In this document: positions 1 through 64,000 of the stretch, piece after piece
Position numbering within the stretch: position 1 is the first letter of the stretch
Layout of the letters: every line of letters begins with the position of its first letter
From: Caldicellulosiruptor kronotskyensis 2002
GTDB lineage: Bacteria > Bacillota > Thermoanaerobacteria > Caldicellulosiruptorales > Caldicellulosiruptoraceae
Assembly: GCF_000166775.1 (NCBI RefSeq)
Contig: NC_014720.1
Location: 2,102,501-2,166,500 of the forward strand
Direction: 5' to 3'
DNA: 64,000 nucleotides
Notes under the pieces: model-generated
Told to the model about the DNA's origin: nothing
Database searches by the model: none
What the model saw: only the letters and a program-made list of their open reading frames with translations
Program-made: the position numbers and the translations under genes

Positions 1-1849
1 ATACAACTTTAAGTCCAGGAATGTGAGAAACAATAGAAGACCAGTCCTGTGAGTGTTGTGCACCATATTTTGAACCAACAGAAACCCTCACAACAACAGG
101 CATTTTCAACGTTCCTGCGCTCATTGCTTGCCATTTTGCAAGCTGGTTAAATATCTCATCCCCTGCTCTTCCGATAAAATCGCAGTACATTATCTCTACA
201 ACAACCCTGCCACCACACATCCCATATCCCACTGCAGACCCAACTATTGCACCTTCTGAGATACAGGTGTTAAATAGTCTGTGATATGGCAAAGACTCTG
301 TAAGTCCTCTGTAGACCGCAAAAGCTCCGCCCCAGTCGCGCAAGTCTTCCCCGTATGAGATAAGTGTTGGATCTGTGTAGAACTTGTCAAGTAACGCTTC
401 AAATATTGCGTCTCTGAGATTGAACACCTTTGCCTTTGGAACAGGTTTCCCATCAACAATTCCTACTCTTATTTTGTTCTTTATCTGTTTTAAGCGCGGA
501 TTTTCTTCTTTTGGAATCAAAACTTCAGGAGTTCTGTCTTCCATCTTCTCAATCTTCTGGTTTGAGAACATATATCTTGCTATACCATCAGAGTCTTTCA
601 CAAGATTTATTCTTGGCGAAACATTTTCATCAACAGCAAGAGCGCATATCTTTGTTATAAGCTCTTTCACATAGCTTTGAATCTCCTCTATCTTTTCTTC
701 TGTCACAACACCTGCTTTGATTAGCTCATCCTTATAAGTTACTATTGGGTCTTGAGCTGCCCATGCCTCAACCTCCTCTTTTGTCCTGTAGGAAGATGAG
801 TCAGATGGAGAGTGGCCTGTGAGCCTGTATGTGACAATATCCAAAAGAACCGGACCCTGTTTTTGTTCAAGAAGGTATTTCTTTCTCCTCATTGCATCAA
901 TTACAGCCAGTGGATTGTAGCCATCAACACGCTCGGCATGCATCTGTTCAGGGTTAACGCCTGCTCCCACTCTTGCAAGCATGTCATATCCCATTGTCTC
1001 GCCACGTGTCTGCCCACCCATAGCATATTGGTTGTCCATAAAATTGAAGATTATTGGAAGCCCTCCTCTGTATTCATCATCCCACAATTTTTTGTATTGG
1101 TCCATTGAAGCAAGGCACATAGCCTCCCATACAGGTCCACACGCCATCGAACCATCGCCAATATTGACAACAACAATGCCATTTTTCTTATTGATTTTCT
1201 TAAATAAAGCTGCTCCTACTGCAATATCAGCAGACCCGCCAACAATTGCATTGTTTGGGTAAATTCCAAATGGTGGGAAGAACACATGCATGGATCCGCC
1301 AAGACCTTTTTGGAAACCTGTTTCTCTTCCAAATATCTCGGCAAGAGTGCCATACAAGAAAAAGTTGACTGCAAGTTCTTTAATACTTGAGATATTTTTT
1401 AAGTTTTCTTCCACAACTCTAAGTATTGATCCATCAAAATAGCTTTCCATAATTTTTAAAAGCTCATTGTCACTGAGCTTTTCAATTGTTGAAAGGCCCT
1501 TAGCAATAACCTCTCCATGACTTCTATGTGAACCAAATATAAAGTCATCTTTATCAAGCACAAAAGCCTGACCCACCGCTGCTGCTTCCTGACCAATCGA
1601 CAGGTGTGCCGGTCCTGGATAATCATACTTTATTCCATTGTACTCCCCAGTTGTTTTTATTAAAGAGAGCATTGTTTCAAATTCACGGATTATAAACATA
1701 TCTCTGTAAATTCTAATCAGCTGGTCATCCGAAAAGTTCTGTCTCTCCTCTTCTAAGGTTTTGTTATACTGATTTACAGGAATATCAAAAAATTTTATCC
1801 AGCCACTTTTTCTTACCTCGTTCGGGTCAATAAACTGTGACTTTGGCAT
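1..1849 (-). CDS. 2-oxoacid dehydrogenase E1, fused alpha/beta (3' end outside window)
   Basis: Thiamine-diphosphate E1 component, which decarboxylates a 2-oxoacid and passes the acyl group to the lipoyl E2. The frame stays open from ATG at 1849 to the window edge (about 616 codons seen), so the C-terminus is missing. The N-terminal part is E1-alpha-like, with a [13 protein letters not shown] thiamine-diphosphate motif and a downstream [10 protein letters not shown]. After about residue 485 an E1-beta-like part begins ([30 protein letters not shown]). A GGGGGGAGG ribosome site precedes the ATG. It lies 27 nt after E3, last in the E2-E3-E1 set. Pyruvate, acetoin or a branched-chain oxoacid are all possible substrates; the sequence alone does not decide. 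Confidence 0.85.
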
Positions 1850-1876
1850 CTTTAAACCAACCTCCCCCCACAAATT

Positions 1877-3241
1877 CTATAGTTCAAATATAACCTCTCT
1901 TATAATTTCACTAACCGTCGGATGTGGAAATACAATATCTTTTATATCTTCAACTCTCAGTTGTGCCTCAATCATCACACCAACACCGAAAATTATTTCT
2001 GAGCTGTAGTTTCCTATCATGTGACAGCCAAGTATTGTTCGTTTCTTTCTATCAATCAATATCTTGCAAAGGCCGTCAAATTCTTCATTTTCGGCAACAA
2101 ACCTCCCACTGTAAAGCATGGGAAGCTTTGCAACTTCATATTCTAAGCCTTTTTCTTTTGCCGACTCTTCACTCTCGCCCACCCATGCAACCTCCGGATT
2201 TGTATATACAACAGAAGGAATAGAATCATAGTTCACCTTCACTCTTCTTCCAAGCATATTCCATACAGCAATCTCTGCTTCTCTGTAGGCTGTATGAGCA
2301 AGCATGAGCTTTCCATTTACATCCCCCGCAGCATACACCTCTTGAACATTTGTCTTCATTCTCTCATCTGTTTTTACACACCCTTTTTCAACCTCAACTC
2401 CTATGTTTTCAAGTCCAAACCCTGTGATATTTGGTCTTCTTCCGACGCTCAGCAAAACTTTCTCTGCCTCTTTTTCGAATATCTTTCCATCTTTTTCATA
2501 CACCACTTTTCGGTCATCAATTTTAATAACTCTTGCTGAAAGTTCAAACTCAATTCCCTTTTTCTTGTATGCTTCAAGCAGTATATTCGAAATTTCCCTG
2601 TCCATGCTGCCACCAATGTAGTCAAGCATTTCTATCACAGTCACTTTTGAACCTGCCGAATTGAAATATGATGCCATCTCAAGCCCAACAATCCCCCCAC
2701 CAATCACAACCATCGATGCTGGCACACTTTCAATCTCAAGCATTTCTCGACTGGTTAGCACAAAACCTCTTTGAAGCCCCTCTTTCATACCCTCAATTGG
2801 CGGAATGAAAGGCGAAGAACCGGTGGCAATCAAGAGCCTATCTGTGGCAAATTCTTTATCGCCCACTGCTACAATATATCCTTTGCTATTTCTTCCCAAA
2901 ATCTCTCCATGGCCGCTGAGTATTTCAGCACCGCTTTTTCTGAGCTTACTTTTTATTCCTGTCACAAGAGTTTTTATTACTTTGTCTTTTCTTTCAAGTA
3001 CCTTTTTATGGTTTAACGTAATATTTTTGACTTCAACACCATATTTAAAACCGTGCTTTGCCCCTTCTAAAATCTTTGCACTGTACAGTAAAGTTTTTGT
3101 AGGAATACAGCCTTCATTGAGGCAAACACCGCCCAAATACCTTTCTTCTATCAGGAGCGTTTTTAGTCCTCCTTTTGAAGCTCTCTCTGCTGCCAGATAC
3201 CCTGCAGGACCACCACCTATGATTATAAGGTCGTATTTCAT
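1877..3241 (-). CDS. lpdA: dihydrolipoamide dehydrogenase (E3)
   Basis: Flavoprotein that reoxidises dihydrolipoyl groups on E2 and reduces NAD+. The 454 residues match the family length. The FAD-binding GGGPAGY is at residues 9-15, and the redox disulfide CLNEGC has Cys40 and Cys45. A second Rossmann motif (VIGGGIVGLE) for NAD lies near residue 178, and the C-terminal catalytic pair is His440/Glu445 in HPTVSE. All key residues are intact. It sits between E2 (26 nt upstream) and E1 (27 nt downstream), so the three are almost certainly cotranscribed. Confidence 0.95.
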   Translation of the reverse strand: MKYDLIIIGGGPAGYLAAERASKGGLKTLLIEERYLGGVCLNEGCIPTKTLLYSAKILEGAKHGFKYGVEVKNITLNHKKVLERKDKVIKTLVTGIKSKLRKSGAEILSGHGEILGRNSKGYIVAVGDKEFATDRLLIATGSSPFIPPIEGMKEGLQRGFVLTSREMLEIESVPASMVVIGGGIVGLEMASYFNSAGSKVTVIEMLDYIGGSMDREISNILLEAYKKKGIEFELSARVIKIDDRKVVYEKDGKIFEKEAEKVLLSVGRRPNITGFGLENIGVEVEKGCVKTDERMKTNVQEVYAAGDVNGKLMLAHTAYREAEIAVWNMLGRRVKVNYDSIPSVVYTNPEVAWVGESEESAKEKGLEYEVAKLPMLYSGRFVAENEEFDGLCKILIDRKKRTILGCHMIGNYSSEIIFGVGVMIEAQLRVEDIKDIVFPHPTVSEIIREVIFEL

Positions 3242-3267
3242 CTAAGTTTTCACCCTTTCTAAAAAAA

Positions 3268-4629
3268 TCAGAGTGCCAAAAGCAAATCAAAGTTTTCTAA
3301 AAACTCCTTTAAATCCTTCAAAAACTTTGCTGCATCGGCTCCATCTAACGCCCTGTGGTCAAATGTTAGTGATAGTCCCATCGCTGGATAGAATTTTATA
3401 TGTCCATCTTCTTCCTTAGGCCTTTGGACAATTGTATTTACACCTAAAATCCCTGTCTGAGGAGGATTTAGGACAGGTGTAAAACTTTCTATGCCAAAGC
3501 TTCCTAAGTTAGTGACAGTGAATGTTGCTCCTTTTAAAAGGTCTGGTGAGATTGTTCCTTTTTTGCAAAGGCCAATTAGCTCCTTTGCTTCTTTCGAGAT
3601 TTGACTCAAACTCTTTTGGTTACAATTGAATATTGTTGGCACCATAAGACCACGCTCTGTATCAACTGCAAACCCAAGATGAACATTTTTGAAATATCTC
3701 ATTTTATCATCCAAAAAATGGCTATTGAGCGATTTGTGTTTTGGTAAAACCCTTGAGACAGCAAAAAGGATTATATCGTTTATTGTTATATCCTCAAGTC
3801 CCAGTTTTTCTTTGTTTTCTTTTACTTTCTTTCTAAACTCAAGGACTTTACTTGCATCAAATGATGTATGTAATGTCAGCTGAGCTGTTGTGGTAAGAGA
3901 TACATACATAGCCTTTGCGATTGCCTTTCTGATGTTAGATAGCGGCACATCTTCATATTCTACATTCTGTACAGAAGACTCAGAAGTTTTTGAGACATAG
4001 CTTTCCTGCTTTGCCCTTTCAATGTCAAAAGTTGTGACTCTCCCACCAATGCCAGTTGATTCTAAAACATTAGCCTCTTCAATTTCTTTTGCTTCCTGCT
4101 TTGCCGCAGCCGTGAACACTGGACCTGATTTAAAAAGTTTTAAAATATCTCTTTCAATTATTCTTCCATCTGGTCCTGAAGGTTTTGCAAACCTAAAATC
4201 AACATTTAATTTTTCAGCTAAGTTCTTTGCCCTAGGCGAAATTTTTATTTTCCCTTCAATTGGAGAATAGTCACCTGGAATTTTTGCTTGAGTTTCCATC
4301 GGCATATCTTGTTCAGATGTCTGCAAATGTGAGATGTCATCTTTTTGAGCTTCCAAGAAGGTCTTTGGATTGAACTTAAGTACATCCTCACCAGGTTCAC
4401 CAATCACACACACATTTGTCAAGACAGGAACCTCTTCACCCTCTTCAAAAAAAATGTCAAGAAGCACACCACTTACCTTTGCTTCCTCATCAAAGCTTGC
4501 CTTGTCGGTCTCATAAGAAAATAAAAGGTCGCCAACCTCAACCTTATCACCTTTTTTCTTGTGCCACTTTGTAATTATACAACTTTCAACAGTCTGCCCT
4601 TGCTTGGGCATTATTACAGGTGTTGCCAT
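3268..4629 (-). CDS. 2-oxoacid dehydrogenase E2 (lipoyl acyltransferase)
   Basis: Core acyltransferase of the complex. I use the ATG at 4629: the in-frame ATG at 4644 is part of ATGGAGG, which supplies the Shine-Dalgarno eight bases upstream of 4629. From that start (453 aa) the lipoyl domain spans about residues 1-80, with lipoyl Lys43 in ETDKAS. A peripheral subunit-binding domain follows at about 129-165 (ISPRAKNLAEK...GPDGRI), and the catalytic domain ends with DHRALDG (His425). A second, weaker subunit-binding-like segment lies at about 171-207 (TAAAKQEAKEI...GIGGRVT). It is the first gene of the E2-E3-E1 set, with its own promoter upstream. Confidence 0.92.
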   Translation of the reverse strand: MATPVIMPKQGQTVESCIITKWHKKKGDKVEVGDLLFSYETDKASFDEEAKVSGVLLDIFFEEGEEVPVLTNVCVIGEPGEDVLKFNPKTFLEAQKDDISHLQTSEQDMPMETQAKIPGDYSPIEGKIKISPRAKNLAEKLNVDFRFAKPSGPDGRIIERDILKLFKSGPVFTAAAKQEAKEIEEANVLESTGIGGRVTTFDIERAKQESYVSKTSESSVQNVEYEDVPLSNIRKAIAKAMYVSLTTTAQLTLHTSFDASKVLEFRKKVKENKEKLGLEDITINDIILFAVSRVLPKHKSLNSHFLDDKMRYFKNVHLGFAVDTERGLMVPTIFNCNQKSLSQISKEAKELIGLCKKGTISPDLLKGATFTVTNLGSFGIESFTPVLNPPQTGILGVNTIVQRPKEEDGHIKFYPAMGLSLTFDHRALDGADAAKFLKDLKEFLENFDLLLAL

Positions 4630-4720
4630 ATCAATGACCTCCATTTTAGCTGTTTATTTATTTCAATATGTTTGATATATTTTTTCATCTATCATGTTAA
4701 CTTTTTTCATCTCCAATTTA

Positions 4721-4750
4721 ATAGTATCATTTTGTTTGTTTTTTTGTCAA
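4721..4750 (-). promoter_or_regulatory. sigma-A-type promoter for E2-E3-E1
   Basis: Read on the minus strand: TTGACA (4745-4750), an 18-nt spacer, then TACTAT (4721-4726). It lies about 90 nt upstream of the E2 start in the 149-nt gap after lipA, suggesting that the complex genes can be transcribed separately from lipAB. Confidence 0.55.
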
Positions 4751-4778
4751 TATTATTTTGATTTTTGTATTTCTAATT

Positions 4779-5654
4779 TTATATTTTGTGAATATTTTCA
4801 ATTATATCTTTTGCATTCTCTGCCATATATGAACTTCTCACAAGAGGACCTGACATAACAAACTTAAATCCAATTAAAATTGCAAACTCTTTGTACTCTT
4901 CAAAGACATCCGGATGAATAAACTCAACAACAGGATGGTGATTTTTGGAAGGAGATAGATACTGTCCTATTGTTACAAAATCACATTCTACATTTCTTAA
5001 GTCTTCAAGTGCCTTTTTAACTTCATCTTTTGTTTCACCAAGTCCAACCATGATACCCGATTTTGTAAATATATTCTTATCAATCTCTTTTATCATCCTC
5101 AAGACATCAATCGACCTTTTATAACTTGCCAACGGTCTTACAGATGGATATAATCTCTCGATGGTCTCTATGTTGTGTGCAACAACATCAGGTGAAGCTT
5201 CTACAACCTTTAAAACTGATTCAAAACTACCTTTAAAGTCAGGAATTAGAACCTCAATCTTTGTGTATGGGCTTTTTCCTTTTATGCTCATTATGCACTC
5301 TGCAAAATGAGAAGCCCCTCCATCTGGCAAATCATCCCTTGTAACAGAGGTTATAACAACATACTTTAGTCCCAATGTACTTACTGCATTTGCAACCATC
5401 TTGGGCTCATCACTTTTTAACTTCACAGGTTTTCCTTTCTTGACATCACAAAAAGTGCAGTTTCTTGTGCATACATCTCCCATAATCAAAAACGTAGCAG
5501 TTTTTTTTGAAAAACACTCATAAATGTTTGGACACTGAGCTTCTTCACACACTGTGTGAAGAGAAAACATTTTTAAAATTTCTATTACATCATCTATTTT
5601 TTGATCAGCCTTTACTCTTATCTTTAGCCAATCAGGCTTTTTTAGATAGCTCAT
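4779..5654 (-). CDS. lipA: lipoyl synthase
   Basis: Radical-SAM enzyme that inserts two sulfurs into octanoyl groups to make lipoyl cofactors. The protein has 291 residues. The auxiliary cluster cysteines are Cys36, Cys41 and Cys47 (CEEAQC...C), and the radical-SAM triad is Cys62, Cys66 and Cys69 (CTRNCTFC). The C-terminal RSSY serine motif, which ligates the auxiliary cluster, is present. The start overlaps the lipB stop by four bases (ATGA), so the two are translationally coupled. Placement just upstream of a lipoyl-dependent complex fits its role. Confidence 0.96.
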   Translation of the reverse strand: MSYLKKPDWLKIRVKADQKIDDVIEILKMFSLHTVCEEAQCPNIYECFSKKTATFLIMGDVCTRNCTFCDVKKGKPVKLKSDEPKMVANAVSTLGLKYVVITSVTRDDLPDGGASHFAECIMSIKGKSPYTKIEVLIPDFKGSFESVLKVVEASPDVVAHNIETIERLYPSVRPLASYKRSIDVLRMIKEIDKNIFTKSGIMVGLGETKDEVKKALEDLRNVECDFVTIGQYLSPSKNHHPVVEFIHPDVFEEYKEFAILIGFKFVMSGPLVRSSYMAENAKDIIENIHKI

Positions 5655-6361
5655 CTTTCCATACCTTCTTGTGTTTGAATTTTTAGCAAATTGAAAAGCT
5701 CTTCTTTGTTAAAGATATTCAAACTCCTGCCGAAAACCTCTCCAAAATAAGTTTGAACCTTATCAACCACATCTTCAAACCGAATTGTGCTTCCAATCAG
5801 TCTTTCTAAGGATGTAACACCTCTATCCTTCAGTCCGCACGGGACAATCCATGAAAAGTGTTCAAGATTTGTATTTACATTGAAAGCAAACCCGTGCATG
5901 GTTACCCACTTTTTAACTGCTATACCTATGGCAACTATCTTGTCATTGCCAACCCAAACACCCGTGTATTTATCTTCATCCCTGCGCGCTTCAACTGCAT
6001 ATTGGTCTTTTAAAAGCCTTATAAAAACCTTTTCTAAAAGATACACAAACTTTTTTATGTCTCTATCTGTCAAAGCCAAATCAAAAATTGGATACCCAAC
6101 AAGCTGACCAGGACCGTGGTATGTCACATCCCCACCACGGCTTACCTCAAACACCTTGACACCCATTTTCTCTAAAAATTCCTCTGACACAAGTATGTTT
6201 TTCTTGCTGCCACGTCTTCCTATTGTGATAACAGGTGGATGTTCAAGCAGCAGCAGTGTGTCACCAATCTTCTTTTCAACCCTTAAAGACCAAATAATCT
6301 CTTGAATAAAAAGAGCTTCCTGATAGTCTACCTTTTCTAAATAACAGACATTTATACACAT
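5651..6361 (-). CDS. lipB: lipoyl(octanoyl) transferase
   Basis: Transfers octanoyl from acyl carrier protein to apo-lipoyl domains, the step before LipA. The 236 residues show the family motif RGGDVTYHGPGQLVGYP near residue 75. The active-site cysteine lies in VPCGLKDRGVTSL, and the partner lysine in KKWVTMHGFAFN. The stop overlaps the lipA start. It begins 46 nt after the zinc-dehydrogenase stop, so some readthrough from that gene is possible. Confidence 0.95.
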   Translation of the reverse strand: MCINVCYLEKVDYQEALFIQEIIWSLRVEKKIGDTLLLLEHPPVITIGRRGSKKNILVSEEFLEKMGVKVFEVSRGGDVTYHGPGQLVGYPIFDLALTDRDIKKFVYLLEKVFIRLLKDQYAVEARRDEDKYTGVWVGNDKIVAIGIAVKKWVTMHGFAFNVNTNLEHFSWIVPCGLKDRGVTSLERLIGSTIRFEDVVDKVQTYFGEVFGRSLNIFNKEELFNLLKIQTQEGMER

Positions 6362-6406
6362 TTGGCATATCTTCCTTTCATCTTTGCCAATTTTTTACTT
6401 TAACTG

Positions 6407-7672
6407 TCATATCTTTTTTGCGTTTTCTAAAAGAAAATCTTCTGCCTCTTTGCACCAAAGACCATTATTTCTTTCAACAATCTTTGCAAGCTCTGCAAAA
6501 AGAGGATTTTCTTTACCTTTTTCTTTGAAATCTTCTATTGCCACAAGGTCAAGCTCTATGTTTGTGTATATAAGCTTTTTTCCGCCAGGGATTTTGGGAA
6601 GATTTAGAGTTGTTTGCGCTACACAATTAAGTCCTCCAATATGAGTAATCATTGCAGCAGGATTGACGATACCTTTTGCCATCAAATCAAGCGCTTCAAT
6701 CATGTCATCGGTATTTCCACCACTTGTTCCAACAACGTGTGTTGAGTTGTAATGGACATTGTAAAAGTTCAAAAGTGCTGAAAAATTGGGATCGCTCGGT
6801 CCTGCAAAAAAGTTTATGCACCCATCTCTTGCAAGAATTTTATCTGCAAGTTCAACAAGTTCTCTGACTGGTGCAAAGACAAACACATCGTCAAAGCCTC
6901 TGCCATCAGTAAATGAAATAAGATAATTCTCAACATTGTCTATATTGGCAGTATTGACATAATAAAGGTCAACACCATGCTTTTTAGCATCCTCTTGAGT
7001 ATATATTGAGGCTGCTCTATCTAACCTTTCCTGGTTTATATCTGTTACAACAAGCAGTTTTGGTGGTTTAGGGCCGTGCACAGCATAGTCAATAGCCCCA
7101 AGCCCCATTGGACCAGCACCTGCTAAGATTGCCATAAAACCGTTTTCTAATGTACCCATTTTATGTATATACTTGCCTGGCTGGGTGTGATAGCTTGCAT
7201 GAAATGCACCAATAATGCACGACATTGGCTCTGCCAGTGAACCGTAAAAGAATGCATCACCCTCATATTTTAAAAGACAGTTTTGTTCCATTACTTCATT
7301 TGGAATAATGATGTACGTTGCATCACCACCAATGTACTGGAACGAATATCCCGGTGCTGCATACGGATTGTCTTTGAGGTTCAGCGCAGGCTGAACTGTG
7401 AATTTGTCACCTGGCTTGAATTTATTCTGCCACTTTTTACCTACTTCCATTATTTGCCCACAAAACTCATGACCTATTATAACAGGGTTTTTATCTATGT
7501 CTTTTGGTACTCTTTTGTGGTCACTTCCTTGAATTGCTGCCTTGTAAGAAGACATACAAAGACTATCAGAAATTACTTTTGCCAAGATTTCGTCTTCTTT
7601 TATTGGTGGAAGTTCAAATTCTTCAAGTCTCAAATCATTTTTGCCATATAATCTCACAGCTTTTGTCTTCAT
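6407..7672 (-). CDS. medium-chain zinc-type dehydrogenase, sorbitol/L-sorbose-1-P reductase-like
   Basis: NAD(P)-dependent alcohol/polyol dehydrogenase of the medium-chain family, 421 residues (long for the family, about 350). The N-terminal catalytic zinc region has Cys39 (SLCMSS) and the GHE motif (GHEFCG, about 68-73). The nucleotide-binding motif GAGPMGLGAIDYA sits near residue 185. The four-cysteine structural zinc lobe of classical alcohol dehydrogenases is absent, as in SorE-like proteins. The ribosome site AAAGGAGG is well placed. It is divergent from the SDR-PHP pair, consistent with a shared carbohydrate role. The exact substrate is unknown. Confidence 0.7.
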   Translation of the reverse strand: MKTKAVRLYGKNDLRLEEFELPPIKEDEILAKVISDSLCMSSYKAAIQGSDHKRVPKDIDKNPVIIGHEFCGQIMEVGKKWQNKFKPGDKFTVQPALNLKDNPYAAPGYSFQYIGGDATYIIIPNEVMEQNCLLKYEGDAFFYGSLAEPMSCIIGAFHASYHTQPGKYIHKMGTLENGFMAILAGAGPMGLGAIDYAVHGPKPPKLLVVTDINQERLDRAASIYTQEDAKKHGVDLYYVNTANIDNVENYLISFTDGRGFDDVFVFAPVRELVELADKILARDGCINFFAGPSDPNFSALLNFYNVHYNSTHVVGTSGGNTDDMIEALDLMAKGIVNPAAMITHIGGLNCVAQTTLNLPKIPGGKKLIYTNIELDLVAIEDFKEKGKENPLFAELAKIVERNNGLWCKEAEDFLLENAKKI

Positions 7673-7788
7673 TTTTATATCCTCCTTTACAAATCAAAAT
7701 CTTAACTATAACATCAATGTTGTCATAAGATAATGATAATACATCTTAGTCCAAAAATCAATAAACTCAAAAATAAATCAAATTGATA

Positions 7789-7818
7789 TAGACATAAACA
7801 CAACACATATTGTATAAT
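7789..7818 (+). promoter_or_regulatory. promoter for SDR-PHP operon
   Basis: TAGACA (7789-7794), an 18-nt spacer and a perfect TATAAT (7813-7818), about 60 nt upstream of the SDR start. The 206-nt gap 7673-7878 separates the two divergent dehydrogenase genes; I see no clear operator in it. Confidence 0.55.
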
Positions 7819-7878
7819 TAATTTTAGATAGAGCAAAAAGACAACATGTTAAAACAATATCAAAGGGGGTAGAGTAAT

Positions 7879-8658
7879 ATGAGCTGTAAACGATTAGAGG
7901 GACAGGTTGCGATTGTTACAGGGGCTGCCCAGGGACTTGGTGAGGCTTTAGCAAGAAGACTTGACAAAGAAGGATGCAAGGTTGTTGTTGCAGATATAAA
8001 TTTGGAAGGTGCTCAGAAAGTCGCAAGTGAGCTATCTGAAGCTATTGCTGTAAAGTGTGACGTTACAAACGAAGAAGAGGTTGAGGCAATGGTTGACAAG
8101 ACAATTGAAACTTTTGGCCAGCTTGATTTGATGGTTGCAAATGCCGGAATACTGATTGCAAAACCTATTACAGAATTTTCACTTGCTGAGTGGAAAAAGG
8201 TAATCGATGTAAACCTCATTGGATATTTCTTGTGTGCAAGAGCCGCAGCAAGGGTTATGATTCCCCGTCGAAAAGGAAATATAATCCAGATAAATAGTAA
8301 GTCCGGAAAGAAAGGATCATACAAAAACTCTGCATACTCTGCATCAAAGTTTGGTGGAATTGGCCTTACCCAGAGTTTGGCACTTGAGCTTGCAGAGTAT
8401 GGGATAAGAGTAAATGCTATATGCCCGGGAAATCTTCTTGACTCGCCTCTGTGGGTAAACAGCCTTTATGAGCAGTACTCCAAAAATCAAGGACTTACAC
8501 CAGAACAGATAAGAGAAAAATATTTGAGCCAAGTACCACTCAGGCGTGCATGCACATACGACGATGTTGCAAATGTTCTCGTATTTTTAGCATCTGATGA
8601 AGCAAGCTACATGACAGGGCAAGCTATAAATGTAACAGGTGGTCAGGAAATGAGATAA
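7879..8658 (+). CDS. short-chain dehydrogenase, sorbitol-6-phosphate dehydrogenase-like
   Basis: NAD(P)-dependent oxidoreductase of 259 residues with the classical SDR fold. The cofactor loop TGAAQGLG is near residue 15, NAG at about 89-91, the catalytic Ser in the INSKSG region, and the YSASK active-site pair follows. The C-terminus carries the usual TGQAINVTGG. The closest families I recognise are sorbitol-6-phosphate dehydrogenase and the SDR half of bifunctional rhamnulose-1-phosphate aldolase/lactaldehyde dehydrogenase. The ribosome site AAAGGGGG is strong. Followed after 28 nt by the PHP gene. Confidence 0.75.
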   Translation: MSCKRLEGQVAIVTGAAQGLGEALARRLDKEGCKVVVADINLEGAQKVASELSEAIAVKCDVTNEEEVEAMVDKTIETFGQLDLMVANAGILIAKPITEFSLAEWKKVIDVNLIGYFLCARAAARVMIPRRKGNIIQINSKSGKKGSYKNSAYSASKFGGIGLTQSLALELAEYGIRVNAICPGNLLDSPLWVNSLYEQYSKNQGLTPEQIREKYLSQVPLRRACTYDDVANVLVFLASDEASYMTGQAINVTGGQEMR

Positions 8659-8686
8659 ATCTTGAAAAAGGAGAAAGATTTGAAAC

Positions 8687-9988
8687 ATGGCACAAGTTGA
8701 GTTTGATCTTGAAAAAGAACTAAATCATGAAGATAAGGAGAGAAGACTTGAAGTTCTTTCAGTGTTTTTTGAGCTTGTCAGGCAAGGCAAGATTTCATTG
8801 CCACCAAAAAACAGCGTCATTAACAATCATATACATACATTCTACTCATTTTCACCTTACTCTCCTTCAAAGGCAATCTACATGGCGGCAAAAAGTGGTC
8901 TTCCGACAGCAGGTATAATGGACCATGACACCATAGCAGGCAGTGAAGAATTTATCTCTGCCGGGAAAATAGCAGGTATTGCAACAACAATTGGTGTTGA
9001 GTGTAGAGCTGACTTTTCAAAAACCTTGCTTTCTGGCAAAAAAATAAATAATCCTGACCAACATTCAATTGCGTATGTTGCAATTCATGGAATTCCACAT
9101 AACCAAGTTGAAACTGTAATGAAATTTTTCAAACCGTATATCGAAAGAAGAATGAAAAGAAATAGACTGATGGTACAAAATATTAATAACCTTCTCTCAA
9201 AGTACGAAATTGCTTTGAATTTTGAAAAGGATGTTGTGAGTATTTCAAAATATAAAGAAGGCGGAACTGTCACAGAAAGACATATACTTTTTGCTCTTGC
9301 AAAAAAAATCATTGAAAGAGTTGGCAAAGGAAGGAAATTGGTAAATTTTCTAAAAAATGAATTGAAAATTAAGATTAGTAAAAAGATAGAAAGTTTTCTC
9401 AGCGATGAGCAAAACCCTTTTTATGAATATGACCTGTTAGGTCTTCTCAAGAGCGATTTTACTCCAAAGTTCTATATAAATGCCACAGAAGAGTGCCCTG
9501 ACATAAAAGAGGTTGTAGAGTTTTCATATAAGATAGGTGCAATAATTGCATACGCATATCTTGGTGATATTGTTGAATCTGTAACAGGCGATAAAAGAAG
9601 TGAAAAATTTGAAGATGATTATCTTGAGCTTCTGTTTGAGGTTTTAAATGAGCTTGGCATAAAAGCAGTAACATACATGCCGTCAAGAAATACTCTTACT
9701 CAGCTCAAAAGAGTAAAAAACTTATGCGAAAAATATGACTTTCTTCAGATAAGCGGTGAAGACATAAACTCACCTCGCCAAAGTTTTATATGTGAAGCAT
9801 TAAATCAGGATGAGTTTAAACATTTGATAAATACTACATGGGCTTTGATTGGACATGAAATAATGGCAACAGAGGACAAAGACCTTGGATTTTTTTCAGA
9901 TAAAATGCAAGAAAAATTTCCAAATTTAAGAGACAGAATTGAATATTTTAAAAATATTGGCCTTAAAATGTGGTCAAAATCAGATTAA
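8687..9988 (+). CDS. PHP-domain metal-dependent hydrolase
   Basis: 433 residues. A polymerase-and-histidinol-phosphatase domain starts near residue 40 with NNHIHTFYSFSPYS, followed by GIMDHDT and a later EDINSP metal-ligand region near the C-terminus. Members hydrolyse phosphoesters with two or three metal ions; the substrate here is unknown. The ATG follows AAAGGAG. Operon position after the SDR suggests a sugar-phosphate or polyol-phosphate substrate, but this is inference. It ends at a bidirectional terminator shared with the convergent aldolase genes. Confidence 0.7.
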   Translation: MAQVEFDLEKELNHEDKERRLEVLSVFFELVRQGKISLPPKNSVINNHIHTFYSFSPYSPSKAIYMAAKSGLPTAGIMDHDTIAGSEEFISAGKIAGIATTIGVECRADFSKTLLSGKKINNPDQHSIAYVAIHGIPHNQVETVMKFFKPYIERRMKRNRLMVQNINNLLSKYEIALNFEKDVVSISKYKEGGTVTERHILFALAKKIIERVGKGRKLVNFLKNELKIKISKKIESFLSDEQNPFYEYDLLGLLKSDFTPKFYINATEECPDIKEVVEFSYKIGAIIAYAYLGDIVESVTGDKRSEKFEDDYLELLFEVLNELGIKAVTYMPSRNTLTQLKRVKNLCEKYDFLQISGEDINSPRQSFICEALNQDEFKHLINTTWALIGHEIMATEDKDLGFFSDKMQEKFPNLRDRIEYFKNIGLKMWSKSD

Positions 9989-10013
9989 AAAATAATACTT
10001 TTTACCAAATTAA

Positions 10014-10047
10014 AAGGCAACAAGCAGTTGTGCCTACTTGTTGCCTT
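10014..10047. terminator. bidirectional terminator
   Basis: AAGGCAACAAG (10014-10024) pairs with CTTGTTGCCTT (10037-10047), an 11-bp perfect stem with T-rich flanks on both strands, between the convergent PHP and aldolase genes. Confidence 0.8.
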
Positions 10048-10048
10048 C

Positions 10049-11098
10049 TTATTTTGCCATTTTCTTTAATAGTTCTTTTCTATATTTTTCACTCTCCCAG
10101 TTTTTGATATACTCCATTTCATTCTGTGACATAGTTTTTATAGTAAGACCAAACTTGTTTATTTTAGATATCACATAAAGATAAGCAAGCAAAGTCTCTT
10201 CAGTTGCAAGCGCCTCTGAATAGGCTGCATTGTATATAACTCTGCCTCTTGGCAAATCTATTTCTATCTTTGGATTTTCTGCATACAGACTTGAGTTTAT
10301 ATAAACAAGCTGGTCAGGATAAAGAGGATATTTTTCAAATAGTTCAACTTCAAACATTTCTGATTTTATAAAATCCAAGATAAACCTTGTTCTGCTCTGA
10401 TATCTGTTATCACCAATTTGTTTTAGCACACAAGACGGATATCGTCCTCTTATTTTGAACCACCTTTTTATCAAAAGGTTAACCCTTTCATGCACTTCAT
10501 ATGCTTCTTTTAAATTATCTGAAGACACAATAAGTCCATGATTTTCCATGAAGATTACCTTCGGCCTTTTATCTTCAGCTGGCAGGCTTCTAAGCTGGTT
10601 TGCAATTTCAATGGTCAATGAAAAACCAGGATTGATATAAGGTATCCAGATAAAGTTAAATTTCCTATCTTCAAATATTTTATAACACAAGCATTTGCCT
10701 TCACGTGAGCAAGTCAGGATATTTGCATATACAGAGTGAGAGTGAATTACATATCTGTCAAGAATCGAGTGAAATCCTACCTCCACTGATGGTCTTAAAA
10801 TCCTACTGGGAAAACTTAAGACGCTCTTTTGAACAACTTCTGAACTTTCTTTTTCATAGTCCTTAACCTGTGAAAGATTAACATTCTCATAAAAGCTTTT
10901 TATTTTTTGATAGTCTACAATTACATACCCGTCTTCTTCTGTCACTTGGTCAAGCCTAAAACCAGAGGCTTTTATTGCCATATACTGAGAATCAAGTTTT
11001 ACAGAAATATTTCCCCCGCCACCCTGAACATAGTCAATTTTCCTGCCAATTTTCTGGCACAGCCATACAAGTTCTTGTAAGGTTTTGCTTCTTTCCAT
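10049..11098 (-). CDS. class II aldolase-family protein, rhamnulose-1-P aldolase-like (COG3347 type)
   Basis: 349 residues. A GGGGNISVK motif near residue 27 and a HSHSVYANILTC histidine pair (about 118-129) are the substrate and metal-binding elements of the class II aldolase/adducin fold; ENHGLIV supplies the usual later histidine. This N-terminal architecture resembles the aldolase half of the bifunctional aldolase/lactaldehyde dehydrogenase, but no SDR domain is attached here. It starts 25 nt after the two-domain aldolase gene and shares its transcript. The reaction is probably retro-aldol cleavage of a ketose phosphate; the substrate is not determined. Confidence 0.65.
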   Translation of the reverse strand: MERSKTLQELVWLCQKIGRKIDYVQGGGGNISVKLDSQYMAIKASGFRLDQVTEEDGYVIVDYQKIKSFYENVNLSQVKDYEKESSEVVQKSVLSFPSRILRPSVEVGFHSILDRYVIHSHSVYANILTCSREGKCLCYKIFEDRKFNFIWIPYINPGFSLTIEIANQLRSLPAEDKRPKVIFMENHGLIVSSDNLKEAYEVHERVNLLIKRWFKIRGRYPSCVLKQIGDNRYQSRTRFILDFIKSEMFEVELFEKYPLYPDQLVYINSSLYAENPKIEIDLPRGRVIYNAAYSEALATEETLLAYLYVISKINKFGLTIKTMSQNEMEYIKNWESEKYRKELLKKMAK

Positions 11099-11123
11099 CT
11101 CATCATCCCTTTCAAAATATTTT

Positions 11124-12410
11124 TTACAGTTTAAATGCTCTTTCTATCTCTTCAATCTCTTCTTGGCTTATTAACACAACATCACCCAACCTCTTTGCGT
11201 CTATTATGGCCTTTGCAGTAAATTCCAGCACCTCAAGTTTGTCAAATGCATCTAAAAGGTCTTTACCAACAACAATTACACAGTCATTTTCAACAATCAC
11301 AGCTGGAGTCTGCTTAGAAAACACATCTGCAGTCATTTTTGGCTGCATAAACGATGAACCAAACGGAATTTTTTTAACGTTTCTGAGAGAAATATAAGTT
11401 TCGGGTATTGTTTTAGAATCAAAATCATTATATGTCACTGCAAAAGCCATAATGTTAGGCGGATGAGCAATTATGATTGCATTGACATCTGGATGCTTTT
11501 CATAAATAAACTTATGCAACAGAACTGACCTGCTTGGCTTTTTCCCAGCCTCCTTGTACCCATTTTCTATTCTCACAATATCCTCTGGCTGAATATACTT
11601 CCTATCAACCATGTAAGGAGTTATTATAAAAGAATTGTCACTGAGCCTTTGTGAAAATGTTCCTTGGGTGCTTGTAAAAAGTCTCTGGTCATATGCCCTG
11701 TGGATAAGTTCACACATCTTTTTTCTTGATAGCCTTTCGAAACTCGAATATGTTTTTGGAATGAATTCATCCATTTGAATATCCTGTTTTGCTTTTGAAA
11801 TCTCAATATCTTTTGGTCTGAGTTGTCTTGGTTCACCAATAAGCCTTGCCCTTATCTCAAGCTGAGCACAAAAATCAAGCGTTTCAAACGCCATAAAAGC
11901 CTTGAAAAGGTTTTCTGCACCTACAACAATCCCGTGGTTTGATAAAACAGCTGTTGATACCCCTTTTTTGAAAGTCTCAGCTATTTTCTGACCAAGCTCA
12001 GTACTTCCAGGTAAAGCATACTCAACAAGCTCAACCTCGCCACATATTAGATGGACATTTGGAATAAGCTTGGTATTTGGAATTTTGCGTGCAAGCGAAA
12101 ATGCCATAATTGATGGCGGGTGCGCATGAATTATTGCTTTTATATCAGGCCGTGCTCGGTATATCATCTCGTGAAATGGAAGTTCAACAGAAGGTTTGTG
12201 TTTGCCAATAATCTCTCCATTTTCTTTTACCTGAACAATATCGCTACTTCTTAAACTTCCTTTGTCTATGCCAGAGGGTGTAATCCAGATATCGCCATTG
12301 TCATCTTTAATTGATATATTGCCACCAGATGTTGTTGTCATACCATAACCATATATCCTTTCCATTATCATTACTATCTGGTCGGCTGGATGTAGTAGTT
12401 CAAATTTCAT
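11124..12410 (-). CDS. tandem-domain class II aldolase-family protein
   Basis: 428 residues made of two class II aldolase/adducin-like units. The first has SGGNISIK, IIHAHPPSIMAF and LSNHGIVVG; the second has GTFSQRLSD, IIIAHPPNIMAF and VENDCVIVVG. In the second unit the equivalent of the NHG histidine is replaced by ND, and the first histidine of HAH is missing (IAH). The C-terminal copy therefore looks catalytically weakened and may be structural. L-fuculose-phosphate-aldolase-like chemistry is plausible for the first unit. It is first gene of the minus-strand pair, and a GGAG site precedes the ATG. Confidence 0.65.
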   Translation of the reverse strand: MKFELLHPADQIVMIMERIYGYGMTTTSGGNISIKDDNGDIWITPSGIDKGSLRSSDIVQVKENGEIIGKHKPSVELPFHEMIYRARPDIKAIIHAHPPSIMAFSLARKIPNTKLIPNVHLICGEVELVEYALPGSTELGQKIAETFKKGVSTAVLSNHGIVVGAENLFKAFMAFETLDFCAQLEIRARLIGEPRQLRPKDIEISKAKQDIQMDEFIPKTYSSFERLSRKKMCELIHRAYDQRLFTSTQGTFSQRLSDNSFIITPYMVDRKYIQPEDIVRIENGYKEAGKKPSRSVLLHKFIYEKHPDVNAIIIAHPPNIMAFAVTYNDFDSKTIPETYISLRNVKKIPFGSSFMQPKMTADVFSKQTPAVIVENDCVIVVGKDLLDAFDKLEVLEFTAKAIIDAKRLGDVVLISQEEIEEIERAFKL

Positions 12411-12802
12411 AATTTATGCTCCTTTCTACAACCGATATTTGTGCAATTTTTGATTTTATGTTTAATTATGCTTGATTTTTAAAGCTAAAGTTAAATAGTT
12501 TTGTATTTATGTGTTTTTGTATTTGATTTTGATGTCTTTTATTAATTATTATAATATAACTCAGGTATTTTGTCACTATGATTTATTTAAAATTTAAACT
12601 AATTAAATTGTTAATTTACTCTGCAAATTGTTGTGAGATTATTAAAAATACACAAAAATCATTTCAAAACAAACCACTGCTAAAAAGTTTCACCACGATA
12701 ATATTTATCTTGCACAAAGATTTTACCTGTGTTATATTTTTAGCTAAATGCGACAAAGCTTTTGCAACTTTTGAAATAGATTATCCAAAAAGGGGGCGCA
12801 AG
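12411..12802. other. 392-nt divergent intergenic region
   Basis: Very AT-rich spacer between the divergent aldolase and permease genes. An open frame runs through its right part into the permease, but it lacks a ribosome site and codes for nothing recognisable. A candidate plus-strand promoter lies inside. No palindromic operator stands out. Confidence 0.6.
12710..12738 (+). promoter_or_regulatory. candidate promoter for the APC permease
   Basis: TTGCAC (12710-12715), a 17-nt spacer and TATATT (12733-12738), 65 nt upstream of the chosen permease start. Confidence 0.45.
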
Positions 12803-14113
12803 ATGGAAAGCAACATTCTTCTTAAGAAAAATCTAAACATCTGGATGGCACTATCCTTAGTTGTGGGAATGGTAATCGGTTCAGGGGTATTTTTTAAAGC
12901 AACACCTGTTGCAAAGTACTCTGGAAGTTTTGCTTTTATTTTTTTTGCATGGCTTTTAGGCGGAGTTATGTCACTTTGCGGTGCCCTTGTTGCTGCTGAG
13001 TTTTCAGCAAGATATCCTCACACAGGTGGGCTTTATGTCTATCTTGAAAAAATTTATGGCAATAAAATTTCTTTTTTGTTTGGTTGGATGAATACTCTAA
13101 TTTATACACCCGCCATACTTTCTGCATTATCAGTTTTGTTTGCAGACCAAGTATCAAGTATGTTAAACGTAAATCAATTAGTACATGATATTTTAGCTAT
13201 CAGTATCTTGACAACAATAGTTATAATCAATGTTATAGGCAACAAATATGGTGGGGCTTTTCAGCTTTTGGCAACAGTTTTAAAACTAATACCCCTTTTT
13301 TTGATTATTTTTTTTGGTCTCATAAGACCTATTGAAGCTGAAAATTTTATATCTTATGGACATTTTACGGAAAATTTTGGACTTGCAGTTTTATCTACAC
13401 TGTGGGCTTACGATGGTTGGCTCTCTGTCCCAAATGTTGCTGGAGAGATGAAAAATGCTAAAAAGAACTTAGTTTTGGTGCTAATATTCGGAATGTTATT
13501 TGTTATGGTGGTTTATCTACTTGTAAACATTGCTTACATTAATGTCATTGGAATTGGGAAGCTTGCAGCAGCTGAAAATGCCATAAACATTATTTCTGAA
13601 AAGTTATTTGGTCGTACTGGAAAGGTTCTAATATCACTTGGTATAATTATTTCCATTGTTGGAACCTTGAATGGTTTTGCCCTGACAGGTATAAGAATTC
13701 CTTATGCCATGGCAACAAATCAGCGATTTATTGCAAACAATGTATTTTCAAAGCTTCATCCTCGTTTCGCAACACCTGTGAACTCAAGCATACTTGTTTT
13801 TATTCTCTCGCTCTTGTATATTTTCACACGAAGCTTTAACAGACTCACAGACCTTGCCATGTTTTCAACATGGATATTCTATGTTCTGTTTTTTATTGGA
13901 ATATTTATCAAGCGAAAAAGAGAAGGAAAGAACAAGGAAGGGTACAATACATTCTTGTATCCTATAACCCCACTTGTCGCAATCTTCAGTGGTTTATACA
14001 TTCTTGTAAACAACATATTCTCAAACCCTACAGACTCAATTTTTTCTGTTCTAATCACATTACTTGGCCTGCCTGTATATTTTCTATTTGTGAAGAAGAA
14101 AATAAAAAAATAA
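12803..14113 (+). CDS. APC-superfamily amino acid permease
   Basis: 436-residue membrane transporter with about 12 hydrophobic segments. The first helix carries GMVIGSGVFF, the backbone-binding motif of amino acid/polyamine/organocation carriers. I start at ATG 12803 behind AGGGGGCG; a longer frame from 12578 would add 75 residues with no homology-like content. The last 263 bases lie inside the left copy of the 316-bp duplication created by the IS, but the gene keeps its own stop and terminator and is intact. Substrate unknown. Confidence 0.85.
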   Translation: MESNILLKKNLNIWMALSLVVGMVIGSGVFFKATPVAKYSGSFAFIFFAWLLGGVMSLCGALVAAEFSARYPHTGGLYVYLEKIYGNKISFLFGWMNTLIYTPAILSALSVLFADQVSSMLNVNQLVHDILAISILTTIVIINVIGNKYGGAFQLLATVLKLIPLFLIIFFGLIRPIEAENFISYGHFTENFGLAVLSTLWAYDGWLSVPNVAGEMKNAKKNLVLVLIFGMLFVMVVYLLVNIAYINVIGIGKLAAAENAINIISEKLFGRTGKVLISLGIIISIVGTLNGFALTGIRIPYAMATNQRFIANNVFSKLHPRFATPVNSSILVFILSLLYIFTRSFNRLTDLAMFSTWIFYVLFFIGIFIKRKREGKNKEGYNTFLYPITPLVAIFSGLYILVNNIFSNPTDSIFSVLITLLGLPVYFLFVKKKIKK

Positions 14114-14166
14114 GGCTCTTCGTGAGGGCATCCACACAAAGAGCCTCTTCTTTTATTTTATATTTT
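13851..14166. repeat. left copy of 316-bp target-site duplication
   Basis: Identical base for base to 16149-16464. It contains the last 263 bases of the permease gene, its terminator, and the last 14 bases of the convergent UPF0182 gene. The repeat abuts the IS end at 14167. Two more bases (AG at 13849-13850) match the IS end by chance, so the boundary is certain to within two bases. Confidence 0.93.
14114..14145. terminator. permease terminator (original copy)
   Basis: GGCTCTT (14114-14120) pairs with AAGAGCC (14139-14145), with an inner GTG/CAC, followed by a T-rich tract. It starts directly at the permease stop. An exact second copy lies at 16412-16443. Confidence 0.75.
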
Positions 14167-14179
14167 CTTGACTTTGTCA
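14167..14179 (+). repeat. IS left terminal inverted repeat
   Basis: CTTGACTTTGTCA, perfect inverse of 16136-16148. Confidence 0.85.
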
Positions 14180-14246
14180 GTTTGAAACTCAAAAAGCTTG
14201 GGAGGACTGGGATTGACAAAATTTGGACCTCAATTTTGTCACTACA

Positions 14247-15950
14247 TCATTTGTTAATGCCAATAAATCCTAAACCTTCCTCATATGTCATGAAATTTTT
14301 TGGCCCCTTTATCTTCATCACATTCAGGATGTCTATAGCTCCTCCTTCTGTCCTTTGCTTTATCAAATATTTCTTCCCTTTTATCTCTATTTCAATAAAA
14401 TTCATTGAATCTATCGCTTCCATTATCCTTTCACTACTTATCTCTTTACCTTTTTTCCTCAAAATATATTCCAATGTCCGTTGTAATAAAAATGCCAAAA
14501 AACATATCACAAAATGTCCTTTTATTCTACTTTCTGTAAAGTGATATATCGGTCGTACTTCTAAACAGCTTTTCATTACTCTGAATGACTGTTCTATCTT
14601 CCATAAATCGTGATATGCTCCTAAAACTTCTTCTACATCCATATCCTTTTTACTCGTCTGTATTGCATAATAACCGTCAAACTTCTCATCTCGTTTTATC
14701 GCTTCCTCATCCAATTCATATTCTTCTGTCTTTGATTTCTTCTTCAAATATCTCCTCGCACCTTTTTTCTCTAAGGATGTTATACTTCCTTTGTTCTCTA
14801 AAAGCTCTTTGGCTTTTGATACAAGTCTTTCCCTGTCTTCTTTGTCTTTCTTAGCTCTCTTGCTTGAATACGTTATTATCAGTCTCTCTTCTATTTTAAA
14901 CTCTTTACCCTCTTCATCCTTGATAACATTTGTTCTTTCCAATACCTTATATTTGAATTCATCTCCATAAATTTCTTCAGCATTCAAACAACTTTTTCCA
15001 TCAAGCCTTTTATATCCTTCTTGCTCAAATACTTCATCTAAAACTTCTTTACTTGCATTCTTTAATCTGCTTGCTACTATATAATCATATCCCGCTTCTT
15101 TTATCATCTTTAAATTTAATCTGCTGTTGAGCCCTTTGTCTGCTACTATCACTATCTTATCTATACTAAATTTTTCCTTCAGTTTCCTCAATATCTTTAC
15201 CATTGTTTTGCTATCTATTGTATTGCCAGGAAAAAGTTCATAACCTATCGGCCTGCCTTCTTTGTCTACCAAAAGCCCTAACACAACCTGTACTTCATTT
15301 ATCTTGTTGTCTTTGCTAAAACCAAAATTTTTAAGTTCATCGGCTCTACAACTCTCAAAGTATATTGTCGTCACGTCATAAAAAACTATATCAACCACCA
15401 TCTTAAATAAATCCCTATTTCTCTGATACAGGTATGTCTCTAAATCCTCTTTTATACTGTCAAGAAAATCTAAACACCTGTATAATTGATTTAAATCTAT
15501 ATCCTCTTCAAATCCAAAATATCTATTCTTCTCATGATAAGTTCTCAGTTTGCTCATAGGTTCTATCAATCTCTGTATGGTCATTAAAAAACTTACTTTG
15601 TCTACGTCAAATTTTATCTTTCTCCCCCTTGTTGCTCTCTCTTTTAAAAATTTATCTATTTCAAGTTCTTCCCATAACTTTCTGAATACAATGTACCCCC
15701 AATTTTTTATAACTGCATCCGATACATCCTCTTCAGATTCAATAGTAACAGCTTCTGTATTGTCAGTAGTTGTTCTTTCAACAATATCAGATAGTTTTTT
15801 TACAATGTTTCTAAAAGCAGGATCATTTTTGAGAAGATCAAGTCTACCAAAATTAAATAACACTCTTTGCTTAACCTTGCCATTTTCACGATAGTTTTCG
15901 ACTAATCTAACATACTGGTAACCGCCAGCATTAGTTATTTTGACAAACAT
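14247..15950 (-). CDS. IS1634-family DDE transposase
   Basis: 567-residue transposase. I start at ATG 15950 behind GAGGAG with a 7-nt spacer; an upstream in-frame TTG at 15989 lacks this site. Catalytic residues are visible in the usual order: Asp192 in FYDVTT, Asp271 in VADKGLNS, and Glu453 in the LWKIEQSFRVMK region, which corresponds to the IS4-type Y-R-E-K signature. The N-terminal 160 residues hold the conserved family region (MFVKITNAGG, FGFEEDIDLNQLYRCLD). No frameshift or stop interrupts it, so it may be active. Confidence 0.92.
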   Translation of the reverse strand: MFVKITNAGGYQYVRLVENYRENGKVKQRVLFNFGRLDLLKNDPAFRNIVKKLSDIVERTTTDNTEAVTIESEEDVSDAVIKNWGYIVFRKLWEELEIDKFLKERATRGRKIKFDVDKVSFLMTIQRLIEPMSKLRTYHEKNRYFGFEEDIDLNQLYRCLDFLDSIKEDLETYLYQRNRDLFKMVVDIVFYDVTTIYFESCRADELKNFGFSKDNKINEVQVVLGLLVDKEGRPIGYELFPGNTIDSKTMVKILRKLKEKFSIDKIVIVADKGLNSRLNLKMIKEAGYDYIVASRLKNASKEVLDEVFEQEGYKRLDGKSCLNAEEIYGDEFKYKVLERTNVIKDEEGKEFKIEERLIITYSSKRAKKDKEDRERLVSKAKELLENKGSITSLEKKGARRYLKKKSKTEEYELDEEAIKRDEKFDGYYAIQTSKKDMDVEEVLGAYHDLWKIEQSFRVMKSCLEVRPIYHFTESRIKGHFVICFLAFLLQRTLEYILRKKGKEISSERIMEAIDSMNFIEIEIKGKKYLIKQRTEGGAIDILNVMKIKGPKNFMTYEEGLGFIGINK

Positions 15951-16135
15951 ATGGTAGCTCCTCAAAGGTATTTTGAATAATTGTACCACAAAATATTCAA
16001 AATGTCAAGTATTTATAGCATATTTCAGACTCTAATTTGCCACTACAATTTTTAAAATTTTTTATTTTTCTATTTTCAAAACCCGCATAAATTAAGACTT
16101 TGTCATTTTTTGTTAGCTCAATAACCACTCCTAAT

Positions 16136-16148
16136 TGACAAAGTCAAG
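16136..16148 (-). repeat. IS right terminal inverted repeat
   Basis: TGACAAAGTCAAG, perfect inverse of 14167-14179. Confidence 0.85.
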
Positions 16149-16411
16149 ACCTTGCCATGTTTTCAACATGGATATTCTATGTTCTGTTTTTTATTGGAAT
16201 ATTTATCAAGCGAAAAAGAGAAGGAAAGAACAAGGAAGGGTACAATACATTCTTGTATCCTATAACCCCACTTGTCGCAATCTTCAGTGGTTTATACATT
16301 CTTGTAAACAACATATTCTCAAACCCTACAGACTCAATTTTTTCTGTTCTAATCACATTACTTGGCCTGCCTGTATATTTTCTATTTGTGAAGAAGAAAA
16401 TAAAAAAATAA
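16149..16411 (+). pseudogene. orphan 3' end of the APC permease
   Basis: Promoterless duplicate of the last 87 permease codons, identical to the intact gene at 13851-14113. An in-frame ATG at 16157 opens an 84-codon frame, but there is no ribosome site. It is a by-product of the IS target duplication, not a gene. Confidence 0.9.
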
Positions 16412-16443
16412 GGCTCTTCGTGAGGGCATCCACACAAAGAGCC
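16412..16443. terminator. duplicated terminator ahead of UPF0182
   Basis: Exact copy of 14114-14145. Here it serves the minus-strand UPF0182 gene, which stops at 16451. Confidence 0.7.
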
Positions 16444-16450
16444 TCTTCTT

Positions 16451-19180
16451 TTATTTTATATTTTTCATCATCTCATCAAGTTCTCTGAACTTCCTGCCAA
16501 ATTCTTCCCAGTTGCCTTCTTTCAATGCTTTCTTAGCATCTTCAAATATAACTTTTAGCTTGGAAAGCTGCTCAGAAAAGCTTTGAATTTCCTGAGCACC
16601 TTGCTGCTGCGGCGTTTGTAGCTCTTGAGTAGTCTGTGTAAGCTGCTGCCCAATCAGCTGCGTGAGAGCATCATTTAGGCTGCTTCCCATTACTACTTTG
16701 CCGTTGCAGGCAGCAATCACTCTTTTTACCTCTGGCAAAGCTGATGCGTTGTCAGATGCAATATAGATTGGTTCGATGTACAAAATCTTCTGGTTTATAG
16801 GCAGTGCCAACAAATTACCTCTTATTACTTTAGAACCTCCCTGATTCCAAAGAGACAAATCTTTTGAGATCTGCGGGTCCTGGTCAATCATATTTTCCAC
16901 CTGCAGCGGACCATAAACAGTTGAGCCTTTTGGAAACTTGTAAAGCACAAGCTTTCCATAATTTTCTTGGCTACTTTTTGCTGCAAGCCATGCAATCATT
17001 GTATTATATTTTAGCGGTGTAAATGGTACCATCAAAATCATTTCTTCTTGTTGCGAATCTGGAAGTTTCATTACGCTATAATATGGGGGAATATAGTCAA
17101 TTGAGCCATCAGGGGTTTTGTGTTTACCAAAATCCCACAAATCTTCTTTGTTGTAGAACACATTAGGGTTTGTCATGTGATATCTTTTCAAGACATTTGC
17201 TTGGACAGTAAAGATATACTCCGGATATCGTATGTGCTCGGCAATATCCTCTGGAATGTCTCCTTTTTCAAAAAGCTGAGGATATATGCTCTTGTATACA
17301 TTTACAATCGGGTCGTTCTTGTCAACAATGTAGAACCTCAAGGTGCCATTGTACGCATCAATCAAAACCTTTACAGAGTTACGGATATAATTAAAACCCT
17401 CTTCAGTTGGTTCTGAATATGGAAAATAACTTGTCTTTGTGTATGCATCCAAAACCCACACTAAACGGCCCTTCCCATCAATTAGGATATATGGGTCTGG
17501 GTCAAATTCCAAAAACGGTGCAACCTTTTTTGCTCTTTGAATAATGTTTCTGTTTATAAGAATTTTGCTGTTTGAATTAATGGCAGAAGAAACAAGAAGC
17601 CTAAAATCTTTATATACATATGAAAATATCAGTCTGTTTAGCGGTGTGAGTTTTATTCCGCCCTGACCTGTGTATCTGTAGAGCTTATTTGAATCACCTT
17701 CTGGATAATCAATCTCATCAACCTTTGTGTTGACTATCACATACGGGTCTGTCTTTTCTCCATAGTATATGCGCGGCTGAGTAACCTTTGGCGCACCATC
17801 TAAACTTTTTACAGGAATATCCTTTATTATGAACTTTGGCTGACCTTCTGGTGTCACCTCTGTCATAAGACTCATAACAACACCGTAACCATGGGTATAC
17901 TGGAATTTCTGGTTTATATATGTCTTTGTTGGAATGCCATCGTAATTTATCTCTCTCGCAGAGATAAACACAGATTTTATCCTGCCGTTTATGGTATATT
18001 TTGAAATGTCTGCATCGTTGAATATATAATACTGTTTAAACCTCTGAATCTGGTTTTGTATATCCAGGGTAGTTGGAAAATCTGTTATCCTTATATTTTC
18101 AACTGTTGCTTTATTTTGCTGCAAATCTTTTGCCGTTATATTATTTGTTGTGTCTATAGGAAAATATTTTTCTTCAATATTTTCTAAATTATAGGCCAGA
18201 CGTGTAAATTTTATATTTTTCTCCAAAAACGGTCTTTCATATACCTGTTCGTTTGGTGATACAACAAAGTACTGAAAAGCTGCTGAAATTATAGTCCCCA
18301 AAACTGCCCATCCAACATAAGAAAGCATAACTTTTCCGATGTTTGTGTACTTTCCTTTTGCAAAAAAGTAAATACTAAGAACAATAACTGCAGCCAAGAC
18401 TATATAGGAAAGCTTAAAATAGTTCATTCTAATATAATAGTCTGTATACCCAACACCAACAACCTCTCCAAAGAAAGAGTATAAAAGCCCTTCCATTTCA
18501 TACTTCAATGTGAACATTTTAACAACTAATATGAGTATAAGATTGAAAAATATATGAGCCCTGACCTTTTTGTCAGATAGAATATCCCACGAACTTGTTC
18601 TGCTAACAAATGAAGCTGTGTAAAGAAGCAAATATAGCACCACTGTGTATATACATACAAATATCATCAAGAAAAAGAGGAAATTCACCACAGTCAGAAA
18701 AAATGGTCTTTCAAATACATAGTAACCTATGTCTTTCTTAAAGATTGGATCTTTGATATCAAAAGGTTTCGAATGCGTCAATGTCAAAAACTTTATATAG
18801 AGATTGTTTTCCAAATATTTACTTGTCACAAGTGCCAAGAAAATTGAAAGAATAATGTTGAGAATGTTCTTCTTCAAAAAACCAATTTTCCCTACAATTC
18901 TTTCGATATTCTTTTTCACAATTGCATTGTTTGTAAAAAACACAAAGAACAATATAACAAAAGAAATTATCTGCACAGACAGTTTTACATAGAAATTTTT
19001 CCAGAACACACTGACAAAATTCTTACCAATCTCTCTTATCTGGATTAACTCCAAAAACAAATCAAATGCGATTGAAAACGCAATAGCAATCAAAATCAGC
19101 AGTGCCAAAACAAACCCTATTCTTTTTAAAAGCCTTTTTGTCTTTTCCTTTTTATAATCATAAATTATTCTATCTGCCAT
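16451..19180 (-). CDS. UPF0182-family membrane protein
   Basis: 909 residues. About seven hydrophobic helices fill the first 310 residues, followed by a large domain of about 600 residues with conserved stretches (YTHGYGVVMS, PRIYYGEKTDPYVIVNT, PEYIFTVQANVLKRYHM, MVPFTPLKYNTMIAWLAA) typical of the COG1615/UPF0182 family. The C-terminus has a glutamine-rich linker and a charged helix. Function is not established for the family; an envelope role is likely from topology. Its last 14 bases lie in the right target duplication of the IS, and the gene is intact. Confidence 0.88.
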   Translation of the reverse strand: MADRIIYDYKKEKTKRLLKRIGFVLALLILIAIAFSIAFDLFLELIQIREIGKNFVSVFWKNFYVKLSVQIISFVILFFVFFTNNAIVKKNIERIVGKIGFLKKNILNIILSIFLALVTSKYLENNLYIKFLTLTHSKPFDIKDPIFKKDIGYYVFERPFFLTVVNFLFFLMIFVCIYTVVLYLLLYTASFVSRTSSWDILSDKKVRAHIFFNLILILVVKMFTLKYEMEGLLYSFFGEVVGVGYTDYYIRMNYFKLSYIVLAAVIVLSIYFFAKGKYTNIGKVMLSYVGWAVLGTIISAAFQYFVVSPNEQVYERPFLEKNIKFTRLAYNLENIEEKYFPIDTTNNITAKDLQQNKATVENIRITDFPTTLDIQNQIQRFKQYYIFNDADISKYTINGRIKSVFISAREINYDGIPTKTYINQKFQYTHGYGVVMSLMTEVTPEGQPKFIIKDIPVKSLDGAPKVTQPRIYYGEKTDPYVIVNTKVDEIDYPEGDSNKLYRYTGQGGIKLTPLNRLIFSYVYKDFRLLVSSAINSNSKILINRNIIQRAKKVAPFLEFDPDPYILIDGKGRLVWVLDAYTKTSYFPYSEPTEEGFNYIRNSVKVLIDAYNGTLRFYIVDKNDPIVNVYKSIYPQLFEKGDIPEDIAEHIRYPEYIFTVQANVLKRYHMTNPNVFYNKEDLWDFGKHKTPDGSIDYIPPYYSVMKLPDSQQEEMILMVPFTPLKYNTMIAWLAAKSSQENYGKLVLYKFPKGSTVYGPLQVENMIDQDPQISKDLSLWNQGGSKVIRGNLLALPINQKILYIEPIYIASDNASALPEVKRVIAACNGKVVMGSSLNDALTQLIGQQLTQTTQELQTPQQQGAQEIQSFSEQLSKLKVIFEDAKKALKEGNWEEFGRKFRELDEMMKNIK

Positions 19181-19212
19181 CTTCGAACAAATCCCCTCAC
19201 TTTTGTTTTTGC

Positions 19213-19572
19213 TTATTTATCTGCAAATCCCCACAGCTCATCTTTAAGCTCAATACTGTCGGCAATGATTTTTGAAATGTCAGCAATTATCTTTGCCAGC
19301 ATCATCTCAGCAGAAAGATACTCCTCTATGTCTGGATTCAGAGATATTATTTGATAAAGCTGTTGCAAGGAGTATACATCTGAGCTTGTAACTTCATCAC
19401 CTTTGAGACGCTTTTGTTCAAGTTCTAACTGTTTCTTTTTAAAATCAGAAATCATCTGTTTTAGCTTTTCATCCTTCTCAATCTTTTCTTTTGCAGCTTT
19501 AAATCTTTTAAATTCGCTTGACTCCTTCAAAGCAGCAGCAAGTTCATATGCAATGTCATATATATTTCTCAT
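19213..19572 (-). CDS. YlbF/YmcA-family protein
   Basis: 119 residues from ATG 19572 (MRNIYDIAYELAAALKES). I prefer this to the upstream in-frame start at 19635, which lies inside the SPFH gene and adds non-conserved residues; AGAGGTGG lies 11 nt upstream. The protein is almost entirely charged helix (FKRFKAAKEKIEKDEKLKQM), as in the YlbF/YmcA family. In Bacillus these proteins form part of the Y-complex that modulates RNase Y and competence/sporulation. A soluble helical adaptor role is likely; the partner is unknown. Confidence 0.75.
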   Translation of the reverse strand: MRNIYDIAYELAAALKESSEFKRFKAAKEKIEKDEKLKQMISDFKKKQLELEQKRLKGDEVTSSDVYSLQQLYQIISLNPDIEEYLSAEMMLAKIIADISKIIADSIELKDELWGFADK

Positions 19573-19600
19573 CTTTGGTTTTGCCACCTCTTCCCACTTT

Positions 19601-20536
19601 TTATTGTGACGATGATTGAGAACTTGTATTATCATTTGTTCTTATTAGCTCAGAAGCGCCAATAAGAGTTCCAAGATTTTTGAAGGCATCTGTTGGAATA
19701 TATACTTTATTTGCTGGATTTTTAGCAATCTCAATTGCAGCCTCAATCTGTCTCATTGCAAGGACAACCGCATCTGTTCCACTCTCTTTTATTGCTCTGT
19801 TGACATATGCAATAGCATTTGCCTGAGCTTTTGCCACCATCTCTATTGCCTGCGCCTGACCCTCTGCCTGCAAAATTTTCTGTTGTTTTTCACCCTCTGC
19901 CCTCTTTATCAGTGCCTGTTTATACCCTTCTGCCTTTGCAATTTCACTTTCTCTTACACCTTCTGCTTCTAAAATCATTGCTCTTTTGTCTCGTTCTGCT
20001 TTCATCTGCTTTTCCATTGCCTGGGTAATTTCTGCTGGCGGAATAATATCTTTAATCTCAACTCTTTTAACCTTAACACCATAATTATCTGTTATCTGGT
20101 CCAAAACAGATGTAAGTCTTGAGTTAATTACTTCTCTTGATGAAAATATTTCGTCAAGTGTCATGTTACCAACAACATCTCTAAGGTTTGTGAGCACTGA
20201 ATACATAATGGCCGCCTGATAGTTTTGAATGTTGTAAGTACACATTTTAGCGTCAAATACTTCAAAAAACACAACAGAGTCTATTTTTATTCTGACATTA
20301 TCCTTTGTAATCACATCCTGTGGCGGAACATCAAGAATTCTTTCCTGCATATTTACCTTTGCTCTAACGTTATCAATAAACGGAATTATGAGATGAACAC
20401 CAGGTTCTAAAACCCTGTGAAACTGACCGATTCTTTCAACAACATAGCAGTATTTTGTCCTGACAACCTTTATGCTTGAGAAGAAAAATATTAAAAATAA
20501 TCCAATAACAAGTATTACCCAACCAATTGCTGACAT
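19601..20536 (-). CDS. SPFH/band 7 (stomatin-like) membrane protein
   Basis: 311 residues: one N-terminal transmembrane helix (about 3-22), then a prohibitin-homology domain with VVERIGQFHRVLEPGVH, LDVPPQDVITKDNV and TLDEIFSSREVIN. A long alanine/glutamate coiled coil follows (AEGVRESEIAKAEGYKQALIKRAEG), ending in a Ser/Gln tail. Proteins of this kind oligomerise on the inner face of the membrane and organise microdomains. The NfeD partner gene ends 13 nt upstream, the classic stomatin-NfeD pairing. Confidence 0.92.
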   Translation of the reverse strand: MSAIGWVILVIGLFLIFFFSSIKVVRTKYCYVVERIGQFHRVLEPGVHLIIPFIDNVRAKVNMQERILDVPPQDVITKDNVRIKIDSVVFFEVFDAKMCTYNIQNYQAAIMYSVLTNLRDVVGNMTLDEIFSSREVINSRLTSVLDQITDNYGVKVKRVEIKDIIPPAEITQAMEKQMKAERDKRAMILEAEGVRESEIAKAEGYKQALIKRAEGEKQQKILQAEGQAQAIEMVAKAQANAIAYVNRAIKESGTDAVVLAMRQIEAAIEIAKNPANKVYIPTDAFKNLGTLIGASELIRTNDNTSSQSSSQ

Positions 20537-20549
20537 TTACATTTCCCCC

Positions 20550-21008
20550 TTACACTTTATTTTCAATTTTTTCAACAAAGATTTTTAGCCCATCTACCTT
20601 TGTAACCCTGACCTTATCACCAATTTGAAGTTTTTCTTGACAATAAATATTATAAAATATTCCGTCTTTTTTTATCTTACCAAAATATCCATCCCCAGAT
20701 ACTTCTTCAACAAAAAATTCATCTCCTACAGATATAAAACTTTTATTTTCTATTTTTGGCATGTTTTGAAGAAATCTTTTAATCTTGGGCTTAAAAATTA
20801 AGAAAATAATAATTGCCAAAACAATAAATATCCCCATTTCAAGTGCTATATTGTTTATAAATAAGTCAAGAATGAACACTACAAAAGCAGATATATAAAT
20901 CGGAAACAAAACAAAACCTATAAACATATCAGCTGCAAGAGTTGCAAGAGCAATCCCAAGCCATATAAAGTCATAAATGTTTACATTCAACAAAACTCCC
21001 CCTTTCAT
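20550..21008 (-). CDS. NfeD-family membrane protein
   Basis: Short NfeD form: about three transmembrane helices, then a C-terminal OB-fold (FISVGDEFFVEEVSGDGYFGKI...LQIGDKVRVTKVDG). No ClpP-like protease domain is present. The nominal start is 20 bases earlier than ideal: AAAGGGGGAG inside the first codons looks like the ribosome site for a TTG at about residue 6-7, so the true N-terminus may be LNVNIYDF. It pairs with the SPFH protein downstream. The recJ stop is just upstream (4 nt). Confidence 0.85.
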   Translation of the reverse strand: MKGGVLLNVNIYDFIWLGIALATLAADMFIGFVLFPIYISAFVVFILDLFINNIALEMGIFIVLAIIIFLIFKPKIKRFLQNMPKIENKSFISVGDEFFVEEVSGDGYFGKIKKDGIFYNIYCQEKLQIGDKVRVTKVDGLKIFVEKIENKV

Positions 21009-21011
21009 TTT

Positions 21012-23408
21012 TTATACTTTCAACGTTCTGTAAAAGCTGTACACCTTTGTAGATTTTAGGTTCACTTTTTCTTGTGTTTTAAAAAACTCTTTTACCTCAA
21101 TTCCTTCGTGAGTAACCTCTGCTAAAATGAGACCTGTCTCTTCAAACATTTGGATAATAAAGAGCAATTTTACCACCTTCAAAAATGGGTCTGATTCATA
21201 TATACCCGAAAAATTGTAAGATATAAACTCACAGTCCCTCAATGTTTTATAAACATTAACACATTCTTCATTTATGTGAAGTGAAAATTCATCAAATTTG
21301 TTGTCAAAGTCAATCAAAACAGTGTTAATATCTTGATAAAAGTTTTTGACATACTGATAAGAAGGCATATCAAGAGCAACAACCAAATCTGCCTCGTTCA
21401 CAATAGCATTTAGCTTATCAAGCCTTGTTGCAAAGATATCGTCAAAATATACCTCCTTTAGACTACTTTGATGCTGAATTATCCTACCTTGTTTATTTAA
21501 AAATTCAAAAAATTCACTCTCCACGTCTTCTCCTTTTAAAAATTTAAGAAAATTGAGAACAATGTGCGGCCAAAAAGCTACAAAAACACACCTTTTTTCT
21601 TCTATATCCTGCAAGCTGCCTCTTTTTACTTCATATCTCTGAAAACTTAAGCAGTTATTTCTAACAGCCTTCAAATTATTATATAAGTCCTTTATAACTC
21701 CAAAACTAACATTTTCGCAAATATCAATAATATTGAACTGATTTTTTCTCACACTGTTAAAAAGATTCTTTTCGAGTTTGCAAACAATATCTACTTTTTT
21801 CATTGAAATCAGCTCATCTTCATCTTCCAAGTTGGAAAAGCACACAACATCATATTTTGTTGAGTTGCCAGCAAAAAATTTATAGTATTTGTTGCCATCA
21901 CCCATGAACCTAAAATTCTCTACAACAAGATTTTTTATCAAAAAAGTTGGTTCAGGGTTACCAACACCAAACGGTTCTAAAAGATAAACCTGGTCGATAA
22001 GTTCATCATCAATCTCATTTAAAGAGAGCACAAGGTCAACTTCAATTGCCGGCTTGAATATCATAAAATGATAATCCTGTGCAATTGAGTTTAAAATCTC
22101 GTCAAGTTTGTCAACATTGTCAACAGGAAGTGAAAGACCTGCTGCATGTTCATGACCACCAAACTTGAGCAAAATTTCTGCACAGTTTCTGAGTGCTTCA
22201 AACAAGTTAAAACCTTTAATTGACCTTCCTGAACCTTTTAAAACACCCTCGTCAGCAAGTGTCAGCAAAAGAGAAGGTCTGTAATATTTTTCTGTGATTT
22301 TTGAAGAAGCTATCCCAACAACTCCAGCATGCCATGAACCATTGCTAAGAACAAATATCTTCTTTCTTAAAATACCTTTATTTTTATTAATTAAGCTCTG
22401 AGCTTCTTTAATTGTCTTTTCTTCTATTTCCTGACGTTTTCTATTCTCTTCGTCAAGCTTTTTTGCAATACTCTCTGCCTTTATAATATCCTGCTCTAAA
22501 AGAAGTGACACAGCTAAATTCGCATCAGAAATCCGCCCAGCAGCGTTCAGCCTCGGACCAATTATGAACGACACATCATAGGGTTTCAGTTCCTCTTTTG
22601 ACGAAAGTCCAGCTACTTCTATAAGTTTCTTGAGTCCGACATTTTTCGTATTTTTTAAAACTTTAAGCCCAAACTTTGCTAAAACCCTATTCTCATCAAC
22701 AAGAGGCATTACATCTGCAATTGTTCCAATCGCAACAACATCAAGATACTCAGATAGTTTAAGATTTATCCCTGAGTTTTTGAGTGCGTGTAAAAGTTTA
22801 AACGCCACCCCAACACCCGCCAAATCCCTGAACGGATAAATACTATCTTTTCTTTTGGGATTTATCACAGCATCAGCCTCTGGCAAAACTTCTTTCGGTT
22901 CATGATGGTCTGTTATTATAACTGTTTTCCCTTTTTCTTTGAGATACTTCACCTCATTTTGTGCGCTAATCCCCGTGTCAACAGTAATAAGCAGGTCAAA
23001 CTTGTCTTCCAGTTTCTTTAAAACATCAAAGTTGAGCCCATATCCATCTTTAAATCTATTGGGAATATAATATATTGTTGGCAAAAAATTTTTCAAAACT
23101 GAATAAAGCAAATATGTACTTGTAACTCCATCGCAGTCGTAATCACCATATATGAGCACTCTACTTTTGCACAAAATAGCCTGGTTTATAATTTTAACTG
23201 CTTCTTTCATATCAGGCAAAAGGAATGGATTGTGAAGATTTTTAAGTGAAGGATTTAAAAACTTCTCTATTTCCTCCTTTTCCTGTATACCTCTATTGTT
23301 TAAAACCTTTACAATTTGAGGCTTTATTTTCCTACCATCAATTTCAATATCCATATCTTCAATGTTGCTGTTATCTTTCAAAATCCATCTCTTTTTCTGA
23401 AAAATCAT
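21012..23408 (-). CDS. recJ: single-stranded-DNA-specific exonuclease RecJ
   Basis: 798 residues. 5'-3' exonuclease used in recombination and mismatch repair. The DHH phosphoesterase motifs are in order: YGDYDCDGVTSTY (about 81-93), VDTG, and TDHHEP. The DHHA1 motif GGHEHAAGLSL and an OB domain follow. The final 220 residues form a further C-terminal extension (degenerate helical domain) that is common in Firmicutes RecJ. First gene of a recJ-nfeD-SPFH run with very short spacers. Confidence 0.95.
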   Translation of the reverse strand: MIFQKKRWILKDNSNIEDMDIEIDGRKIKPQIVKVLNNRGIQEKEEIEKFLNPSLKNLHNPFLLPDMKEAVKIINQAILCKSRVLIYGDYDCDGVTSTYLLYSVLKNFLPTIYYIPNRFKDGYGLNFDVLKKLEDKFDLLITVDTGISAQNEVKYLKEKGKTVIITDHHEPKEVLPEADAVINPKRKDSIYPFRDLAGVGVAFKLLHALKNSGINLKLSEYLDVVAIGTIADVMPLVDENRVLAKFGLKVLKNTKNVGLKKLIEVAGLSSKEELKPYDVSFIIGPRLNAAGRISDANLAVSLLLEQDIIKAESIAKKLDEENRKRQEIEEKTIKEAQSLINKNKGILRKKIFVLSNGSWHAGVVGIASSKITEKYYRPSLLLTLADEGVLKGSGRSIKGFNLFEALRNCAEILLKFGGHEHAAGLSLPVDNVDKLDEILNSIAQDYHFMIFKPAIEVDLVLSLNEIDDELIDQVYLLEPFGVGNPEPTFLIKNLVVENFRFMGDGNKYYKFFAGNSTKYDVVCFSNLEDEDELISMKKVDIVCKLEKNLFNSVRKNQFNIIDICENVSFGVIKDLYNNLKAVRNNCLSFQRYEVKRGSLQDIEEKRCVFVAFWPHIVLNFLKFLKGEDVESEFFEFLNKQGRIIQHQSSLKEVYFDDIFATRLDKLNAIVNEADLVVALDMPSYQYVKNFYQDINTVLIDFDNKFDEFSLHINEECVNVYKTLRDCEFISYNFSGIYESDPFLKVVKLLFIIQMFEETGLILAEVTHEGIEVKEFFKTQEKVNLKSTKVYSFYRTLKV

Positions 23409-23455
23409 ATCTCAAAAAATCCCCCTCAGAGGCAGAAAATAACTTTTTATGAAAC

Positions 23456-24040
23456 TCAATATATCCAAATCATTATTATGAGTGTTACAAAAAAAGATGT
23501 GGCAGCACCTGCCAAAAGCTGTTTTGTATCATGTCTTTTGAGTACAAGTCTTGACCACATGACAAGAGGAATGAGCAAAACTAAATAGATCATCTTTATT
23601 CCTGCAATAAAGTTTATTGCAACAATCGGACCGGTAATTCCACATGCATGACCACTTGCTTTGAATCTCAAGACCTTGTTTACAAACGCCAAAATCAAGG
23701 CTGAGATAAGATATGATAAATAAAGTCCTACCATGGCCCTTGTTGGTTTTTTCATAAACATTAAACTTATATTTCCAAGCAGATATCCAACTATTCCGAA
23801 CACAAACGCAAGTTTTCTCTCAACTTCTCTTCCCACGGCCTTAAACTTTGGAAAACTTCTTGCAACAATGTAAGCACAAAGGGGAATTATAGTAAAAAAG
23901 AATATCGAATTTAGATAGTAGTAGAAATTCCCGTTAAAGTTTTTATAACTATTGTCAAACCACATGATTGTAAAAACAAGTAGTGCTACCATAGGAACTG
24001 TAAAAAGACTGCTGATAAGATATGCAATCTTTTGTTTCAT
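23456..24040 (-). CDS. PAP2-like membrane protein, incomplete phosphatase signature
   Basis: 194 residues from ATG 24040 behind GGGGG; the in-frame start at 24091 lacks a site. About six transmembrane helices. The C-terminal half contains SGHACG and later SRLVLKRHDTKQ, which resemble motifs 2 and 3 of the type-2 phosphatidic acid phosphatase family. The acidic residue after the final His is a Gln/Leu environment rather than Asp, and the motif 1 lysine/arginine signature is not obvious. It may bind or dephosphorylate a lipid phosphate, or may be an inactive relative. Confidence 0.5.
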   Translation of the reverse strand: MKQKIAYLISSLFTVPMVALLVFTIMWFDNSYKNFNGNFYYYLNSIFFFTIIPLCAYIVARSFPKFKAVGREVERKLAFVFGIVGYLLGNISLMFMKKPTRAMVGLYLSYLISALILAFVNKVLRFKASGHACGITGPIVAINFIAGIKMIYLVLLIPLVMWSRLVLKRHDTKQLLAGAATSFFVTLIIMIWIY

Positions 24041-24115
24041 TATCTTTTCCCCCAAAAAGATTAATTTTTTCTTGAAATTATTATATACCATAAGCGGTTT
24101 AAAAGCAAAAAATAA

Positions 24116-24147
24116 AACCCCTTTGCTCTTTTAAAAGCAAAAGGGTT
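24116..24147 (-). terminator. terminator after the 24165 gene
   Basis: AACCC-C-TTTGCT pairs with AGCAAA-A-GGGTT (one mismatch). On the minus strand the stem is followed by TTTTATTTTTT. Confidence 0.7.
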
Positions 24148-24164
24148 ATGCATTATTTTGAGCT

Positions 24165-24569
24165 TTATCTTCTTTTTGTTCTTGGTCTTTTCGCTTTACT
24201 TGAATTGAGTGCACCTGTTAAAAATCCTACAAGCGGTCCAAATATAAGGATATATAATTGGTATTTTGAAACATTAAAGCCTTTTTTAAATATAACACTT
24301 AAGGCAAAAAGGACAGCTGCAACAAAAGTCGAAACCAAAAACGCTGCAATCTTTTTATTACTTAGTGACAAAGTTGCTGCTTCATAGCCCGAAAATGCTA
24401 TTCCTACAAACATAGAAAATAACGTAAGAAAAAATGCAACCCTGTCTGGCATAGAGAAATACATTACAAAAATGGATATAACAAATATCAAAAAGCAAGC
24501 CATGAACAAAGACTTTACTATAACCCATATATATTGATAAACTGAAACTGCTGTATTCTTTTTATCCAT
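24165..24569 (-). CDS. small membrane protein, unknown
   Basis: 134 residues with four hydrophobic helices and a basic C-terminus (SSKAKRPRTKRR). The pattern of two helical hairpins separated by LSNKK is seen in many uncharacterised Firmicutes membrane proteins; I do not recognise a family. It lies downstream of metK on the same strand (84-nt gap) and has its own terminator. Confidence 0.55.
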   Translation of the reverse strand: MDKKNTAVSVYQYIWVIVKSLFMACFLIFVISIFVMYFSMPDRVAFFLTLFSMFVGIAFSGYEAATLSLSNKKIAAFLVSTFVAAVLFALSVIFKKGFNVSKYQLYILIFGPLVGFLTGALNSSKAKRPRTKRR

Positions 24570-24653
24570 TAAACTTGCTCAAATCTACTTAAAATAATCT
24601 CTAATAAACATTATTAAAGTTTTTAAAAAGTTAGAACTATTCTTTCGAGAATT

Positions 24654-25844
24654 TTAAACGTTCTGAGCCTCTTTGAGTATTTCACCTACCTTGTCTGTTC
24701 TTTCCCACGGAAGGTCCAAATCTTCCCTTCCAAAATGACCATAGGCAGCAACCTGCTTGTAGATAGGACGCCTTAAGTTCAAATCTCTAATTATTGCAGC
24801 AGGGCGCAAATCAAATACCCTCTTTACAATCTCAGCAATCTTTTCATCGCTAATTTTACCCGTGCCAAATGTGTCAACCCTAATTGAAAGCGGTCTTGCA
24901 ACACCTATTGCATATGAAACCTGAACCTCACATTTTTTTGCAAGCCCTGATGCAACAATGTTCTTTGCAACATATCTTGCAGCATATGTTGCAGACCTGT
25001 CAACCTTTGTCGGGTCTTTACCAGAAAAAGCACCGCCTCCATGGCGTGCATACCCACCGTAAGTGTCAACAATAATCTTTCTTCCTGTTAGACCTGAATC
25101 ACCTTGTGGTCCGCCAATCACAAATCTTCCTGTAGGATTTATAAAAATTTTTGTGTTTTTATCAAGCATTCCTTCTGGAATTACAGGTTTTATAACATGC
25201 TCAATAACATCTGCCTCTATCTGAGCATGAGTAACCTCCGGACTGTGTTGTGTAGATACAACCACCGTGTCAACTCTAACTGGTTTGTCATCTTCATACT
25301 CAACTGTAACCTGAGTCTTGCCATCTGGACGAAGATAAGGCAATATACCCTCTTTCCTCACATAAGCAAGTCTTCTTGCAAGCTTGTGAGCAAGGTAAAT
25401 TGGCATTGGCATCAAAACAGGTGTTTCATCACATGCAAATCCGAACATCATACCCTGGTCGCCTGCACCAATTGCCTCTATCTCATCTTCTGTCATCTCA
25501 CCAAGCTTTGCTTCTAAAGCTTTGTCAACACCCATTGCAATGTCAGGTGACTGTTCGTCAATTGAGGTTATAACAGCACATGTGTCAGCATCAAATCCAT
25601 ATTTTGCACGTGTATAGCCAATCTCTCTTATTGTATCCCTTGCTATCTTTGGTATGTCTACATAGCATTTTGTTGTAATCTCGCCCATCACAAGAACAAG
25701 GCCTGTTGTTACCGCAACCTCACACGCAACCCTTGCGTAGGGGTCTTTTTCCAATATTGCGTCAAGCACAGCATCTGAAATTTGGTCACAGATTTTGTCA
25801 GGATGACCTTCTGTTACTGACTCTGATGTAAATAGCTTTCTCAT
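24654..25844 (-). CDS. metK: S-adenosylmethionine synthetase
   Basis: 396 residues. Makes S-adenosylmethionine from methionine and ATP. Signature hexapeptide GAGDQG and the P-loop-like [16 protein letters not shown] are present; the N-terminus reads [22 protein letters not shown] and the C-terminus [14 protein letters not shown]. Complete, with no oddities. Regulated by a SAM-I riboswitch with an intrinsic terminator in its leader, giving end-product feedback. Confidence 0.98.
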
Positions 25845-25894
25845 CTGAAATTTTTACCTCCTTTTAAGTAAAATAAAAACTTCTCTTGAAAATC

Positions 25895-25930
25895 TTTAAA
25901 AATTTAAAGCCCCTTCTGAAAAGAAGAGGC
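25895..25930 (-). terminator. riboswitch-controlled terminator of metK
   Basis: On the minus strand GCCTCTTC pairs with GAAGGGGC (hairpin 25909-25930, one G-U), followed by TTTAAATTTTT. The 5' half (GTTTTGCCTC) can instead pair with the 3' strand of riboswitch P1 (GAGGATAAAAC), giving a visible antiterminator. Confidence 0.85.
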
Positions 25931-25952
25931 AAAACTTTCTTTTGCAAAAGTT

Positions 25953-26083
25953 TTATCCTCATCTCTCAGAAAGCTAAGATATTTTGCTTTCTGACGGAGT
26001 TGGCACCATTGCAAAGCTAAAAGCTTTGCCGGTTGCCGGGTTTCATCGGGCCTTTTTCCCTCCACCTCTCTTGATAAGGATAA
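25953..26083 (-). ncRNA. SAM-I (S-box) riboswitch
   Basis: Classical S-box aptamer on the minus strand: TTATCAAGAGAGGTGGAGGG, then GGCCCGATGAAACCCGGCAA, then AATGGTGCCAACTCC, closing with GAGAGATGAGGATAA. P1 is TTATCCTTATC (26073-26083) paired with GATGAGGATAA (25953-25963), eleven pairs with one G-U. When S-adenosylmethionine stabilises P1, the terminator forms and metK is off. Confidence 0.96.
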
Positions 26084-26129
26084 GCTTCTCATATATTAAC
26101 AATATTCAATTTTTAAATTTGCCTCATTA

Positions 26130-26158
26130 ATATTAACAAAACAAAAGAGTATTGTCAA
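26130..26158 (-). promoter_or_regulatory. metK promoter
   Basis: TTGACA (26153-26158), 17-nt spacer, TAATAT (26130-26135) on the minus strand, about 45 nt ahead of the riboswitch. Confidence 0.6.
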
Positions 26159-26176
26159 CCGGAAATGTTATTATAT

Positions 26177-26575
26177 TCAATACTCTTTTAACCTATTGTC
26201 AACTTTAGCAATTTTAGAATAATCTCTATCATTGTGGAGCAAGTAAAGATTATTTTCAATAGCTATCTGGGCTATTATCACATCGACAGTACTTTTAAGA
26301 TTTATGCCTCTTTTCTTGCACTTAAAGTAGAGCAGCGCTGCTTCTTCATACGATTTTTTTCCTTTTGTCAATTCGTAAAATGGTTGAGTACTCAAATATT
26401 CTTTCAATAGCTCAAACTCTTTTTCATTTTTAGCACCTTGTAAAATCTCCTGGTAAATCAAATGAGTAATTCCAAATGGTATTTTATTTGTTAATACCCA
26501 TTCAAACTTTTTTACCTTTTCGTTTGTATTCCCTTTAAAAAAGTCTATCAACACAGAAGTGTCAACTAAAATCAT
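26177..26575 (-). CDS. vapC: PIN-domain toxin VapC
   Basis: 132 residues. PIN-fold ribonuclease: the acidic residues are in LVDTSVLIDFF (Asp5), the central EILQGA, TVDVIIAQIA, and the C-terminal HNDRDYS. Such toxins cleave RNA (often tRNA) when freed from antitoxin. The ATG overlaps the vapB stop (ATGA), the usual arrangement for coupled expression. Confidence 0.88.
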   Translation of the reverse strand: MILVDTSVLIDFFKGNTNEKVKKFEWVLTNKIPFGITHLIYQEILQGAKNEKEFELLKEYLSTQPFYELTKGKKSYEEAALLYFKCKKRGINLKSTVDVIIAQIAIENNLYLLHNDRDYSKIAKVDNRLKEY

Positions 26576-26772
26576 TGCCCTGCCCTCATCCTTTTATAAT
26601 CATAATCTTCTGCAAACATTATTTTGCCTTTCAACTCCAACAAATTCTTTCGTGTGTGATTTTCTAAGTACTCCCTCAAGGCAATCTCAACTGCTTCTTT
26701 TTTTGTCTTTACCCCAGCAATCTCCATCACTTTCTTTAATAAATTTTCATCTATAAAAATATTGGTCCTCAT
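26572..26772 (-). CDS. vapB: antitoxin VapB (ribbon-helix-helix type)
   Basis: 66 residues from ATG 26772 (MRTNIFIDENLL); GGGAGG lies 8 nt upstream. An in-frame GTG three codons earlier overlaps that site and is unlikely. The N-terminus has the MRTxIxIDexLlxk pattern with GVKTKKEAVEIALREYL, typical of VapB antitoxins of the VapBC-2 type that bind DNA by a beta strand. The C-terminal tail would block VapC. A perfect 11-bp inverted repeat lies directly upstream and is the likely autoregulatory operator. Confidence 0.87.
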   Translation of the reverse strand: MRTNIFIDENLLKKVMEIAGVKTKKEAVEIALREYLENHTRKNLLELKGKIMFAEDYDYKRMRAGQ

Positions 26773-26784
26773 TTTATACACCTC

Positions 26785-26810
26785 CCTATGTGTATCTTAA
26801 TACACATAGG
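26785..26810. promoter_or_regulatory. palindromic operator of vapBC (predicted)
   Basis: CCTATGTGTAT - 4 nt - ATACACATAGG, a perfect 11-bp inverted repeat ending 13 bases before vapB. Its downstream arm touches the ribosome site, so bound VapB or an RNA hairpin could both block expression. Confidence 0.6.
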
Positions 26811-26826
26811 AATAATTGTCAATCTC

Positions 26827-27243
26827 TCACTCTCCTATAATCTTCACAAGCACTCTCTTTTTTCTTTTACCATCAAATTCACCATAGAACACCTGTTCCC
26901 ATGGACCTAAGTCAAGCTTGCCATTTGTTATAGCAATAACAACTTCTCTTCCCATGATGGTTCTTTTAAGATGCGCATCTGCGTTGTCTTCACCGACGTT
27001 GTGGTGGTACTGAGAATAAGGTTTTTCAGGTGCAAGCTTTTCAAGCCAGATTTCAAAATCTTTGTGAAGACCTGGTTCATCGTCATTAATAAATACACTT
27101 GCAGTTATGTGCATAGCATTGCAAAGCAAAAGTCCTTCTTTTATACCACTTTCATCAACACACTTTTGAAGAGTGTCTGTAATGTTTACAAATGCTCTTC
27201 TTGTTGGTATTTCAAACCACAGCTCTTTTCTGTAAGTTTTCAT
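26827..27243 (-). CDS. YjbQ/UPF0047 family protein
   Basis: 138 residues from ATG 27243 ([16 protein letters not shown]) behind AAGAGGTG; the in-frame start at 27297 is not supported. Family motifs [38 protein letters not shown] and [16 protein letters not shown] contain the conserved His and Asp/Glu residues. Some members have weak thiamin-phosphate synthase activity in vitro, but the physiological role is unclear. Divergent from the GH130 gene. Confidence 0.88.
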
Positions 27244-27283
27244 TTTATATTTTTCACCTCTTTTGTGAAAATTGGTTATCCTA

Positions 27284-27313
27284 TTGACAGGTTTCAAAGA
27301 TATTTTACATAAT
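27284..27313 (+). promoter_or_regulatory. promoter of the GH130 gene
   Basis: TTGACA (27284-27289), 18-nt spacer, CATAAT (27308-27313), 76 nt before the GH130 ATG. Confidence 0.55.
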
Positions 27314-27388
27314 TTTTTTGTAATTATTCAATACCAAATGTGGTATATTTCAATGTATAGACAATTTATTTGTGGGGGGATTAAAACA

Positions 27389-28339
27389 ATGAAAAAGGTC
27401 TTTGCAAAAAAGGATATATTCACGCGCTACAGCGGAAATCCAATAATCACAGTATTTGATATTCCATATTCAGCAAATGCTGTGTTTAACGCTGGTGCAA
27501 TAAAATATAAAAATGAGTACTTACTACTTTTGAGAGTTGAGGACAGACAAGGAAAATCGCATTTGACTGTTGCTCGAAGTAGTGATGGAAAGACCAATTG
27601 GAAGATTGAAAAGTCACCTCTGATTTATCCCCAACCCACAGTGTTCATATACGAAGAGTTTGGCTGCGAAGACCCGCGAATAACCTATATTCCTGAAGAT
27701 GATTACTACTATATAACCTATACTGCATACTCTCGTTATGGTCCAGCAGTTGCACTTGCAAGAACAAAGAACTTCAAAAAAGTTGAAAAAATGGGATTAA
27801 TTTATCCTCCCAACAACAAAGATGCAGTTTTGTTCCCTGAAAAAATTAACGGTAGGTACGCCATGCTTCACAGACCTGTTGCAGGGGACATCGAACACAT
27901 TTGGATTGCATATTCCTCAGACCTTATCCACTGGGGAAACCATGAGGTTGTGCTTGTTGAAAAAGGAGGGCCTTGGTGGGACGGCTTTAAAGTTGGGGCA
28001 GGAGCTGTCCCAATAAAAACTCAAGAGGGCTGGCTAATAATCTATCACGGCGTGAAAATGATGCCATCAGGACCAATTTACAGGCTTGGTGCTGCGCTTT
28101 TGGACTTAGAAAATCCAGCAAAAGTCAAAAAAAGATGCCCAGAGTGGTTACTATCACCTCAGGAAGTATACGAACGAATAGGAGATGTCAACAATGTGGT
28201 ATTCACCTGTGGAGCAATTGTTGAAGACAACCAAATCTATCTTTACTATGGAGCTGCAGATTCTTGTATTGCTCTTGCTTTTGCTGAGATTGACCAGATT
28301 TTGTCTATCTTGATTGAGGGGGATTTGGCAACAAAATAG
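27389..28339 (+). CDS. GH130 glycoside phosphorylase (mannoside-type)
   Basis: 316 residues from ATG 27389 behind GGGGGGA; an in-frame start at 27272 adds non-conserved residues. Five-bladed propeller family GH130: RYSGNPIIT, VFNAGAI, LLLLRVEDRQGKSHL, FGCEDPRIT (with the conserved catalytic Asp), HRP, and WWDGFKVGAG. These enzymes split beta-1,4-mannosyl linkages with phosphate to give mannose 1-phosphate. No signal peptide, so it acts on imported oligosaccharide. Subfamily (mannosylglucose versus mannooligosaccharide) is not certain. It is monocistronic with its own terminator. Confidence 0.88.
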   Translation: MKKVFAKKDIFTRYSGNPIITVFDIPYSANAVFNAGAIKYKNEYLLLLRVEDRQGKSHLTVARSSDGKTNWKIEKSPLIYPQPTVFIYEEFGCEDPRITYIPEDDYYYITYTAYSRYGPAVALARTKNFKKVEKMGLIYPPNNKDAVLFPEKINGRYAMLHRPVAGDIEHIWIAYSSDLIHWGNHEVVLVEKGGPWWDGFKVGAGAVPIKTQEGWLIIYHGVKMMPSGPIYRLGAALLDLENPAKVKKRCPEWLLSPQEVYERIGDVNNVVFTCGAIVEDNQIYLYYGAADSCIALAFAEIDQILSILIEGDLATK

Positions 28340-28343
28340 CCAA

Positions 28344-28382
28344 AAAGGGGCTCTCACTTAAAATTTTTGTGAGAGCCCCTTT
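28344..28382. terminator. strong bidirectional terminator
   Basis: AAAGGGGCTCTCAC (28344-28357) pairs perfectly with GTGAGAGCCCCTTT (28369-28382), 14 bp. It separates the GH130 gene from the convergent accessory island. Confidence 0.85.
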
Positions 28383-28417
28383 AGTGTATTAAAAAATAAT
28401 TTTCCATCAAGTGCCGA

Positions 28418-29113
28418 TTAATTTTGAGAAATCCAATTCAATATCTTATCTTTTAGCAGATAGTATTCAGTTAATTCATTTTTGTTATATACAAAAACCT
28501 CATAATCTTTCACTTGCCCGTATTTTATTAATTTATCCCCTTCAAGATTAATCACCTTTGTAGTATTTGATTTATTAATTTCAAATTTATCAACAGCAGA
28601 ATTATGAGCAAAGACATAAATCTCTTTGCCTCTATAATATGGATTATATCTAACAAAATTTGTATACTTCCATTTCTTCAAAAAAAGAATATAATTGTGA
28701 CCTGGCTTCATAAGATTATAACCACAGTATGCAAAATAGTTGTTGTACTTACCTAAATTAAGATAACTTGGTTCAAATATGTAAATTTTTAAATTTTTTG
28801 TATCCCCTTTGTAAGCCTTGATAACATTGAAAGCTGTCAGTACTGAACCTTTTAAATAAATTCTATCGCTCAGCGCAGTACCCTTTACAATTACCTCAGA
28901 ATCTCTAATAATCTTTTCCAACGAAAAATTTTCATTATTGCACCCCTTAAAACTACCACCATTTAAAAAAATGCATTGGTCTACTATATTTTCACTTACA
29001 CTTTGTATTTCAGTATTAATAAATGATTTTTTTACTAAAAAACCTATAACTATATCTAAGGCTAAAATAATAAATATCACCACAAACCACTTTTTATTCA
29101 TCTTTGTTTTCAT
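28418..29113 (-). CDS. membrane-anchored extracellular protein, NTR/TIMP-like (putative)
   Basis: 231 residues: a signal-anchor helix (about 8-26), then an extracellular domain. FSLEKIIRDSEVIVKGTAL, LTAFNVIKAYKGDTKNLKIYIFE and MKPGHNYILFLKK fit the pattern of NTR/TIMP-like OB-fold domains found in Gram-positive surface proteins (a secreted beta barrel with late conserved Gly/Tyr); this is inference from pattern only. Cysteines (QC, GC, YC) could form disulfides. It is the last gene of the minus-strand ABC cluster; its start overlaps the ATPase stop by 20 nt. Function unknown. Confidence 0.5.
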   Translation of the reverse strand: MKTKMNKKWFVVIFIILALDIVIGFLVKKSFINTEIQSVSENIVDQCIFLNGGSFKGCNNENFSLEKIIRDSEVIVKGTALSDRIYLKGSVLTAFNVIKAYKGDTKNLKIYIFEPSYLNLGKYNNYFAYCGYNLMKPGHNYILFLKKWKYTNFVRYNPYYRGKEIYVFAHNSAVDKFEINKSNTTKVINLEGDKLIKYGQVKDYEVFVYNKNELTEYYLLKDKILNWISQN

Positions 29114-29750
29114 CCTCCGAATAGTAAACTTTCCCTGAATCTACCCTGAATTTATAATCACATAGCAAATTTATATCTTCCTTTATATGACTTGCTAATA
29201 AAATTGTTGCTCCTCTTCTCTTTTCTTCTAACAAAATCTGTCTTACAAGTTTAACACCATCTTCATCAAGAGAATTTGTTGGCTCGTCAAGAACAATCAA
29301 TTTAGGTTTTTCCATTATAGCTTGTGCAATTTTTAATCTTTGTTTCATACCAAGCGAATATTTTTTATACGGTCTTCTATCTTCTGGATCAAGCCCAACC
29401 CTTTTTATAGCACTTTTGATCTCATCATCAGTAATTAAATTTTTTATAGAAGCCAATAATTTGAGATTTTGAAAGCCTGCTAAATTTTCCCACAAATCAA
29501 CATTTTCTATAATAACCCCTAAACTCTCAGGAAAAGAAATATCTCTTCCTATTTTCTTTTCAAAAACAATAACTTCTCCAAACGTTGGTTTTATCAAACC
29601 ACATATAGCTCTAAATAACATAGTCTTGCCTGAACCATTTCTACCATAAAATCCATAAATATTTCCCTCTTCGAGTTCAAGATTAACATTATCCAAAATA
29701 ACTTTTCCTTTGATTATCTTTGTTAAATTTTTAACTTCTATTGCTTTCAT
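29094..29750 (-). CDS. ABC transporter ATP-binding protein
   Basis: 218 residues from ATG 29750 behind AAAGAGGTG. Walker A GRNGSGKT, Q-loop region GVIIENVD, signature YSLGMKQRLKIAQA, Walker B LIVLDEPTNSLDEDG and the switch ASH are all intact. The type is that of ABC-2 exporters (drug, bacteriocin or immunity transporters). It is the only ATPase for three permease-like genes upstream, so it probably drives one or more of them. Confidence 0.9.
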   Translation of the reverse strand: MKAIEVKNLTKIIKGKVILDNVNLELEEGNIYGFYGRNGSGKTMLFRAICGLIKPTFGEVIVFEKKIGRDISFPESLGVIIENVDLWENLAGFQNLKLLASIKNLITDDEIKSAIKRVGLDPEDRRPYKKYSLGMKQRLKIAQAIMEKPKLIVLDEPTNSLDEDGVKLVRQILLEEKRRGATILLASHIKEDINLLCDYKFRVDSGKVYYSEDENKDE

Positions 29751-29772
29751 ATTTAAAATCACCTCTTTCCTG

Positions 29773-30567
29773 TCAATCTCTCTCAAATATTTCGATATTT
29801 TTAACTATTTTTATTCCTATTATCACTACAATCGAAAAATAAATAGCAAGGATAAATATTGACCACAATATGTTAAAACCGTTTATTCTGTCTATACCAA
29901 AGATTCCAGTTATATCTACAATAAATCTATCACTATGCCAACTCAAAACATCTTGTAAAACAGGACTAAATTTTATTAAAAGATAATTGAAATCATTTAA
30001 AGATATAAAAGAGGGAACAAAAAATATTAGCCAAACTGTTATAGTGAGCAGAAAGGATATTCTTGAGCTTACATATAATGATAATATATTTGCAACCATA
30101 GTAAACAATATTATAGAAATAAAATTTAGTAGAACTATTACAGCACAACACAATAGAACTTTAAAAAAAGATTCTACCTTAAATTTATTTGCCAAAGCAA
30201 ATAGAGCTGTAGTTATTACAAACGTAATCAGAAATGACAGAATATATAAAGATATAAAATAAAGTTTATTAAAATACCATGAGAGCCTACTATCTTTTCT
30301 CGTAAGAATGTAAACTGCAGATCTTTTAAAATCACGAGAAAAAACATCTCCTAAGGTAGCTATAAGATATAATCTGGGCAAAGCATATATTAAGGATATA
30401 TAAAAGAAGTTACTTTACCTGGAAAAGGTAAATAATTGAAACTAAAAATCAAAAAAAATCTCAGCAGAAGTATTATTATAAAATTTCAAAGACATCAACC
30501 AATATAAATCAATTAACAAAGAGATAACTGCTGAACTGACAATACTATTTACTAGTTTTCTGATTTC
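29773..30567 (-). pseudogene. disrupted ABC-2-type permease (two in-frame stops)
   Basis: A 202-codon frame opening at TTG 30381 carries most of the gene, with about five helices. The same frame continues upstream to about 30567 with membrane-protein-like content (SSAVISLLIDLYWLMSLKF), but a TAG (30442-30444) and a TAA (30415-30417) interrupt it. Between the two stops, the +1 frame reads more like the missing part (FSFNYLPFPGKVTSF), as if one T was gained in the 8-T run (minus strand, 30451-30458) and one T lost near 30406-30412. Restored length would be about 265 residues, normal for this permease type. It may be non-functional, phase-variable, or the result of assembly errors. Confidence 0.65.
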
Positions 30568-31310
30568 TTATCACCTCTGTAGATATCTATTTTTCTCAGT
30601 GTATTTGTCATAATAATGTTCAAGAAGGTAAAAAGCAGAAAAAAATAACTAAGGTATATTCCGAACAAAAAAAGATGTTTTTTAAATGATAAATTATAGC
30701 TCATTAAAAAATTTATTAACATACCTAAGGTAATACCAGAAAAATTCACTGTTTTAAATATATATATAAAGACAAAATCTATGAAAGGCACTAATATGCC
30801 AACTATATATGCCGCAATAGCTTTTTTAATAATAGCCAATACAATAAGATATACTGTTCCATATATAACTAACAAAAGAAGTACAATAAATAGAAATTCT
30901 AAAATGAAGATAAATTCCCTATAGCTTAAAACTTTTAAATATTTCGAACTTAACATAATAGTTACTATTAAAGGTATGGTGTATATCGATAACAAATAGA
31001 TTGAGGTATCTTTTAGTAAAATTTTTATTTTTTCCTTCCACCAATCCTCAACATGAGTATATTTCAGAATAATCAGGCAATTATCCATATGTATTTGCGA
31101 ACTGACCAAAAGAAGATATATGGATACATAAAAAAACGTAATTGCGTTTGCTTTAAATATTTGACTTATAATTAAATTAACAGTCCATGTTTTATTTGCA
31201 TCCAAAAATTTTAACAATAAAATTGAAAGTACTAATTCTACAAATAAAGTTGCAAAATAAGCCATAAACTTTCTTGTTAAGTTTATATAAAAAATTTGCC
31301 TTAATTTCAT
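30552..31310 (-). CDS. ABC-2-type permease (intact)
   Basis: 252 residues with six predicted helices and a cytoplasmic loop (YTHVEDWWKEKIKILLKD). N-terminus MKLRQIFYINLTRKFMAYFATLFVE resembles DUF2705-like exporter subunits. Its ATG overlaps the previous stop (TAATG), so translation is coupled. It is the only one of the three permease genes without a defect. Substrate unknown. Confidence 0.7.
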   Translation of the reverse strand: MKLRQIFYINLTRKFMAYFATLFVELVLSILLLKFLDANKTWTVNLIISQIFKANAITFFYVSIYLLLVSSQIHMDNCLIILKYTHVEDWWKEKIKILLKDTSIYLLSIYTIPLIVTIMLSSKYLKVLSYREFIFILEFLFIVLLLLVIYGTVYLIVLAIIKKAIAAYIVGILVPFIDFVFIYIFKTVNFSGITLGMLINFLMSYNLSFKKHLFLFGIYLSYFFLLFTFLNIIMTNTLRKIDIYRGDKKSEN

Positions 31311-32144
31311 TATACTTCATCCTTACTACATCTAAGGTTTATAGTAATAGCACTTATAAACAATAGCACCATTATAAAGATTAGTAAATACTGGTATTTC
31401 GTAATTTCAGAAGAAAATGGAAGAATAATTAAATAATCAGCTATTGAAAATGTGGTTGACGAACTAATTAATTTTCCAATAAAATTTTCCAGAAGATAGA
31501 ATAAAAAAGCTAAAATAACCACCAAATATCTGTTCATTTTTCTAAAGAATGATATAGAATATGAAACCAAAGCAATGATACCAGCACAAACGCCATTTAA
31601 AAGCATGTAAAATAAATTATGTAAATAAGGATTTATCGAGTGCAATTTTGGAAGTTGTACTGTACTTAAAAATTGGTAAGCGTTATATGTCGGATGATTA
31701 AATACATTTTCTGACGGAGAATAAACTGGCAATAGACAAAAGCATAATAATTGATTAAAAAGCAAAGGTGCAAAAACTACAATAAAACCAGAGAAAAAGA
31801 CAACTATTCCCTTACAAAAAAGATACACTCTTTTATCACAACGCGTAATAATAAAATTTATAACTCCTGCTCTCTTATCCTCTAAATATGAATCTGAATA
31901 CGGTATAGTTGCAAATAACGGAATTAAGAAATAAGCAAATAGTTGCCCCCACTGTCCACGAACTTTATTGTACAACAACCACATCTGATATCTAGATGGT
32001 AGTTCAAAAAGAGGTGAATTGATTAACATTACTGAATGATAAATAAAATCGACACTTATGTAAAAAAAAAGCAATTACAATTACAATAAAAAATTCCTTT
32101 CTACTAAATAACCTCTTCAATTCATATCTTAACACATTAATCAA
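31310..32144 (-). pseudogene. ABC-2-type permease with frameshift at a 9-T run
   Basis: The main frame (254 codons from TTG 32074) has six helices and a typical YSDSYLEDKRAGVINFIITR loop. It lacks a credible start: a stop precedes the TTG and no ribosome site is seen. Upstream, TTG 32144 has GGGAGTG eight bases before it and reads MINVLRYELKRLFSRKEFF, then IVIVIAFF, a normal N-terminus. This joins the main frame exactly if one T is removed from the 9-T run (plus strand A's at 32062-32070). The joined protein is about 278 residues. Slippage could make some full-length protein. Confidence 0.68.
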
Positions 32145-32321
32145 ATTACAATCACTCCCAAACATTTGATAATGTAGGGGCTATCCAAAAAGATAATTGG
32201 ATAACCCCCTAACTCTTGACATATAACCTGAAAAATATTATTAAAAACTTCATTTCAGAAAGATAGAAAGCTTCTTAGCCTAATTATCTTTTTTAAATTT
32301 AATTCTATAACTTCATCAAAG
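32145..32321. other. short non-coding gap with hairpin
   Basis: Holds an imperfect hairpin at 32177-32208 (GGGG-C-TATCCAA / TTGGATA-A-CCCC) 33 nt ahead of the permease start. There is no T-run on the transcribed side, so it is more likely an RNA-stability or leader structure than a terminator. Confidence 0.45.
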
Positions 32322-32909
32322 TTATTGAGAAATATTTTTTTCAACTCTTGCTATACATTCTAAGAGTTCTTTTTCGTATTCTTCATACACTTTTTTGGTT
32401 TTTGAGTTTCTGAATGACTGCAAATCTTCGTTTAAGGCATTTAATAAAAATATTGTTTTTTCAATATCAGGTTTAATATAAATAATTTTTTCTTTATTTT
32501 TAGGGTCAACTATTTTTGTTTTAATTTTCTTAAGAAAATCAACAATTTTGATAATTAATTCATATCTTGAGTTAATTATTTTACCTATCTCCTCATCTTC
32601 AAATATGTTTGGCTCTTTTGCAATTAACATCGTCAATGTATTATTTAAAAAATATTCCTCAAGTCTTCCGATTAGATATGAAAAATCCATATTTTCATCT
32701 TTGACGAGATATTCCAGAATATCACTTGCATCAGAGAGTTTATGAGAATATTCGACAAAAAATATATTAATAATTTTTGCATTATAATTGACTTTAAACA
32801 CTTCTAATTTGTTTATTCTACTAAACAAAAAGCCTCCTATAATCACACTCAAAATTAAATATGCTAAAAAAATAATTACTAAAATATTGCACAAATAAGT
32901 TTTTTTCAA
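32322..32909 (-). CDS. membrane-anchored helical protein, unknown
   Basis: 195 residues: one N-terminal helix (about 8-29) as a signal-anchor, then a charged helical domain probably outside the cell (LSDASDILEYLVKDENMDFSYLIGRLEEYF, and a C-terminal VYEEYEKELLECIARVEKNI). No recognised domain. It lies 21 nt downstream of the secreted-protein gene and 177 nt ahead of the permeases, so it is likely part of the same transcript. Confidence 0.5.
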   Translation of the reverse strand: MKKTYLCNILVIIFLAYLILSVIIGGFLFSRINKLEVFKVNYNAKIINIFFVEYSHKLSDASDILEYLVKDENMDFSYLIGRLEEYFLNNTLTMLIAKEPNIFEDEEIGKIINSRYELIIKIVDFLKKIKTKIVDPKNKEKIIYIKPDIEKTIFLLNALNEDLQSFRNSKTKKVYEEYEKELLECIARVEKNISQ

Positions 32910-32930
32910 TTAAAGAATAACCCCCCTATA

Positions 32931-33799
32931 CTAGTATTTAAAAGCATTGTCAGCTGCTTTTTCCCACATCTGCTCTATTTGGTTTATTGTTACTGTATAA
33001 CCAATTGAGCCACTTACTACTCCGCTACCTCCGTAATCAATTTTGTTAGATAAACTAATTGTTGTCTGTGTAGTTGTAAAAGTATGAGTATACTTGGCAC
33101 CAACTTCATACCAATTGCTATCAACAACTTTTGGAGCAAGAACAACAGTTGCATAATAATATTTACCAACTTCTATATTTTTATCAAATACATTAAATAC
33201 CAATGTGCCTTTCAATTTGTTGGTGTTATCCCTTAAATCTACATATTTTGTTTCAGATGTACTGTAGTTTTCATAGGATAATCTGTTACTGTCCCAAAAA
33301 AGACCCAAAACATCATACGAGCCAGGGCACGTCTCTTTTTTATTAAATTTAAACATATAACTAACATAATAAAGTTGTGAACCTGCTCTTCTTGCTATGG
33401 CAATTTCATGCTCCATTTCATAAGCTTCTATTTTTTGGATAGATATGTTTTGCTCATTGTTAGCAAATTCAATGTATACCCCTATTTTTTCTAAATCATC
33501 CTTTATTTTTTGTTTATTGTCCATATGAAGTCTTATATAATTGTTAATGAAACGTACAAATTCATCCGTATCAAAAGATAGGATTTTCTCTTTGACAATG
33601 TTAAGCCTTTGACTATCTAATGTATCTATATCTGTTATTGAAAAAACATCAATCTTTTCTGTTTTATTCTGATTTTTAGTTTGGTTGTATACTTCTCCAT
33701 AACCCGTATCGGTATTAACTACATTGAATAATATAGATAATGAGCATATAATTAAAAGAAAACAAATATTTTCAAATATTTTTTTAATTTTTTTTTCAT
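32931..33799 (-). pseudogene. secreted protein with frameshift in a 9-A run after the start codon
   Basis: ATG 33799 has AGAGGAAG upstream but reaches a stop after 15 codons (MKKKLKKYLKIFVFF). If the 9-A run just after it (33788-33796 as T on plus) had one more A, it would read MKKKIKKIFENICFLLIICS, a clean signal peptide. It would then continue through NTDTGYGEVYNQTKNQNK into the 197-codon frame starting at 33524, giving about 290 residues. The mature C-terminal half looks beta-rich (YTHTFTTTQTTISLSNK, YGGSGVVSGSIGYTVT). No family recognised. Slippage on the A-run may allow expression. Confidence 0.62.
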
Positions 33800-33838
33800 A
33801 AAATGTTCTTCCTCTTTTTTGTTTTGATATTTATCTCA

Positions 33839-33867
33839 ACCTTTTTCAGCCGGCTGATAAAAGGTTA
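33839..33867. repeat. inverted repeat in the leader of the secreted-protein gene
   Basis: AACCTTTTTCAGCC / GGCTGATAAAAGGTT, nearly perfect, with a palindromic centre CAGCCGGCTG. It lies about 40 nt upstream of the ATG at 33799 and is GC-rich compared with its surroundings. A leader hairpin or protein-binding site are both possible. Confidence 0.5.
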
Positions 33868-34426
33868 GAGCTTAGATTTAAAAAATTCTAATTTTTTTAT
33901 TCTAAAGATTTTTCAAATATCACACGAGGCCTATTTAAAACTCTATCTGCATCTCATACATTTCTTAGCTCATCTATTTCCCCTACACTGCAAACAAATT
34001 GTTGATAAGCCTTCTTGAGCATAGTCTGTTATATCTTGTGCCTTACATAATAGCATCTTCTTTTTATCTTTTCAATCAACTTGATTTTTTATATATTCAT
34101 TCTTTTATTTTTTTTAAGACTATTCTATTCTTAAATTATTTCTTCTGTAAATCTCTTCTTGGAATTTTTATGTAAATCATATCTTATATATTTTCTCTTT
34201 GTCAATCCTATTTATTCTTTTTTTTTAGCCAATTTTTGGCTAAATTTTGAGCAAAAAATACATATTTCTTTAATTAACTTTAAATCTCTTCGATTTTCTC
34301 GATTTTTAAAATTAATTTAAATACTTTTACTAAAAAAATATGCTCCATTTTAATCAAAAGTTTTGTCTCTTTATTGCTTACTAAAAGTAGAGCATATCAA
34401 ACTTACCGTTTGTGGAAGTCCCTTTA
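33868..34426. other. non-coding, AT-rich stretch with promoter and palindrome
   Basis: No supported gene. It contains a minus-strand promoter (34176-34205), a palindrome TTAGCCAA-TTT-TTGGCTAA at 34227-34245 just upstream of it, and a long untranslated leader of about 370 nt before the 33799 start. A 28-codon frame inside the leader has no support. Confidence 0.5.
34176..34205 (-). promoter_or_regulatory. promoter of the island's minus-strand genes
   Basis: TTGACA (34200-34205), 18-nt spacer, TATGAT (34176-34181), with the palindrome at 34227-34245 about 20 nt upstream of the -35 box. Confidence 0.55.
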
Positions 34427-34925
34427 TTAATATTCAATATCTGAAACAACTATATCAAAAGTAGCAACCGCTTCATCTTCTGTAATGGCTTTCTCAGAAA
34501 ATACTAAAATAGGTTAAAGATAAGGTTACTTTTTAACTATTCTTGCATTTTTCCCGTATGTACAGAAAATTTTATTAATAGTTGCAAATTTAACTTTTAA
34601 TTTTGTATTATTAGTTTTTTCTTGTTTTAATTTTTTCTGAAAAAACTAATTTAATATTTTTTTTCTTAAAATCTTTACATTAAATACCATTCTACTACTT
34701 TGTCGTTTGCTATTAACACTCATTTCTGTTGTTGAAACATAATAATTAGCTTTCTCCTAACTGAAAGATAAAAATAATTATTTTTTATAGAGCAATCTAT
34801 AATTATTTGTTAGTTTATCACATTTGAAATTTTGAAAATTCAATTGTAAATGGTTTATCATTAAAACTGTATTTTATTTCCAAATTCCTGTTATAACCTA
34901 ACAGAATAATATTTTTTACACAATG
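34427..34925 (-). pseudogene. eroded gene of unknown function
   Basis: Consecutive fragments in changing frames still read as protein on the minus strand: LGYNRNLEIKYSFNDKPF, then FSKFQM; STTEMSVNSKRQSSRMVF; TKLKVKFATINKIF; KVTLSLTYFS; and a C-terminus EKAITEDEAVATFDIVVSDI before a stop at 34427-34429. At least four frameshifts separate them. The parent was probably a secreted or surface protein of about 160 residues. No family recognised. Confidence 0.5.
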
Positions 34926-35003
34926 TATTGATTTAGTTTAATATACTTAGATAGATATTTATACATTCTTACAGCGTTGTTGCTAAATTACTGGTATATG
35001 TTG

Positions 35004-35032
35004 TTGACTTCATCAATATTAGAGTATATAAT
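35004..35032 (+). promoter_or_regulatory. promoter for the 35088-36153 pair
   Basis: TTGACT (35004-35009), 17-nt spacer, perfect TATAAT (35027-35032). Confidence 0.7.
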
Positions 35033-35087
35033 AATAGCAACAAAAATTTTTTATAATAACTAAAAATAGAAAGGTGTGTGATTGCCA

Positions 35088-35528
35088 ATGTATAACAAGA
35101 AACAAGTATATCTTATTATTCTTACTTTAACTGCAATATTTTGCTTACCATTAATGACCAACATTGTCTTTGCACTATCAAATAAATTAGACACTTATCA
35201 AGGAACAGGATTTACTGATGTCGGCAAAGAATCTGTTGACAGTTTTACAATTACAAAAGGTGATTTTTATTGTTATCACAGAATAACTAAATCAACTCGA
35301 TGGAATACTGGGACATATGCTGAAATGAAATTAACTCCTCTTAAAAAAGAATGGTTGGGATACAAGGCTGTAAGTAATAAAGCTCAAACAATTCAAGTTA
35401 GTCCAAATGATACATCATATTATACACTTCCATTTACTGAGCTTTCTGACGGAACTTATAAAATATACTTCCAGTCCACTTATAAAGATAATGTAGATTT
35501 TGATGGTATTGTATATGACGATAAGTAA
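35088..35528 (+). CDS. small secreted protein, unknown
   Basis: 146 residues from ATG 35088 (a TTG at 35082 is the alternative; AAAGGTG lies upstream of both). Clear signal peptide (KKQVYLIILTLTAIFCLPLMTN...ALS), then a mature domain of about 115 residues rich in Thr, Tyr and Lys with predicted beta strands (GDFYCYHRITKSTRWNTGTYAEMKL, DGTYKIYFQSTYKDN). One cysteine in the mature part. It resembles small secreted beta-sandwich proteins in general, but I do not recognise a family. It overlaps no gene; the VanZ-like gene follows at 28 nt. Confidence 0.6.
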   Translation: MYNKKQVYLIILTLTAIFCLPLMTNIVFALSNKLDTYQGTGFTDVGKESVDSFTITKGDFYCYHRITKSTRWNTGTYAEMKLTPLKKEWLGYKAVSNKAQTIQVSPNDTSYYTLPFTELSDGTYKIYFQSTYKDNVDFDGIVYDDK

Positions 35529-35556
35529 TATTAGAAATTTTAGCAGGAGGACCATT

Positions 35557-36153
35557 ATGAAACTTAAAGAAATCTTAAAAAATGCATTTATAGTTATATG
35601 TTCTCTTGTTTTGTCAATGTTTTTATGTTATTATGTTTTAGATGATATCTGGTTACATTTCTCAATTGAAGCATTTAGCTTTATATTTTTGAGAGTTTTT
35701 GTAGCTATTTTATTGTTTTCTCTCTTGCATCTTATATTTAACGGAAAATTATATTATTTCATGTTAGATATTTTATTTACCAGTTATATTGTTTTAGTTA
35801 TTTCGCTTAGCTTTTTCCGGATAAGCAGATCAGAACATTACATCAACTTTAATTTAAATGAAATAATTAATTATAGTTTATCTCAAATAATTGAAAACTT
35901 CATTTTGTATTTGCCAGCTGGTTTTTACCTTTCTTTTAGAATAAGAAATAAACCAAAAATCACAATTTTTATTTTTTCAGTATGGATTATAGTAGTTGAA
36001 TTGTTACAGTTTTTAACAAAAAGGGGTGTATTTGATATTTTAGACATTATAATTAATTTACTTGGTTATCTTACAGGAATCTTGATATTCAACATACCCA
36101 AAATACAAAACTTTTTTAATAACAAAACAGAAAAGGGGCTTTTTAAAAATTAG
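35557..36153 (+). CDS. VanZ-like membrane protein
   Basis: 198 residues from ATG 35557 behind GCAGGAGG; the in-frame start at 35500 lies inside the upstream gene. About five helices. The C-terminal half carries the VanZ pattern: ENFILYLPAGFYLSF, then VELLQFLTKRGVFDILDIIINLLGYLTG. VanZ relatives confer low-level teicoplanin resistance or act in envelope processes; most are uncharacterised. Cotranscribed with the secreted protein, which may be its partner. Confidence 0.75.
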   Translation: MKLKEILKNAFIVICSLVLSMFLCYYVLDDIWLHFSIEAFSFIFLRVFVAILLFSLLHLIFNGKLYYFMLDILFTSYIVLVISLSFFRISRSEHYINFNLNEIINYSLSQIIENFILYLPAGFYLSFRIRNKPKITIFIFSVWIIVVELLQFLTKRGVFDILDIIINLLGYLTGILIFNIPKIQNFFNNKTEKGLFKN

Positions 36154-36163
36154 CCCCTTTTTT
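36131..36163. terminator. bidirectional terminator
   Basis: AAAAGGGGCT (36131-36140) pairs with AGCCCCTTTT (36152-36161), followed by T's. It overlaps the end of the VanZ-like gene and serves ilvB on the other strand. Confidence 0.8.
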
Positions 36164-37822
36164 CTAATCAATAATCTCATCAATTGGCGCACCGGGTGGG
36201 ACAATTGGAAGAGCTTTTTCGTCCTTGTCAATTACAAAGTCAATCACAGTTGGTCTTCCAGCTTCTAACGCTTTTAAAATAGCCCTGTCAACCTCATCTG
36301 GTGATGTAACTCTTATGCCAAGTGCACCGTATGCATCTGCAAGCTTTACAAAATCTGGAGGCCTATCAAGGGTTGTTTGTGAAAATCTCTTGCCATAGAA
36401 AAGGTCCTGCCACTGACGAACCATGCCCAATACACCATTGTTAAGCAGTGCAACTATAACCGGAATGTTGTAGTGCACAGCCGTTGCAAGCTCACCACAG
36501 TTCATTCTAAAACTTCCATCTCCTGCAATGTCAATTACTACTTTGTCCGGTCTTGCTATCTTTGCTCCAATTGCTGCACCAAATCCATAACCCATTGTAC
36601 CAAGCCCACCAGAGGAAATAAACTGCCTTGGTCTTTGGTATTTGTAAAATTGTGCTGCCCAAATCTGGTTTTGCCCAACCTCTGTTGTGATTATTGCATC
36701 GTTGTTGGTAAGAGCAGAAATTCTCTCAACAACATACTGTGGGTGAAGCTTGCCATCTTGAGGATAGCTCAAAGGATAGTTTTTCTTCCATTCGCAAATC
36801 ATCTCTATCCATTCTGTGCTGGTCTTCTTCTGTACATTCTCAATCAATATTTTTAATATCTGCTTTACATCGCCCACAAGTGCAATGTCTGTGCTCACGT
36901 TTTTGTCAATCTCAGCCGGGTCAATATCTATGTGAATAATCTTTGCATTTGGTGCAAACCTGTCTACCTTGCTTATTACTCTGTCTGAAAATCTTGCACC
37001 AACAGCAATCAAAAGGTCACAGTGCGAAACTGCATAGTTAGAAGCACGACTTCCATGCATTCCAACAAGGCCTGTATAGTTCGGATGGGTGGAAGGAAAT
37101 CCACCAACACCCATCAGCGTTGTTGCAACAGGTGCGTTTATTTTTTCCACAAATTCAATAAGTTCTTCAGAGGCTTCAGATGAAATAACACCGCCACCTG
37201 AGCAGATAAAAGGTCTCTCGCTTGCATTGATAAGTTCTATTGCCTTTTCTATCTCTTCTTTTGTTGCTAATACCTTCTTTTTTATCTTTTTAGGTTCTTT
37301 CATCTCATATTCAGCATATGCTGCTGTCACATCCTTACACACATCAACTAAAACAGGTCCAGGCCTTCCACTCTGCGCAATCTCAAACGCGCGCCTGATT
37401 GTATCTGCAAGTGTATTTACATCCTTGACAATAAAATTATGCTTTGTAATTGGCATGGTAATACCTGTAATATCAACCTCTTGGAAAGAATCTTTCCCAA
37501 GCAAATTAGTTGGCACCTGACCAGTAATTGCCACAACCGGCACAGAGTCCATATACGCTGTTGCAATGCCTGTTACAATGTTTGTTGCACCAGGTCCTGA
37601 AGTGGTAAAGACCACGCCAACCTTGCCGGACGCTCTTGAATATCCGTCTGCAGCGTGGGATGCGTGCTGTTCATGCGATGTTAGATAATGTTTTATTTCA
37701 TTTTGATGTTTGTAAAGAGCATCATAAATATTTAAAGCAGCACCACCCGGATAACCAAAAACAACATTTACACCCTGTTCTTTTAAACACTCAATTATAA
37801 TCTCAGCTCCTGTCAATTTCAA
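36164..37822 (-). CDS. ilvB: acetolactate synthase, large (catalytic) subunit
   Basis: 552 residues. Thiamine-diphosphate and FAD enzyme that condenses pyruvate (or pyruvate with 2-oxobutyrate) in branched-chain amino acid synthesis. The catalytic Glu lies in LTSHEQHASHAADGYSRASG; the diphosphate/metal motif is GDGSFRMNCGELATA...NN. Other family stretches are SGPGATNIVTG and GRPGPVLVDV. The regulatory subunit (ilvN) is not adjacent and not in this window. Last gene of ilvE-ilvD-ilvB with 27-nt spacing. Confidence 0.96.
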   Translation of the reverse strand: MKLTGAEIIIECLKEQGVNVVFGYPGGAALNIYDALYKHQNEIKHYLTSHEQHASHAADGYSRASGKVGVVFTTSGPGATNIVTGIATAYMDSVPVVAITGQVPTNLLGKDSFQEVDITGITMPITKHNFIVKDVNTLADTIRRAFEIAQSGRPGPVLVDVCKDVTAAYAEYEMKEPKKIKKKVLATKEEIEKAIELINASERPFICSGGGVISSEASEELIEFVEKINAPVATTLMGVGGFPSTHPNYTGLVGMHGSRASNYAVSHCDLLIAVGARFSDRVISKVDRFAPNAKIIHIDIDPAEIDKNVSTDIALVGDVKQILKILIENVQKKTSTEWIEMICEWKKNYPLSYPQDGKLHPQYVVERISALTNNDAIITTEVGQNQIWAAQFYKYQRPRQFISSGGLGTMGYGFGAAIGAKIARPDKVVIDIAGDGSFRMNCGELATAVHYNIPVIVALLNNGVLGMVRQWQDLFYGKRFSQTTLDRPPDFVKLADAYGALGIRVTSPDEVDRAILKALEAGRPTVIDFVIDKDEKALPIVPPGAPIDEIID

Positions 37823-37849
37823 AACTCAACAACCCCCAAATAAGATTTT

Positions 37850-39508
37850 TTACTCAAGTATAGCACCTGTTGACGCAGACCTGACAAGCTTTGAGTATCT
37901 GTAAAGATACCCTTTTTTCACCTTTGGCTCAAACGGTGGTAAGATTTCAAGTCTTCTTTTGATTTCTTCTTCTGGTACTTCTAACGTAAGAGTCTTGTTT
38001 TCTATGTCAATTGAAATCATATCTCCATCCTGAACTGCTGCAATTGGTCCTCTTTCTGCTGCCTCCGGCGATACATGACCAAAACATGCACCCCTTGTTG
38101 CACCTGAAAACCTTCCATCTGTAATCAGTGCAACATCTTCAATAAGCCCAACTCCTGCCAGTGCTGATGTAGGAGAAAGCATCTCTCTCATACCAGGTCC
38201 GCCTTTTGGCCCTTCATACCTTATAACAATAACATCTCCTTTTTGGATTTTCCCTTTCAAGATTGCCTCAAATACCTCTTCACCGCTTTCAAACACACGC
38301 GCAGGTCCTCTGTGCTTCATTAGCTTTGGTGGCACAGCACTTTTTTTGACAACAGCACCATCTGGTGCAAGGTTACCCCTCACAATCACAAGCCCGCCTG
38401 TTTCAGAATATGGATTGTCAATTGGTCTTATGACATTGTAATTCTTAACATTTGCATCTTTAATATTCTCACCAACTGTTTTGCCTGTAACTGTCATAAG
38501 ATTTAAATGAAGCAAACCTTTTTTAGAAAGCTCATTCATAACAGCCTGAACGCCGCCTGCAAAGTAAAGGTCCTCAATATGATGTTGTCCTGCCGGTGAG
38601 AGCTTACAAAGATTTGGTGTTCTATCACTTATAGCGTTTATTATATCAAGATTTAACTTTATTCCAACTTCATTTGCAATAGCAGGAAGATGCAAGATAG
38701 TGTTTGTTGACCCACCAAGCGCCATGTCAACTGCTAAGGCATTTTCAAATGCTTCAACTGTCAAAATATCAGACGGTTTTATGTCCTTTTCAACAAGCTC
38801 AACAATCTTCATACCTGCCATTTTAGCAAGACGAATGCGTGCTGCCATTACAGCCGGAATTGTTCCATTTCCAGGAAGAGCAAGCCCCAAAACCTCGCTC
38901 AAACAGTTCATGGTGTTTGCTGTAAACATTCCAGAACATGAGCCACATCCAGGACATGCATTTTCTTCTAAGGCATATAAATCTTCTTCAGAAATCTTGC
39001 CTGCAGAGTATGCACCCACACCTTCAAATACAGAGTTAAGGTCACATACCTTATCACCAACTTTACCCGCAAGCATAGGTCCACCACTTATTAAAATGGC
39101 AGGGATGTTTACTCTTGCTGCTGCCATTAGCATTCCAGGGACTATTTTGTCACAGTTTGGAATCAAGACCATGCCATCAAACTGATGAGCCATTACCATT
39201 GCCTCGATTGAATCTGCAATGAGCTCTCTTGTGATGAGCGAATACTTCATGCCAATGTGACCCATAGCAATACCATCACATACACCTATGACATTAAACT
39301 CCATTGGAGTTGCACCAGCAAGCCTGATACCAGCTTTCACTGCCTCTGCAATTCTGTCAAGATGAATGTGTCCAGGTACAACTTCATTCCATGAATTCAC
39401 AACTGCAATAAGTGGTCTTCTTATCTCTTCATCAGTGTATCCCATTGCTTTGAAAAGCGAACGCTGAGGAGCCTTTTCAAACCCTTTCTTGACAGTATCA
39501 CTTCTCAT
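37850..39508 (-). CDS. ilvD: dihydroxy-acid dehydratase
   Basis: 552 residues. Fe-S enzyme that dehydrates dihydroxy-acids to 2-oxoacids for valine and isoleucine. Cluster cysteines are in [12 protein letters not shown] and [19 protein letters not shown]. The catalytic/Mg region ([18 protein letters not shown]) is intact. In the middle of the ilv operon. Confidence 0.97.
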
Positions 39509-39525
39509 CTTTCATTTTCATCTCC

Positions 39526-40407
39526 TTATTCGTAAATATCAACACCATCTATCTGTGTTAACTTTTTAAATTCTTCCATGAGCTTTTTGGTGATTGGTCC
39601 AACCTCACCATTTCCAATCTTTCTACCGTCAACTTCAGTTACAGCAATAACCTCTGCCGCAGTTCCTGTAAAGAAACACTCATCAGCATTGTAGAGGTTG
39701 TAGAGTGTAAATACCTTTTCATACACAGGTATTCCCAAATCTTTCGCTAAAGCCATAACAGTTCTTCTTGTAATTCCATCCAAAGCTCCAAGATACACAG
39801 GTGGTGTGATAAGCTCACCATCCTTGACAATGAAGATGTTGTCTCCTGTGCACTCTGTCACATACCCATCCTGCGTTAGCATTATAGCTTCAGGAACTCC
39901 GGCTCTGTTCGCTTCTATCTTTGCTAAAATGTTATTTAAATAGTTTAATGATTTTATTTGCGGGTCGACACACTGAGGACTATTTCTTCTTGTGGATGCT
40001 GTTATTACCTTCATTCCCTTTTCATACATTTCCTGTGGATACAAAACAATTGAATCAGCAATTATTACAATTGTCGGTTTTGGACACTTTGTTGGAGAAA
40101 GACCTAAATCACCCACCCCTCGCGACACAACAAGTCTGATATATCCTTCCCTGATATTGTTTACCCTGCAAGTCTTCTTCAGAGCTTCAATCATCTCTTC
40201 TTTTGATATTGGAATTTCCATATAGATTGCTTTTGCAGCCTGATACAGCCTGTCCACATGTTCTTTACACTTAAAAATCTTGCCATTATACACTCTTATT
40301 CCTTCAAACACGCCATCGCCATACAAAAAACCATGGTCAAACACTGAAATTTTAGCTTCTGATTTTTTGTAAAACTTTCCATCAATATATATTAGTTTTT
40401 CTTCCAT
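39526..40407 (-). CDS. ilvE: branched-chain amino acid aminotransferase
   Basis: 293 residues. Fold type IV pyridoxal-phosphate enzyme. HGFLYGDGVFEGIRVYNG near the N-terminus, the PLP lysine in QIKSLNYLNNI, and the glutamate/phosphate region ECTGDNIFIVKDGELITP are present. FFTGTAAEV contributes to the cofactor pocket. First gene of the ilv operon; AGGGGGAAA precedes the ATG. No T-box or leader peptide is visible in the 260-nt upstream region. Confidence 0.95.
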   Translation of the reverse strand: MEEKLIYIDGKFYKKSEAKISVFDHGFLYGDGVFEGIRVYNGKIFKCKEHVDRLYQAAKAIYMEIPISKEEMIEALKKTCRVNNIREGYIRLVVSRGVGDLGLSPTKCPKPTIVIIADSIVLYPQEMYEKGMKVITASTRRNSPQCVDPQIKSLNYLNNILAKIEANRAGVPEAIMLTQDGYVTECTGDNIFIVKDGELITPPVYLGALDGITRRTVMALAKDLGIPVYEKVFTLYNLYNADECFFTGTAAEVIAVTEVDGRKIGNGEVGPITKKLMEEFKKLTQIDGVDIYE

Positions 40408-40668
40408 TGAAACATTTCCCCCTATGTGTATAGTTTGATATGTTCATAAGAAGATTAATTATTTATTGTATAATACCTAAAAATCTTTGTCGACATGTTT
40501 TTTATAATATCCCTAATTTTTTTAACGATTTTTTCGCCTAAATAGAATAGTAAAGATGAATAATTAATCATTTTTAATACATTATACTTGAGCAAAGGAA
40601 AAATTACAATAACAAAAAAGGACCTTGTAAAAAGGTCCTTGTGAAAAGCTGTTTGCAGGTTTTTCCTT
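40408..40668. other. intergenic region upstream of ilvE
   Basis: Holds the terminator of the peptidase gene (40618-40640) and, nearer ilvE, an AT-rich stretch that must contain the ilv promoter, though no strong consensus stands out. A 74-codon minus-strand frame here runs through the terminator and is rejected as a gene. Confidence 0.5.
40618..40640 (-). terminator. terminator after the metallopeptidase gene
   Basis: AAGGACC (40618-40624) pairs with GGTCCTT (40634-40640). On the minus strand it is followed by TTTTTTG. Confidence 0.75.
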
Positions 40669-41397
40669 TCATTGCACACACTCTAAGATTTTGCACATCC
40701 ATTCATATGTCTTAACAATCTCACCCAAAACAGCATACTCAGATGTTGTGTGAGGATTATAATATCCCACAGAAAGACAAAAACTGCTAATTCCAAACTT
40801 GTCTGCAATAAATCTTATATCAGCAACATGAGGGCTTTTTTCTTTCTTAGCAGGTATTCCCAATGATTTACCAATATCTATCACCTTGTCGATACATTCA
40901 TTTTTGAAACATACGTCTTTCCCACCATAGCTGCATACAACATCCCCAAACCCTTTTCTGTCAAGACCAATTACAAGGTTTACACCTTTGAAAAATTCTG
41001 GATGATTCTCAATAAAGAATTTCACACCTTGATGTTCATCTTCGCATGATGTAGTGAAAAGAAACTTGAACTGATAGTCAGTAAATCTCAAAAGAGCTAA
41101 GATTATAGCAATACCACATCTGTCATCAGCACCTATAGGCCTTACACCATTTCCTTTTATTTTACCTGTTTTCTCATCGTAAATTACTTCAAACATCCAG
41201 TTTTTCCCTACATGTTCTGAACCATATGAGTCAAGATGAGCATTCAAAAGCACCTTTGGATTTTTTCCTCTCTCGCCAAAGAGATTGTTTTGCATATCGT
41301 CATCATAAAAGATGAGCATCTCAGAAAGTTCATTTTCAACAAACTCTTTTAGCTCCTCTTCTTTGCCCGGATACGACTCTAAAGCACACATCTTCAA
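40669..41397 (-). CDS. M20/M28-type metallopeptidase
   Basis: 242 residues from TTG 41397 (ATG two codons later is equally possible). Metal ligands appear in order: LNAHLDSYG, GADDRCGIAIIL, SCEDEHQG, a middle ADIRF, and a late NPHTTSE. These match the zinc aminopeptidase/tripeptidase superfamily, though it is short for PepT. The reading frame continues upstream with family-like content (VRGVNDYIRSILL) but no start codon. An ATG at 41420 with GAGGGG eight bases upstream is one base out of frame, so a small frameshift near the N-terminus is possible. Confidence 0.68.
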   Translation of the reverse strand: MKMCALESYPGKEEELKEFVENELSEMLIFYDDDMQNNLFGERGKNPKVLLNAHLDSYGSEHVGKNWMFEVIYDEKTGKIKGNGVRPIGADDRCGIAIILALLRFTDYQFKFLFTTSCEDEHQGVKFFIENHPEFFKGVNLVIGLDRKGFGDVVCSYGGKDVCFKNECIDKVIDIGKSLGIPAKKEKSPHVADIRFIADKFGISSFCLSVGYYNPHTTSEYAVLGEIVKTYEWMCKILECVQ

Positions 41398-41525
41398 AAG
41401 AATTGACCTTATATAATCATTTACCCCTCTGACATGATTAAAACCTTCTTCAGAAAGTATTATCTTCTATTTTTATTATATCACTTTTTAAATAAAAAAA
41501 TAATAAACTTACCAATAAAAAATTA

Positions 41526-41555
41526 AAAGCCATGGAACATATCTTCCATGGCTTT
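41526..41555 (-). terminator. terminator after the dehydratase-activator gene
   Basis: AAAGCCATGGA (41526-41536) pairs with TCCATGGCTTT (41545-41555), followed on the minus strand by TTAATTTTTTATT. Confidence 0.85.
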
Positions 41556-41568
41556 GCTGCTGAAGAAC

Positions 41569-42528
41569 TTACAACGAATTTGTCCACTTACCGCACCTGT
41601 CACCCCACATTGCAATGACCTTGCCTTCCATTGAGACTTTTACAACCTCGCACCTGTTAGAACAACCCTTACACTCAAAAGATGAGGTTGAAAAATCAAT
41701 GTCAGTAGCGTCAAACCCCCTGAAATTTGTTCTTGTCTTTGTCTTCTCAATGTAATCTTTTGCCAAAATGGCACTGCCTATCGCACCCATTACATTGAAA
41801 TGTTCAGGTACAATAATCTTGCTTTGAAGCTCTCTTTCAAAAGCTGCTCTGATACCCTTGTTTGCTGCAACACCACCCTGAAAAACAAATGGCGGTTCTA
41901 AGTTTTTTCCCCTTCCAACATTGTTCAAATAATTTCTAACAAGAGCATCGCAAAGCCCTCTTATTATCTCAGCTTTTGAAAATCCAAACTGCTGCTTTGC
42001 AATCATGTCAGACTCTGCAAACACCGTACATCTTCCTGCAATTCGAACTGGCCTTGTAGCAGACAGCGCCAAATCGCCAAATTGTTCAATAGGAATTTTG
42101 AGCCGTTCCGCCTGATGGTCTAAAAAAGAACCAGTTCCTGCAGCACATACAGTGTTCATTGCAAAATCTACAACCATCTGGTCTTTTATGATTATTATCT
42201 TTGAGTCTTGCCCTCCTATTTCAAAAATAGTTCTCACATCAGGCACAAAATGAATTGTAGCTGTCGCATGAGCTGTAATTTCGTTCTTCACAACATCAGC
42301 ACCCAAAATAGCACCTGCAAGCTGTCTTCCAGAACCAGTTGCCCCTACTCCTAAAACTTCTACATCACCTAAAGCTTCTTTTAACTGTTTAACACCTTCC
42401 TTGACAGAATCTATAGGCTGTCCGTTTGTCCTTATATACGTCTTAAAAAGTACGTTTACATTTCTATCAATGGCAACAACGTTAGTTGAAACAGAACCCA
42501 CGTCAACTCCTATGTAGATTTCCTTCAT
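41569..42528 (-). CDS. 2-hydroxyacyl-CoA dehydratase activator (BadF/HgdC ATPase)
   Basis: 319 residues. ASKHA-fold ATPase that injects a high-energy electron into a dehydratase. N-terminal phosphate loop GVDVGSVSTNVVA, the second motif EIGGQDSK, CAAGTGSFLDHQAERL and GRCTVFAESDM, whose cysteines hold the inter-subunit [4Fe-4S], are all present. A C-terminal Cys-rich tail (FECKGCSNRCEVVKVS...GDRCGKW) is extra and resembles the linker in large fused activases. The start overlaps the previous stop by four bases. Confidence 0.88.
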   Translation of the reverse strand: MKEIYIGVDVGSVSTNVVAIDRNVNVLFKTYIRTNGQPIDSVKEGVKQLKEALGDVEVLGVGATGSGRQLAGAILGADVVKNEITAHATATIHFVPDVRTIFEIGGQDSKIIIIKDQMVVDFAMNTVCAAGTGSFLDHQAERLKIPIEQFGDLALSATRPVRIAGRCTVFAESDMIAKQQFGFSKAEIIRGLCDALVRNYLNNVGRGKNLEPPFVFQGGVAANKGIRAAFERELQSKIIVPEHFNVMGAIGSAILAKDYIEKTKTRTNFRGFDATDIDFSTSSFECKGCSNRCEVVKVSMEGKVIAMWGDRCGKWTNSL

Positions 42529-43676
42529 ACCATTACAACCCTTTCTTCCTGAACATCTTCTTGTATGTTATCAATAAAGATTTCTCTTGTTTTTCCTCTT
42601 TTCCTATTTTTCAAAAGGTCAATGAAAGCTTCTATCCTGGTGAGCATATTTGCCTTTCCTGTCTGCTCATCTATTGGAAGCGACAGAATTGGAATATCAA
42701 TCTCTTTTGATATCTTTGGAATCAAACTCTGAGTCACAAGTTCTGGCAAACATGCAAAGGGCATAAGATGAACAATTCCGTCAAACCCTCTCTCTTTAAA
42801 GTCAATAATATGTCCCACAGTCTCGACCGCATGACCACCAATTAAAATCTTAATATATCTTTGACCCTTTTTTATAATCTCTTTAAACCTCTTTGGTCTC
42901 AAAATCCATGGAACAAGATTATCGTTTATCCATTCAAAAAGATATAAGCTTCTTTCTACCTCAACCCCAAGATTGCCCAAAATCTCTTCTATCCCAAAGT
43001 TAATAGAGCTCTCCATCACAACATAAATCTCGCCTACAATCCCAACTCTTATTCTGTCTTTTTCATCAACCTTTCTTGTCGGGATACTAAGAAGCATCTG
43101 CTTGCATTCCTCATAAACTTCATACAGCTGCTTCCTTGTCTTTACTTTGTCAAACTTTTCGTGGATTTGATTCCAAACCTGAGTTGTCTGACCCTTATTG
43201 ACCTCATATGGCCTTATCTTTTGAACCATCTTCTCAAGCTCATCAAGCTTCTGGACAAATCTGTATAAGGTGTACATCCTGTTTATAACCTTGTGCCATG
43301 GAACTCCATTTCTGATTTTTTGAACGTTCCTGAAAAATGCCCTCCAATTGTCCTGTGGAGCATCAAAGATTATAAGTTCGACATCGTCATAACCAAGAGA
43401 TTTTAATATGTTCCTGTGAGTGTCACCATAAAAACCTGCTCTGCACGGACCATGTCCACCAGATGTTACAAGCACTTTTGCACCTTTTTCAATGGCCTCT
43501 AAATATGTTCCCATGACCATTTTAAGAGGAATGCAAGCAAACTCTGGTGAGTATTTGACACCAAGGTCCATGGTCCTCTGTGTTGGTTTTGGCGGCATTA
43601 CCACTTCATGTTCCAAAAACTCAAAAAGTTTTTTATACACTATGGCAGAGCCCATGTAAGGAAATGATACTTTCAT
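42525..43676 (-). CDS. 2-hydroxyacyl-CoA dehydratase-like subunit (COG3581-type)
   Basis: 383 residues from ATG 43676, with GGAGGT nine bases upstream; the in-frame start at 43706 overlaps the neighbour. Resembles the HgdB/COG3581 part of large activase fusions: an N-terminal MGSAIVYKKLFEFLEHEVV, LVTSGGHGPCRAGFYGD, VGIVGEIYVVMESSINFGIEEIL and LSLPIDEQTGKANMLTRIEAF. Cysteines in SPEFACIPLK and GPCRAG may hold an Fe-S cluster. Substrate unknown. Confidence 0.72.
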   Translation of the reverse strand: MKVSFPYMGSAIVYKKLFEFLEHEVVMPPKPTQRTMDLGVKYSPEFACIPLKMVMGTYLEAIEKGAKVLVTSGGHGPCRAGFYGDTHRNILKSLGYDDVELIIFDAPQDNWRAFFRNVQKIRNGVPWHKVINRMYTLYRFVQKLDELEKMVQKIRPYEVNKGQTTQVWNQIHEKFDKVKTRKQLYEVYEECKQMLLSIPTRKVDEKDRIRVGIVGEIYVVMESSINFGIEEILGNLGVEVERSLYLFEWINDNLVPWILRPKRFKEIIKKGQRYIKILIGGHAVETVGHIIDFKERGFDGIVHLMPFACLPELVTQSLIPKISKEIDIPILSLPIDEQTGKANMLTRIEAFIDLLKNRKRGKTREIFIDNIQEDVQEERVVMV

Positions 43677-43678
43677 TT

Positions 43679-44680
43679 TTATAATACCTCCGACAATTTT
43701 GCCCACTTTTTTCGCTTGAGCATGTCAACAAAGGCTTCTATCCTTGTTATCATGTGCCCCTCGCCTGTATGTTCATCTACTCTCAAAGTGGTAAATGGCT
43801 TTCCTGCAACATCACTCTCATATTGCAAAAACCTTCCGACAATTGCATCAGGTCCACACCCAAAAGCTGTCACATGGATTACACCATCTACCTCTGGGTC
43901 TTTAAGATAATGAAGACCTGCGCCAAGTACCCTGTTTGAAAAAGTCCAAAAAAGTCTTTTCCTGTAATGTTTTAAATTGTCATATGCAACCTCTTGGGGT
44001 ACCATCTCAAATGTTTTTATATTTACACCCAAATTTTCAAGCTTTTTTATAACATCCATGCTTATAAAAGAATCATATACATCATACACATATCCTAAAA
44101 CAGCAATTGTCACATCGCCATCTTTTTTTACTCTTCTCAAGTCCTCTTCCCATCTACCCGTTCTGTAGCTATCAAGTGCTTTGTCGCAAGAAAGCCCACT
44201 GTGCATTAGTTTTTTAAACCTTTCAAAAACCTCTTCTGCTCTTTTTATCGCAAGTCGTATCTCCCTGTAAGAAAATCCAAACATCTCTGTCAACATTTCA
44301 TAAATCTTTGGTGAGCTTATATTCTCGTTGTTTTTTTCATTTATTATGGGTGAGATAACTCTTCCTTTACTTTCTTCTACCGTTCCTTCAATTATGTCTG
44401 GAAGCCCCATAAACTTTGGACAAAAATATTCTGGTTTTTTTATCCTCGCAAATCTTGGAACAAATACATAATCAGCTACCTTCAAACCCTCAATAACATG
44501 TCCTGTAAATATTTTTATAGGCGCACAGATGTCAGAAACAGCCGCCTTTGAACCTTTATCAAGAATATCCTTAGTTGTTGGTCCTGTATCCACAACCTCA
44601 AACCCGAGCTCTTTAAAAAATGTATCCCATAAAGGAAAGTAGTAGTAATACAAAAGTGAATGTGGAATAGCAATTTTCAT
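43679..44680 (-). CDS. 2-hydroxyacyl-CoA dehydratase-like subunit (COG3580-type)
   Basis: 333 residues from ATG 44680 behind AAGGAG; an in-frame ATG at 44707 is less likely. MKIAIPHSLLYYYYFPLWDTFF and KAAVSDICAPIKIFTGHV match the COG3580 (DUF2229-like) protein family of activase fusions. It also has FARIKKPEYFCPKFMGLPD, FGCGPDAIVGRFLQYE and LRVDEHTGEGHMITRIEAF, the last resembling its neighbour's C-terminus, so the two are paralogous. First of three tightly packed genes. Substrate unknown. Confidence 0.72.
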   Translation of the reverse strand: MKIAIPHSLLYYYYFPLWDTFFKELGFEVVDTGPTTKDILDKGSKAAVSDICAPIKIFTGHVIEGLKVADYVFVPRFARIKKPEYFCPKFMGLPDIIEGTVEESKGRVISPIINEKNNENISSPKIYEMLTEMFGFSYREIRLAIKRAEEVFERFKKLMHSGLSCDKALDSYRTGRWEEDLRRVKKDGDVTIAVLGYVYDVYDSFISMDVIKKLENLGVNIKTFEMVPQEVAYDNLKHYRKRLFWTFSNRVLGAGLHYLKDPEVDGVIHVTAFGCGPDAIVGRFLQYESDVAGKPFTTLRVDEHTGEGHMITRIEAFVDMLKRKKWAKLSEVL

Positions 44681-44760
44681 GCTATTTAAAATCTCCTTCT
44701 TTCCCATTTTACCTTCCCTTACTATTATAGCACAATTAAAAGATTATAGTATTCTAAAAA

Positions 44761-44799
44761 AAGGGGCAGCTTTTTCAAAAATAAACAAAACTGCCCCTT
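44761..44799 (-). terminator. lysS terminator
   Basis: AAGGGGCAG (44761-44769) pairs with CTGCCCCTT (44791-44799); on the minus strand it is followed by eight T's. Confidence 0.85.
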
Positions 44800-44808
44800 C
44801 ATCTTTTA

Positions 44809-46302
<1,494 letters not shown>

Positions 46303-46319
46303 TCACCATCTCCGTCTTT

Positions 46320-46808
46320 TTATTTTGATATCTCAAGTATCTTATATCTGAACTTCCCTGCAGGTACACTCACCTCAACAACATCTCCAACTTTCTTGCC
46401 CATTAAAGCTTTTCCAACAGGTGACTCATCAGAAATCTTAAAATTTAAAGGGTCTGCTTCCTTTGATCCAACTATTGAATATTCAAATATATCCCCAGTA
46501 TCTAAATTCTGAATTTTTACGTTTGTACCAATTCCAACAAAATCAGTTGAAACTTCATCTTTATCAATAATCTTAGCATTATTGATGAGTTGTTCTAAAT
46601 ACGCAATTCTTTCTTCTAAAGCTGCTTGTTCGGCCTTTGCCTCATCATACTCGGAGTTCTCTGAAAGGTCTCCAAACGAACGTGCAACCTTTATCTTTTC
46701 TGCAACCTCTTTTCTTTTTACTGTCTTTAAATTTTCAAGTTCTTTTAAGTATTTTTCATATGCTTCACGAGAAAGTTGATATTTTGCTGTATCCATTTCT
46801 CTTGCCAT
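46320..46808 (-). CDS. greA: transcription elongation factor GreA
   Basis: 162 residues. Rescues stalled RNA polymerase by stimulating transcript cleavage. N-terminal coiled coil with acidic tip ([17 protein letters not shown]), C-terminal FKBP-like domain ([29 protein letters not shown]). Starts with ATG; a second ATG four codons later is possible. First gene of greA-lysS. Confidence 0.97.
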
Positions 46809-46951
46809 TTTTTCCTCCCCTTTTTCAAAAAGAAAATAATAATTTTTATGATTAATTTTAATTCAAACCACTTCAATTTATGCTTGTACATTTTAACTTT
46901 TGTCAATTATAAATCAAAGATGTGCTTCATGTCAAGTGAAGAAAAAGAAAA

Positions 46952-46989
46952 GCCGCAAGAACAGTTCTTTGATGAAAACCATCTGCGGC
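46952..46989 (-). terminator. terminator after the Nramp-like gene
   Basis: GCCGCA (46952-46957) pairs with TGCGGC (46984-46989) around an inner AGAACAGTTCT. On the minus strand it is followed by TTTTCTTTTT. The 213-nt gap 46809-47021 holds nothing else I can support. Confidence 0.65.
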
Positions 46990-47021
46990 CAAATTTATCA
47001 TATAGTTTAAAACTTTCTTTC

Positions 47022-48305
47022 TCAAAAGCAAACGTAAAAAGAAGTTCCAAAAAGGTCTATATATTCAAAAATGGCTGTACAAGCAAAATCAATGTTAAAA
47101 TTATTTATGAACACAACTGTCACCCATGCAATTACATTAAATAGTTTTGAATTCACATACTCACCCATGATTTCTTTGTCGTTTGTAAGCTTGAGCATGT
47201 AAATGAGAATTATTGGAAGTAAAATTCCATTTATCTCCTGAGCAACTATCATTAGTTTTATCAAAGGTATATTTGGAAGCAAAATTATTCCTGCCCCTAT
47301 GACAATAAAAAGAAGTATTATTCCATAAAATACAGGTGCTTCTTTGAACTTCTTGTCAAGTCCATTTTCAAAACCAAATGCCTCAGTTATAGCATATGCC
47401 GTTGAAAGTGGCAGAATATGTGCACCTAAAAGTGATGCACCAAAAAGCCCTATCGCAAAAAGGCTTGATGCATACTTCCCTGCAAACGGCTCCAAGGCTT
47501 TTGCCGCATCTTCTGCTGTTTCAATGTTAATGCCATGTTTGTAAAGTGTAGCTGCTGTTGCAACAACTATGAAAAACGCAATAAAGTCTGTCCAGAAGGC
47601 TCCCAAAAAGACATCCCATCGCTGGTACTTAAGGTTCTTAACATCAACCCCTTTATCCACAACAGAGGACTGCAAGTAAAACTGCATCCATGGCGTTATC
47701 GTGGTACCTATCATAGCAATAAATATCAATACAAAACTGGGCTCAAAACTAAATGAAGGTACAAATGTGTTTTTGAACACCTCTTTCCAGTCTGGTTTAG
47801 CTAAAAATCCTGAAATTATATAGCTGATATAAATTACCATAAGACCTAAAAAGAACTTTTCAGTTTTTTTATATGACCCTTTGTTAATAATATACCAAAC
47901 AAAAATAGCAGTAAGAGGAACAGAGATATATTTTGATATACCAAATATTTCAAGGCTTGCTGCAATTCCTGCAAACTCTCCAACTGTTGTTGTAAAGTTG
48001 GCAATCAAAAGGGTCACCATTGCAAAAAATGTCATTTTCACACCAAAGTTTTCCCTGATAAGGTCAGAAAGTCCCTTGCCAGTTACAACACCCATTCGTG
48101 CTGCCATTTCTTGAATTACTGCCAAGCTTATAGTTATCAGAAAAAGTCCCCACAGCATCTTGTAACCAAACATGGAACCTACCATTGCATATGTTGCAAT
48201 ACCCGATGCATCATTGTCAGCTGTTGCAGTCACAAGTCCTGGCCCAATTACACTTAAAATTAAAAGAATATTTCTTAGTCTGGTGCTTCTCGTTGTCTGT
48301 GCCAT
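47022..48305 (-). CDS. Nramp-related divalent metal transporter, probably magnesium type
   Basis: 427 residues with 11 hydrophobic helices of the SLC11/Nramp fold. The helix 1 DPGN motif of canonical Mn/Fe transporters is replaced by DASG (Asp32-Gly35). The helix 6 MPH motif is replaced by TPW (Thr204-Trp206, in IGTTITPWMQFY). Loss of the metal-coordinating Met and His argues against transition metal selectivity. The gene lies behind an M-box riboswitch and a PRC/MgtE-N/CBS gene, so Mg2+ is the best-supported substrate. Spacing to the upstream gene is 33 nt. Confidence 0.8.
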   Translation of the reverse strand: MAQTTRSTRLRNILLILSVIGPGLVTATADNDASGIATYAMVGSMFGYKMLWGLFLITISLAVIQEMAARMGVVTGKGLSDLIRENFGVKMTFFAMVTLLIANFTTTVGEFAGIAASLEIFGISKYISVPLTAIFVWYIINKGSYKKTEKFFLGLMVIYISYIISGFLAKPDWKEVFKNTFVPSFSFEPSFVLIFIAMIGTTITPWMQFYLQSSVVDKGVDVKNLKYQRWDVFLGAFWTDFIAFFIVVATAATLYKHGINIETAEDAAKALEPFAGKYASSLFAIGLFGASLLGAHILPLSTAYAITEAFGFENGLDKKFKEAPVFYGIILLFIVIGAGIILLPNIPLIKLMIVAQEINGILLPIILIYMLKLTNDKEIMGEYVNSKLFNVIAWVTVVFINNFNIDFACTAIFEYIDLFGTSFYVCF

Positions 48306-48338
48306 CTTTTCATCACCTCTTTAGTATCAACCTATTAT

Positions 48339-49592
48339 CTACAGCAGCAGTTTTCTTTTCATCTTTAACAGTTCGTATACAATGTCGTTTATAATGACAA
48401 CTCCTATAAGTTTTTTGCTCTCATTCACAACAGGCACAGCAAGAAGACTATATTTTGAAATAATCTCAACAAGAGAATTAACATTATCAGTATCCTTTAC
48501 ACAAACCACATCCCTGTTCATTATCTCATAAAGCGGTGTTTGAGGCTCAGAGATTACCAAGTCGCGCAAAGATACAACTCCGCAAAGCCTTTCATCATTG
48601 TCAACAACATACAGGTAATAAATCTCGTCTGGTTCAGGTTTCAAGCGTCTTAGCTCCTCTATTGTCTGCTCAACTGTGAAATGTGTCTTGAACGCGATAA
48701 AATCAGTTGTCATTATTGCACCAACACTGTTTTCTGGATATTCCATAAGTTCTTTGACTTCTTCTGATGCTTCCTTTTCCATTTCGTTTAAAAGTTCTTC
48801 TGCTCTTTCCTCTTTTATCTCGTCTAAAATATCTGCAACCTCATCAGCCGGCATTTTCTCAAGTACATCCGCTGCCTTTTCAACAGGAAGACTCTCTAAA
48901 ACATTTCTCTGTGCTTCAACCTCAAGCTCTTCCAAAACATCTGCAGCCTTTTCCTCATCCAGAGTCGAAAATATATAAGCTTGCGTCTTTTTGTCAAGTT
49001 CTTCAATGATGTCTGCCAAATCCGAAGGATGCAAGGTGGCAAGCTTTGAATATGTGGTTGAAAGCTTTAAATCAAGCCTTGGCGATGCAAGCGGCTGTAC
49101 ATCGTCCCACAAAATAAGCCGCGAAGGAATGTTTTTACCAAGAGGTTTTAAGACTTTTTTCAGGGGCTTTGCAAGACCAAGCCTTCTCAAAAGTCCTTCA
49201 AGACCAATATCTACAGCTATTACATAAACACCTGTAGAAAGTACTGCAAGTCTTATATCATTTACCCTCACAACTTTTCTGCCATTCATATCAACAATCT
49301 GCTTGTCAAGTATATGACGAACAAGCATAATGGTGTCTTCTTTTTTCACATCGATTGGCTTTAAGTTCCTTGTTTCAATCACGTATTGCCCTTTTTCCTT
49401 GTAGATTATGAAAAACGAAAAATCAACAATTTGAGTTTGACCGCCACTTTTTACCTTTGCAGCAATTACTTTGGGTCTTATATAACTTGCATCAACAACC
49501 AAGTCTAAAAGCCTTCCCACAACCTTCTTTTCTTCTGAAAAGACCTTGTTGCCGATTACTCTGCTAAGATAAAAGCTTGTGACGTTTGGCAT
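48339..49592 (-). CDS. soluble PRC-barrel/MgtE-N/CBS protein
   Basis: 417 residues without transmembrane helices. The N-terminal part (about 1-170) holds two PRC-barrel-like repeats (RVIGNKVFSEEKKVVGRLLDL, LDKQIVDMNGRKVVRVNDIRL). An MgtE-N superhelical domain follows (about 190-270; LHPSDLADIIEELDKK, EEKAADVLEEL, ADEVADILDEI), then two CBS domains (about 280-400). This is the cytosolic sensor part of MgtE without its channel. It probably gates or regulates the Nramp-like transporter encoded next. The ATG is at the end of a GGAGGGG ribosome site that is itself part of an RNA switch. Confidence 0.85.
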   Translation of the reverse strand: MPNVTSFYLSRVIGNKVFSEEKKVVGRLLDLVVDASYIRPKVIAAKVKSGGQTQIVDFSFFIIYKEKGQYVIETRNLKPIDVKKEDTIMLVRHILDKQIVDMNGRKVVRVNDIRLAVLSTGVYVIAVDIGLEGLLRRLGLAKPLKKVLKPLGKNIPSRLILWDDVQPLASPRLDLKLSTTYSKLATLHPSDLADIIEELDKKTQAYIFSTLDEEKAADVLEELEVEAQRNVLESLPVEKAADVLEKMPADEVADILDEIKEERAEELLNEMEKEASEEVKELMEYPENSVGAIMTTDFIAFKTHFTVEQTIEELRRLKPEPDEIYYLYVVDNDERLCGVVSLRDLVISEPQTPLYEIMNRDVVCVKDTDNVNSLVEIISKYSLLAVPVVNESKKLIGVVIINDIVYELLKMKRKLLL

Positions 49593-49593
49593 T

Positions 49594-49727
49594 TTAGCAC
49601 CCCTCCTTTTTTGAATTTTTTTGTGTCATTTGGTGGAGGGGTGCTAAAAGCCTTTAAAATCTATTTGCAAGAAGGTGCATTTATTCCTTCTTCTTTTCAA
49701 AACAGAGAAAAATTAGCACCCCTCCAC
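49594..49727 (-). promoter_or_regulatory. putative translational switch: duplicated ribosome site and anti-site
   Basis: Three elements on the minus transcript. (1) GTGGAGGGGTGCTAA at 49713-49727. (2) TTTTAGCACCCCTCCACC at 49632-49649. (3) The real ribosome site GGAGGGGTGCTAA at 49594-49606, just before the ATG. Element 2 can pair perfectly with 1 (15 bp) or with 3 (15 bp including the A of the start codon). Pairing 2:3 hides the start; pairing 1:2 frees it. The loop of 1:2 holds another small hairpin (AAGAAGG/CCTTCTT). Confidence 0.65.
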
Positions 49728-49863
49728 ATTCCAAAGTACAATTGCTTTTTGTTGTCCAATCCTGCTTACTCACAGGACCAGAGTCCATCTTTTCTCTCAA
49801 CTCCTTCTTTAAGAAGAATTTTTGCAATAGCAAAATTTTATACATTGATATTAGAAACAAAAA

Positions 49864-49901
49864 GTGCTTTCACCCAAAGCTTAAAAACGAGGTGAAAGCA
49901 C
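49864..49901 (-). terminator. M-box expression-platform terminator
   Basis: GTGCTTTCACC pairs with GGTGAAAGCAC (11 bp), then TTTTTG on the minus strand. It is placed directly after the M-box, as expected for Mg2+-triggered termination. Confidence 0.85.
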
Positions 49902-49917
49902 ACTTTACGCCCTTTTA

Positions 49918-50074
49918 AAGCTACCTCGTACAAGCTTTGGCACTACACGGCATAAAAAGCTGCATTAGGTTATGCCTTGGTTTCGGCAAAACCTGTTCAC
50001 CAGCTCAGATTGTCTCCAATCTTTCGCGGCAGCAGCCTATATCCCTGTAGGAGCCTCGCCTACCGAGATATCTT
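49918..50074 (-). ncRNA. M-box (ykoK) Mg2+ riboswitch
   Basis: The minus strand carries the conserved M-box core: GGTAGGCGAGGCTCCTAC, GCTGCTGCC, GGAGACAATCTGAG, ACAGGTTTTGCCGAAACC, AAGGCATAACCTAA, and a closing GTAGTGCCAAAGCT...ACGAGG. P1 pairs 50064-50074 with 49918-49928. High Mg2+ should stabilise it and favour the downstream terminator. It controls the MgtE-N/CBS and Nramp-like genes. Confidence 0.95.
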
Positions 50075-50098
50075 GCAATATTTATTTTTTCAACTTCT

Positions 50099-50126
50099 AT
50101 TTTAGCACAATTTTTTCATTTTTCAA
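50099..50126 (-). promoter_or_regulatory. promoter of the magnesium operon
   Basis: TTGAAA (50121-50126), 16-nt spacer, TAAAAT (50099-50104), 25 nt ahead of the M-box. Confidence 0.6.
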
Positions 50127-50177
50127 GCCTTTTTCGGCAAAAATCATATGTTTTCTGGGCAATTTTTTTAAATTTCT

Positions 50178-51659
50178 TCAATTATCTCTTATTTTCTCTA
50201 ATATAAAATCAAACATCTTGTCTTTTTCTATCACATCGGGATGCAAAATCGGTTTTGCAAGAAGACTTTTAATCCCATCCGGGATCTCAACACCTGTCTT
50301 TGCATACAAAATCTCTACCGCTTCAAACGGGTCAATATTATTATATTCACCATCAAACAAAGCGTTCAAAACATCTTTTGCAAACTTGTAAGGATTTGCA
50401 GTTTGAAGTACAACCGTTTTTGTACTATCAAACGTCTGCTTCTGGTATTTTCTGTAAACATCAAACCCAACAGCAGAGTGCGGGTCAATAAGATAGTCAT
50501 ACTCGCGGTAAATAATCTTTATACTACTTCTTGTCTGGTCATCTGTGGAAAAATCACCCCAGAAACTTTCCTGAATCTCTTTTAAAACTTCTTCTTCAAC
50601 TTTGAAATACCCCTCACTTTTTAAATCCATCATGTATTTTTTTACTCTTTCTGATTCTTTTGTTATTAAATATAATAACCTTTCTAAATTACTTGCAACA
50701 AGAATATCCATTGAAGGTGAAATTGTTTTGTAAAACTCTCTTCTTCTATCATATAAGCCTGTCCTGACAAAATCAGCAACCACACTGTTTATGTTTGAAG
50801 CAACAATCAACTTATTTATAGGAACTCCCATAAGTTTAGCAATAAAACCTGCCAATATATTGCCAAAATTGCCTGTCGGAACAACAAAGTTTATCTTTTC
50901 ACCTTCAGATATATCACCAGCTTTTAAAAGCACCAGATAGCTCCAGATATAGTATACAATCTGTGGAAGAAGCCTACCAAAATTTATTGAGTTCGCAGAC
51001 GTAAAGAAAAACCCCAGATTTTCAATTTCATCTATGCATTTTTTGCTTGTGAAAATCTCTTTCACGCCAGATTGGGCATCGTCAAAATTGCCTTTTATCC
51101 CAGCAACAAAAGTGTTTCTGCCTTCCTGAGTGGTCATCTGTCTTTTCTGAACCTCTGACACACCCTCAGATGGATAAAACACAACTATCTTTGTTCTATC
51201 AACATCCTTAAACCCTTCCAAGGCAGCTTTGCCAGTATCGCCTGACGTTGCAACAAGTATGAGTGCCTGTTTGTAAAAACTTGGCATTGATTTTAGTAAA
51301 AGATGAGGTAGCACCTGTAAAGCAACATCTTTGAAAGCGTATGTCGGACCGTGCCAAAGTTCAAGTGCAAAAAGGCTACTGTCAAGCTTTTTTAAAACAA
51401 CAACATCTTTTGTGTCAAACTTGCCATTACTATATGACTTGTCAATGCAATCAATAATCTCTTCATTTGTAAAATCAGTAAGATAGAGCTCAAATATATA
51501 TTTTGCAAGATTTGCGTAAGATTCTATATTTTTTATTTTACTTAAGTCAAGATGAGGTATGAAAACAGGGGTGTAAAGTCCCCCATCCTCGGCTATCCCC
51601 CTGTAAATAGCCTCTTTTGCTTTAACCTCTTTATTACCTCTTGTACTTATATAACGCAT
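50178..51659 (-). CDS. thrC: threonine synthase
   Basis: 493 residues, the long form. Pyridoxal-phosphate enzyme converting O-phosphohomoserine to threonine. The PLP lysine lies in GPTYAFKDVALQ; ATSGDTGKAALEGF binds phosphate, and PTGNFGNILAGF holds the cofactor ring. The N-terminus MRYISTRGNKEVKAKEAIYRGIAEDGGLY is typical. Alone between rex and the Mg locus, with 17 nt to rex. Confidence 0.97.
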   Translation of the reverse strand: MRYISTRGNKEVKAKEAIYRGIAEDGGLYTPVFIPHLDLSKIKNIESYANLAKYIFELYLTDFTNEEIIDCIDKSYSNGKFDTKDVVVLKKLDSSLFALELWHGPTYAFKDVALQVLPHLLLKSMPSFYKQALILVATSGDTGKAALEGFKDVDRTKIVVFYPSEGVSEVQKRQMTTQEGRNTFVAGIKGNFDDAQSGVKEIFTSKKCIDEIENLGFFFTSANSINFGRLLPQIVYYIWSYLVLLKAGDISEGEKINFVVPTGNFGNILAGFIAKLMGVPINKLIVASNINSVVADFVRTGLYDRRREFYKTISPSMDILVASNLERLLYLITKESERVKKYMMDLKSEGYFKVEEEVLKEIQESFWGDFSTDDQTRSSIKIIYREYDYLIDPHSAVGFDVYRKYQKQTFDSTKTVVLQTANPYKFAKDVLNALFDGEYNNIDPFEAVEILYAKTGVEIPDGIKSLLAKPILHPDVIEKDKMFDFILEKIRDN

Positions 51660-51676
51660 TCATTTCACCTCAAGTC

Positions 51677-52330
51677 TTACTTTATTTTCTCTTTTTCAAG
51701 AAGTTTTTCATTTAGCTTATACGATAGTACCATCAGACTGTCAATCAGATGTACATTCTCAACAACCACATCACCTTTTACTTCAATCTCTTTTGCAGTA
51801 AAATTCCAAATACCCTTAATCCCACCTTCAACCATTATATCTGCAACCTCTTGTGCAACATCTGCTGGCACACACAGAACACCTATGTCAACATCATTCT
51901 TTTTGATAAAATCTTTAAGCTTGTCAATATGTTCAATCTTTATATCACGAATAGTTTTCCCTACCTTTTGGGGGTCAATGTCAAATAGCCCGACGAGCCT
52001 GAAACCCTTTTTATAAAAGTTAGCATAATTTGCCAATGCCTGTCCAAGGTTACCTACTCCAACAATAACCATTTTAAAATTTCTGTCAAGCCCCAAAATT
52101 TTTACAAGATTCTCATAAAGAACCTGTGTGCTGTAACCATATCCTTGCTGACCAAACCCGCCAAAATTGTTAAAATCTTGCCTTACCTGAGAGGCTGTAT
52201 AACCCATTCTCTGGCTTAGTTCTGATGATGATATTCTCAAAACATCATGGTTTAAAAGGTCTTCAACATACCGAAGATACCTCGGCAACCTTCTTATAAC
52301 CGCAAGTGAGATGTTCTTTTTTTTGAACAA
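51677..52330 (-). CDS. rex: redox-sensing transcriptional repressor Rex
   Basis: 217 residues. Senses the NADH/NAD+ ratio and represses fermentation genes when NADH is low. N-terminal winged helix (RRLPRYLRYVEDLL, SSELSQRMGYTASQVRQDF, GGFGQQGYGY), then a Rossmann domain with GVGNLGQALANY and LCVPADVAQEVAD. Followed by thrC. Confidence 0.97.
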   Translation of the reverse strand: MFKKKNISLAVIRRLPRYLRYVEDLLNHDVLRISSSELSQRMGYTASQVRQDFNNFGGFGQQGYGYSTQVLYENLVKILGLDRNFKMVIVGVGNLGQALANYANFYKKGFRLVGLFDIDPQKVGKTIRDIKIEHIDKLKDFIKKNDVDIGVLCVPADVAQEVADIMVEGGIKGIWNFTAKEIEVKGDVVVENVHLIDSLMVLSYKLNEKLLEKEKIK

Positions 52331-52387
52331 CTTTTCTCCCCCTTATCTTCTTTTGATATTTTTTTGACATACTTTTTCTAAATTAAA

Positions 52388-52413
52388 AGCCTGTTTCAAT
52401 TTTAAAACAGGCT
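52388..52413 (-). terminator. terminator of the S1/divIC operon
   Basis: AGCCTGTTT (52388-52396) pairs with AAACAGGCT (52405-52413), followed on the minus strand by TTTAATTT. Confidence 0.75.
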
Positions 52414-52414
52414 G

Positions 52415-52777
52415 TTATCTTCTTTTTCCGTCATATCGTTTATTATACTCGCTAAGCTTTTGATTACTATCTTTTAAAAACTTTGAAAGTTTTGCTTCAA
52501 AATCATCTTTAGACCTCTTTTTTTCATTTTCTCTTTTTGCTGTTTCATTTACTCTCTTTATTGACAGACTAATTTTACCATCTTCTTTTACATTAATAAC
52601 CTTTACTTTAACAGTTTGATTTTCTTTCAAATACTTTTTAATATCTTCAACATACTCGTATGCCACTTCTGAGATATGAACAAGCCCAACTTTTCCGCTT
52701 GGAAGCTCAACAAACGCACCAAACTGTGTTATGCCCTTTACAATACCTTCTAATATTTGACCTCTTTTGATTGACAC
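52415..52777 (-). CDS. S1 RNA-binding domain protein (YabR-like)
   Basis: 120 residues. One S1 domain (about 5-75: GQILEGIVKGITQFGAFVELPSGKVGLVHISEVA), then a basic tail (KRENEKKRSKDDFEAKLSKFL). Related to YabR and GSP13; binds RNA, possibly at the ribosome. The gene order yabP-yabQ-divIC-yabR is that of Bacillus, supporting the name. Confidence 0.88.
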   Translation of the reverse strand: MSIKRGQILEGIVKGITQFGAFVELPSGKVGLVHISEVAYEYVEDIKKYLKENQTVKVKVINVKEDGKISLSIKRVNETAKRENEKKRSKDDFEAKLSKFLKDSNQKLSEYNKRYDGKRR

Positions 52778-52790
52778 AAAATAGCCTCCT

Positions 52791-53141
52791 CTACTCCTTT
52801 TTCTTTTTGTTTTTATCTATGAACACAATCTCATCCTTGCCAACAAGACCAAGCTTTTCCCTGGCTACTTGCTGAATATAGTCTTTTGTACCAACATACT
52901 GCGCAAGTCTCCTTAGATATTCATTTTCTTTTTTGACTTTTTCTATCTGAGAAATAACTTCCCTCTGCTGAGCCTTTACCTGTTTTAAAATCATTTGCTG
53001 CTTAAAAACTGTAGTAGCAGAATATACAAAAAAGGCTATTACAAATATAAGCACAAAAATTCTCTTGAGAACTTTAAATAATTTTTTCACGGCTTGTCTT
53101 CCTTTTTGGAAACTCTCAAAAGTGTAGTTATATTCTATCAC
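52791..53141 (-). CDS. divIC: septum formation initiator, DivIC/FtsB-like
   Basis: 116 residues as drawn; a GTG at 53090 with AGGAAG upstream would give 99 and is the better start. One transmembrane helix (VLKRIFVLIFVIAFFVYSATT), then a coiled coil (QREVISQIEKVKKENEYLRR) and a short conserved tail (DYIQQVAREKLGLVGKDEIVF). Bitopic division protein that joins FtsL and DivIB at the septum. Confidence 0.88.
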   Translation of the reverse strand: MIEYNYTFESFQKGRQAVKKLFKVLKRIFVLIFVIAFFVYSATTVFKQQMILKQVKAQQREVISQIEKVKKENEYLRRLAQYVGTKDYIQQVAREKLGLVGKDEIVFIDKNKKKKE

Positions 53142-53144
53142 AAT

Positions 53145-53465
53145 TCATCTTTTATTAAAAGATAAAACTTTGTTCACCTTTTTTAAAAATCCTTTATAAA
53201 GAGGCGAAATTGTATTTTTATAAACATAAATACCGCAAGCTATTGATAAAAAGGTGTACCATTTGAGAGTATAAAAATTTATAAACATAAGACCTGCTAT
53301 TAATACTGCTGTGGATAAAATTGAAGATATAAAAAATAAAATTTCTCTGGTTCGGCGCTTCAATATTCTTTTGAAAAAGAATGAATCAAATACAATTCCT
53401 ACTGCAAACCCAAGAAAAAAACAGCTTGTAAAATCAGAAATTTGACTAAATATGCTTTTTGGCAA
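53145..53465 (-). CDS. yabQ: spore cortex protein YabQ-like
   Basis: 106 residues from TTG 53465, behind AGGAG with a 7-nt spacer; the longer in-frame start at 53531 would overlap yabP. Membrane protein with helices in SCFFLGFAVGIVFDSFFF, ILFFISSILSTAVLIAGLMF and WYTFLSIACGIYVY, as in YabQ, needed for cortex formation in Bacillus. Sits between yabP and divIC as in Bacillus. Confidence 0.82.
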   Translation of the reverse strand: MPKSIFSQISDFTSCFFLGFAVGIVFDSFFFKRILKRRTREILFFISSILSTAVLIAGLMFINFYTLKWYTFLSIACGIYVYKNTISPLYKGFLKKVNKVLSFNKR

Positions 53466-53478
53466 TCTTTTTCTCCTC

Positions 53479-53760
53479 TCATTTAAATAGTCGCGAAAAC
53501 AGTCCTTTTTTTGGACTTTCCCCATACTCAAGTGAATAAATCTGTCCTTCTATGAATACCTCACCTGTCTCTGTATTTATTTTATTTATTCTAAGGTCAA
53601 ACCCTTTTATTACAAGCAACTCATCATTGACAATCAAGATGATATTGTTCTCATCAAAGCTCTCAACATCATCAACACCATTTATTGTTATCTTTTCCCT
53701 GTTCTCGATAAGCACACTGTGAATTTTAGATTTTAGATTTTTTCTTTCATCCATTACCAT
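53479..53760 (-). CDS. yabP: YabP-family sporulation protein
   Basis: 93 residues (a second ATG two codons in is possible). YabP/YqfC domain: KITINGVDDVESFDENNIILIVN, then LLVIKGFDLRINKINTETGEVFIEG. In Bacillus it is made in the mother cell and is needed for normal spore morphogenesis. Followed by yabQ. Confidence 0.9.
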   Translation of the reverse strand: MVMDERKNLKSKIHSVLIENREKITINGVDDVESFDENNIILIVNDELLVIKGFDLRINKINTETGEVFIEGQIYSLEYGESPKKGLFSRLFK

Positions 53761-53848
53761 GTGGCATCCTTCAAAAATATTCTCAGCATCACAATAATTA
53801 CTATATTTCTTCCGACAGAAAATTATGTCAAAACCTATTTTGAAAATC

Positions 53849-54091
53849 TTATTCCATCATTTCATACATTGAACTTGCCAGATTCTTTTGGACCTTTTCA
53901 TCAACACTTGTCACTTTGCATCTGAAAACCCTGTCACCAAAGTGCACCTCAATGACATCTCCAACTTTAACATCTGTTGACGGTTTTGCTACTTTTCCGT
54001 TCACAAATACTCTTCCCGCTTCACATGCTTGCTGAGCCAAAGTCCTTCTTTTGATAATTCTCGACACTTTCAGATATTTGTCTATTCTCAT
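53849..54091 (-). CDS. rqcP: S4-domain ribosome quality-control protein RqcP (YabO)
   Basis: 80 residues, one S4 RNA-binding domain: MRIDKYLKVSRIIKRRTLAQQACEAGRVFVNG, then VGDVIEVHFG. The homologue binds stalled 50S subunits with RqcH and aids alanine tailing. Located beside yabP and hup as in Bacillus. Confidence 0.92.
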   Translation of the reverse strand: MRIDKYLKVSRIIKRRTLAQQACEAGRVFVNGKVAKPSTDVKVGDVIEVHFGDRVFRCKVTSVDEKVQKNLASSMYEMME

Positions 54092-54153
54092 TTTTTTAAG
54101 TCCCCACCTTCTTTGAGCCTTCTGAAAAAATCATAAAAGCGACGAAAAATTTA

Positions 54154-54182
54154 TGGCTGCAGCTAAAAAATGGCTGCAGCCA
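54154..54182 (-). terminator. terminator after hup
   Basis: TGGCTGCAGC (54154-54163) pairs with GCTGCAGCCA (54173-54182). Followed on the minus strand by ATAAATTTTT. Confidence 0.7.
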
Positions 54183-54242
54183 AATTAACAGCAAAAAACT
54201 TATATCCCTCTTATTTATAAACCCCTATTTCGACCAAAAAAG

Positions 54243-54518
54243 TTACTTTGCAACAGCATCTTTCAACATCTTACCTGCTTTGAACACAGGTACTTTTGTT
54301 GCTGGAATCTTTATCTCTTCTTGAGTTTGAGGATTTCTACCAACTCTTTCTGCCCTTTCTCTTACCTCAAATGAACCAAAACCAACGAGCTGAACCTTTT
54401 CCCCCTTAGAGAGTGCCTCTGTTACTGCATCTACAAACGCATTTAGTGCCTTTTCAGCATCCTTCTTTGTAAGACCGCTCTTCTCCGCCATTGCCGAAAT
54501 CAAATCTGTTTTGTTCAT
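54243..54518 (-). CDS. hup: DNA-binding protein HU
   Basis: 91 residues. Histone-like nucleoid protein: [28 protein letters not shown], the flexible arm [31 protein letters not shown], and a C-terminal helix. Full-length, with all family positions. Confidence 0.98.
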
Positions 54519-54606
54519 TCTTTCTTACCTCCTCGCGTATTTTGTGATATTCTAAATATTTCTATTCTATATTTATATCAAAAATCCTTCTTTTTTCAAG
54601 CCTTTT

Positions 54607-55377
54607 CTAAACTTTTTTTGCCTCTTCCCAAAATTTGTCCATATCTTCAAGGGTCATTTCATTCAATATTTTGCCTTGTTTGAAGGCACTTTCCTCTATA
54701 TAAGAAAATCTGGTTATGAACTTCTTAACTGTTCTGTGCAAGGCTTCTTCAGGGTCAACATTAAAAAACCTTGCTATATTTACAACTGCAAAAAGAATAT
54801 CTCCAATTTCCTCTTCTATTTTCTCCTTTTTTTCATTTTTCGACAGACACTCTTTCAGTTCTTTAAGCTCTTCATATACCTTATTTAAAGCTCCCTCATA
54901 ACTTTCCCAATCAAAGCCTACTTTAGCCGCTTTCTCTTGAACTTTATAACTTCTCATAAGAGCTGGAAGATGTTTTGGAATTCTTTTCATACTATCTGTC
55001 ACAGTTTCAATTTCTTTTTCATTGTTTTTGACTTTATCCCAGTTTAGAAGAACCTCTTCAGCGGTTGAAAAGCTGTCGCTACCGAATACATGTGTATGCC
55101 TTCTCTTCATCTTCTGGCAGATGTCATAAATAACCTCGTATATATCAAATCTACCATTTTCCTGTGCAATTTTGGCATGAAACACTACCTGTAAAAGCAG
55201 GTCTCCAAGTTCCTCTTTAAGTTTTGTAAAGTCTTTCTCGTCTATGGCTTCAATAACCTCATATGTCTCTTCGATCAGGTATTTTTTAAGACTTTCATGT
55301 GTCTGCTGTTTATCCCACGGACATTTGCTCCTTAGTATGTCCATTATTTCTACAAGTTCCTCAAAACTTGCTTTCAT
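54607..55377 (-). CDS. mazG: nucleoside triphosphate pyrophosphohydrolase MazG
   Basis: 256 residues, two MazG domains. First: RSKCPWDKQQTHESLKKYLIEETYEVIEAI and ELGDLLLQVVFHAKIAQE. Second: LKELKECLSKNEKKEKIEEEIGDILFAVVNIAR. Metal ligands (EExxE...ExxD) are intact in both. Hydrolyses non-canonical nucleoside triphosphates. Precedes hup as in Bacillus. Confidence 0.96.
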   Translation of the reverse strand: MKASFEELVEIMDILRSKCPWDKQQTHESLKKYLIEETYEVIEAIDEKDFTKLKEELGDLLLQVVFHAKIAQENGRFDIYEVIYDICQKMKRRHTHVFGSDSFSTAEEVLLNWDKVKNNEKEIETVTDSMKRIPKHLPALMRSYKVQEKAAKVGFDWESYEGALNKVYEELKELKECLSKNEKKEKIEEEIGDILFAVVNIARFFNVDPEEALHRTVKKFITRFSYIEESAFKQGKILNEMTLEDMDKFWEEAKKV

Positions 55378-55429
55378 CTTCCGACCTCTCCTGCACCAGA
55401 TTTTTATAAGCTATATTATACCACTATTT

Positions 55430-55696
55430 TTAGAAAGAAGCTGTGATTTTTTTGATAAGGTATTTTCTCTTAGTTGCAAGTCCTCCTCTTATATGCCTCT
55501 CTTGCTTATTTCTTTCTAATATAGTTCTTACCTGCCTGTAAAGCCCTTTGTCAATGTACATAAGTCTTCTTGTGAGGTCATTGTGAATTGTGGACTTTGA
55601 CACACCCAGAGTCCTTGCAACCTTTCTCACTGTTGCATTGTACTTAATCATAATTTCTGCTGCCAAAATCACTCTTTTTTCAATATCCTCCCTCAA
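55430..55696 (-). CDS. spoIIID: stage III sporulation protein D
   Basis: 88 residues from TTG 55696, behind TGGAGG with an 8-nt spacer. Helix-turn-helix regulator of mother-cell genes: EKRVILAAEIMIKYNATVRKVARTLGVSKSTIHNDLTRRL, then RQVRTILERNKQERHIRGGLATKRKY, the conserved basic C-terminus. Presence suggests that the mother-cell sporulation programme is at least partly retained. Confidence 0.93.
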   Translation of the reverse strand: MREDIEKRVILAAEIMIKYNATVRKVARTLGVSKSTIHNDLTRRLMYIDKGLYRQVRTILERNKQERHIRGGLATKRKYLIKKITASF

Positions 55697-55801
55697 CGTC
55701 TTGTCCTCCAGAACATTTCTCTTACTTAGGATTATATGCTACATTTCAAAGAAGCTTTCCCTACGAAAGAGCAATAGTTAAGTTTTTGTCAAACTTTATG
55801 T

Positions 55802-55830
55802 TTGAATTTTCAGAGCTTTTTTGATACTAT
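55802..55830 (+). promoter_or_regulatory. promoter of nfnAB
   Basis: TTGAAT (55802-55807), 17-nt spacer, TACTAT (55825-55830), 35 nt before the nfnA ATG. Confidence 0.5.
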
Positions 55831-55864
55831 ATATTAAAATCTGTGTTAATATGGGTGATAAAAT

Positions 55865-58107
<2,243 letters not shown>

Positions 58108-58123
58108 ACTTACAGCAATATGC

Positions 58124-58165
58124 AATAAAGGCTGCCTTCTTTATTTTGAGTTGGCAGCCTTTATT
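58124..58165. terminator. bidirectional terminator between nfnB and glnA
   Basis: AATAAAGGCTGCC (58124-58136) pairs perfectly with GGCAGCCTTTATT (58153-58165), serving both convergent genes. Confidence 0.85.
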
Positions 58166-58172
58166 ATTAAAT

Positions 58173-59510
58173 TTAGTATTTTGTAAGATATGAGTCAATC
58201 TCCCACTGATGTACCTTTGTTCTGTAATCGTCCCATTCAAGTTTCTTTGCTTCTAAGTACTTTTCAAAGATGTGATCTCCAAGTGTTTCTCTCATAAGAG
58301 TACTGTTTTCAAACTCTTTGATTGCCTCTTCTAAGCTTCCAGGCAAAGAACCAATTCCGCGTTTTGCTCTTTCCTCTTCGCTCATTACGAAGATGTTTTC
58401 TTCAACTGGTTCTGGTGGCTCAATCTTGTTCTTAATGCCGTCAAGCCCAGCTGCTAAAACAGCTGCAAATGCAAGGTATGGATTTGCTGATGGGTCAGGA
58501 TTCCTTAGCTCAACCCTTGTTGCTTGCCCTCTTTTAGCTGGAACTCTTATAAGCGGGCTTCTGTTCTTTGGTGACCAAGCAATGTAAACTGGTGCTTCAT
58601 ACCCTGGCACTAATCTCTTGTATGAGTTTACAAGCGGATTTGTAACAAGCGCAAACTCTCTTGCGTGCTTCATAAGACCACCAATGAAATAATATGCCTC
58701 TTTTGAAAGCTGGAGCTTATCATTTGGGTCTAAAAATGCATTCATGCCGTCAGATACCCTTGCAAGAGACATATTTGTATGCATTCCAGAACCATTGATT
58801 CCAAATATCGGCTTTGGCATAAATGTTGCATGCAGACCATGTCTTTGTGCAATTGTCTTTACAACAAGCTTGAATGTCACAACATTGTCAGCTGTATAAA
58901 GTGCGTCGTCGTATTTAAAGTCAATCTCATGCTGGCCAGGTGCAACTTCATGGTGAGATGCTTCTATCTCAAATCCCATCTCCTCTAAAGTCAATACCAT
59001 GTCTCTTCTTGCATCCTCACCCAAATCAACTGGACCCAAATCGAAATATCCTGCATTGTCATGTGTTTGCAAAGTTGGATTGCCATTTTCGTCTGTGAGG
59101 AACAAGAAAAATTCAAGCTCAGGTCCAACAAAAAACTTAAATCCCATTTCTTCAGCCTTTTTGAGCATCTTCTTTAACACACCGCGTGGACAGCCAGGGA
59201 ACGGTGTTCCATCTGGAAGATAAACGTCGCAAATTAGTCTTGCAACTCTATTTGGTGAAGGTCTCCATGGGAAAATTGTAAATGTGTTGAGGTCTGGTCT
59301 TAAATACATATCTGATTCCTGAATTCTTACAAAACCTTCAATCGACGAACCATCAAACATAATTTCATTGTTGAGAGCTGCTTCTAACTGATCAACTGTA
59401 ATTGCAACATTCTTTAAAATCCCAAAAATATCGACAAACTGAAGCCTTATGAATTTTACATCTTGATCCTTGCATATGCGAATGATGTCTTCCTTGGTGT
59501 AATTCTTCAT
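58173..59510 (-). CDS. glnA: glutamine synthetase, type I
   Basis: 445 residues from ATG 59510; an earlier ATG at 59528 begins ATGGAGG, which is the ribosome site. Makes glutamine from glutamate, ammonia and ATP. Family motifs [57 protein letters not shown] (with the ammonia-site region), and NRSPLIRVP are present. The adenylylation Tyr region of enterobacterial forms is absent, and the length is that of the Gram-positive type, which is regulated by feedback and GlnR-like factors. Confidence 0.97.
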
Positions 59511-59564
59511 TACTAAATTCCCCTCCATTTAAAGATTTTTTATAATGCTTGTTGAATAAACAAA

Positions 59565-59611
59565 AAAGGACAAAGACGCCCACTTTAAACTTCAGGACGC
59601 CTTTGTCCTTT
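59565..59611 (-). terminator. ftsH terminator
   Basis: AAAGGACAAAG (59565-59575) pairs with CTTTGTCCTTT (59601-59611). On the minus strand it is followed by TTTTTTG. Confidence 0.8.
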
Positions 59612-59676
59612 CAATTTTATTATATTATATTCTTCGAAAAAATGCAACTACATTTTTATAATCTTTCATACCTTAT

Positions 59677-61527
59677 TTAAACAAGCTGTGGCTGAGCATC
59701 TTCAAAAACAAGTTTTCTAAACTCTTCGCCCGTGAGCTTTTCTTTTTCTAAAAGTGCATTTGCAACCTTGTGAAGCTTATCAATGTTCTGTTTTAGTATC
59801 TCTTCGGCCTTTTTATATGCCTCTTCAATAATGCTTTTTATCTCCCTGTCTATTTCAGCAGCAACTTCCTCTGAGTAGTTCCTTGCAAGCGCAAGGTCTC
59901 TTCCTAAGAACACTTCTTCCTGCTCTGTTCCGAAGGTCATAGGACCAAGTTTGTCAGACATTCCATATTTTGTTACCATGTCCCTTGCAATCTTGGTTGC
60001 TCTTTTTATATCAGATGCTGCACCCGTTGATACATCCTCCAAAACAAGCTTTTCTGCAACTCTTCCGCCCAGCAATGTTACAATCTCTCTCATCATATCA
60101 GATTTTGATGCGTAGAACTTATCTTCCTTTGGAAGATACATAGTGTACCCACCGGCATACCCTCTTGGTATAATTGAAACCTCATGAACAGGTTCAGAAT
60201 CAGGAATCATAGTTCTAACAATTGCATGCCCTGCTTCATGATATGCAGTAAGCTTCTTTTCTTTTTCAGTATAAACTCTGCTTCTTTTTTCAGGCCCCAT
60301 CAACACCTTTGCTACAGCTTCCTGAACCTCTTCCATGTTAATCTGCCTTTTACCCTTCCTTGCTGCCAAAAGTGCAGCCTCATTCAAAAGATTTTCAAGG
60401 TCAGCACCAGTAAACCCAGCTGTTATCTTTGCTATTTGAGATAAATCAACATCTTCACCAAGAGGCTTGTTTCGTGCATGAACTTTTAAAATCTCCTCTC
60501 TTGCCTTTGCATCAGGAACATTTACAACAATCTGCCTGTCAAATCTACCTGGTCGCAAAAGTGCAGGGTCCAATATGTCAGGTCTGTTAGTTGCCGCCAT
60601 TACAATTATTCCTTCGTTTGTTCCAAAACCATCCATTTCAACAAGAAGTTGGTTTAAAGTCTGTTCTCTTTCGTCATGACCTCCACCAAGCCCTGCTCCC
60701 CTGTGACGACCAACTGCGTCAATCTCATCTATGAACACAACACATGGTGCATTTCTCTTTGCCTGGTCAAATAAATCTCTTACTCTTGCTGCGCCAACAC
60801 CAACAAACATCTCAACAAAGTCAGAACCTGATATGCTGAAAAATGGAACTCCTGCCTCGCCTGCAACTGCTTTTGCTAAAAGCGTTTTACCAGTTCCAGG
60901 TGGTCCGACAAGCAAAATCCCTTTCGGAATTCTTGCACCAAGTTCAATATACTTCCTTGGATTTTTGAGAAAATCAATAACCTCTTTGAGTTCTTCTTTT
61001 TCTTCATCTGCACCTGCAACGTCTGCAAATGTGACCTTCTTTTTGAGGTCCTGAATTGTCTTTGCACGCGATTTTGTAAACGACATTATCTTGCTGCCGC
61101 CACCCTGGGTCTGCTGCAACATAAATATCCATACAAAAATCATCAAGCCAGCAAAGATTAGCATTGGTAAAAAGGTGGAAAGCCACCATGGTACCTGTGG
61201 TGGTTCTTTTGTCACTATCTGAATCTTCTTTGCCTGGATGGCTGGCTGTATCTGGTCCAAAAACTTATCTGGAGAAGGTACAAATACATTGTCAAACTTG
61301 GTACCGTCGGCATACTGTCCAGACACATTGTTGTAGCTCAAAACAATCCTTGTGACCTTGCCATCGTTTATGTCGTTTATGAGTTCTGAATAAATTACCT
61401 CTCTTCTTTCGCTCAAATTTGAAAAAAGCTGATTGTACGAAAGTCCTCCACTTAAAATATCTACAAGTAACAAAATTACAAGAGCTATTAGAATATAAAT
61501 TGTTGCAGTTTTAAATAGGTTCCTCAA
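59677..61527 (-). CDS. ftsH: ATP-dependent zinc metalloprotease FtsH
   Basis: 616 residues from TTG 61527. Two transmembrane helices (about 7-24 and 110-135) flank an extracellular domain. AAA+ core: [27 protein letters not shown] and the second region of homology ([20 protein letters not shown]). Protease site HEAGH. Degrades membrane and short-lived proteins. Downstream of tilS-hpt, the usual order. Confidence 0.98.
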
Positions 61528-61573
61528 TTGTAAATAGGCACTCCCTTCAAATATTGTAAAATTAAATTTCTTT

Positions 61574-62113
61574 TTATTCCAAAACGCCTATATAAGGCAG
61601 GTTCCTGTAAAGCCCTGCATAATCAAGTCCATAACCAATTACAAATTTGTCTGGTATCTCAAACCCCTTGTAATGTATCTCAACATCCACCTTTCGTCTA
61701 CTGGGCTTGTCAAGCATGGTACAAATTTTTAAACTTCTTGGTTTTCTCCCCCTCAAATATTCGGTTATATATCTTAAAGTCAAACCTGTATCAACAATAT
61801 CCTCAACAAGCAAAACATCCTTGTCTTCTATGCTTGTGTCAAGGTCCTTTAGAATTCTTACAATCCCAGATGAAGATGTTGAGTTCCCATAACTTGACAC
61901 TGCCATAAACTCTATCTTAACAGGGATAGTTATCTGTCTTAAAAGGTCTGCCATAAAAATTACCCCACCTTTTAAAATGCATACCATCAAAAAGTCGTCA
62001 CTATCTTTATAATCTTCAGAAATTTTTTGTCCAAGCTCTTTTACCTTTTGCTTTATCTGCTCTTCTGTTATCAAAATTTCCTTAACTTTGAGTGATAAAT
62101 CTTTCACAGTCAT
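61574..62113 (-). CDS. hpt: hypoxanthine(-guanine) phosphoribosyltransferase
   Basis: 179 residues. Salvages hypoxanthine or guanine with PRPP. Family motifs [28 protein letters not shown], and the PRPP-binding [14 protein letters not shown] are intact. Its ATG overlaps the tilS stop by four bases; ftsH follows after 46 nt. Confidence 0.97.
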
Positions 62114-63498
62114 CCGTCTCCTTCCGTTTTTTGTATGTTTACTTCCAAAAAAGTATTTGAATCTGGCTTTATCTTATACTTCTGATTTATGGTAACCATG
62201 TTTGAATAAATATCAAATATAGCAATCACTTCACTATCTTTTGCAAGAAGTAAAATGGAATCTCGCCACCGTTTAGGAATCTTTTTGTCGATGAACCATT
62301 CTTTTAATTTTTTTTTACCCGCTTTAAGATAAATAAAATCACCATCTTTTCTTGTTCTGAGAAATAACTTTTTTTCTGCAATCTGCTGAATATCGATGTA
62401 TATACTCTTCTGATTTTCTATTTTATGAGTAGTTTTAATATTAAACTTGAAATTTTTGTAAAATATTTGATGCTCCTTGTCTAAACAAATTTCAAAACAA
62501 AAAGAACTTTCATCAGCTTTTCTGTAAAACACCAGCGAATCACTTTGTTTCTCAACAACCAAATCTTTATATACCTTTTTCTTGCCAGACAAAAGAAAAA
62601 ACAAATCTTCAATTTCTCTTAACATATCATACGAAATTGTAGAGTTAAAATATTCAAGCATAATTTTTATAATTCTTCTTCGCAAAAATGCTGGAAGATT
62701 TTTTGCTTTTTCAATATTTAAAACATAATAAACATCTTCTTTTTGAACATATTCCTGAAAATATTTCTGAGCAAGTGCTTCTATCTGGTCACTCTCTTCT
62801 CTTATTATTTCGACTGTTCGAAAAATTGTATTTAACACACTTTCTCCAAATTTTTCTTTTATAAGTGGTAAGATTTCGTTTCTTACTATGTTTCTTTTAT
62901 ATTTAAGACTAAAGTTTGTCTTATCGACAACAAATGGAACACTATTAAGTTTGGCATACTCTTCAATCTCTTCCCTTGAAATATTTATAAGAGGTCTTGC
63001 AATAATATCACGTACAGGAGGAACAGATGCAAGACCTTCCAAGCCACTTCCTCTGAACAGGTTCAAAAAGAAGGTTTCAACCACATCGTTTTTGTTGTGC
63101 CCCAGAAGTATTCTGTCAATGTTCAGCTCTTCTGCTACTTCATAAAAAAAACTATATCTTGCGTTTCTTCCTGCTTCCTCTTCAGAAAGTCCTTTTTCTT
63201 TTTTTAGTTTTGCAACATCAACTTTCCGCGTAATACATTTAATATTATACCTCTTGCACATTTCAATTACAAATTTCTCATCATCATCTGCCTCAGGTCT
63301 TAGCATATGATTAAGGTGTGCAACAGTTATATCCAAGTTGTACTTATCTTTTAGCCTTAAGATGCAGTCAAGCAATACCATTGAGTCAACGCCGCCAGAA
63401 CATCCTATTAACACCTTAAAACCTTCTTCTAGCATCCCATATTTCTCTATGTTACTCTTTACCTTCTCCAAAAACTCCACTTTAAATTCACACCTCAA
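62110..63498 (-). CDS. tilS: tRNA(Ile)-lysidine synthase
   Basis: 462 residues. Modifies the AUA-reading tRNA-Ile anticodon with lysine. P-loop IGCSGGVDSMVLLDC near residue 30, HLNHMLRPEADDDE, GHNKNDVVETFFLNLFRGSGLEGL and RPLINISREEIEEYA are present, followed by the C-terminal TilS domain (LRTRKDGDFIYLKAG, LKEWFIDKKIPKRWRD). Overlaps hpt by four bases. Confidence 0.96.
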   Translation of the reverse strand: MRCEFKVEFLEKVKSNIEKYGMLEEGFKVLIGCSGGVDSMVLLDCILRLKDKYNLDITVAHLNHMLRPEADDDEKFVIEMCKRYNIKCITRKVDVAKLKKEKGLSEEEAGRNARYSFFYEVAEELNIDRILLGHNKNDVVETFFLNLFRGSGLEGLASVPPVRDIIARPLINISREEIEEYAKLNSVPFVVDKTNFSLKYKRNIVRNEILPLIKEKFGESVLNTIFRTVEIIREESDQIEALAQKYFQEYVQKEDVYYVLNIEKAKNLPAFLRRRIIKIMLEYFNSTISYDMLREIEDLFFLLSGKKKVYKDLVVEKQSDSLVFYRKADESSFCFEICLDKEHQIFYKNFKFNIKTTHKIENQKSIYIDIQQIAEKKLFLRTRKDGDFIYLKAGKKKLKEWFIDKKIPKRWRDSILLLAKDSEVIAIFDIYSNMVTINQKYKIKPDSNTFLEVNIQKTEGDG

Positions 63499-63517
63499 GG
63501 TTTAAAGCTAAAAACTA

Positions 63518-64000
63518 TTATATTGATACACTCTTTAGAACATCTTCAAACTTTTTTATCTTTGCTTCTTTTTTCCATTTCTCAAGCAAGCTCTGATAAT
63601 ACTCATCCTTCTTCTGACTCTCAATTGTTGACTTTATCTCATCCTTGACCTCGTTGAGAGAGAGTTGCTTTTTATCTGTTACCTTTATAATATGATACCC
63701 GTAACTTGTTTTGACAATATTGCTTATCTCGCCAATATTAAGAGAAAATGCAGCATCCTCAAATTCTTTGACCATCTGTCCTTTTCTAAAATACCCAAGG
63801 TCTCCACCTTTTTGTTTTGTTGTCTCATCTTCAGAATACTTTTGTGCGAGCTTTTCAAAGTTCTGCCCGTCTTTTATCATCTGCAAAACTTCTTCAGCCT
63901 TTTTCTTTTTTGTAGCCTCCTCTTTTGAATCATTTACTTTAAATAAAATATGGCTTGCTTTTACCTCAACAAAGTCTGATTTATGTGAACTATAATAGTT
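63518..64000 (-). CDS. parvulin-type peptidyl-prolyl isomerase, PrsA/SurA-like (5' end outside window)
   Basis: The last 160 codons of a gene whose start is beyond the window. The visible part is one rotamase domain: VKASHILFKVNDSKEEA, FEKLAQKYSEDETTKQKGGDLGYFRKGQMVKEFEDAAF, and YGYHIIKVTDKK. These helpers fold exported proteins outside the membrane or in the wall. A charged C-terminus follows (YQSLLEKWKKEAKIKKFEDVL). Located 19 nt upstream of tilS. Confidence 0.9.
   Translation of the reverse strand, partial: NYYSSHKSDFVEVKASHILFKVNDSKEEATKKKKAEEVLQMIKDGQNFEKLAQKYSEDETTKQKGGDLGYFRKGQMVKEFEDAAFSLNIGEISNIVKTSYGYHIIKVTDKKQLSLNEVKDEIKSTIESQKKDEYYQSLLEKWKKEAKIKKFEDVLKSVSI

Follow-up and report, generated by a model that had tools for sequence, protein, structure and literature searches.

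The amino-acid permease and UPF0182 genes in the 64,000-nucleotide window that was analysed are convergent, and the gap between them is occupied by an insertion sequence of the IS1634 family flanked by long direct repeats. The features of this locus, in window positions, are as follows:

12578–14113, plus strand: complete amino-acid permease ORF (PF13520), likely start ATG at 12803
13851–14166, plus strand: left copy of the target duplication, comprising the permease 3' end, the terminator and the last 14 bp of the UPF0182 gene
14113–14146, plus strand: bidirectional terminator hairpin, left copy, serving the permease
14167–16148: 1,982-bp insertion sequence of the IS1634 family, with its transposase encoded on the minus strand, CTTGACTTTGTCAGTT...AATTGACAAAGTCAAG
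14167–14182, plus strand: left terminal inverted repeat, CTTGACTTTGTCAGTT
14247–15950, minus strand: transposase, 567 aa, ATG at 15950 (NF033559, PF01609)
15980–16008, minus strand: candidate sigma-70-like promoter by pattern match, TTGACA-17-TACAAT, the -10 box preceded by TG, immediately upstream of the transposase ATG
16133–16148, minus strand: right terminal inverted repeat, whose minus strand reads CTTGACTTTGTCAATT, 15/16 identical to the left
16149–16464, plus strand: right copy of the target duplication, a direct repeat of the left copy
16149–16411, plus strand: repeated 3' end of the permease gene, a remnant that lacks its own start
16411–16444, minus strand: bidirectional terminator hairpin, right copy, serving UPF0182
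16451–19180, minus strand: complete UPF0182 gene (PF03699)

The flanking repeats are identical at 316 of 316 bases, for which the probability of chance is negligible. Within each copy lie the 3'-terminal 263 bases of the permease ORF, whose stop is at 14113, together with the final 14 bases of the UPF0182 gene, which ends at 16451 on the minus strand. The terminator is a GC hairpin that has a T-rich tail in either reading direction; the left copy has a value of -17.9 kcal/mol (z = -5.4) and the right copy, read on the minus strand, has z = -6.1. The initial annotation had described perfect 316-bp repeats that leave both neighbours with complete ends and a terminator copy each; the repeats proved exact at those positions, and their content bears out the description of the two genes.

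The transposase is predicted to start from the ATG at 15950, an alternative GTG start at 15989 (580 aa) being less likely. The gene product scores 420 bits with the IS1634-family profile NF033559, for which the cut-off is 100 (E = 1e-125), in agreement with the IS1634-like designation first given to the element. The catalytic residues are D192, D271 and E453 with a second D–E spacer of 181 residues, and this DDE triad is conserved in 29 of 29 rows from elements with long duplications (long-type). The YREK motif is incomplete (Y446, L449, E453 and K460), with R replaced by L. No solved structure matching the transposase by sequence was found. The best fold match, provided by Foldseek, was Tn5 transposase (E = 2e-9); this used an AlphaFold model built from a five-sequence alignment, the core of which was good enough, while a single-sequence model (pLDDT 35) was unusable.

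Six members of the genus (L041–L045 and L048) are collinear through the joined flanks and carry the 316 bp in single copy; the stretch occurs once in each of these relatives and twice only in the Caldicellulosiruptor kronotskyensis genome studied. One uninterrupted copy in six relatives identifies the 316-bp repeat as a target duplication made by the insertion, the origin that had been proposed for it together with this empty-site comparison, in which none of the six has two copies. Taken alone, a repeat of several hundred bases resembles a local duplication, and the element could have inserted into a tandem repeat that already existed, or the arrangement could derive from recombination of two nearby insertions. 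This reading is extremely improbable, since the site is single-copy in the relatives and since, in many genomes, almost all copies are flanked by such repeats, which stop precisely at the inverted repeats. A pre-existing tandem repeat at the 316-bp site is ruled out by the single-copy empty sites, and a fixed short duplication accompanied by a coincidental long repeat is ruled out by the other copies.

Copies of the element were located by sequence search of genomes, and scans of contigs yielded four relatives in genome contigs and zero in viral contigs. The genome's two other full copies of the element have identical boundaries, as do 45 further copies within the genus. The other copies in the genome carry repeats of 59 and 405 bp, so that the survey suggested initially gave long and variable rather than short and fixed duplications. 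Across the genus, 40 exact repeats of 15–589 bp have 39 distinct lengths, and none of the 40 is 5–6 bp. Other element types, mostly from other Bacillota, provided 25 further exact repeats of 14–1,362 bp, which is also the range of all 65 copies with exact long repeats.

The junctions in the genus share the consensus TT[A/C]|A[A/G]AA on the joined strand, position +1 being A at 72 of the 80 junctions (p = 3e-26), and each element end joins an A-rich site of its own, the two on opposite strands. When ranked leave-one-out by the site profile among positions within 600 bp, the cut sites reach a median of the 96–97th percentile. Both ends have the A in 32 copies, against 32.4 expected under independence. 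Target preference is a property of each junction separately, and the choice made by one end does not depend on that of the other. With regard to the question raised initially of how the staggered cut is set, the stagger is apparently not a fixed spacing but the outcome of two separately chosen cut sites, which is a partial answer.

Some transposases hold two target phosphates at a fixed spacing of approximately 5 bp. The favoured reading here, with a probability of roughly 0.72, is that the element ends join separately chosen and loosely spaced sites on opposite strands, and that strand-displacement repair copies the DNA between them. The element, encoding a DDE transposase (Tn5-like, IS4 superfamily), would have transposed into the convergent permease/UPF0182 gap. 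In long-type lineages the two ends would be joined to the target strands at points separated by tens to hundreds of bp, either simultaneously or successively; the target 3' ends at the nicks would then be extended by strand displacement, and this extension would copy the intervening DNA so that it is present on both sides of the element. The nick positions, the order of end joining and the repair are read back from the end products and remain putative. One specific form of this pathway is possible but rather unlikely: one end would join first and a host polymerase would extend the target nick through strand displacement; the second end would then join the opposite strand at any suitable A-rich site encountered. 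In this form it would be the target that is replicated, not the element, and a few transposase residues would switch between this uncoupled mode and the fixed 5-bp mode.

The lengths of the repeats fit an exponential distribution (KS p = 0.97), but a log-normal fits them as well, and the length distribution alone therefore cannot pick a model; a uniform distribution was rejected. A helical period in the lengths was tested and none was observed (p = 0.82 and 0.24). These lengths bear on the alternative that both ends attack together in one complex tolerating a large target loop or a melted bubble, with gap repair of the ordinary kind afterwards. If the loop were double-stranded, spacings under approximately 100–150 bp should be disfavoured and helical phasing would be expected, whereas 42% of the repeats are shorter than 100 bp and phasing is not seen; a melted bubble is unaffected by these objections. 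Such a concerted attack also accords with the scored copies, all of which show a duplication and none an obvious deletion, the pattern of ordinary transposition with fixed polarity, and overall it is a tentative alternative with the odds against it.

Insertion linked to replication is a further alternative, in which the two ends would attack different daughter duplexes, or different arms of a fork, at staggered positions and so produce on one chromosome a duplication whose length is random. In genome G008, where dnaA lies at base 28 and the GC skew flips near 1.38 Mb, the orientation of the transposase matches the direction of replication in 26–27 of 38 copies (p = 0.014–0.034), although this bias is weak and could reflect selection. 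A search for the replication terminus by a guessed 15-base pattern returned background matches only. Under the sister-chromatid form, deletions and duplications should be equally frequent, but duplications flank at least 43 of the 48 genus copies, and the alternative is considered improbable. In two comparisons with relatives looking for deletions, copies without repeats were flanked by other repeats or by rearranged sequence, and an all-against-all comparison of flanks identified no reciprocal recombination between copies as the source of missing repeats.

The initial annotation also suggested that long duplication can make insertion into compact genomes harmless. Among 32 insertions in the genus, 20 spare ORFs and 12 break an ORF of at least 100 aa, and random positions with long repeats would give 13.3 harmless insertions, compared with 7.6 for 5-bp duplications. 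Neighbours are often left whole because a gene is broken only when it spans the entire duplicated segment. Long duplication lowers insertion damage and does not abolish it, so the suggestion stands for reduced damage and fails for harmlessness. The 20 harmless insertions exceed the 13.3 expected (P = 0.007), perhaps through selection or a preference for A/T-rich targets.

On the tree, long-type transposases are separated from those of the 4–6 bp type, with two switches or more, and the duplication class goes with lineage. Two trees supported a single origin for the long class, a reading withdrawn once Actinobacterial elements were added: the element of Microbacterium L259, with a 5-bp repeat, is sister to long-type Rhodococcus elements (approximately 1.7 kb, repeats of 23–147 bp), which indicates that the class switched at least twice. 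Residues 83, 362, 454 and 480 predicted the duplication class in an unused set with zero errors. One residue as sole determinant was rejected, with E454 also found in short-type G166; residue 362 likewise crosses the classes, with T362 in long-type L254 and S362 in short-type L259.

The survey makes an odd case tractable, with dozens of copies per genome and matched relatives having ordinary 4–6 bp duplications, and the measured preference of each end and the class-predicting residues add to this. Annotation tools built around short target duplications will misplace the ends of such insertions or overlook them. The perfect long repeats are predicted to allow homologous recombination to excise the element scarlessly.

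Duplications of hundreds of bases by two IS1634-family elements have been noted since the late 1990s. The best structural match, Tn5/IS50 of the IS4 family, shares a DDE core with a beta-strand insertion before the Glu, but Tn5 makes fixed 9-bp duplications and the R of YREK is L in the element studied. Short-type IS1634-family elements (among them ISAzo6 and those of Mesorhizobium, Novosphingobium and Streptomyces) share the family profile and DDE core, and their ends also start with C, many with the CNNNNSTTNNNCAS pattern; they differ in their fixed 4–6 bp duplications and in the residues at 83, 362, 454 and 480, and, one Actinobacterial element apart, they occupy the other side of the tree. 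Members of the family have an incomplete YREK motif, usually without the R (PMC2266710), and measure 1.5–2.0 kb with ends starting C-----YT (PMC2266710, Table 1), to which the present element conforms with 1,982 bp and CTTGACTT. Typical members have AT-rich target duplications of 5–6 bp, with IS1634 and IS1549 listed as exceptions (PMC2266710); the 316, 59 and 405 bp found here depart from this trait, which that listing makes typical and not defining. IS1634 of Mycoplasma mycoides SC and IS1549 of Mycobacterium smegmatis have direct repeats of 8–514 bp that vary from copy to copy, and a mechanistic model for them had never been proposed as of a 2008 family survey (PMC2266710). That feature recurs in the genus elements, which share the transposase family with both (the Rhodococcus elements being the nearest proxies for these two) and differ in host lineage, in a range of 15–589 bp in the genus and 14–1,362 bp in all long-type elements surveyed, and in having a measured preference per end and identified empty sites. 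Long variable duplications were already known from IS1634, as the initial annotation stated, and from IS1549, and the element studied is a further case.

The IS1634-family element lies between an amino-acid permease gene on the plus strand and a UPF0182 gene on the minus strand, and it is flanked by two direct repeats:

14167-16148, 1,982 bp: IS1634-family element, transposase on the minus strand; first bases CTTGACTTTGTCAGTT, last bases AATTGACAAAGTCAAG
13851-14166 and 16149-16464: direct repeats flanking the element, 316 of 316 bases identical

The left repeat is joined to the permease ORF (stop at 14113) and the right repeat to the UPF0182 gene (stop at 16451). The hairpin GGCTCTTCGTGAGGGCATCCACACAAAGAGCC is present in both copies, with T-rich tails in either direction and strong predicted folding on both strands. 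Because each copy adjoins one gene and holds the hairpin, both neighbours and both terminators are complete. The initial annotation had described an identical 316-bp target duplication that spares both neighbours; the identity is as given, the observation is real and its reading is correct.

The flanks of the element were joined and compared with relatives from the genus, where the initial annotation had expected the empty site to hold one copy of the repeat. An uninterrupted collinear match with a single 316-bp copy was found in six genomes (L041–L045 and L048, 76–93% identity); the remaining relatives lack conservation on the permease side or in part of the repeat region. The 316-bp stretch is present once in each genome possessing it and twice only in the window genome, which identifies the repeat as a target duplication.

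Long, variable duplications also flank the other copies. The window genome contains two further complete copies, which match each other fully and differ from the window copy by three bases. One has a 59-bp repeat within a PIN-domain gene that the insertion breaks. The other has a 405-bp repeat spanning the end of one gene together with the start region and initial 375 bp of its neighbour, which leaves both genes intact. A truncated copy (L009:5298-6568, G000:C1:904797-906067; first 1,272 bp) lies 5 kb from the full copy that has the 59-bp repeat and directly abuts an ISL3-like transposase gene. The genus sample comprised 48 copies of the 90–100% identical type, 38 of them from genome G008. Exact repeats flank 40 of the 48 (15–589 bp, 39 different lengths, median 128), and three more are near-exact or offset: one of 225 bp is 99.6% identical, one of 235 bp is shifted by 9 bp, and one of 53 bp lies outside a fragment of an element end. 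The repeats of L080 and L081 are degraded, and no recognisable flanking repeat was found for L060, L061 and L212.

Several other arrangements were observed within the genus. Three copies of the 116-bp left end alone (G002:C1:316755-316870, 337268-337383 and 344623-344738) are possibly MITE-like derivatives. In G008, a full copy adjoins a 212-bp piece from the right end of a second copy at both L072 and L213, and L074 has a related flank, a pattern that suggests insertion into an existing copy's end and subsequent duplication. Directly after the element at L093 (genome G007) is a repeat of ~190 bp, found at many genus sites with 77–98% identity, that is probably a small mobile element. With the G008 origin placed at dnaA (base 28) and the terminus at the GC-skew flip near 1.38 Mb, the transposase is oriented with replication in 26–27 of 38 copies (p = 0.014–0.034), a bias that could be due to replication coupling or selection.

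A search of 399 genomes of the phylum with the NF033559 profile gave matches in 126. Repeats were measured at 60 loci from 27 of these and at 18 plasmid loci, with 40 additional loci as a test set and two metagenome loci. Long repeats are common (14–1,362 bp exact; 1,129 and 345 bp at 99.7%), as are short repeats of 4–6 bp, and the two were never found together in one element type. The older, near-exact repeats (97–99.7%) fit duplication at insertion with later drift. Two small IS1634-like elements of ~1.5–1.6 kb, L188 on a WWE3 metagenome contig and L189, carry exact 32-bp and 45-bp repeats respectively, extending the long-repeat habit to candidate phyla. Trees of 54 and 57 transposases placed every long-type row on one side of a single branch (support 98/91 and 95/97). 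This split was lost once Actinobacterial elements were added, as the Microbacterium element L259 (5-bp repeat, single copy) is sister to Rhodococcus elements with repeats of 23–147 bp, which requires at least two class switches. The safe statement is that duplication class is a conserved lineage trait, changed at least twice; one change would be enough if the lone 5-bp repeat of L259 is a chance match.

Four residues, numbered from the transposase ATG, separate 29 long-type from 14 short-type training rows: position 83 (N versus aromatic or aliphatic), position 362 (S in all long-type versus N/D in clean short-type rows), position 454 beside the catalytic Glu (E/Q versus R/D/A/S) and position 480 (F/L versus V/I/A). 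None is sufficient alone. The class of the 40 unused loci was then called from these residues of the protein alone, with vote thresholds scripted before repeat measurement and loci with unlocated element ends left unscored. Measurable predicted-long loci had repeats of 134, 67, 136, 129, 69, 17 and 76 bp exact and 1,253 bp at 99.7%, and all 12 measurable predicted-short loci had 4–6 bp, giving zero contradictions (five long and eight short by distinct element). The vote was split in two Actinobacterial elements. This sequence comparison confounds lineage with residue effect; the signal may reflect either, and the two cannot be separated. Tn5, which makes 9-bp duplications, also has a Glu after its catalytic Glu, a further reason for caution.

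The transposase of the window element matches NF033559 (IS1634 family) with an E-value of 1e-125. Its start is most likely the ATG at 15950 (567 aa) rather than the listed GTG at 15989; a ribosome-binding-like GAGGAG lies upstream of this ATG, and pattern matching identified a promoter-like TTGACA-17-TACAAT at 16008-15980. The fold predicted from five aligned sequences (mean pLDDT 62.5, with 70–90 across much of the core) has its best match in Tn5 transposase (E = 2e-9). This match and the complete DDE triad make standard chemistry likely for cleavage and strand transfer.

In the genus, the 80 junctions follow TT[A/C]|A[A/G]AA when read along the strand to which the element joins, with A at +1 in 90%, +3 in 69% and +4 in 68% (flanks ~33% A) and T at -2 in 53% and -3 in 55%. 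Other long-type elements have A at +1 in 76%. Both element ends exhibit the same preference, with A at both in 32 cases against 32.4 under independence, and their profile scores are not positively correlated (r = -0.27). Scored against nearby positions, the cut sites have a median rank at the 96–97th percentile of the profile. Short-type elements differ in having a single symmetric 5-bp target. An exponential with its minimum near 14 bp describes the 65 repeat lengths well (KS p = 0.97), a log-normal does so equally well, and a uniform distribution was rejected. If a stiff duplex loop lay between the two cuts, few short spacings and clear phasing would be expected; a 10–11 bp period was looked for in the repeat lengths and none was found. 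We infer that in long-duplication lineages the two target joins would be made without fixed spacing. Whether the joins are simultaneous or sequential, the observed product would require strand-displacement synthesis from the target 3' ends at the nicks through the DNA that separates them. Sequential joining, if it occurs, would explain variable length, absent phasing and constant polarity together.

With ORFs called mechanically, which makes the absolute numbers rough, 20 of 32 genus insertions leave no ORF of at least 100 aa broken, compared with 13.3 expected when duplications of these lengths are placed randomly in the vicinity (P = 0.007) and 7.6 for 5-bp duplications. Long duplication by its geometry thus accounts for part of the sparing (13.3 versus 7.6), and the remainder may be due to selection or to a preference for A/T-rich gene ends.

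According to PMC2266710, the typical target duplication of the IS1634 family is 5–6 bp, and no mechanistic model for long repeats had been proposed. A later paper on the mechanism was not found in the open literature searched. What is worth following is the set of lineage-wide regularities, beyond the single element. The window element shares its long-repeat habit with IS1549 and IS1634, which are cited as producing repeats of 8–514 bp (PMC2266710), so long duplication itself is already known.

Follow-up and report, generated by a model that had tools for sequence, protein, structure and literature searches.

The leader of a predicted magnesium transporter operon in a 64,000-nt window of the Caldicellulosiruptor kronotskyensis 2002 genome probably carries a leader-peptide translational attenuator in series with an M-box riboswitch. 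Sequence conservation and folding support this reading through an upstream open reading frame (uORF), three RNA elements, their mutually exclusive pairing and their geometry. An earlier note on this DNA had proposed a translational switch, placed after the M-box, as a further layer of control; the proposal is well supported by conservation and, by the sequence evidence, the layer is real and conserved. The control itself we infer: translation would set which hairpin forms, the choice would be kinetic and made during transcription in this genus, and Mg2+ would be the signal.

Features are given in window coordinates and lie on the minus strand unless stated. The first gene (48339–49592) encodes a 417-aa PRC-barrel/MgtE_N/CBS protein (Pfam PF05239, PF03448, PF00571), for which the Pfam search returned no membrane-domain match. 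The second gene (47022–48305) encodes a Nramp-family transporter with a DNDASG motif (Pfam PF01566, E 6e-106), predicted to be a NrmT-type Mg transporter. NrmT operons with an MgtE-N gene and an M-box are on record in passages of PMC4072509. With a Nramp-family gene beside an MgtE-N gene behind an M-box, the window operon is, as judged from its sequence, of the type described there. A promoter-like site (TTGAAA-16-TAAAAT, 50099–50126), identified by a 10/12 consensus match alone, lies just 5′ of the M-box (Mg2+) aptamer at 49918–50074. The aptamer was found with Rfam RF00380 at 127.5 bits (E 3.1e-28), clearing the curated cut-off of 44 bits. The switch had been said to follow an M-box with its own terminator, and a terminator-like hairpin was indeed found 3′ of the aptamer, as predicted for its presumed expression platform (49857–49902; 12-bp stem then UUUUUG, −20.8 kcal/mol, z −4.3). 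A simple terminator scan that allowed only loops of 3–8 did not pick this hairpin. Elsewhere in the window, a SAM riboswitch was located at 25956–26080 (RF00162, 83.2 bits).

As the earlier note had described, GGAGGGGTGCTAA occurs twice in exact form on the transcribed strand, at 49594–49606 in the ribosome site of the first gene and at 49713–49725 in the decoy, with its complement between them (49635–49647, plus strand). These are the 3 exact matches in the window on both strands, against a chance expectation of 0.74 with up to two mismatches, and the whole 2.84-Mb genome holds no further exact copies. The decoy, or anti-antisense element (GTGGAGGGGTGCTAA, 49713–49727), occupies uORF codons 21–25. 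The antisense element (TTTTAGCACCCCTCCACC, 49632–49649) can pair with either the decoy or the ribosome site, and the latter, with the start codon of the first gene (GGAGGGGTGCTAAAATGCC, 49588–49606), was assigned by sequence and pairing. Decoy and antisense form 15 bp (GUGGAGGGGUGCUAA/UUAGCACCCCUCCAC). Antisense and ribosome site form 15 contiguous bp plus 3 extra bp reaching the start codon region. The two hairpins are mutually exclusive, and one of them hides the ribosome site of the gene. Leaders were scored for this triad by the best 10-nt antisense able to pair with both the ribosome site and an upstream segment, with 200 dinucleotide shuffles per leader. None of the 200 shuffles reached the score of the window leader (z 7.3); the genome copy count and the shuffles exclude a chance repeat. 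The decoy was also considered as a working ribosome site of another ORF and rejected, as no start codon lies at a usable distance 3′ of it in the window. A CIRCE-like (HrcA) site, suggested by a TTAGCAC half, was rejected because its spacing is unsuitable.

Decoy and antisense are parts of a larger unit, which extends beyond the coordinates first noted and opens with a uORF at 49788. The uORF (49681–49788) has an ATG at 49788, 35 codons and a stop at 49681–49683, and was assigned by its Shine-Dalgarno sequence and conserved N-terminus. The predicted leader peptide, MDSGPVSKQDWTTKSNCTLECGGVLIFLCFEKKKE, begins MDSGPVSKQDW. The Shine-Dalgarno AAGGAG (49801–49806) lies 12 nt 5′ of the ATG, which is rather long. 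Codons 2–5 (Asp-Ser-Gly-Pro, 49774–49785) are the proposed site of ribosome pausing or drop-off. Asp or Glu at position 2 and Pro at position 5 are kept across lineages, and D2 and P5 are the only acidic or proline residues at the N-terminus of the window peptide. The decoy lies inside the uORF, and the antisense begins about 35–39 nt 3′ of the uORF stop. GGAG...ATGGAYNNNGGNCC (SD-MDxGP) occurs once per genome in 13/13 genomes of the source family, each time at the NrmT-type operon. The driver of the switch had been overlooked in the earlier note: because the decoy belongs to a conserved uORF, the translating ribosome is the likely controller, not RNA folding alone. A second small ORF, MHLLANRF at −88, was discarded because it is absent from relatives, and a 94-aa plus-strand ORF overlapping the region gave no match in the Pfam search.

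The first gene was present in 12/12 species of the genus examined, in one sister genus and in many further Bacillota. MDSGPV was kept by 12/12 congeners, and distant uORFs begin MDSGPYNKR, MDSSPYYQ, MDPDPSIER, MDTDPDGR, MDGDPYDK, MDPVPRAG, MDAGPSGN and MEGDPLRW, among others. An M-D/E-x-x-P uORF with a Shine-Dalgarno was found at 20 of the 25 first-gene loci with a detected M-box. In 26 NrmT-type leaders residue 2 was D in 25 and E in 1, and residue 5 was P in 24; these leaders were chosen by their M-[D/E]-x-x-P start, and what is informative is therefore the synonymous codon use, together with the controls. The first codons vary synonymously (GAC/GAT, serine TCT/AGT, GGT/GGC/GGA, CCT/CCC/CCG). 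Conservation of the peptide ends at about residue 8, after which both frame and sequence shift within the genus. There the decoy is read in three frames (..CGGVLI.., ..WRGAN.., ..VEGC stop), with its nucleotides nearly constant. Synonymous change at the start and a decoy that shifts frame indicate that it is the peptide that is preserved at the start and the RNA that is preserved in the decoy.

The triad reached p≤0.005 in 22/26 NrmT-type leaders and p≤0.05 in 24/26 (mean z 5.4), rows that are not all independent, six being congeners. Among the SAM and FMN control leaders the corresponding values were 1/37, 3/37 and a mean z of 0.03. The outcome that the earlier note had named as refuting, relatives that keep the ribosome site and lose the decoy and antisense, was looked for and did not arise: 24/26 leaders keep the triad. 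Nor is the triad kept letter by letter: complementarity persists through 18 distinct antisense sequences in 24 leaders, examples across lineages being GCACCCCUCC, CAUCCCUCCA, ACAUCCCCCC, GCAUCCUUCC, AACUCCUCCC, AUCCUUCCGG, GUGCAUUCUU and CCGGCAACCG. Over these 24 leaders 226/240 decoy:antisense and 218/240 antisense:SD pairs were possible; because the segments were picked for complementarity, these counts are descriptive, and the test lies in the comparison with shuffles. A direct search supplied the pair counts, since MAFFT misaligned the three most distant rows. In one genome (G009, L013) the decoy has A in place of G, and the antisense has the matching U in place of C. RNAalifold found little covariation within the genus alone, where the sequences are too alike. 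The uORF and triad also occur where no M-box was detected (L020, L021, L062, L094), which indicates a separate module. In four other loci (L119, L120, L034, L039) the gene lies close behind the M-box, and an M-D/E-x-x-P uORF is absent; most loci carry both M-box and uORF. Two Clostridium loci without a detected M-box (L054, L085) have uORF-like starts lacking Pro5 (MDVNLYYK, MDDTWYYK) together with GGGTGTAC-type repeats, and are perhaps drifting versions of the module.

The decoy starts at uORF nt 37–71 in 24/24 triad leaders. The antisense lies 3′ of the uORF stop in 21/24, the exceptions being L031, L032 and L033, and in most leaders the stop is 32–123 nt 5′ of the gene. A ribosome stopped at codon 5 should extend as far as roughly nt 30. 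It would therefore leave the decoy free, and a ribosome further on would cover it. The proposed pause site accordingly lies 5′ of the switching element, as the decoy position and constrained folding both indicate. Nascent leaders were folded with a ribosome block at codon 5, and decoy:antisense pairing had a probability of 0.67–1.0 in 16/16. With the block on the decoy no such pairing formed, and the full leader then folded mostly into antisense:SD in these 16 leaders. In five relatives (L022, L033, L102, L124, L128) free RNA holds the decoy off the antisense and the codon-5 block frees it; by folding, these are four-element attenuators. In the window genus the ON hairpin forms in nascent RNA whether or not a ribosome is paused. 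At equilibrium, the paused ribosome included, the full window leader adopts the OFF hairpin (P 1.0 at 37°C, 0.93–0.95 at 65°C). The attenuator model consequently needs kinetic trapping, that is, dependence on which hairpin forms first, and for the window genus this is its weakest structural point. Equilibrium accessibility of the SD, computed with or without the ribosome, was uninformative.

The proposed mechanism would run as follows. At low Mg2+, transcripts that escape the M-box terminator would carry the uORF, and its first codons, M-D-x-G/D-P, would make ribosomes pause or fall off. With the ribosome held early, the decoy would remain uncovered and pair with the antisense as the latter emerges from RNA polymerase, and this hairpin would leave the ribosome site of the transporter operon free (ON). 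At sufficient Mg2+ the ribosome would run through the uORF and cover the decoy, and the antisense would then pair with the ribosome site (OFF). The attenuator reading is supported by a triad kept through complementarity, a uORF start kept as peptide, fixed geometry, constrained folding, a module that occurs without the M-box, uORFs rich in D, E or P at other Mg transporters, and the precedents of MgtL and mgtQ. Against it stand the single acidic residue of MDSGP, fewer than in MgtL (EPDP), the 12-nt Shine-Dalgarno spacing, the equilibrium preference for OFF in the window, and weak triad enrichment at mgtE and corA.

Other explanations were weighed against the same evidence. The attenuator might be read correctly and its signal wrongly, with the ribosome on MDxGP sensing EF-P/ABC-F capacity, charged prolyl-tRNA or translation-inhibiting drugs in place of Mg2+. 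Start-proximal proline and acidic codons are also substrates of EF-P and ABC-F factors (EttA), and sequence cannot separate these signals. This uORF type accompanies Mg transporters and Mg riboswitches, however, with 0/53 among SAM and FMN leaders, and the single SD-MDxGP of each source-family genome sits at a Mg transporter operon of NrmT type; a signal other than Mg2+ is therefore considered unlikely. Somewhat less credible still is a switch made of RNA only, thrown by the M-box, by direct effects of Mg2+ on folding or by temperature, with the uORF incidental. Three elements are indeed enough to make two alternative hairpins, nascent RNA of this genus forms the decoy:antisense hairpin without a ribosome, and the M. 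tuberculosis M-box acts through an SD1/antiSD/SD2 arrangement, according to parts of PMC12810186. Such a switch would not account for a uORF start conserved as peptide, a decoy always found in one part of the uORF or beside its stop, triads that occur without an M-box, or the five relatives whose free RNA lacks the ON pairing until a paused ribosome frees the decoy.

The uORF could instead raise translation of the transporter by coupling or reinitiation, or make a functional small protein, with the hairpins keeping the site closed until then. Two uORFs (L029, L033) do run into the gene start. The distance from stop to gene in most leaders, the lack of peptide conservation past about residue 8 and the variable frame within the genus all speak against this explanation, which we regard as very improbable. 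The leader-peptide attenuator responding to Mg2+ is accordingly preferred.

Leaders behind M-boxes in general were collected by an RF00380 profile search of 399 genomes of the phylum. A uORF was counted if it had an SD, D/E at residue 2 and at least 3 D/E/P in residues 2–8, a rule set before leaders L181–L220 and the controls were examined. It was satisfied by 33/86 M-box leaders against 0/30 SAM and 0/28 FMN leaders. A slightly broader acidic/proline motif was found in 38/85 M-box leaders (shuffles: mean 3.8, maximum 10) and in 0/53 SAM and FMN leaders; the control leaders have lower median lengths (125 and 108 nt, against 198 nt), for which the shuffles allow. The genes 3′ of such M-box leaders include MgtE and CorA, for example behind MDPDPGSS (MgtE), MDDPDADL (CorA) and MEESPHRR (CorA). 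At mgtE and corA leaders the ribosome-site triad was weakly enriched (7/37 at p≤0.05), so the output there must often differ, and outputs other than this triad are likely.

Several individual leaders were recorded in this survey. The second M-box of the genome (L161, G000:C1:699100-701500) lies outside the window, at 699201–699368, and is followed by a uORF beginning MDGGGSSKSYKG (MDGGGSSK) and a P-type cation ATPase. In L126, at about −218 to the gene start, a uORF MDGSPSSKRGD... precedes a terminator-like hairpin with a T-run, which may be a transcriptional version of the uORF switch. In three CorA leaders (L174, L178, L195) the uORF start (GGACGACCC) is able to base-pair with a segment further along the uORF, which can also pair with an antisense 5′ of the gene, the arrangement of a four-element attenuator. 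M-boxes also precede ABC-transporter permease genes (L131, L142, L164, L173; Pfam BPD_transp_1 in L131, L164, L173), an unusual target for a Mg riboswitch, and some of these leaders carry MDADP uORFs.

We lean slightly towards a wider reading: a second, independent sensor of Mg2+ would be common in the M-box leaders of Bacillota. This would be an acidic/proline leader peptide whose ribosome reports low Mg2+, a convergent counterpart of enterobacterial MgtL. On one mRNA, Mg2+ would be checked in turn by the aptamer and the ribosome, the outputs differing between NrmT, MgtE and CorA operons; the peptide module would in some lineages work without the riboswitch. If so, a single transcript is controlled in series by two Mg2+ sensors of unrelated kind, one a folded RNA and the other a ribosome, and nascent-peptide Mg2+ sensing, described for enterobacteria in the papers found, is widespread in Bacillota. 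The long stretch that often separates M-boxes from their genes would be explained. Dozens of peptides would form a natural set showing which N-termini destabilise ribosomes at low Mg2+, and the leader would be a clean system in which to ask why cells should check one ion twice. A literature search, conducted mostly without subscription papers and preprints, returned no report of acidic/proline leader peptides behind Bacillota M-boxes, and novelty is provisional to that extent.

Among known systems, ermC-type attenuators of antibiotic resistance genes use the position of a ribosome on a leader ORF to pick the hairpin that hides or frees the ribosome site. The same kind of choice is proposed here, although stalling in the ermC type depends on a drug and its peptide and genes are unrelated. 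MgtL-like starts were present among the leaders found (MDPDP, METDP), and relatives of the window also have MDTDP, MDGDP and MEGDP. MgtL itself, the MEPDP... peptide of enterobacterial mgtA, as in E. coli, is likewise a short uORF before a Mg transporter with acidic and proline residues at positions 2–5, and passages of PMC11282234 describe ribosomes dropping off at EPDP at low Mg2+. It belongs to other bacteria, however, the likeness is of motif only, and here an M-box stands in front. The MgtL output in that account is Rho-dependent termination, whereas the arrangement here points to a hairpin over the ribosome site. In the mgtC-mgtB system of Salmonella, parts of PMC8092293 describe mgtQ, in which Asp2/Glu5 together with stem-loops 1:2 and 3:4 versus 2:3 free the mgtB ribosome site. 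A translation-aborting uORF combined with alternative stem-loops that free a transporter ribosome site is almost identical logic, proposed here from sequence. Unlike mgtQ, which has 8 codons and is intergenic, the uORFs found here usually have 17–40 codons, lie in an operon leader, occur across Bacillota and stand in tandem with a riboswitch. By analogy the window leader would work like mgtQ and MgtL; membership of the MgtL class, defined by intrinsic ribosome destabilization (IRD), is not established for a peptide with one acidic residue. The M-box NrmT/MgtE-N operons of PMC4072509 share an authentic M-box and terminator before the same operon type. The M-box accounts for transcription control there, and the uORF and triad lie beyond it; the passages of that paper searched by term hold no mention of either 3′ of the M-box. 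The M. tuberculosis pe20 leader, as presented in parts of PMC12810186, likewise shows uORFs 3′ of an M-box, together with an SD/antiSD/anti-antiSD arrangement. In that leader the M-box is itself proposed to work the switch, which controls a uORF, with Rho; in the window leader the uORF is the candidate controller, behind an M-box with a terminator of its own.
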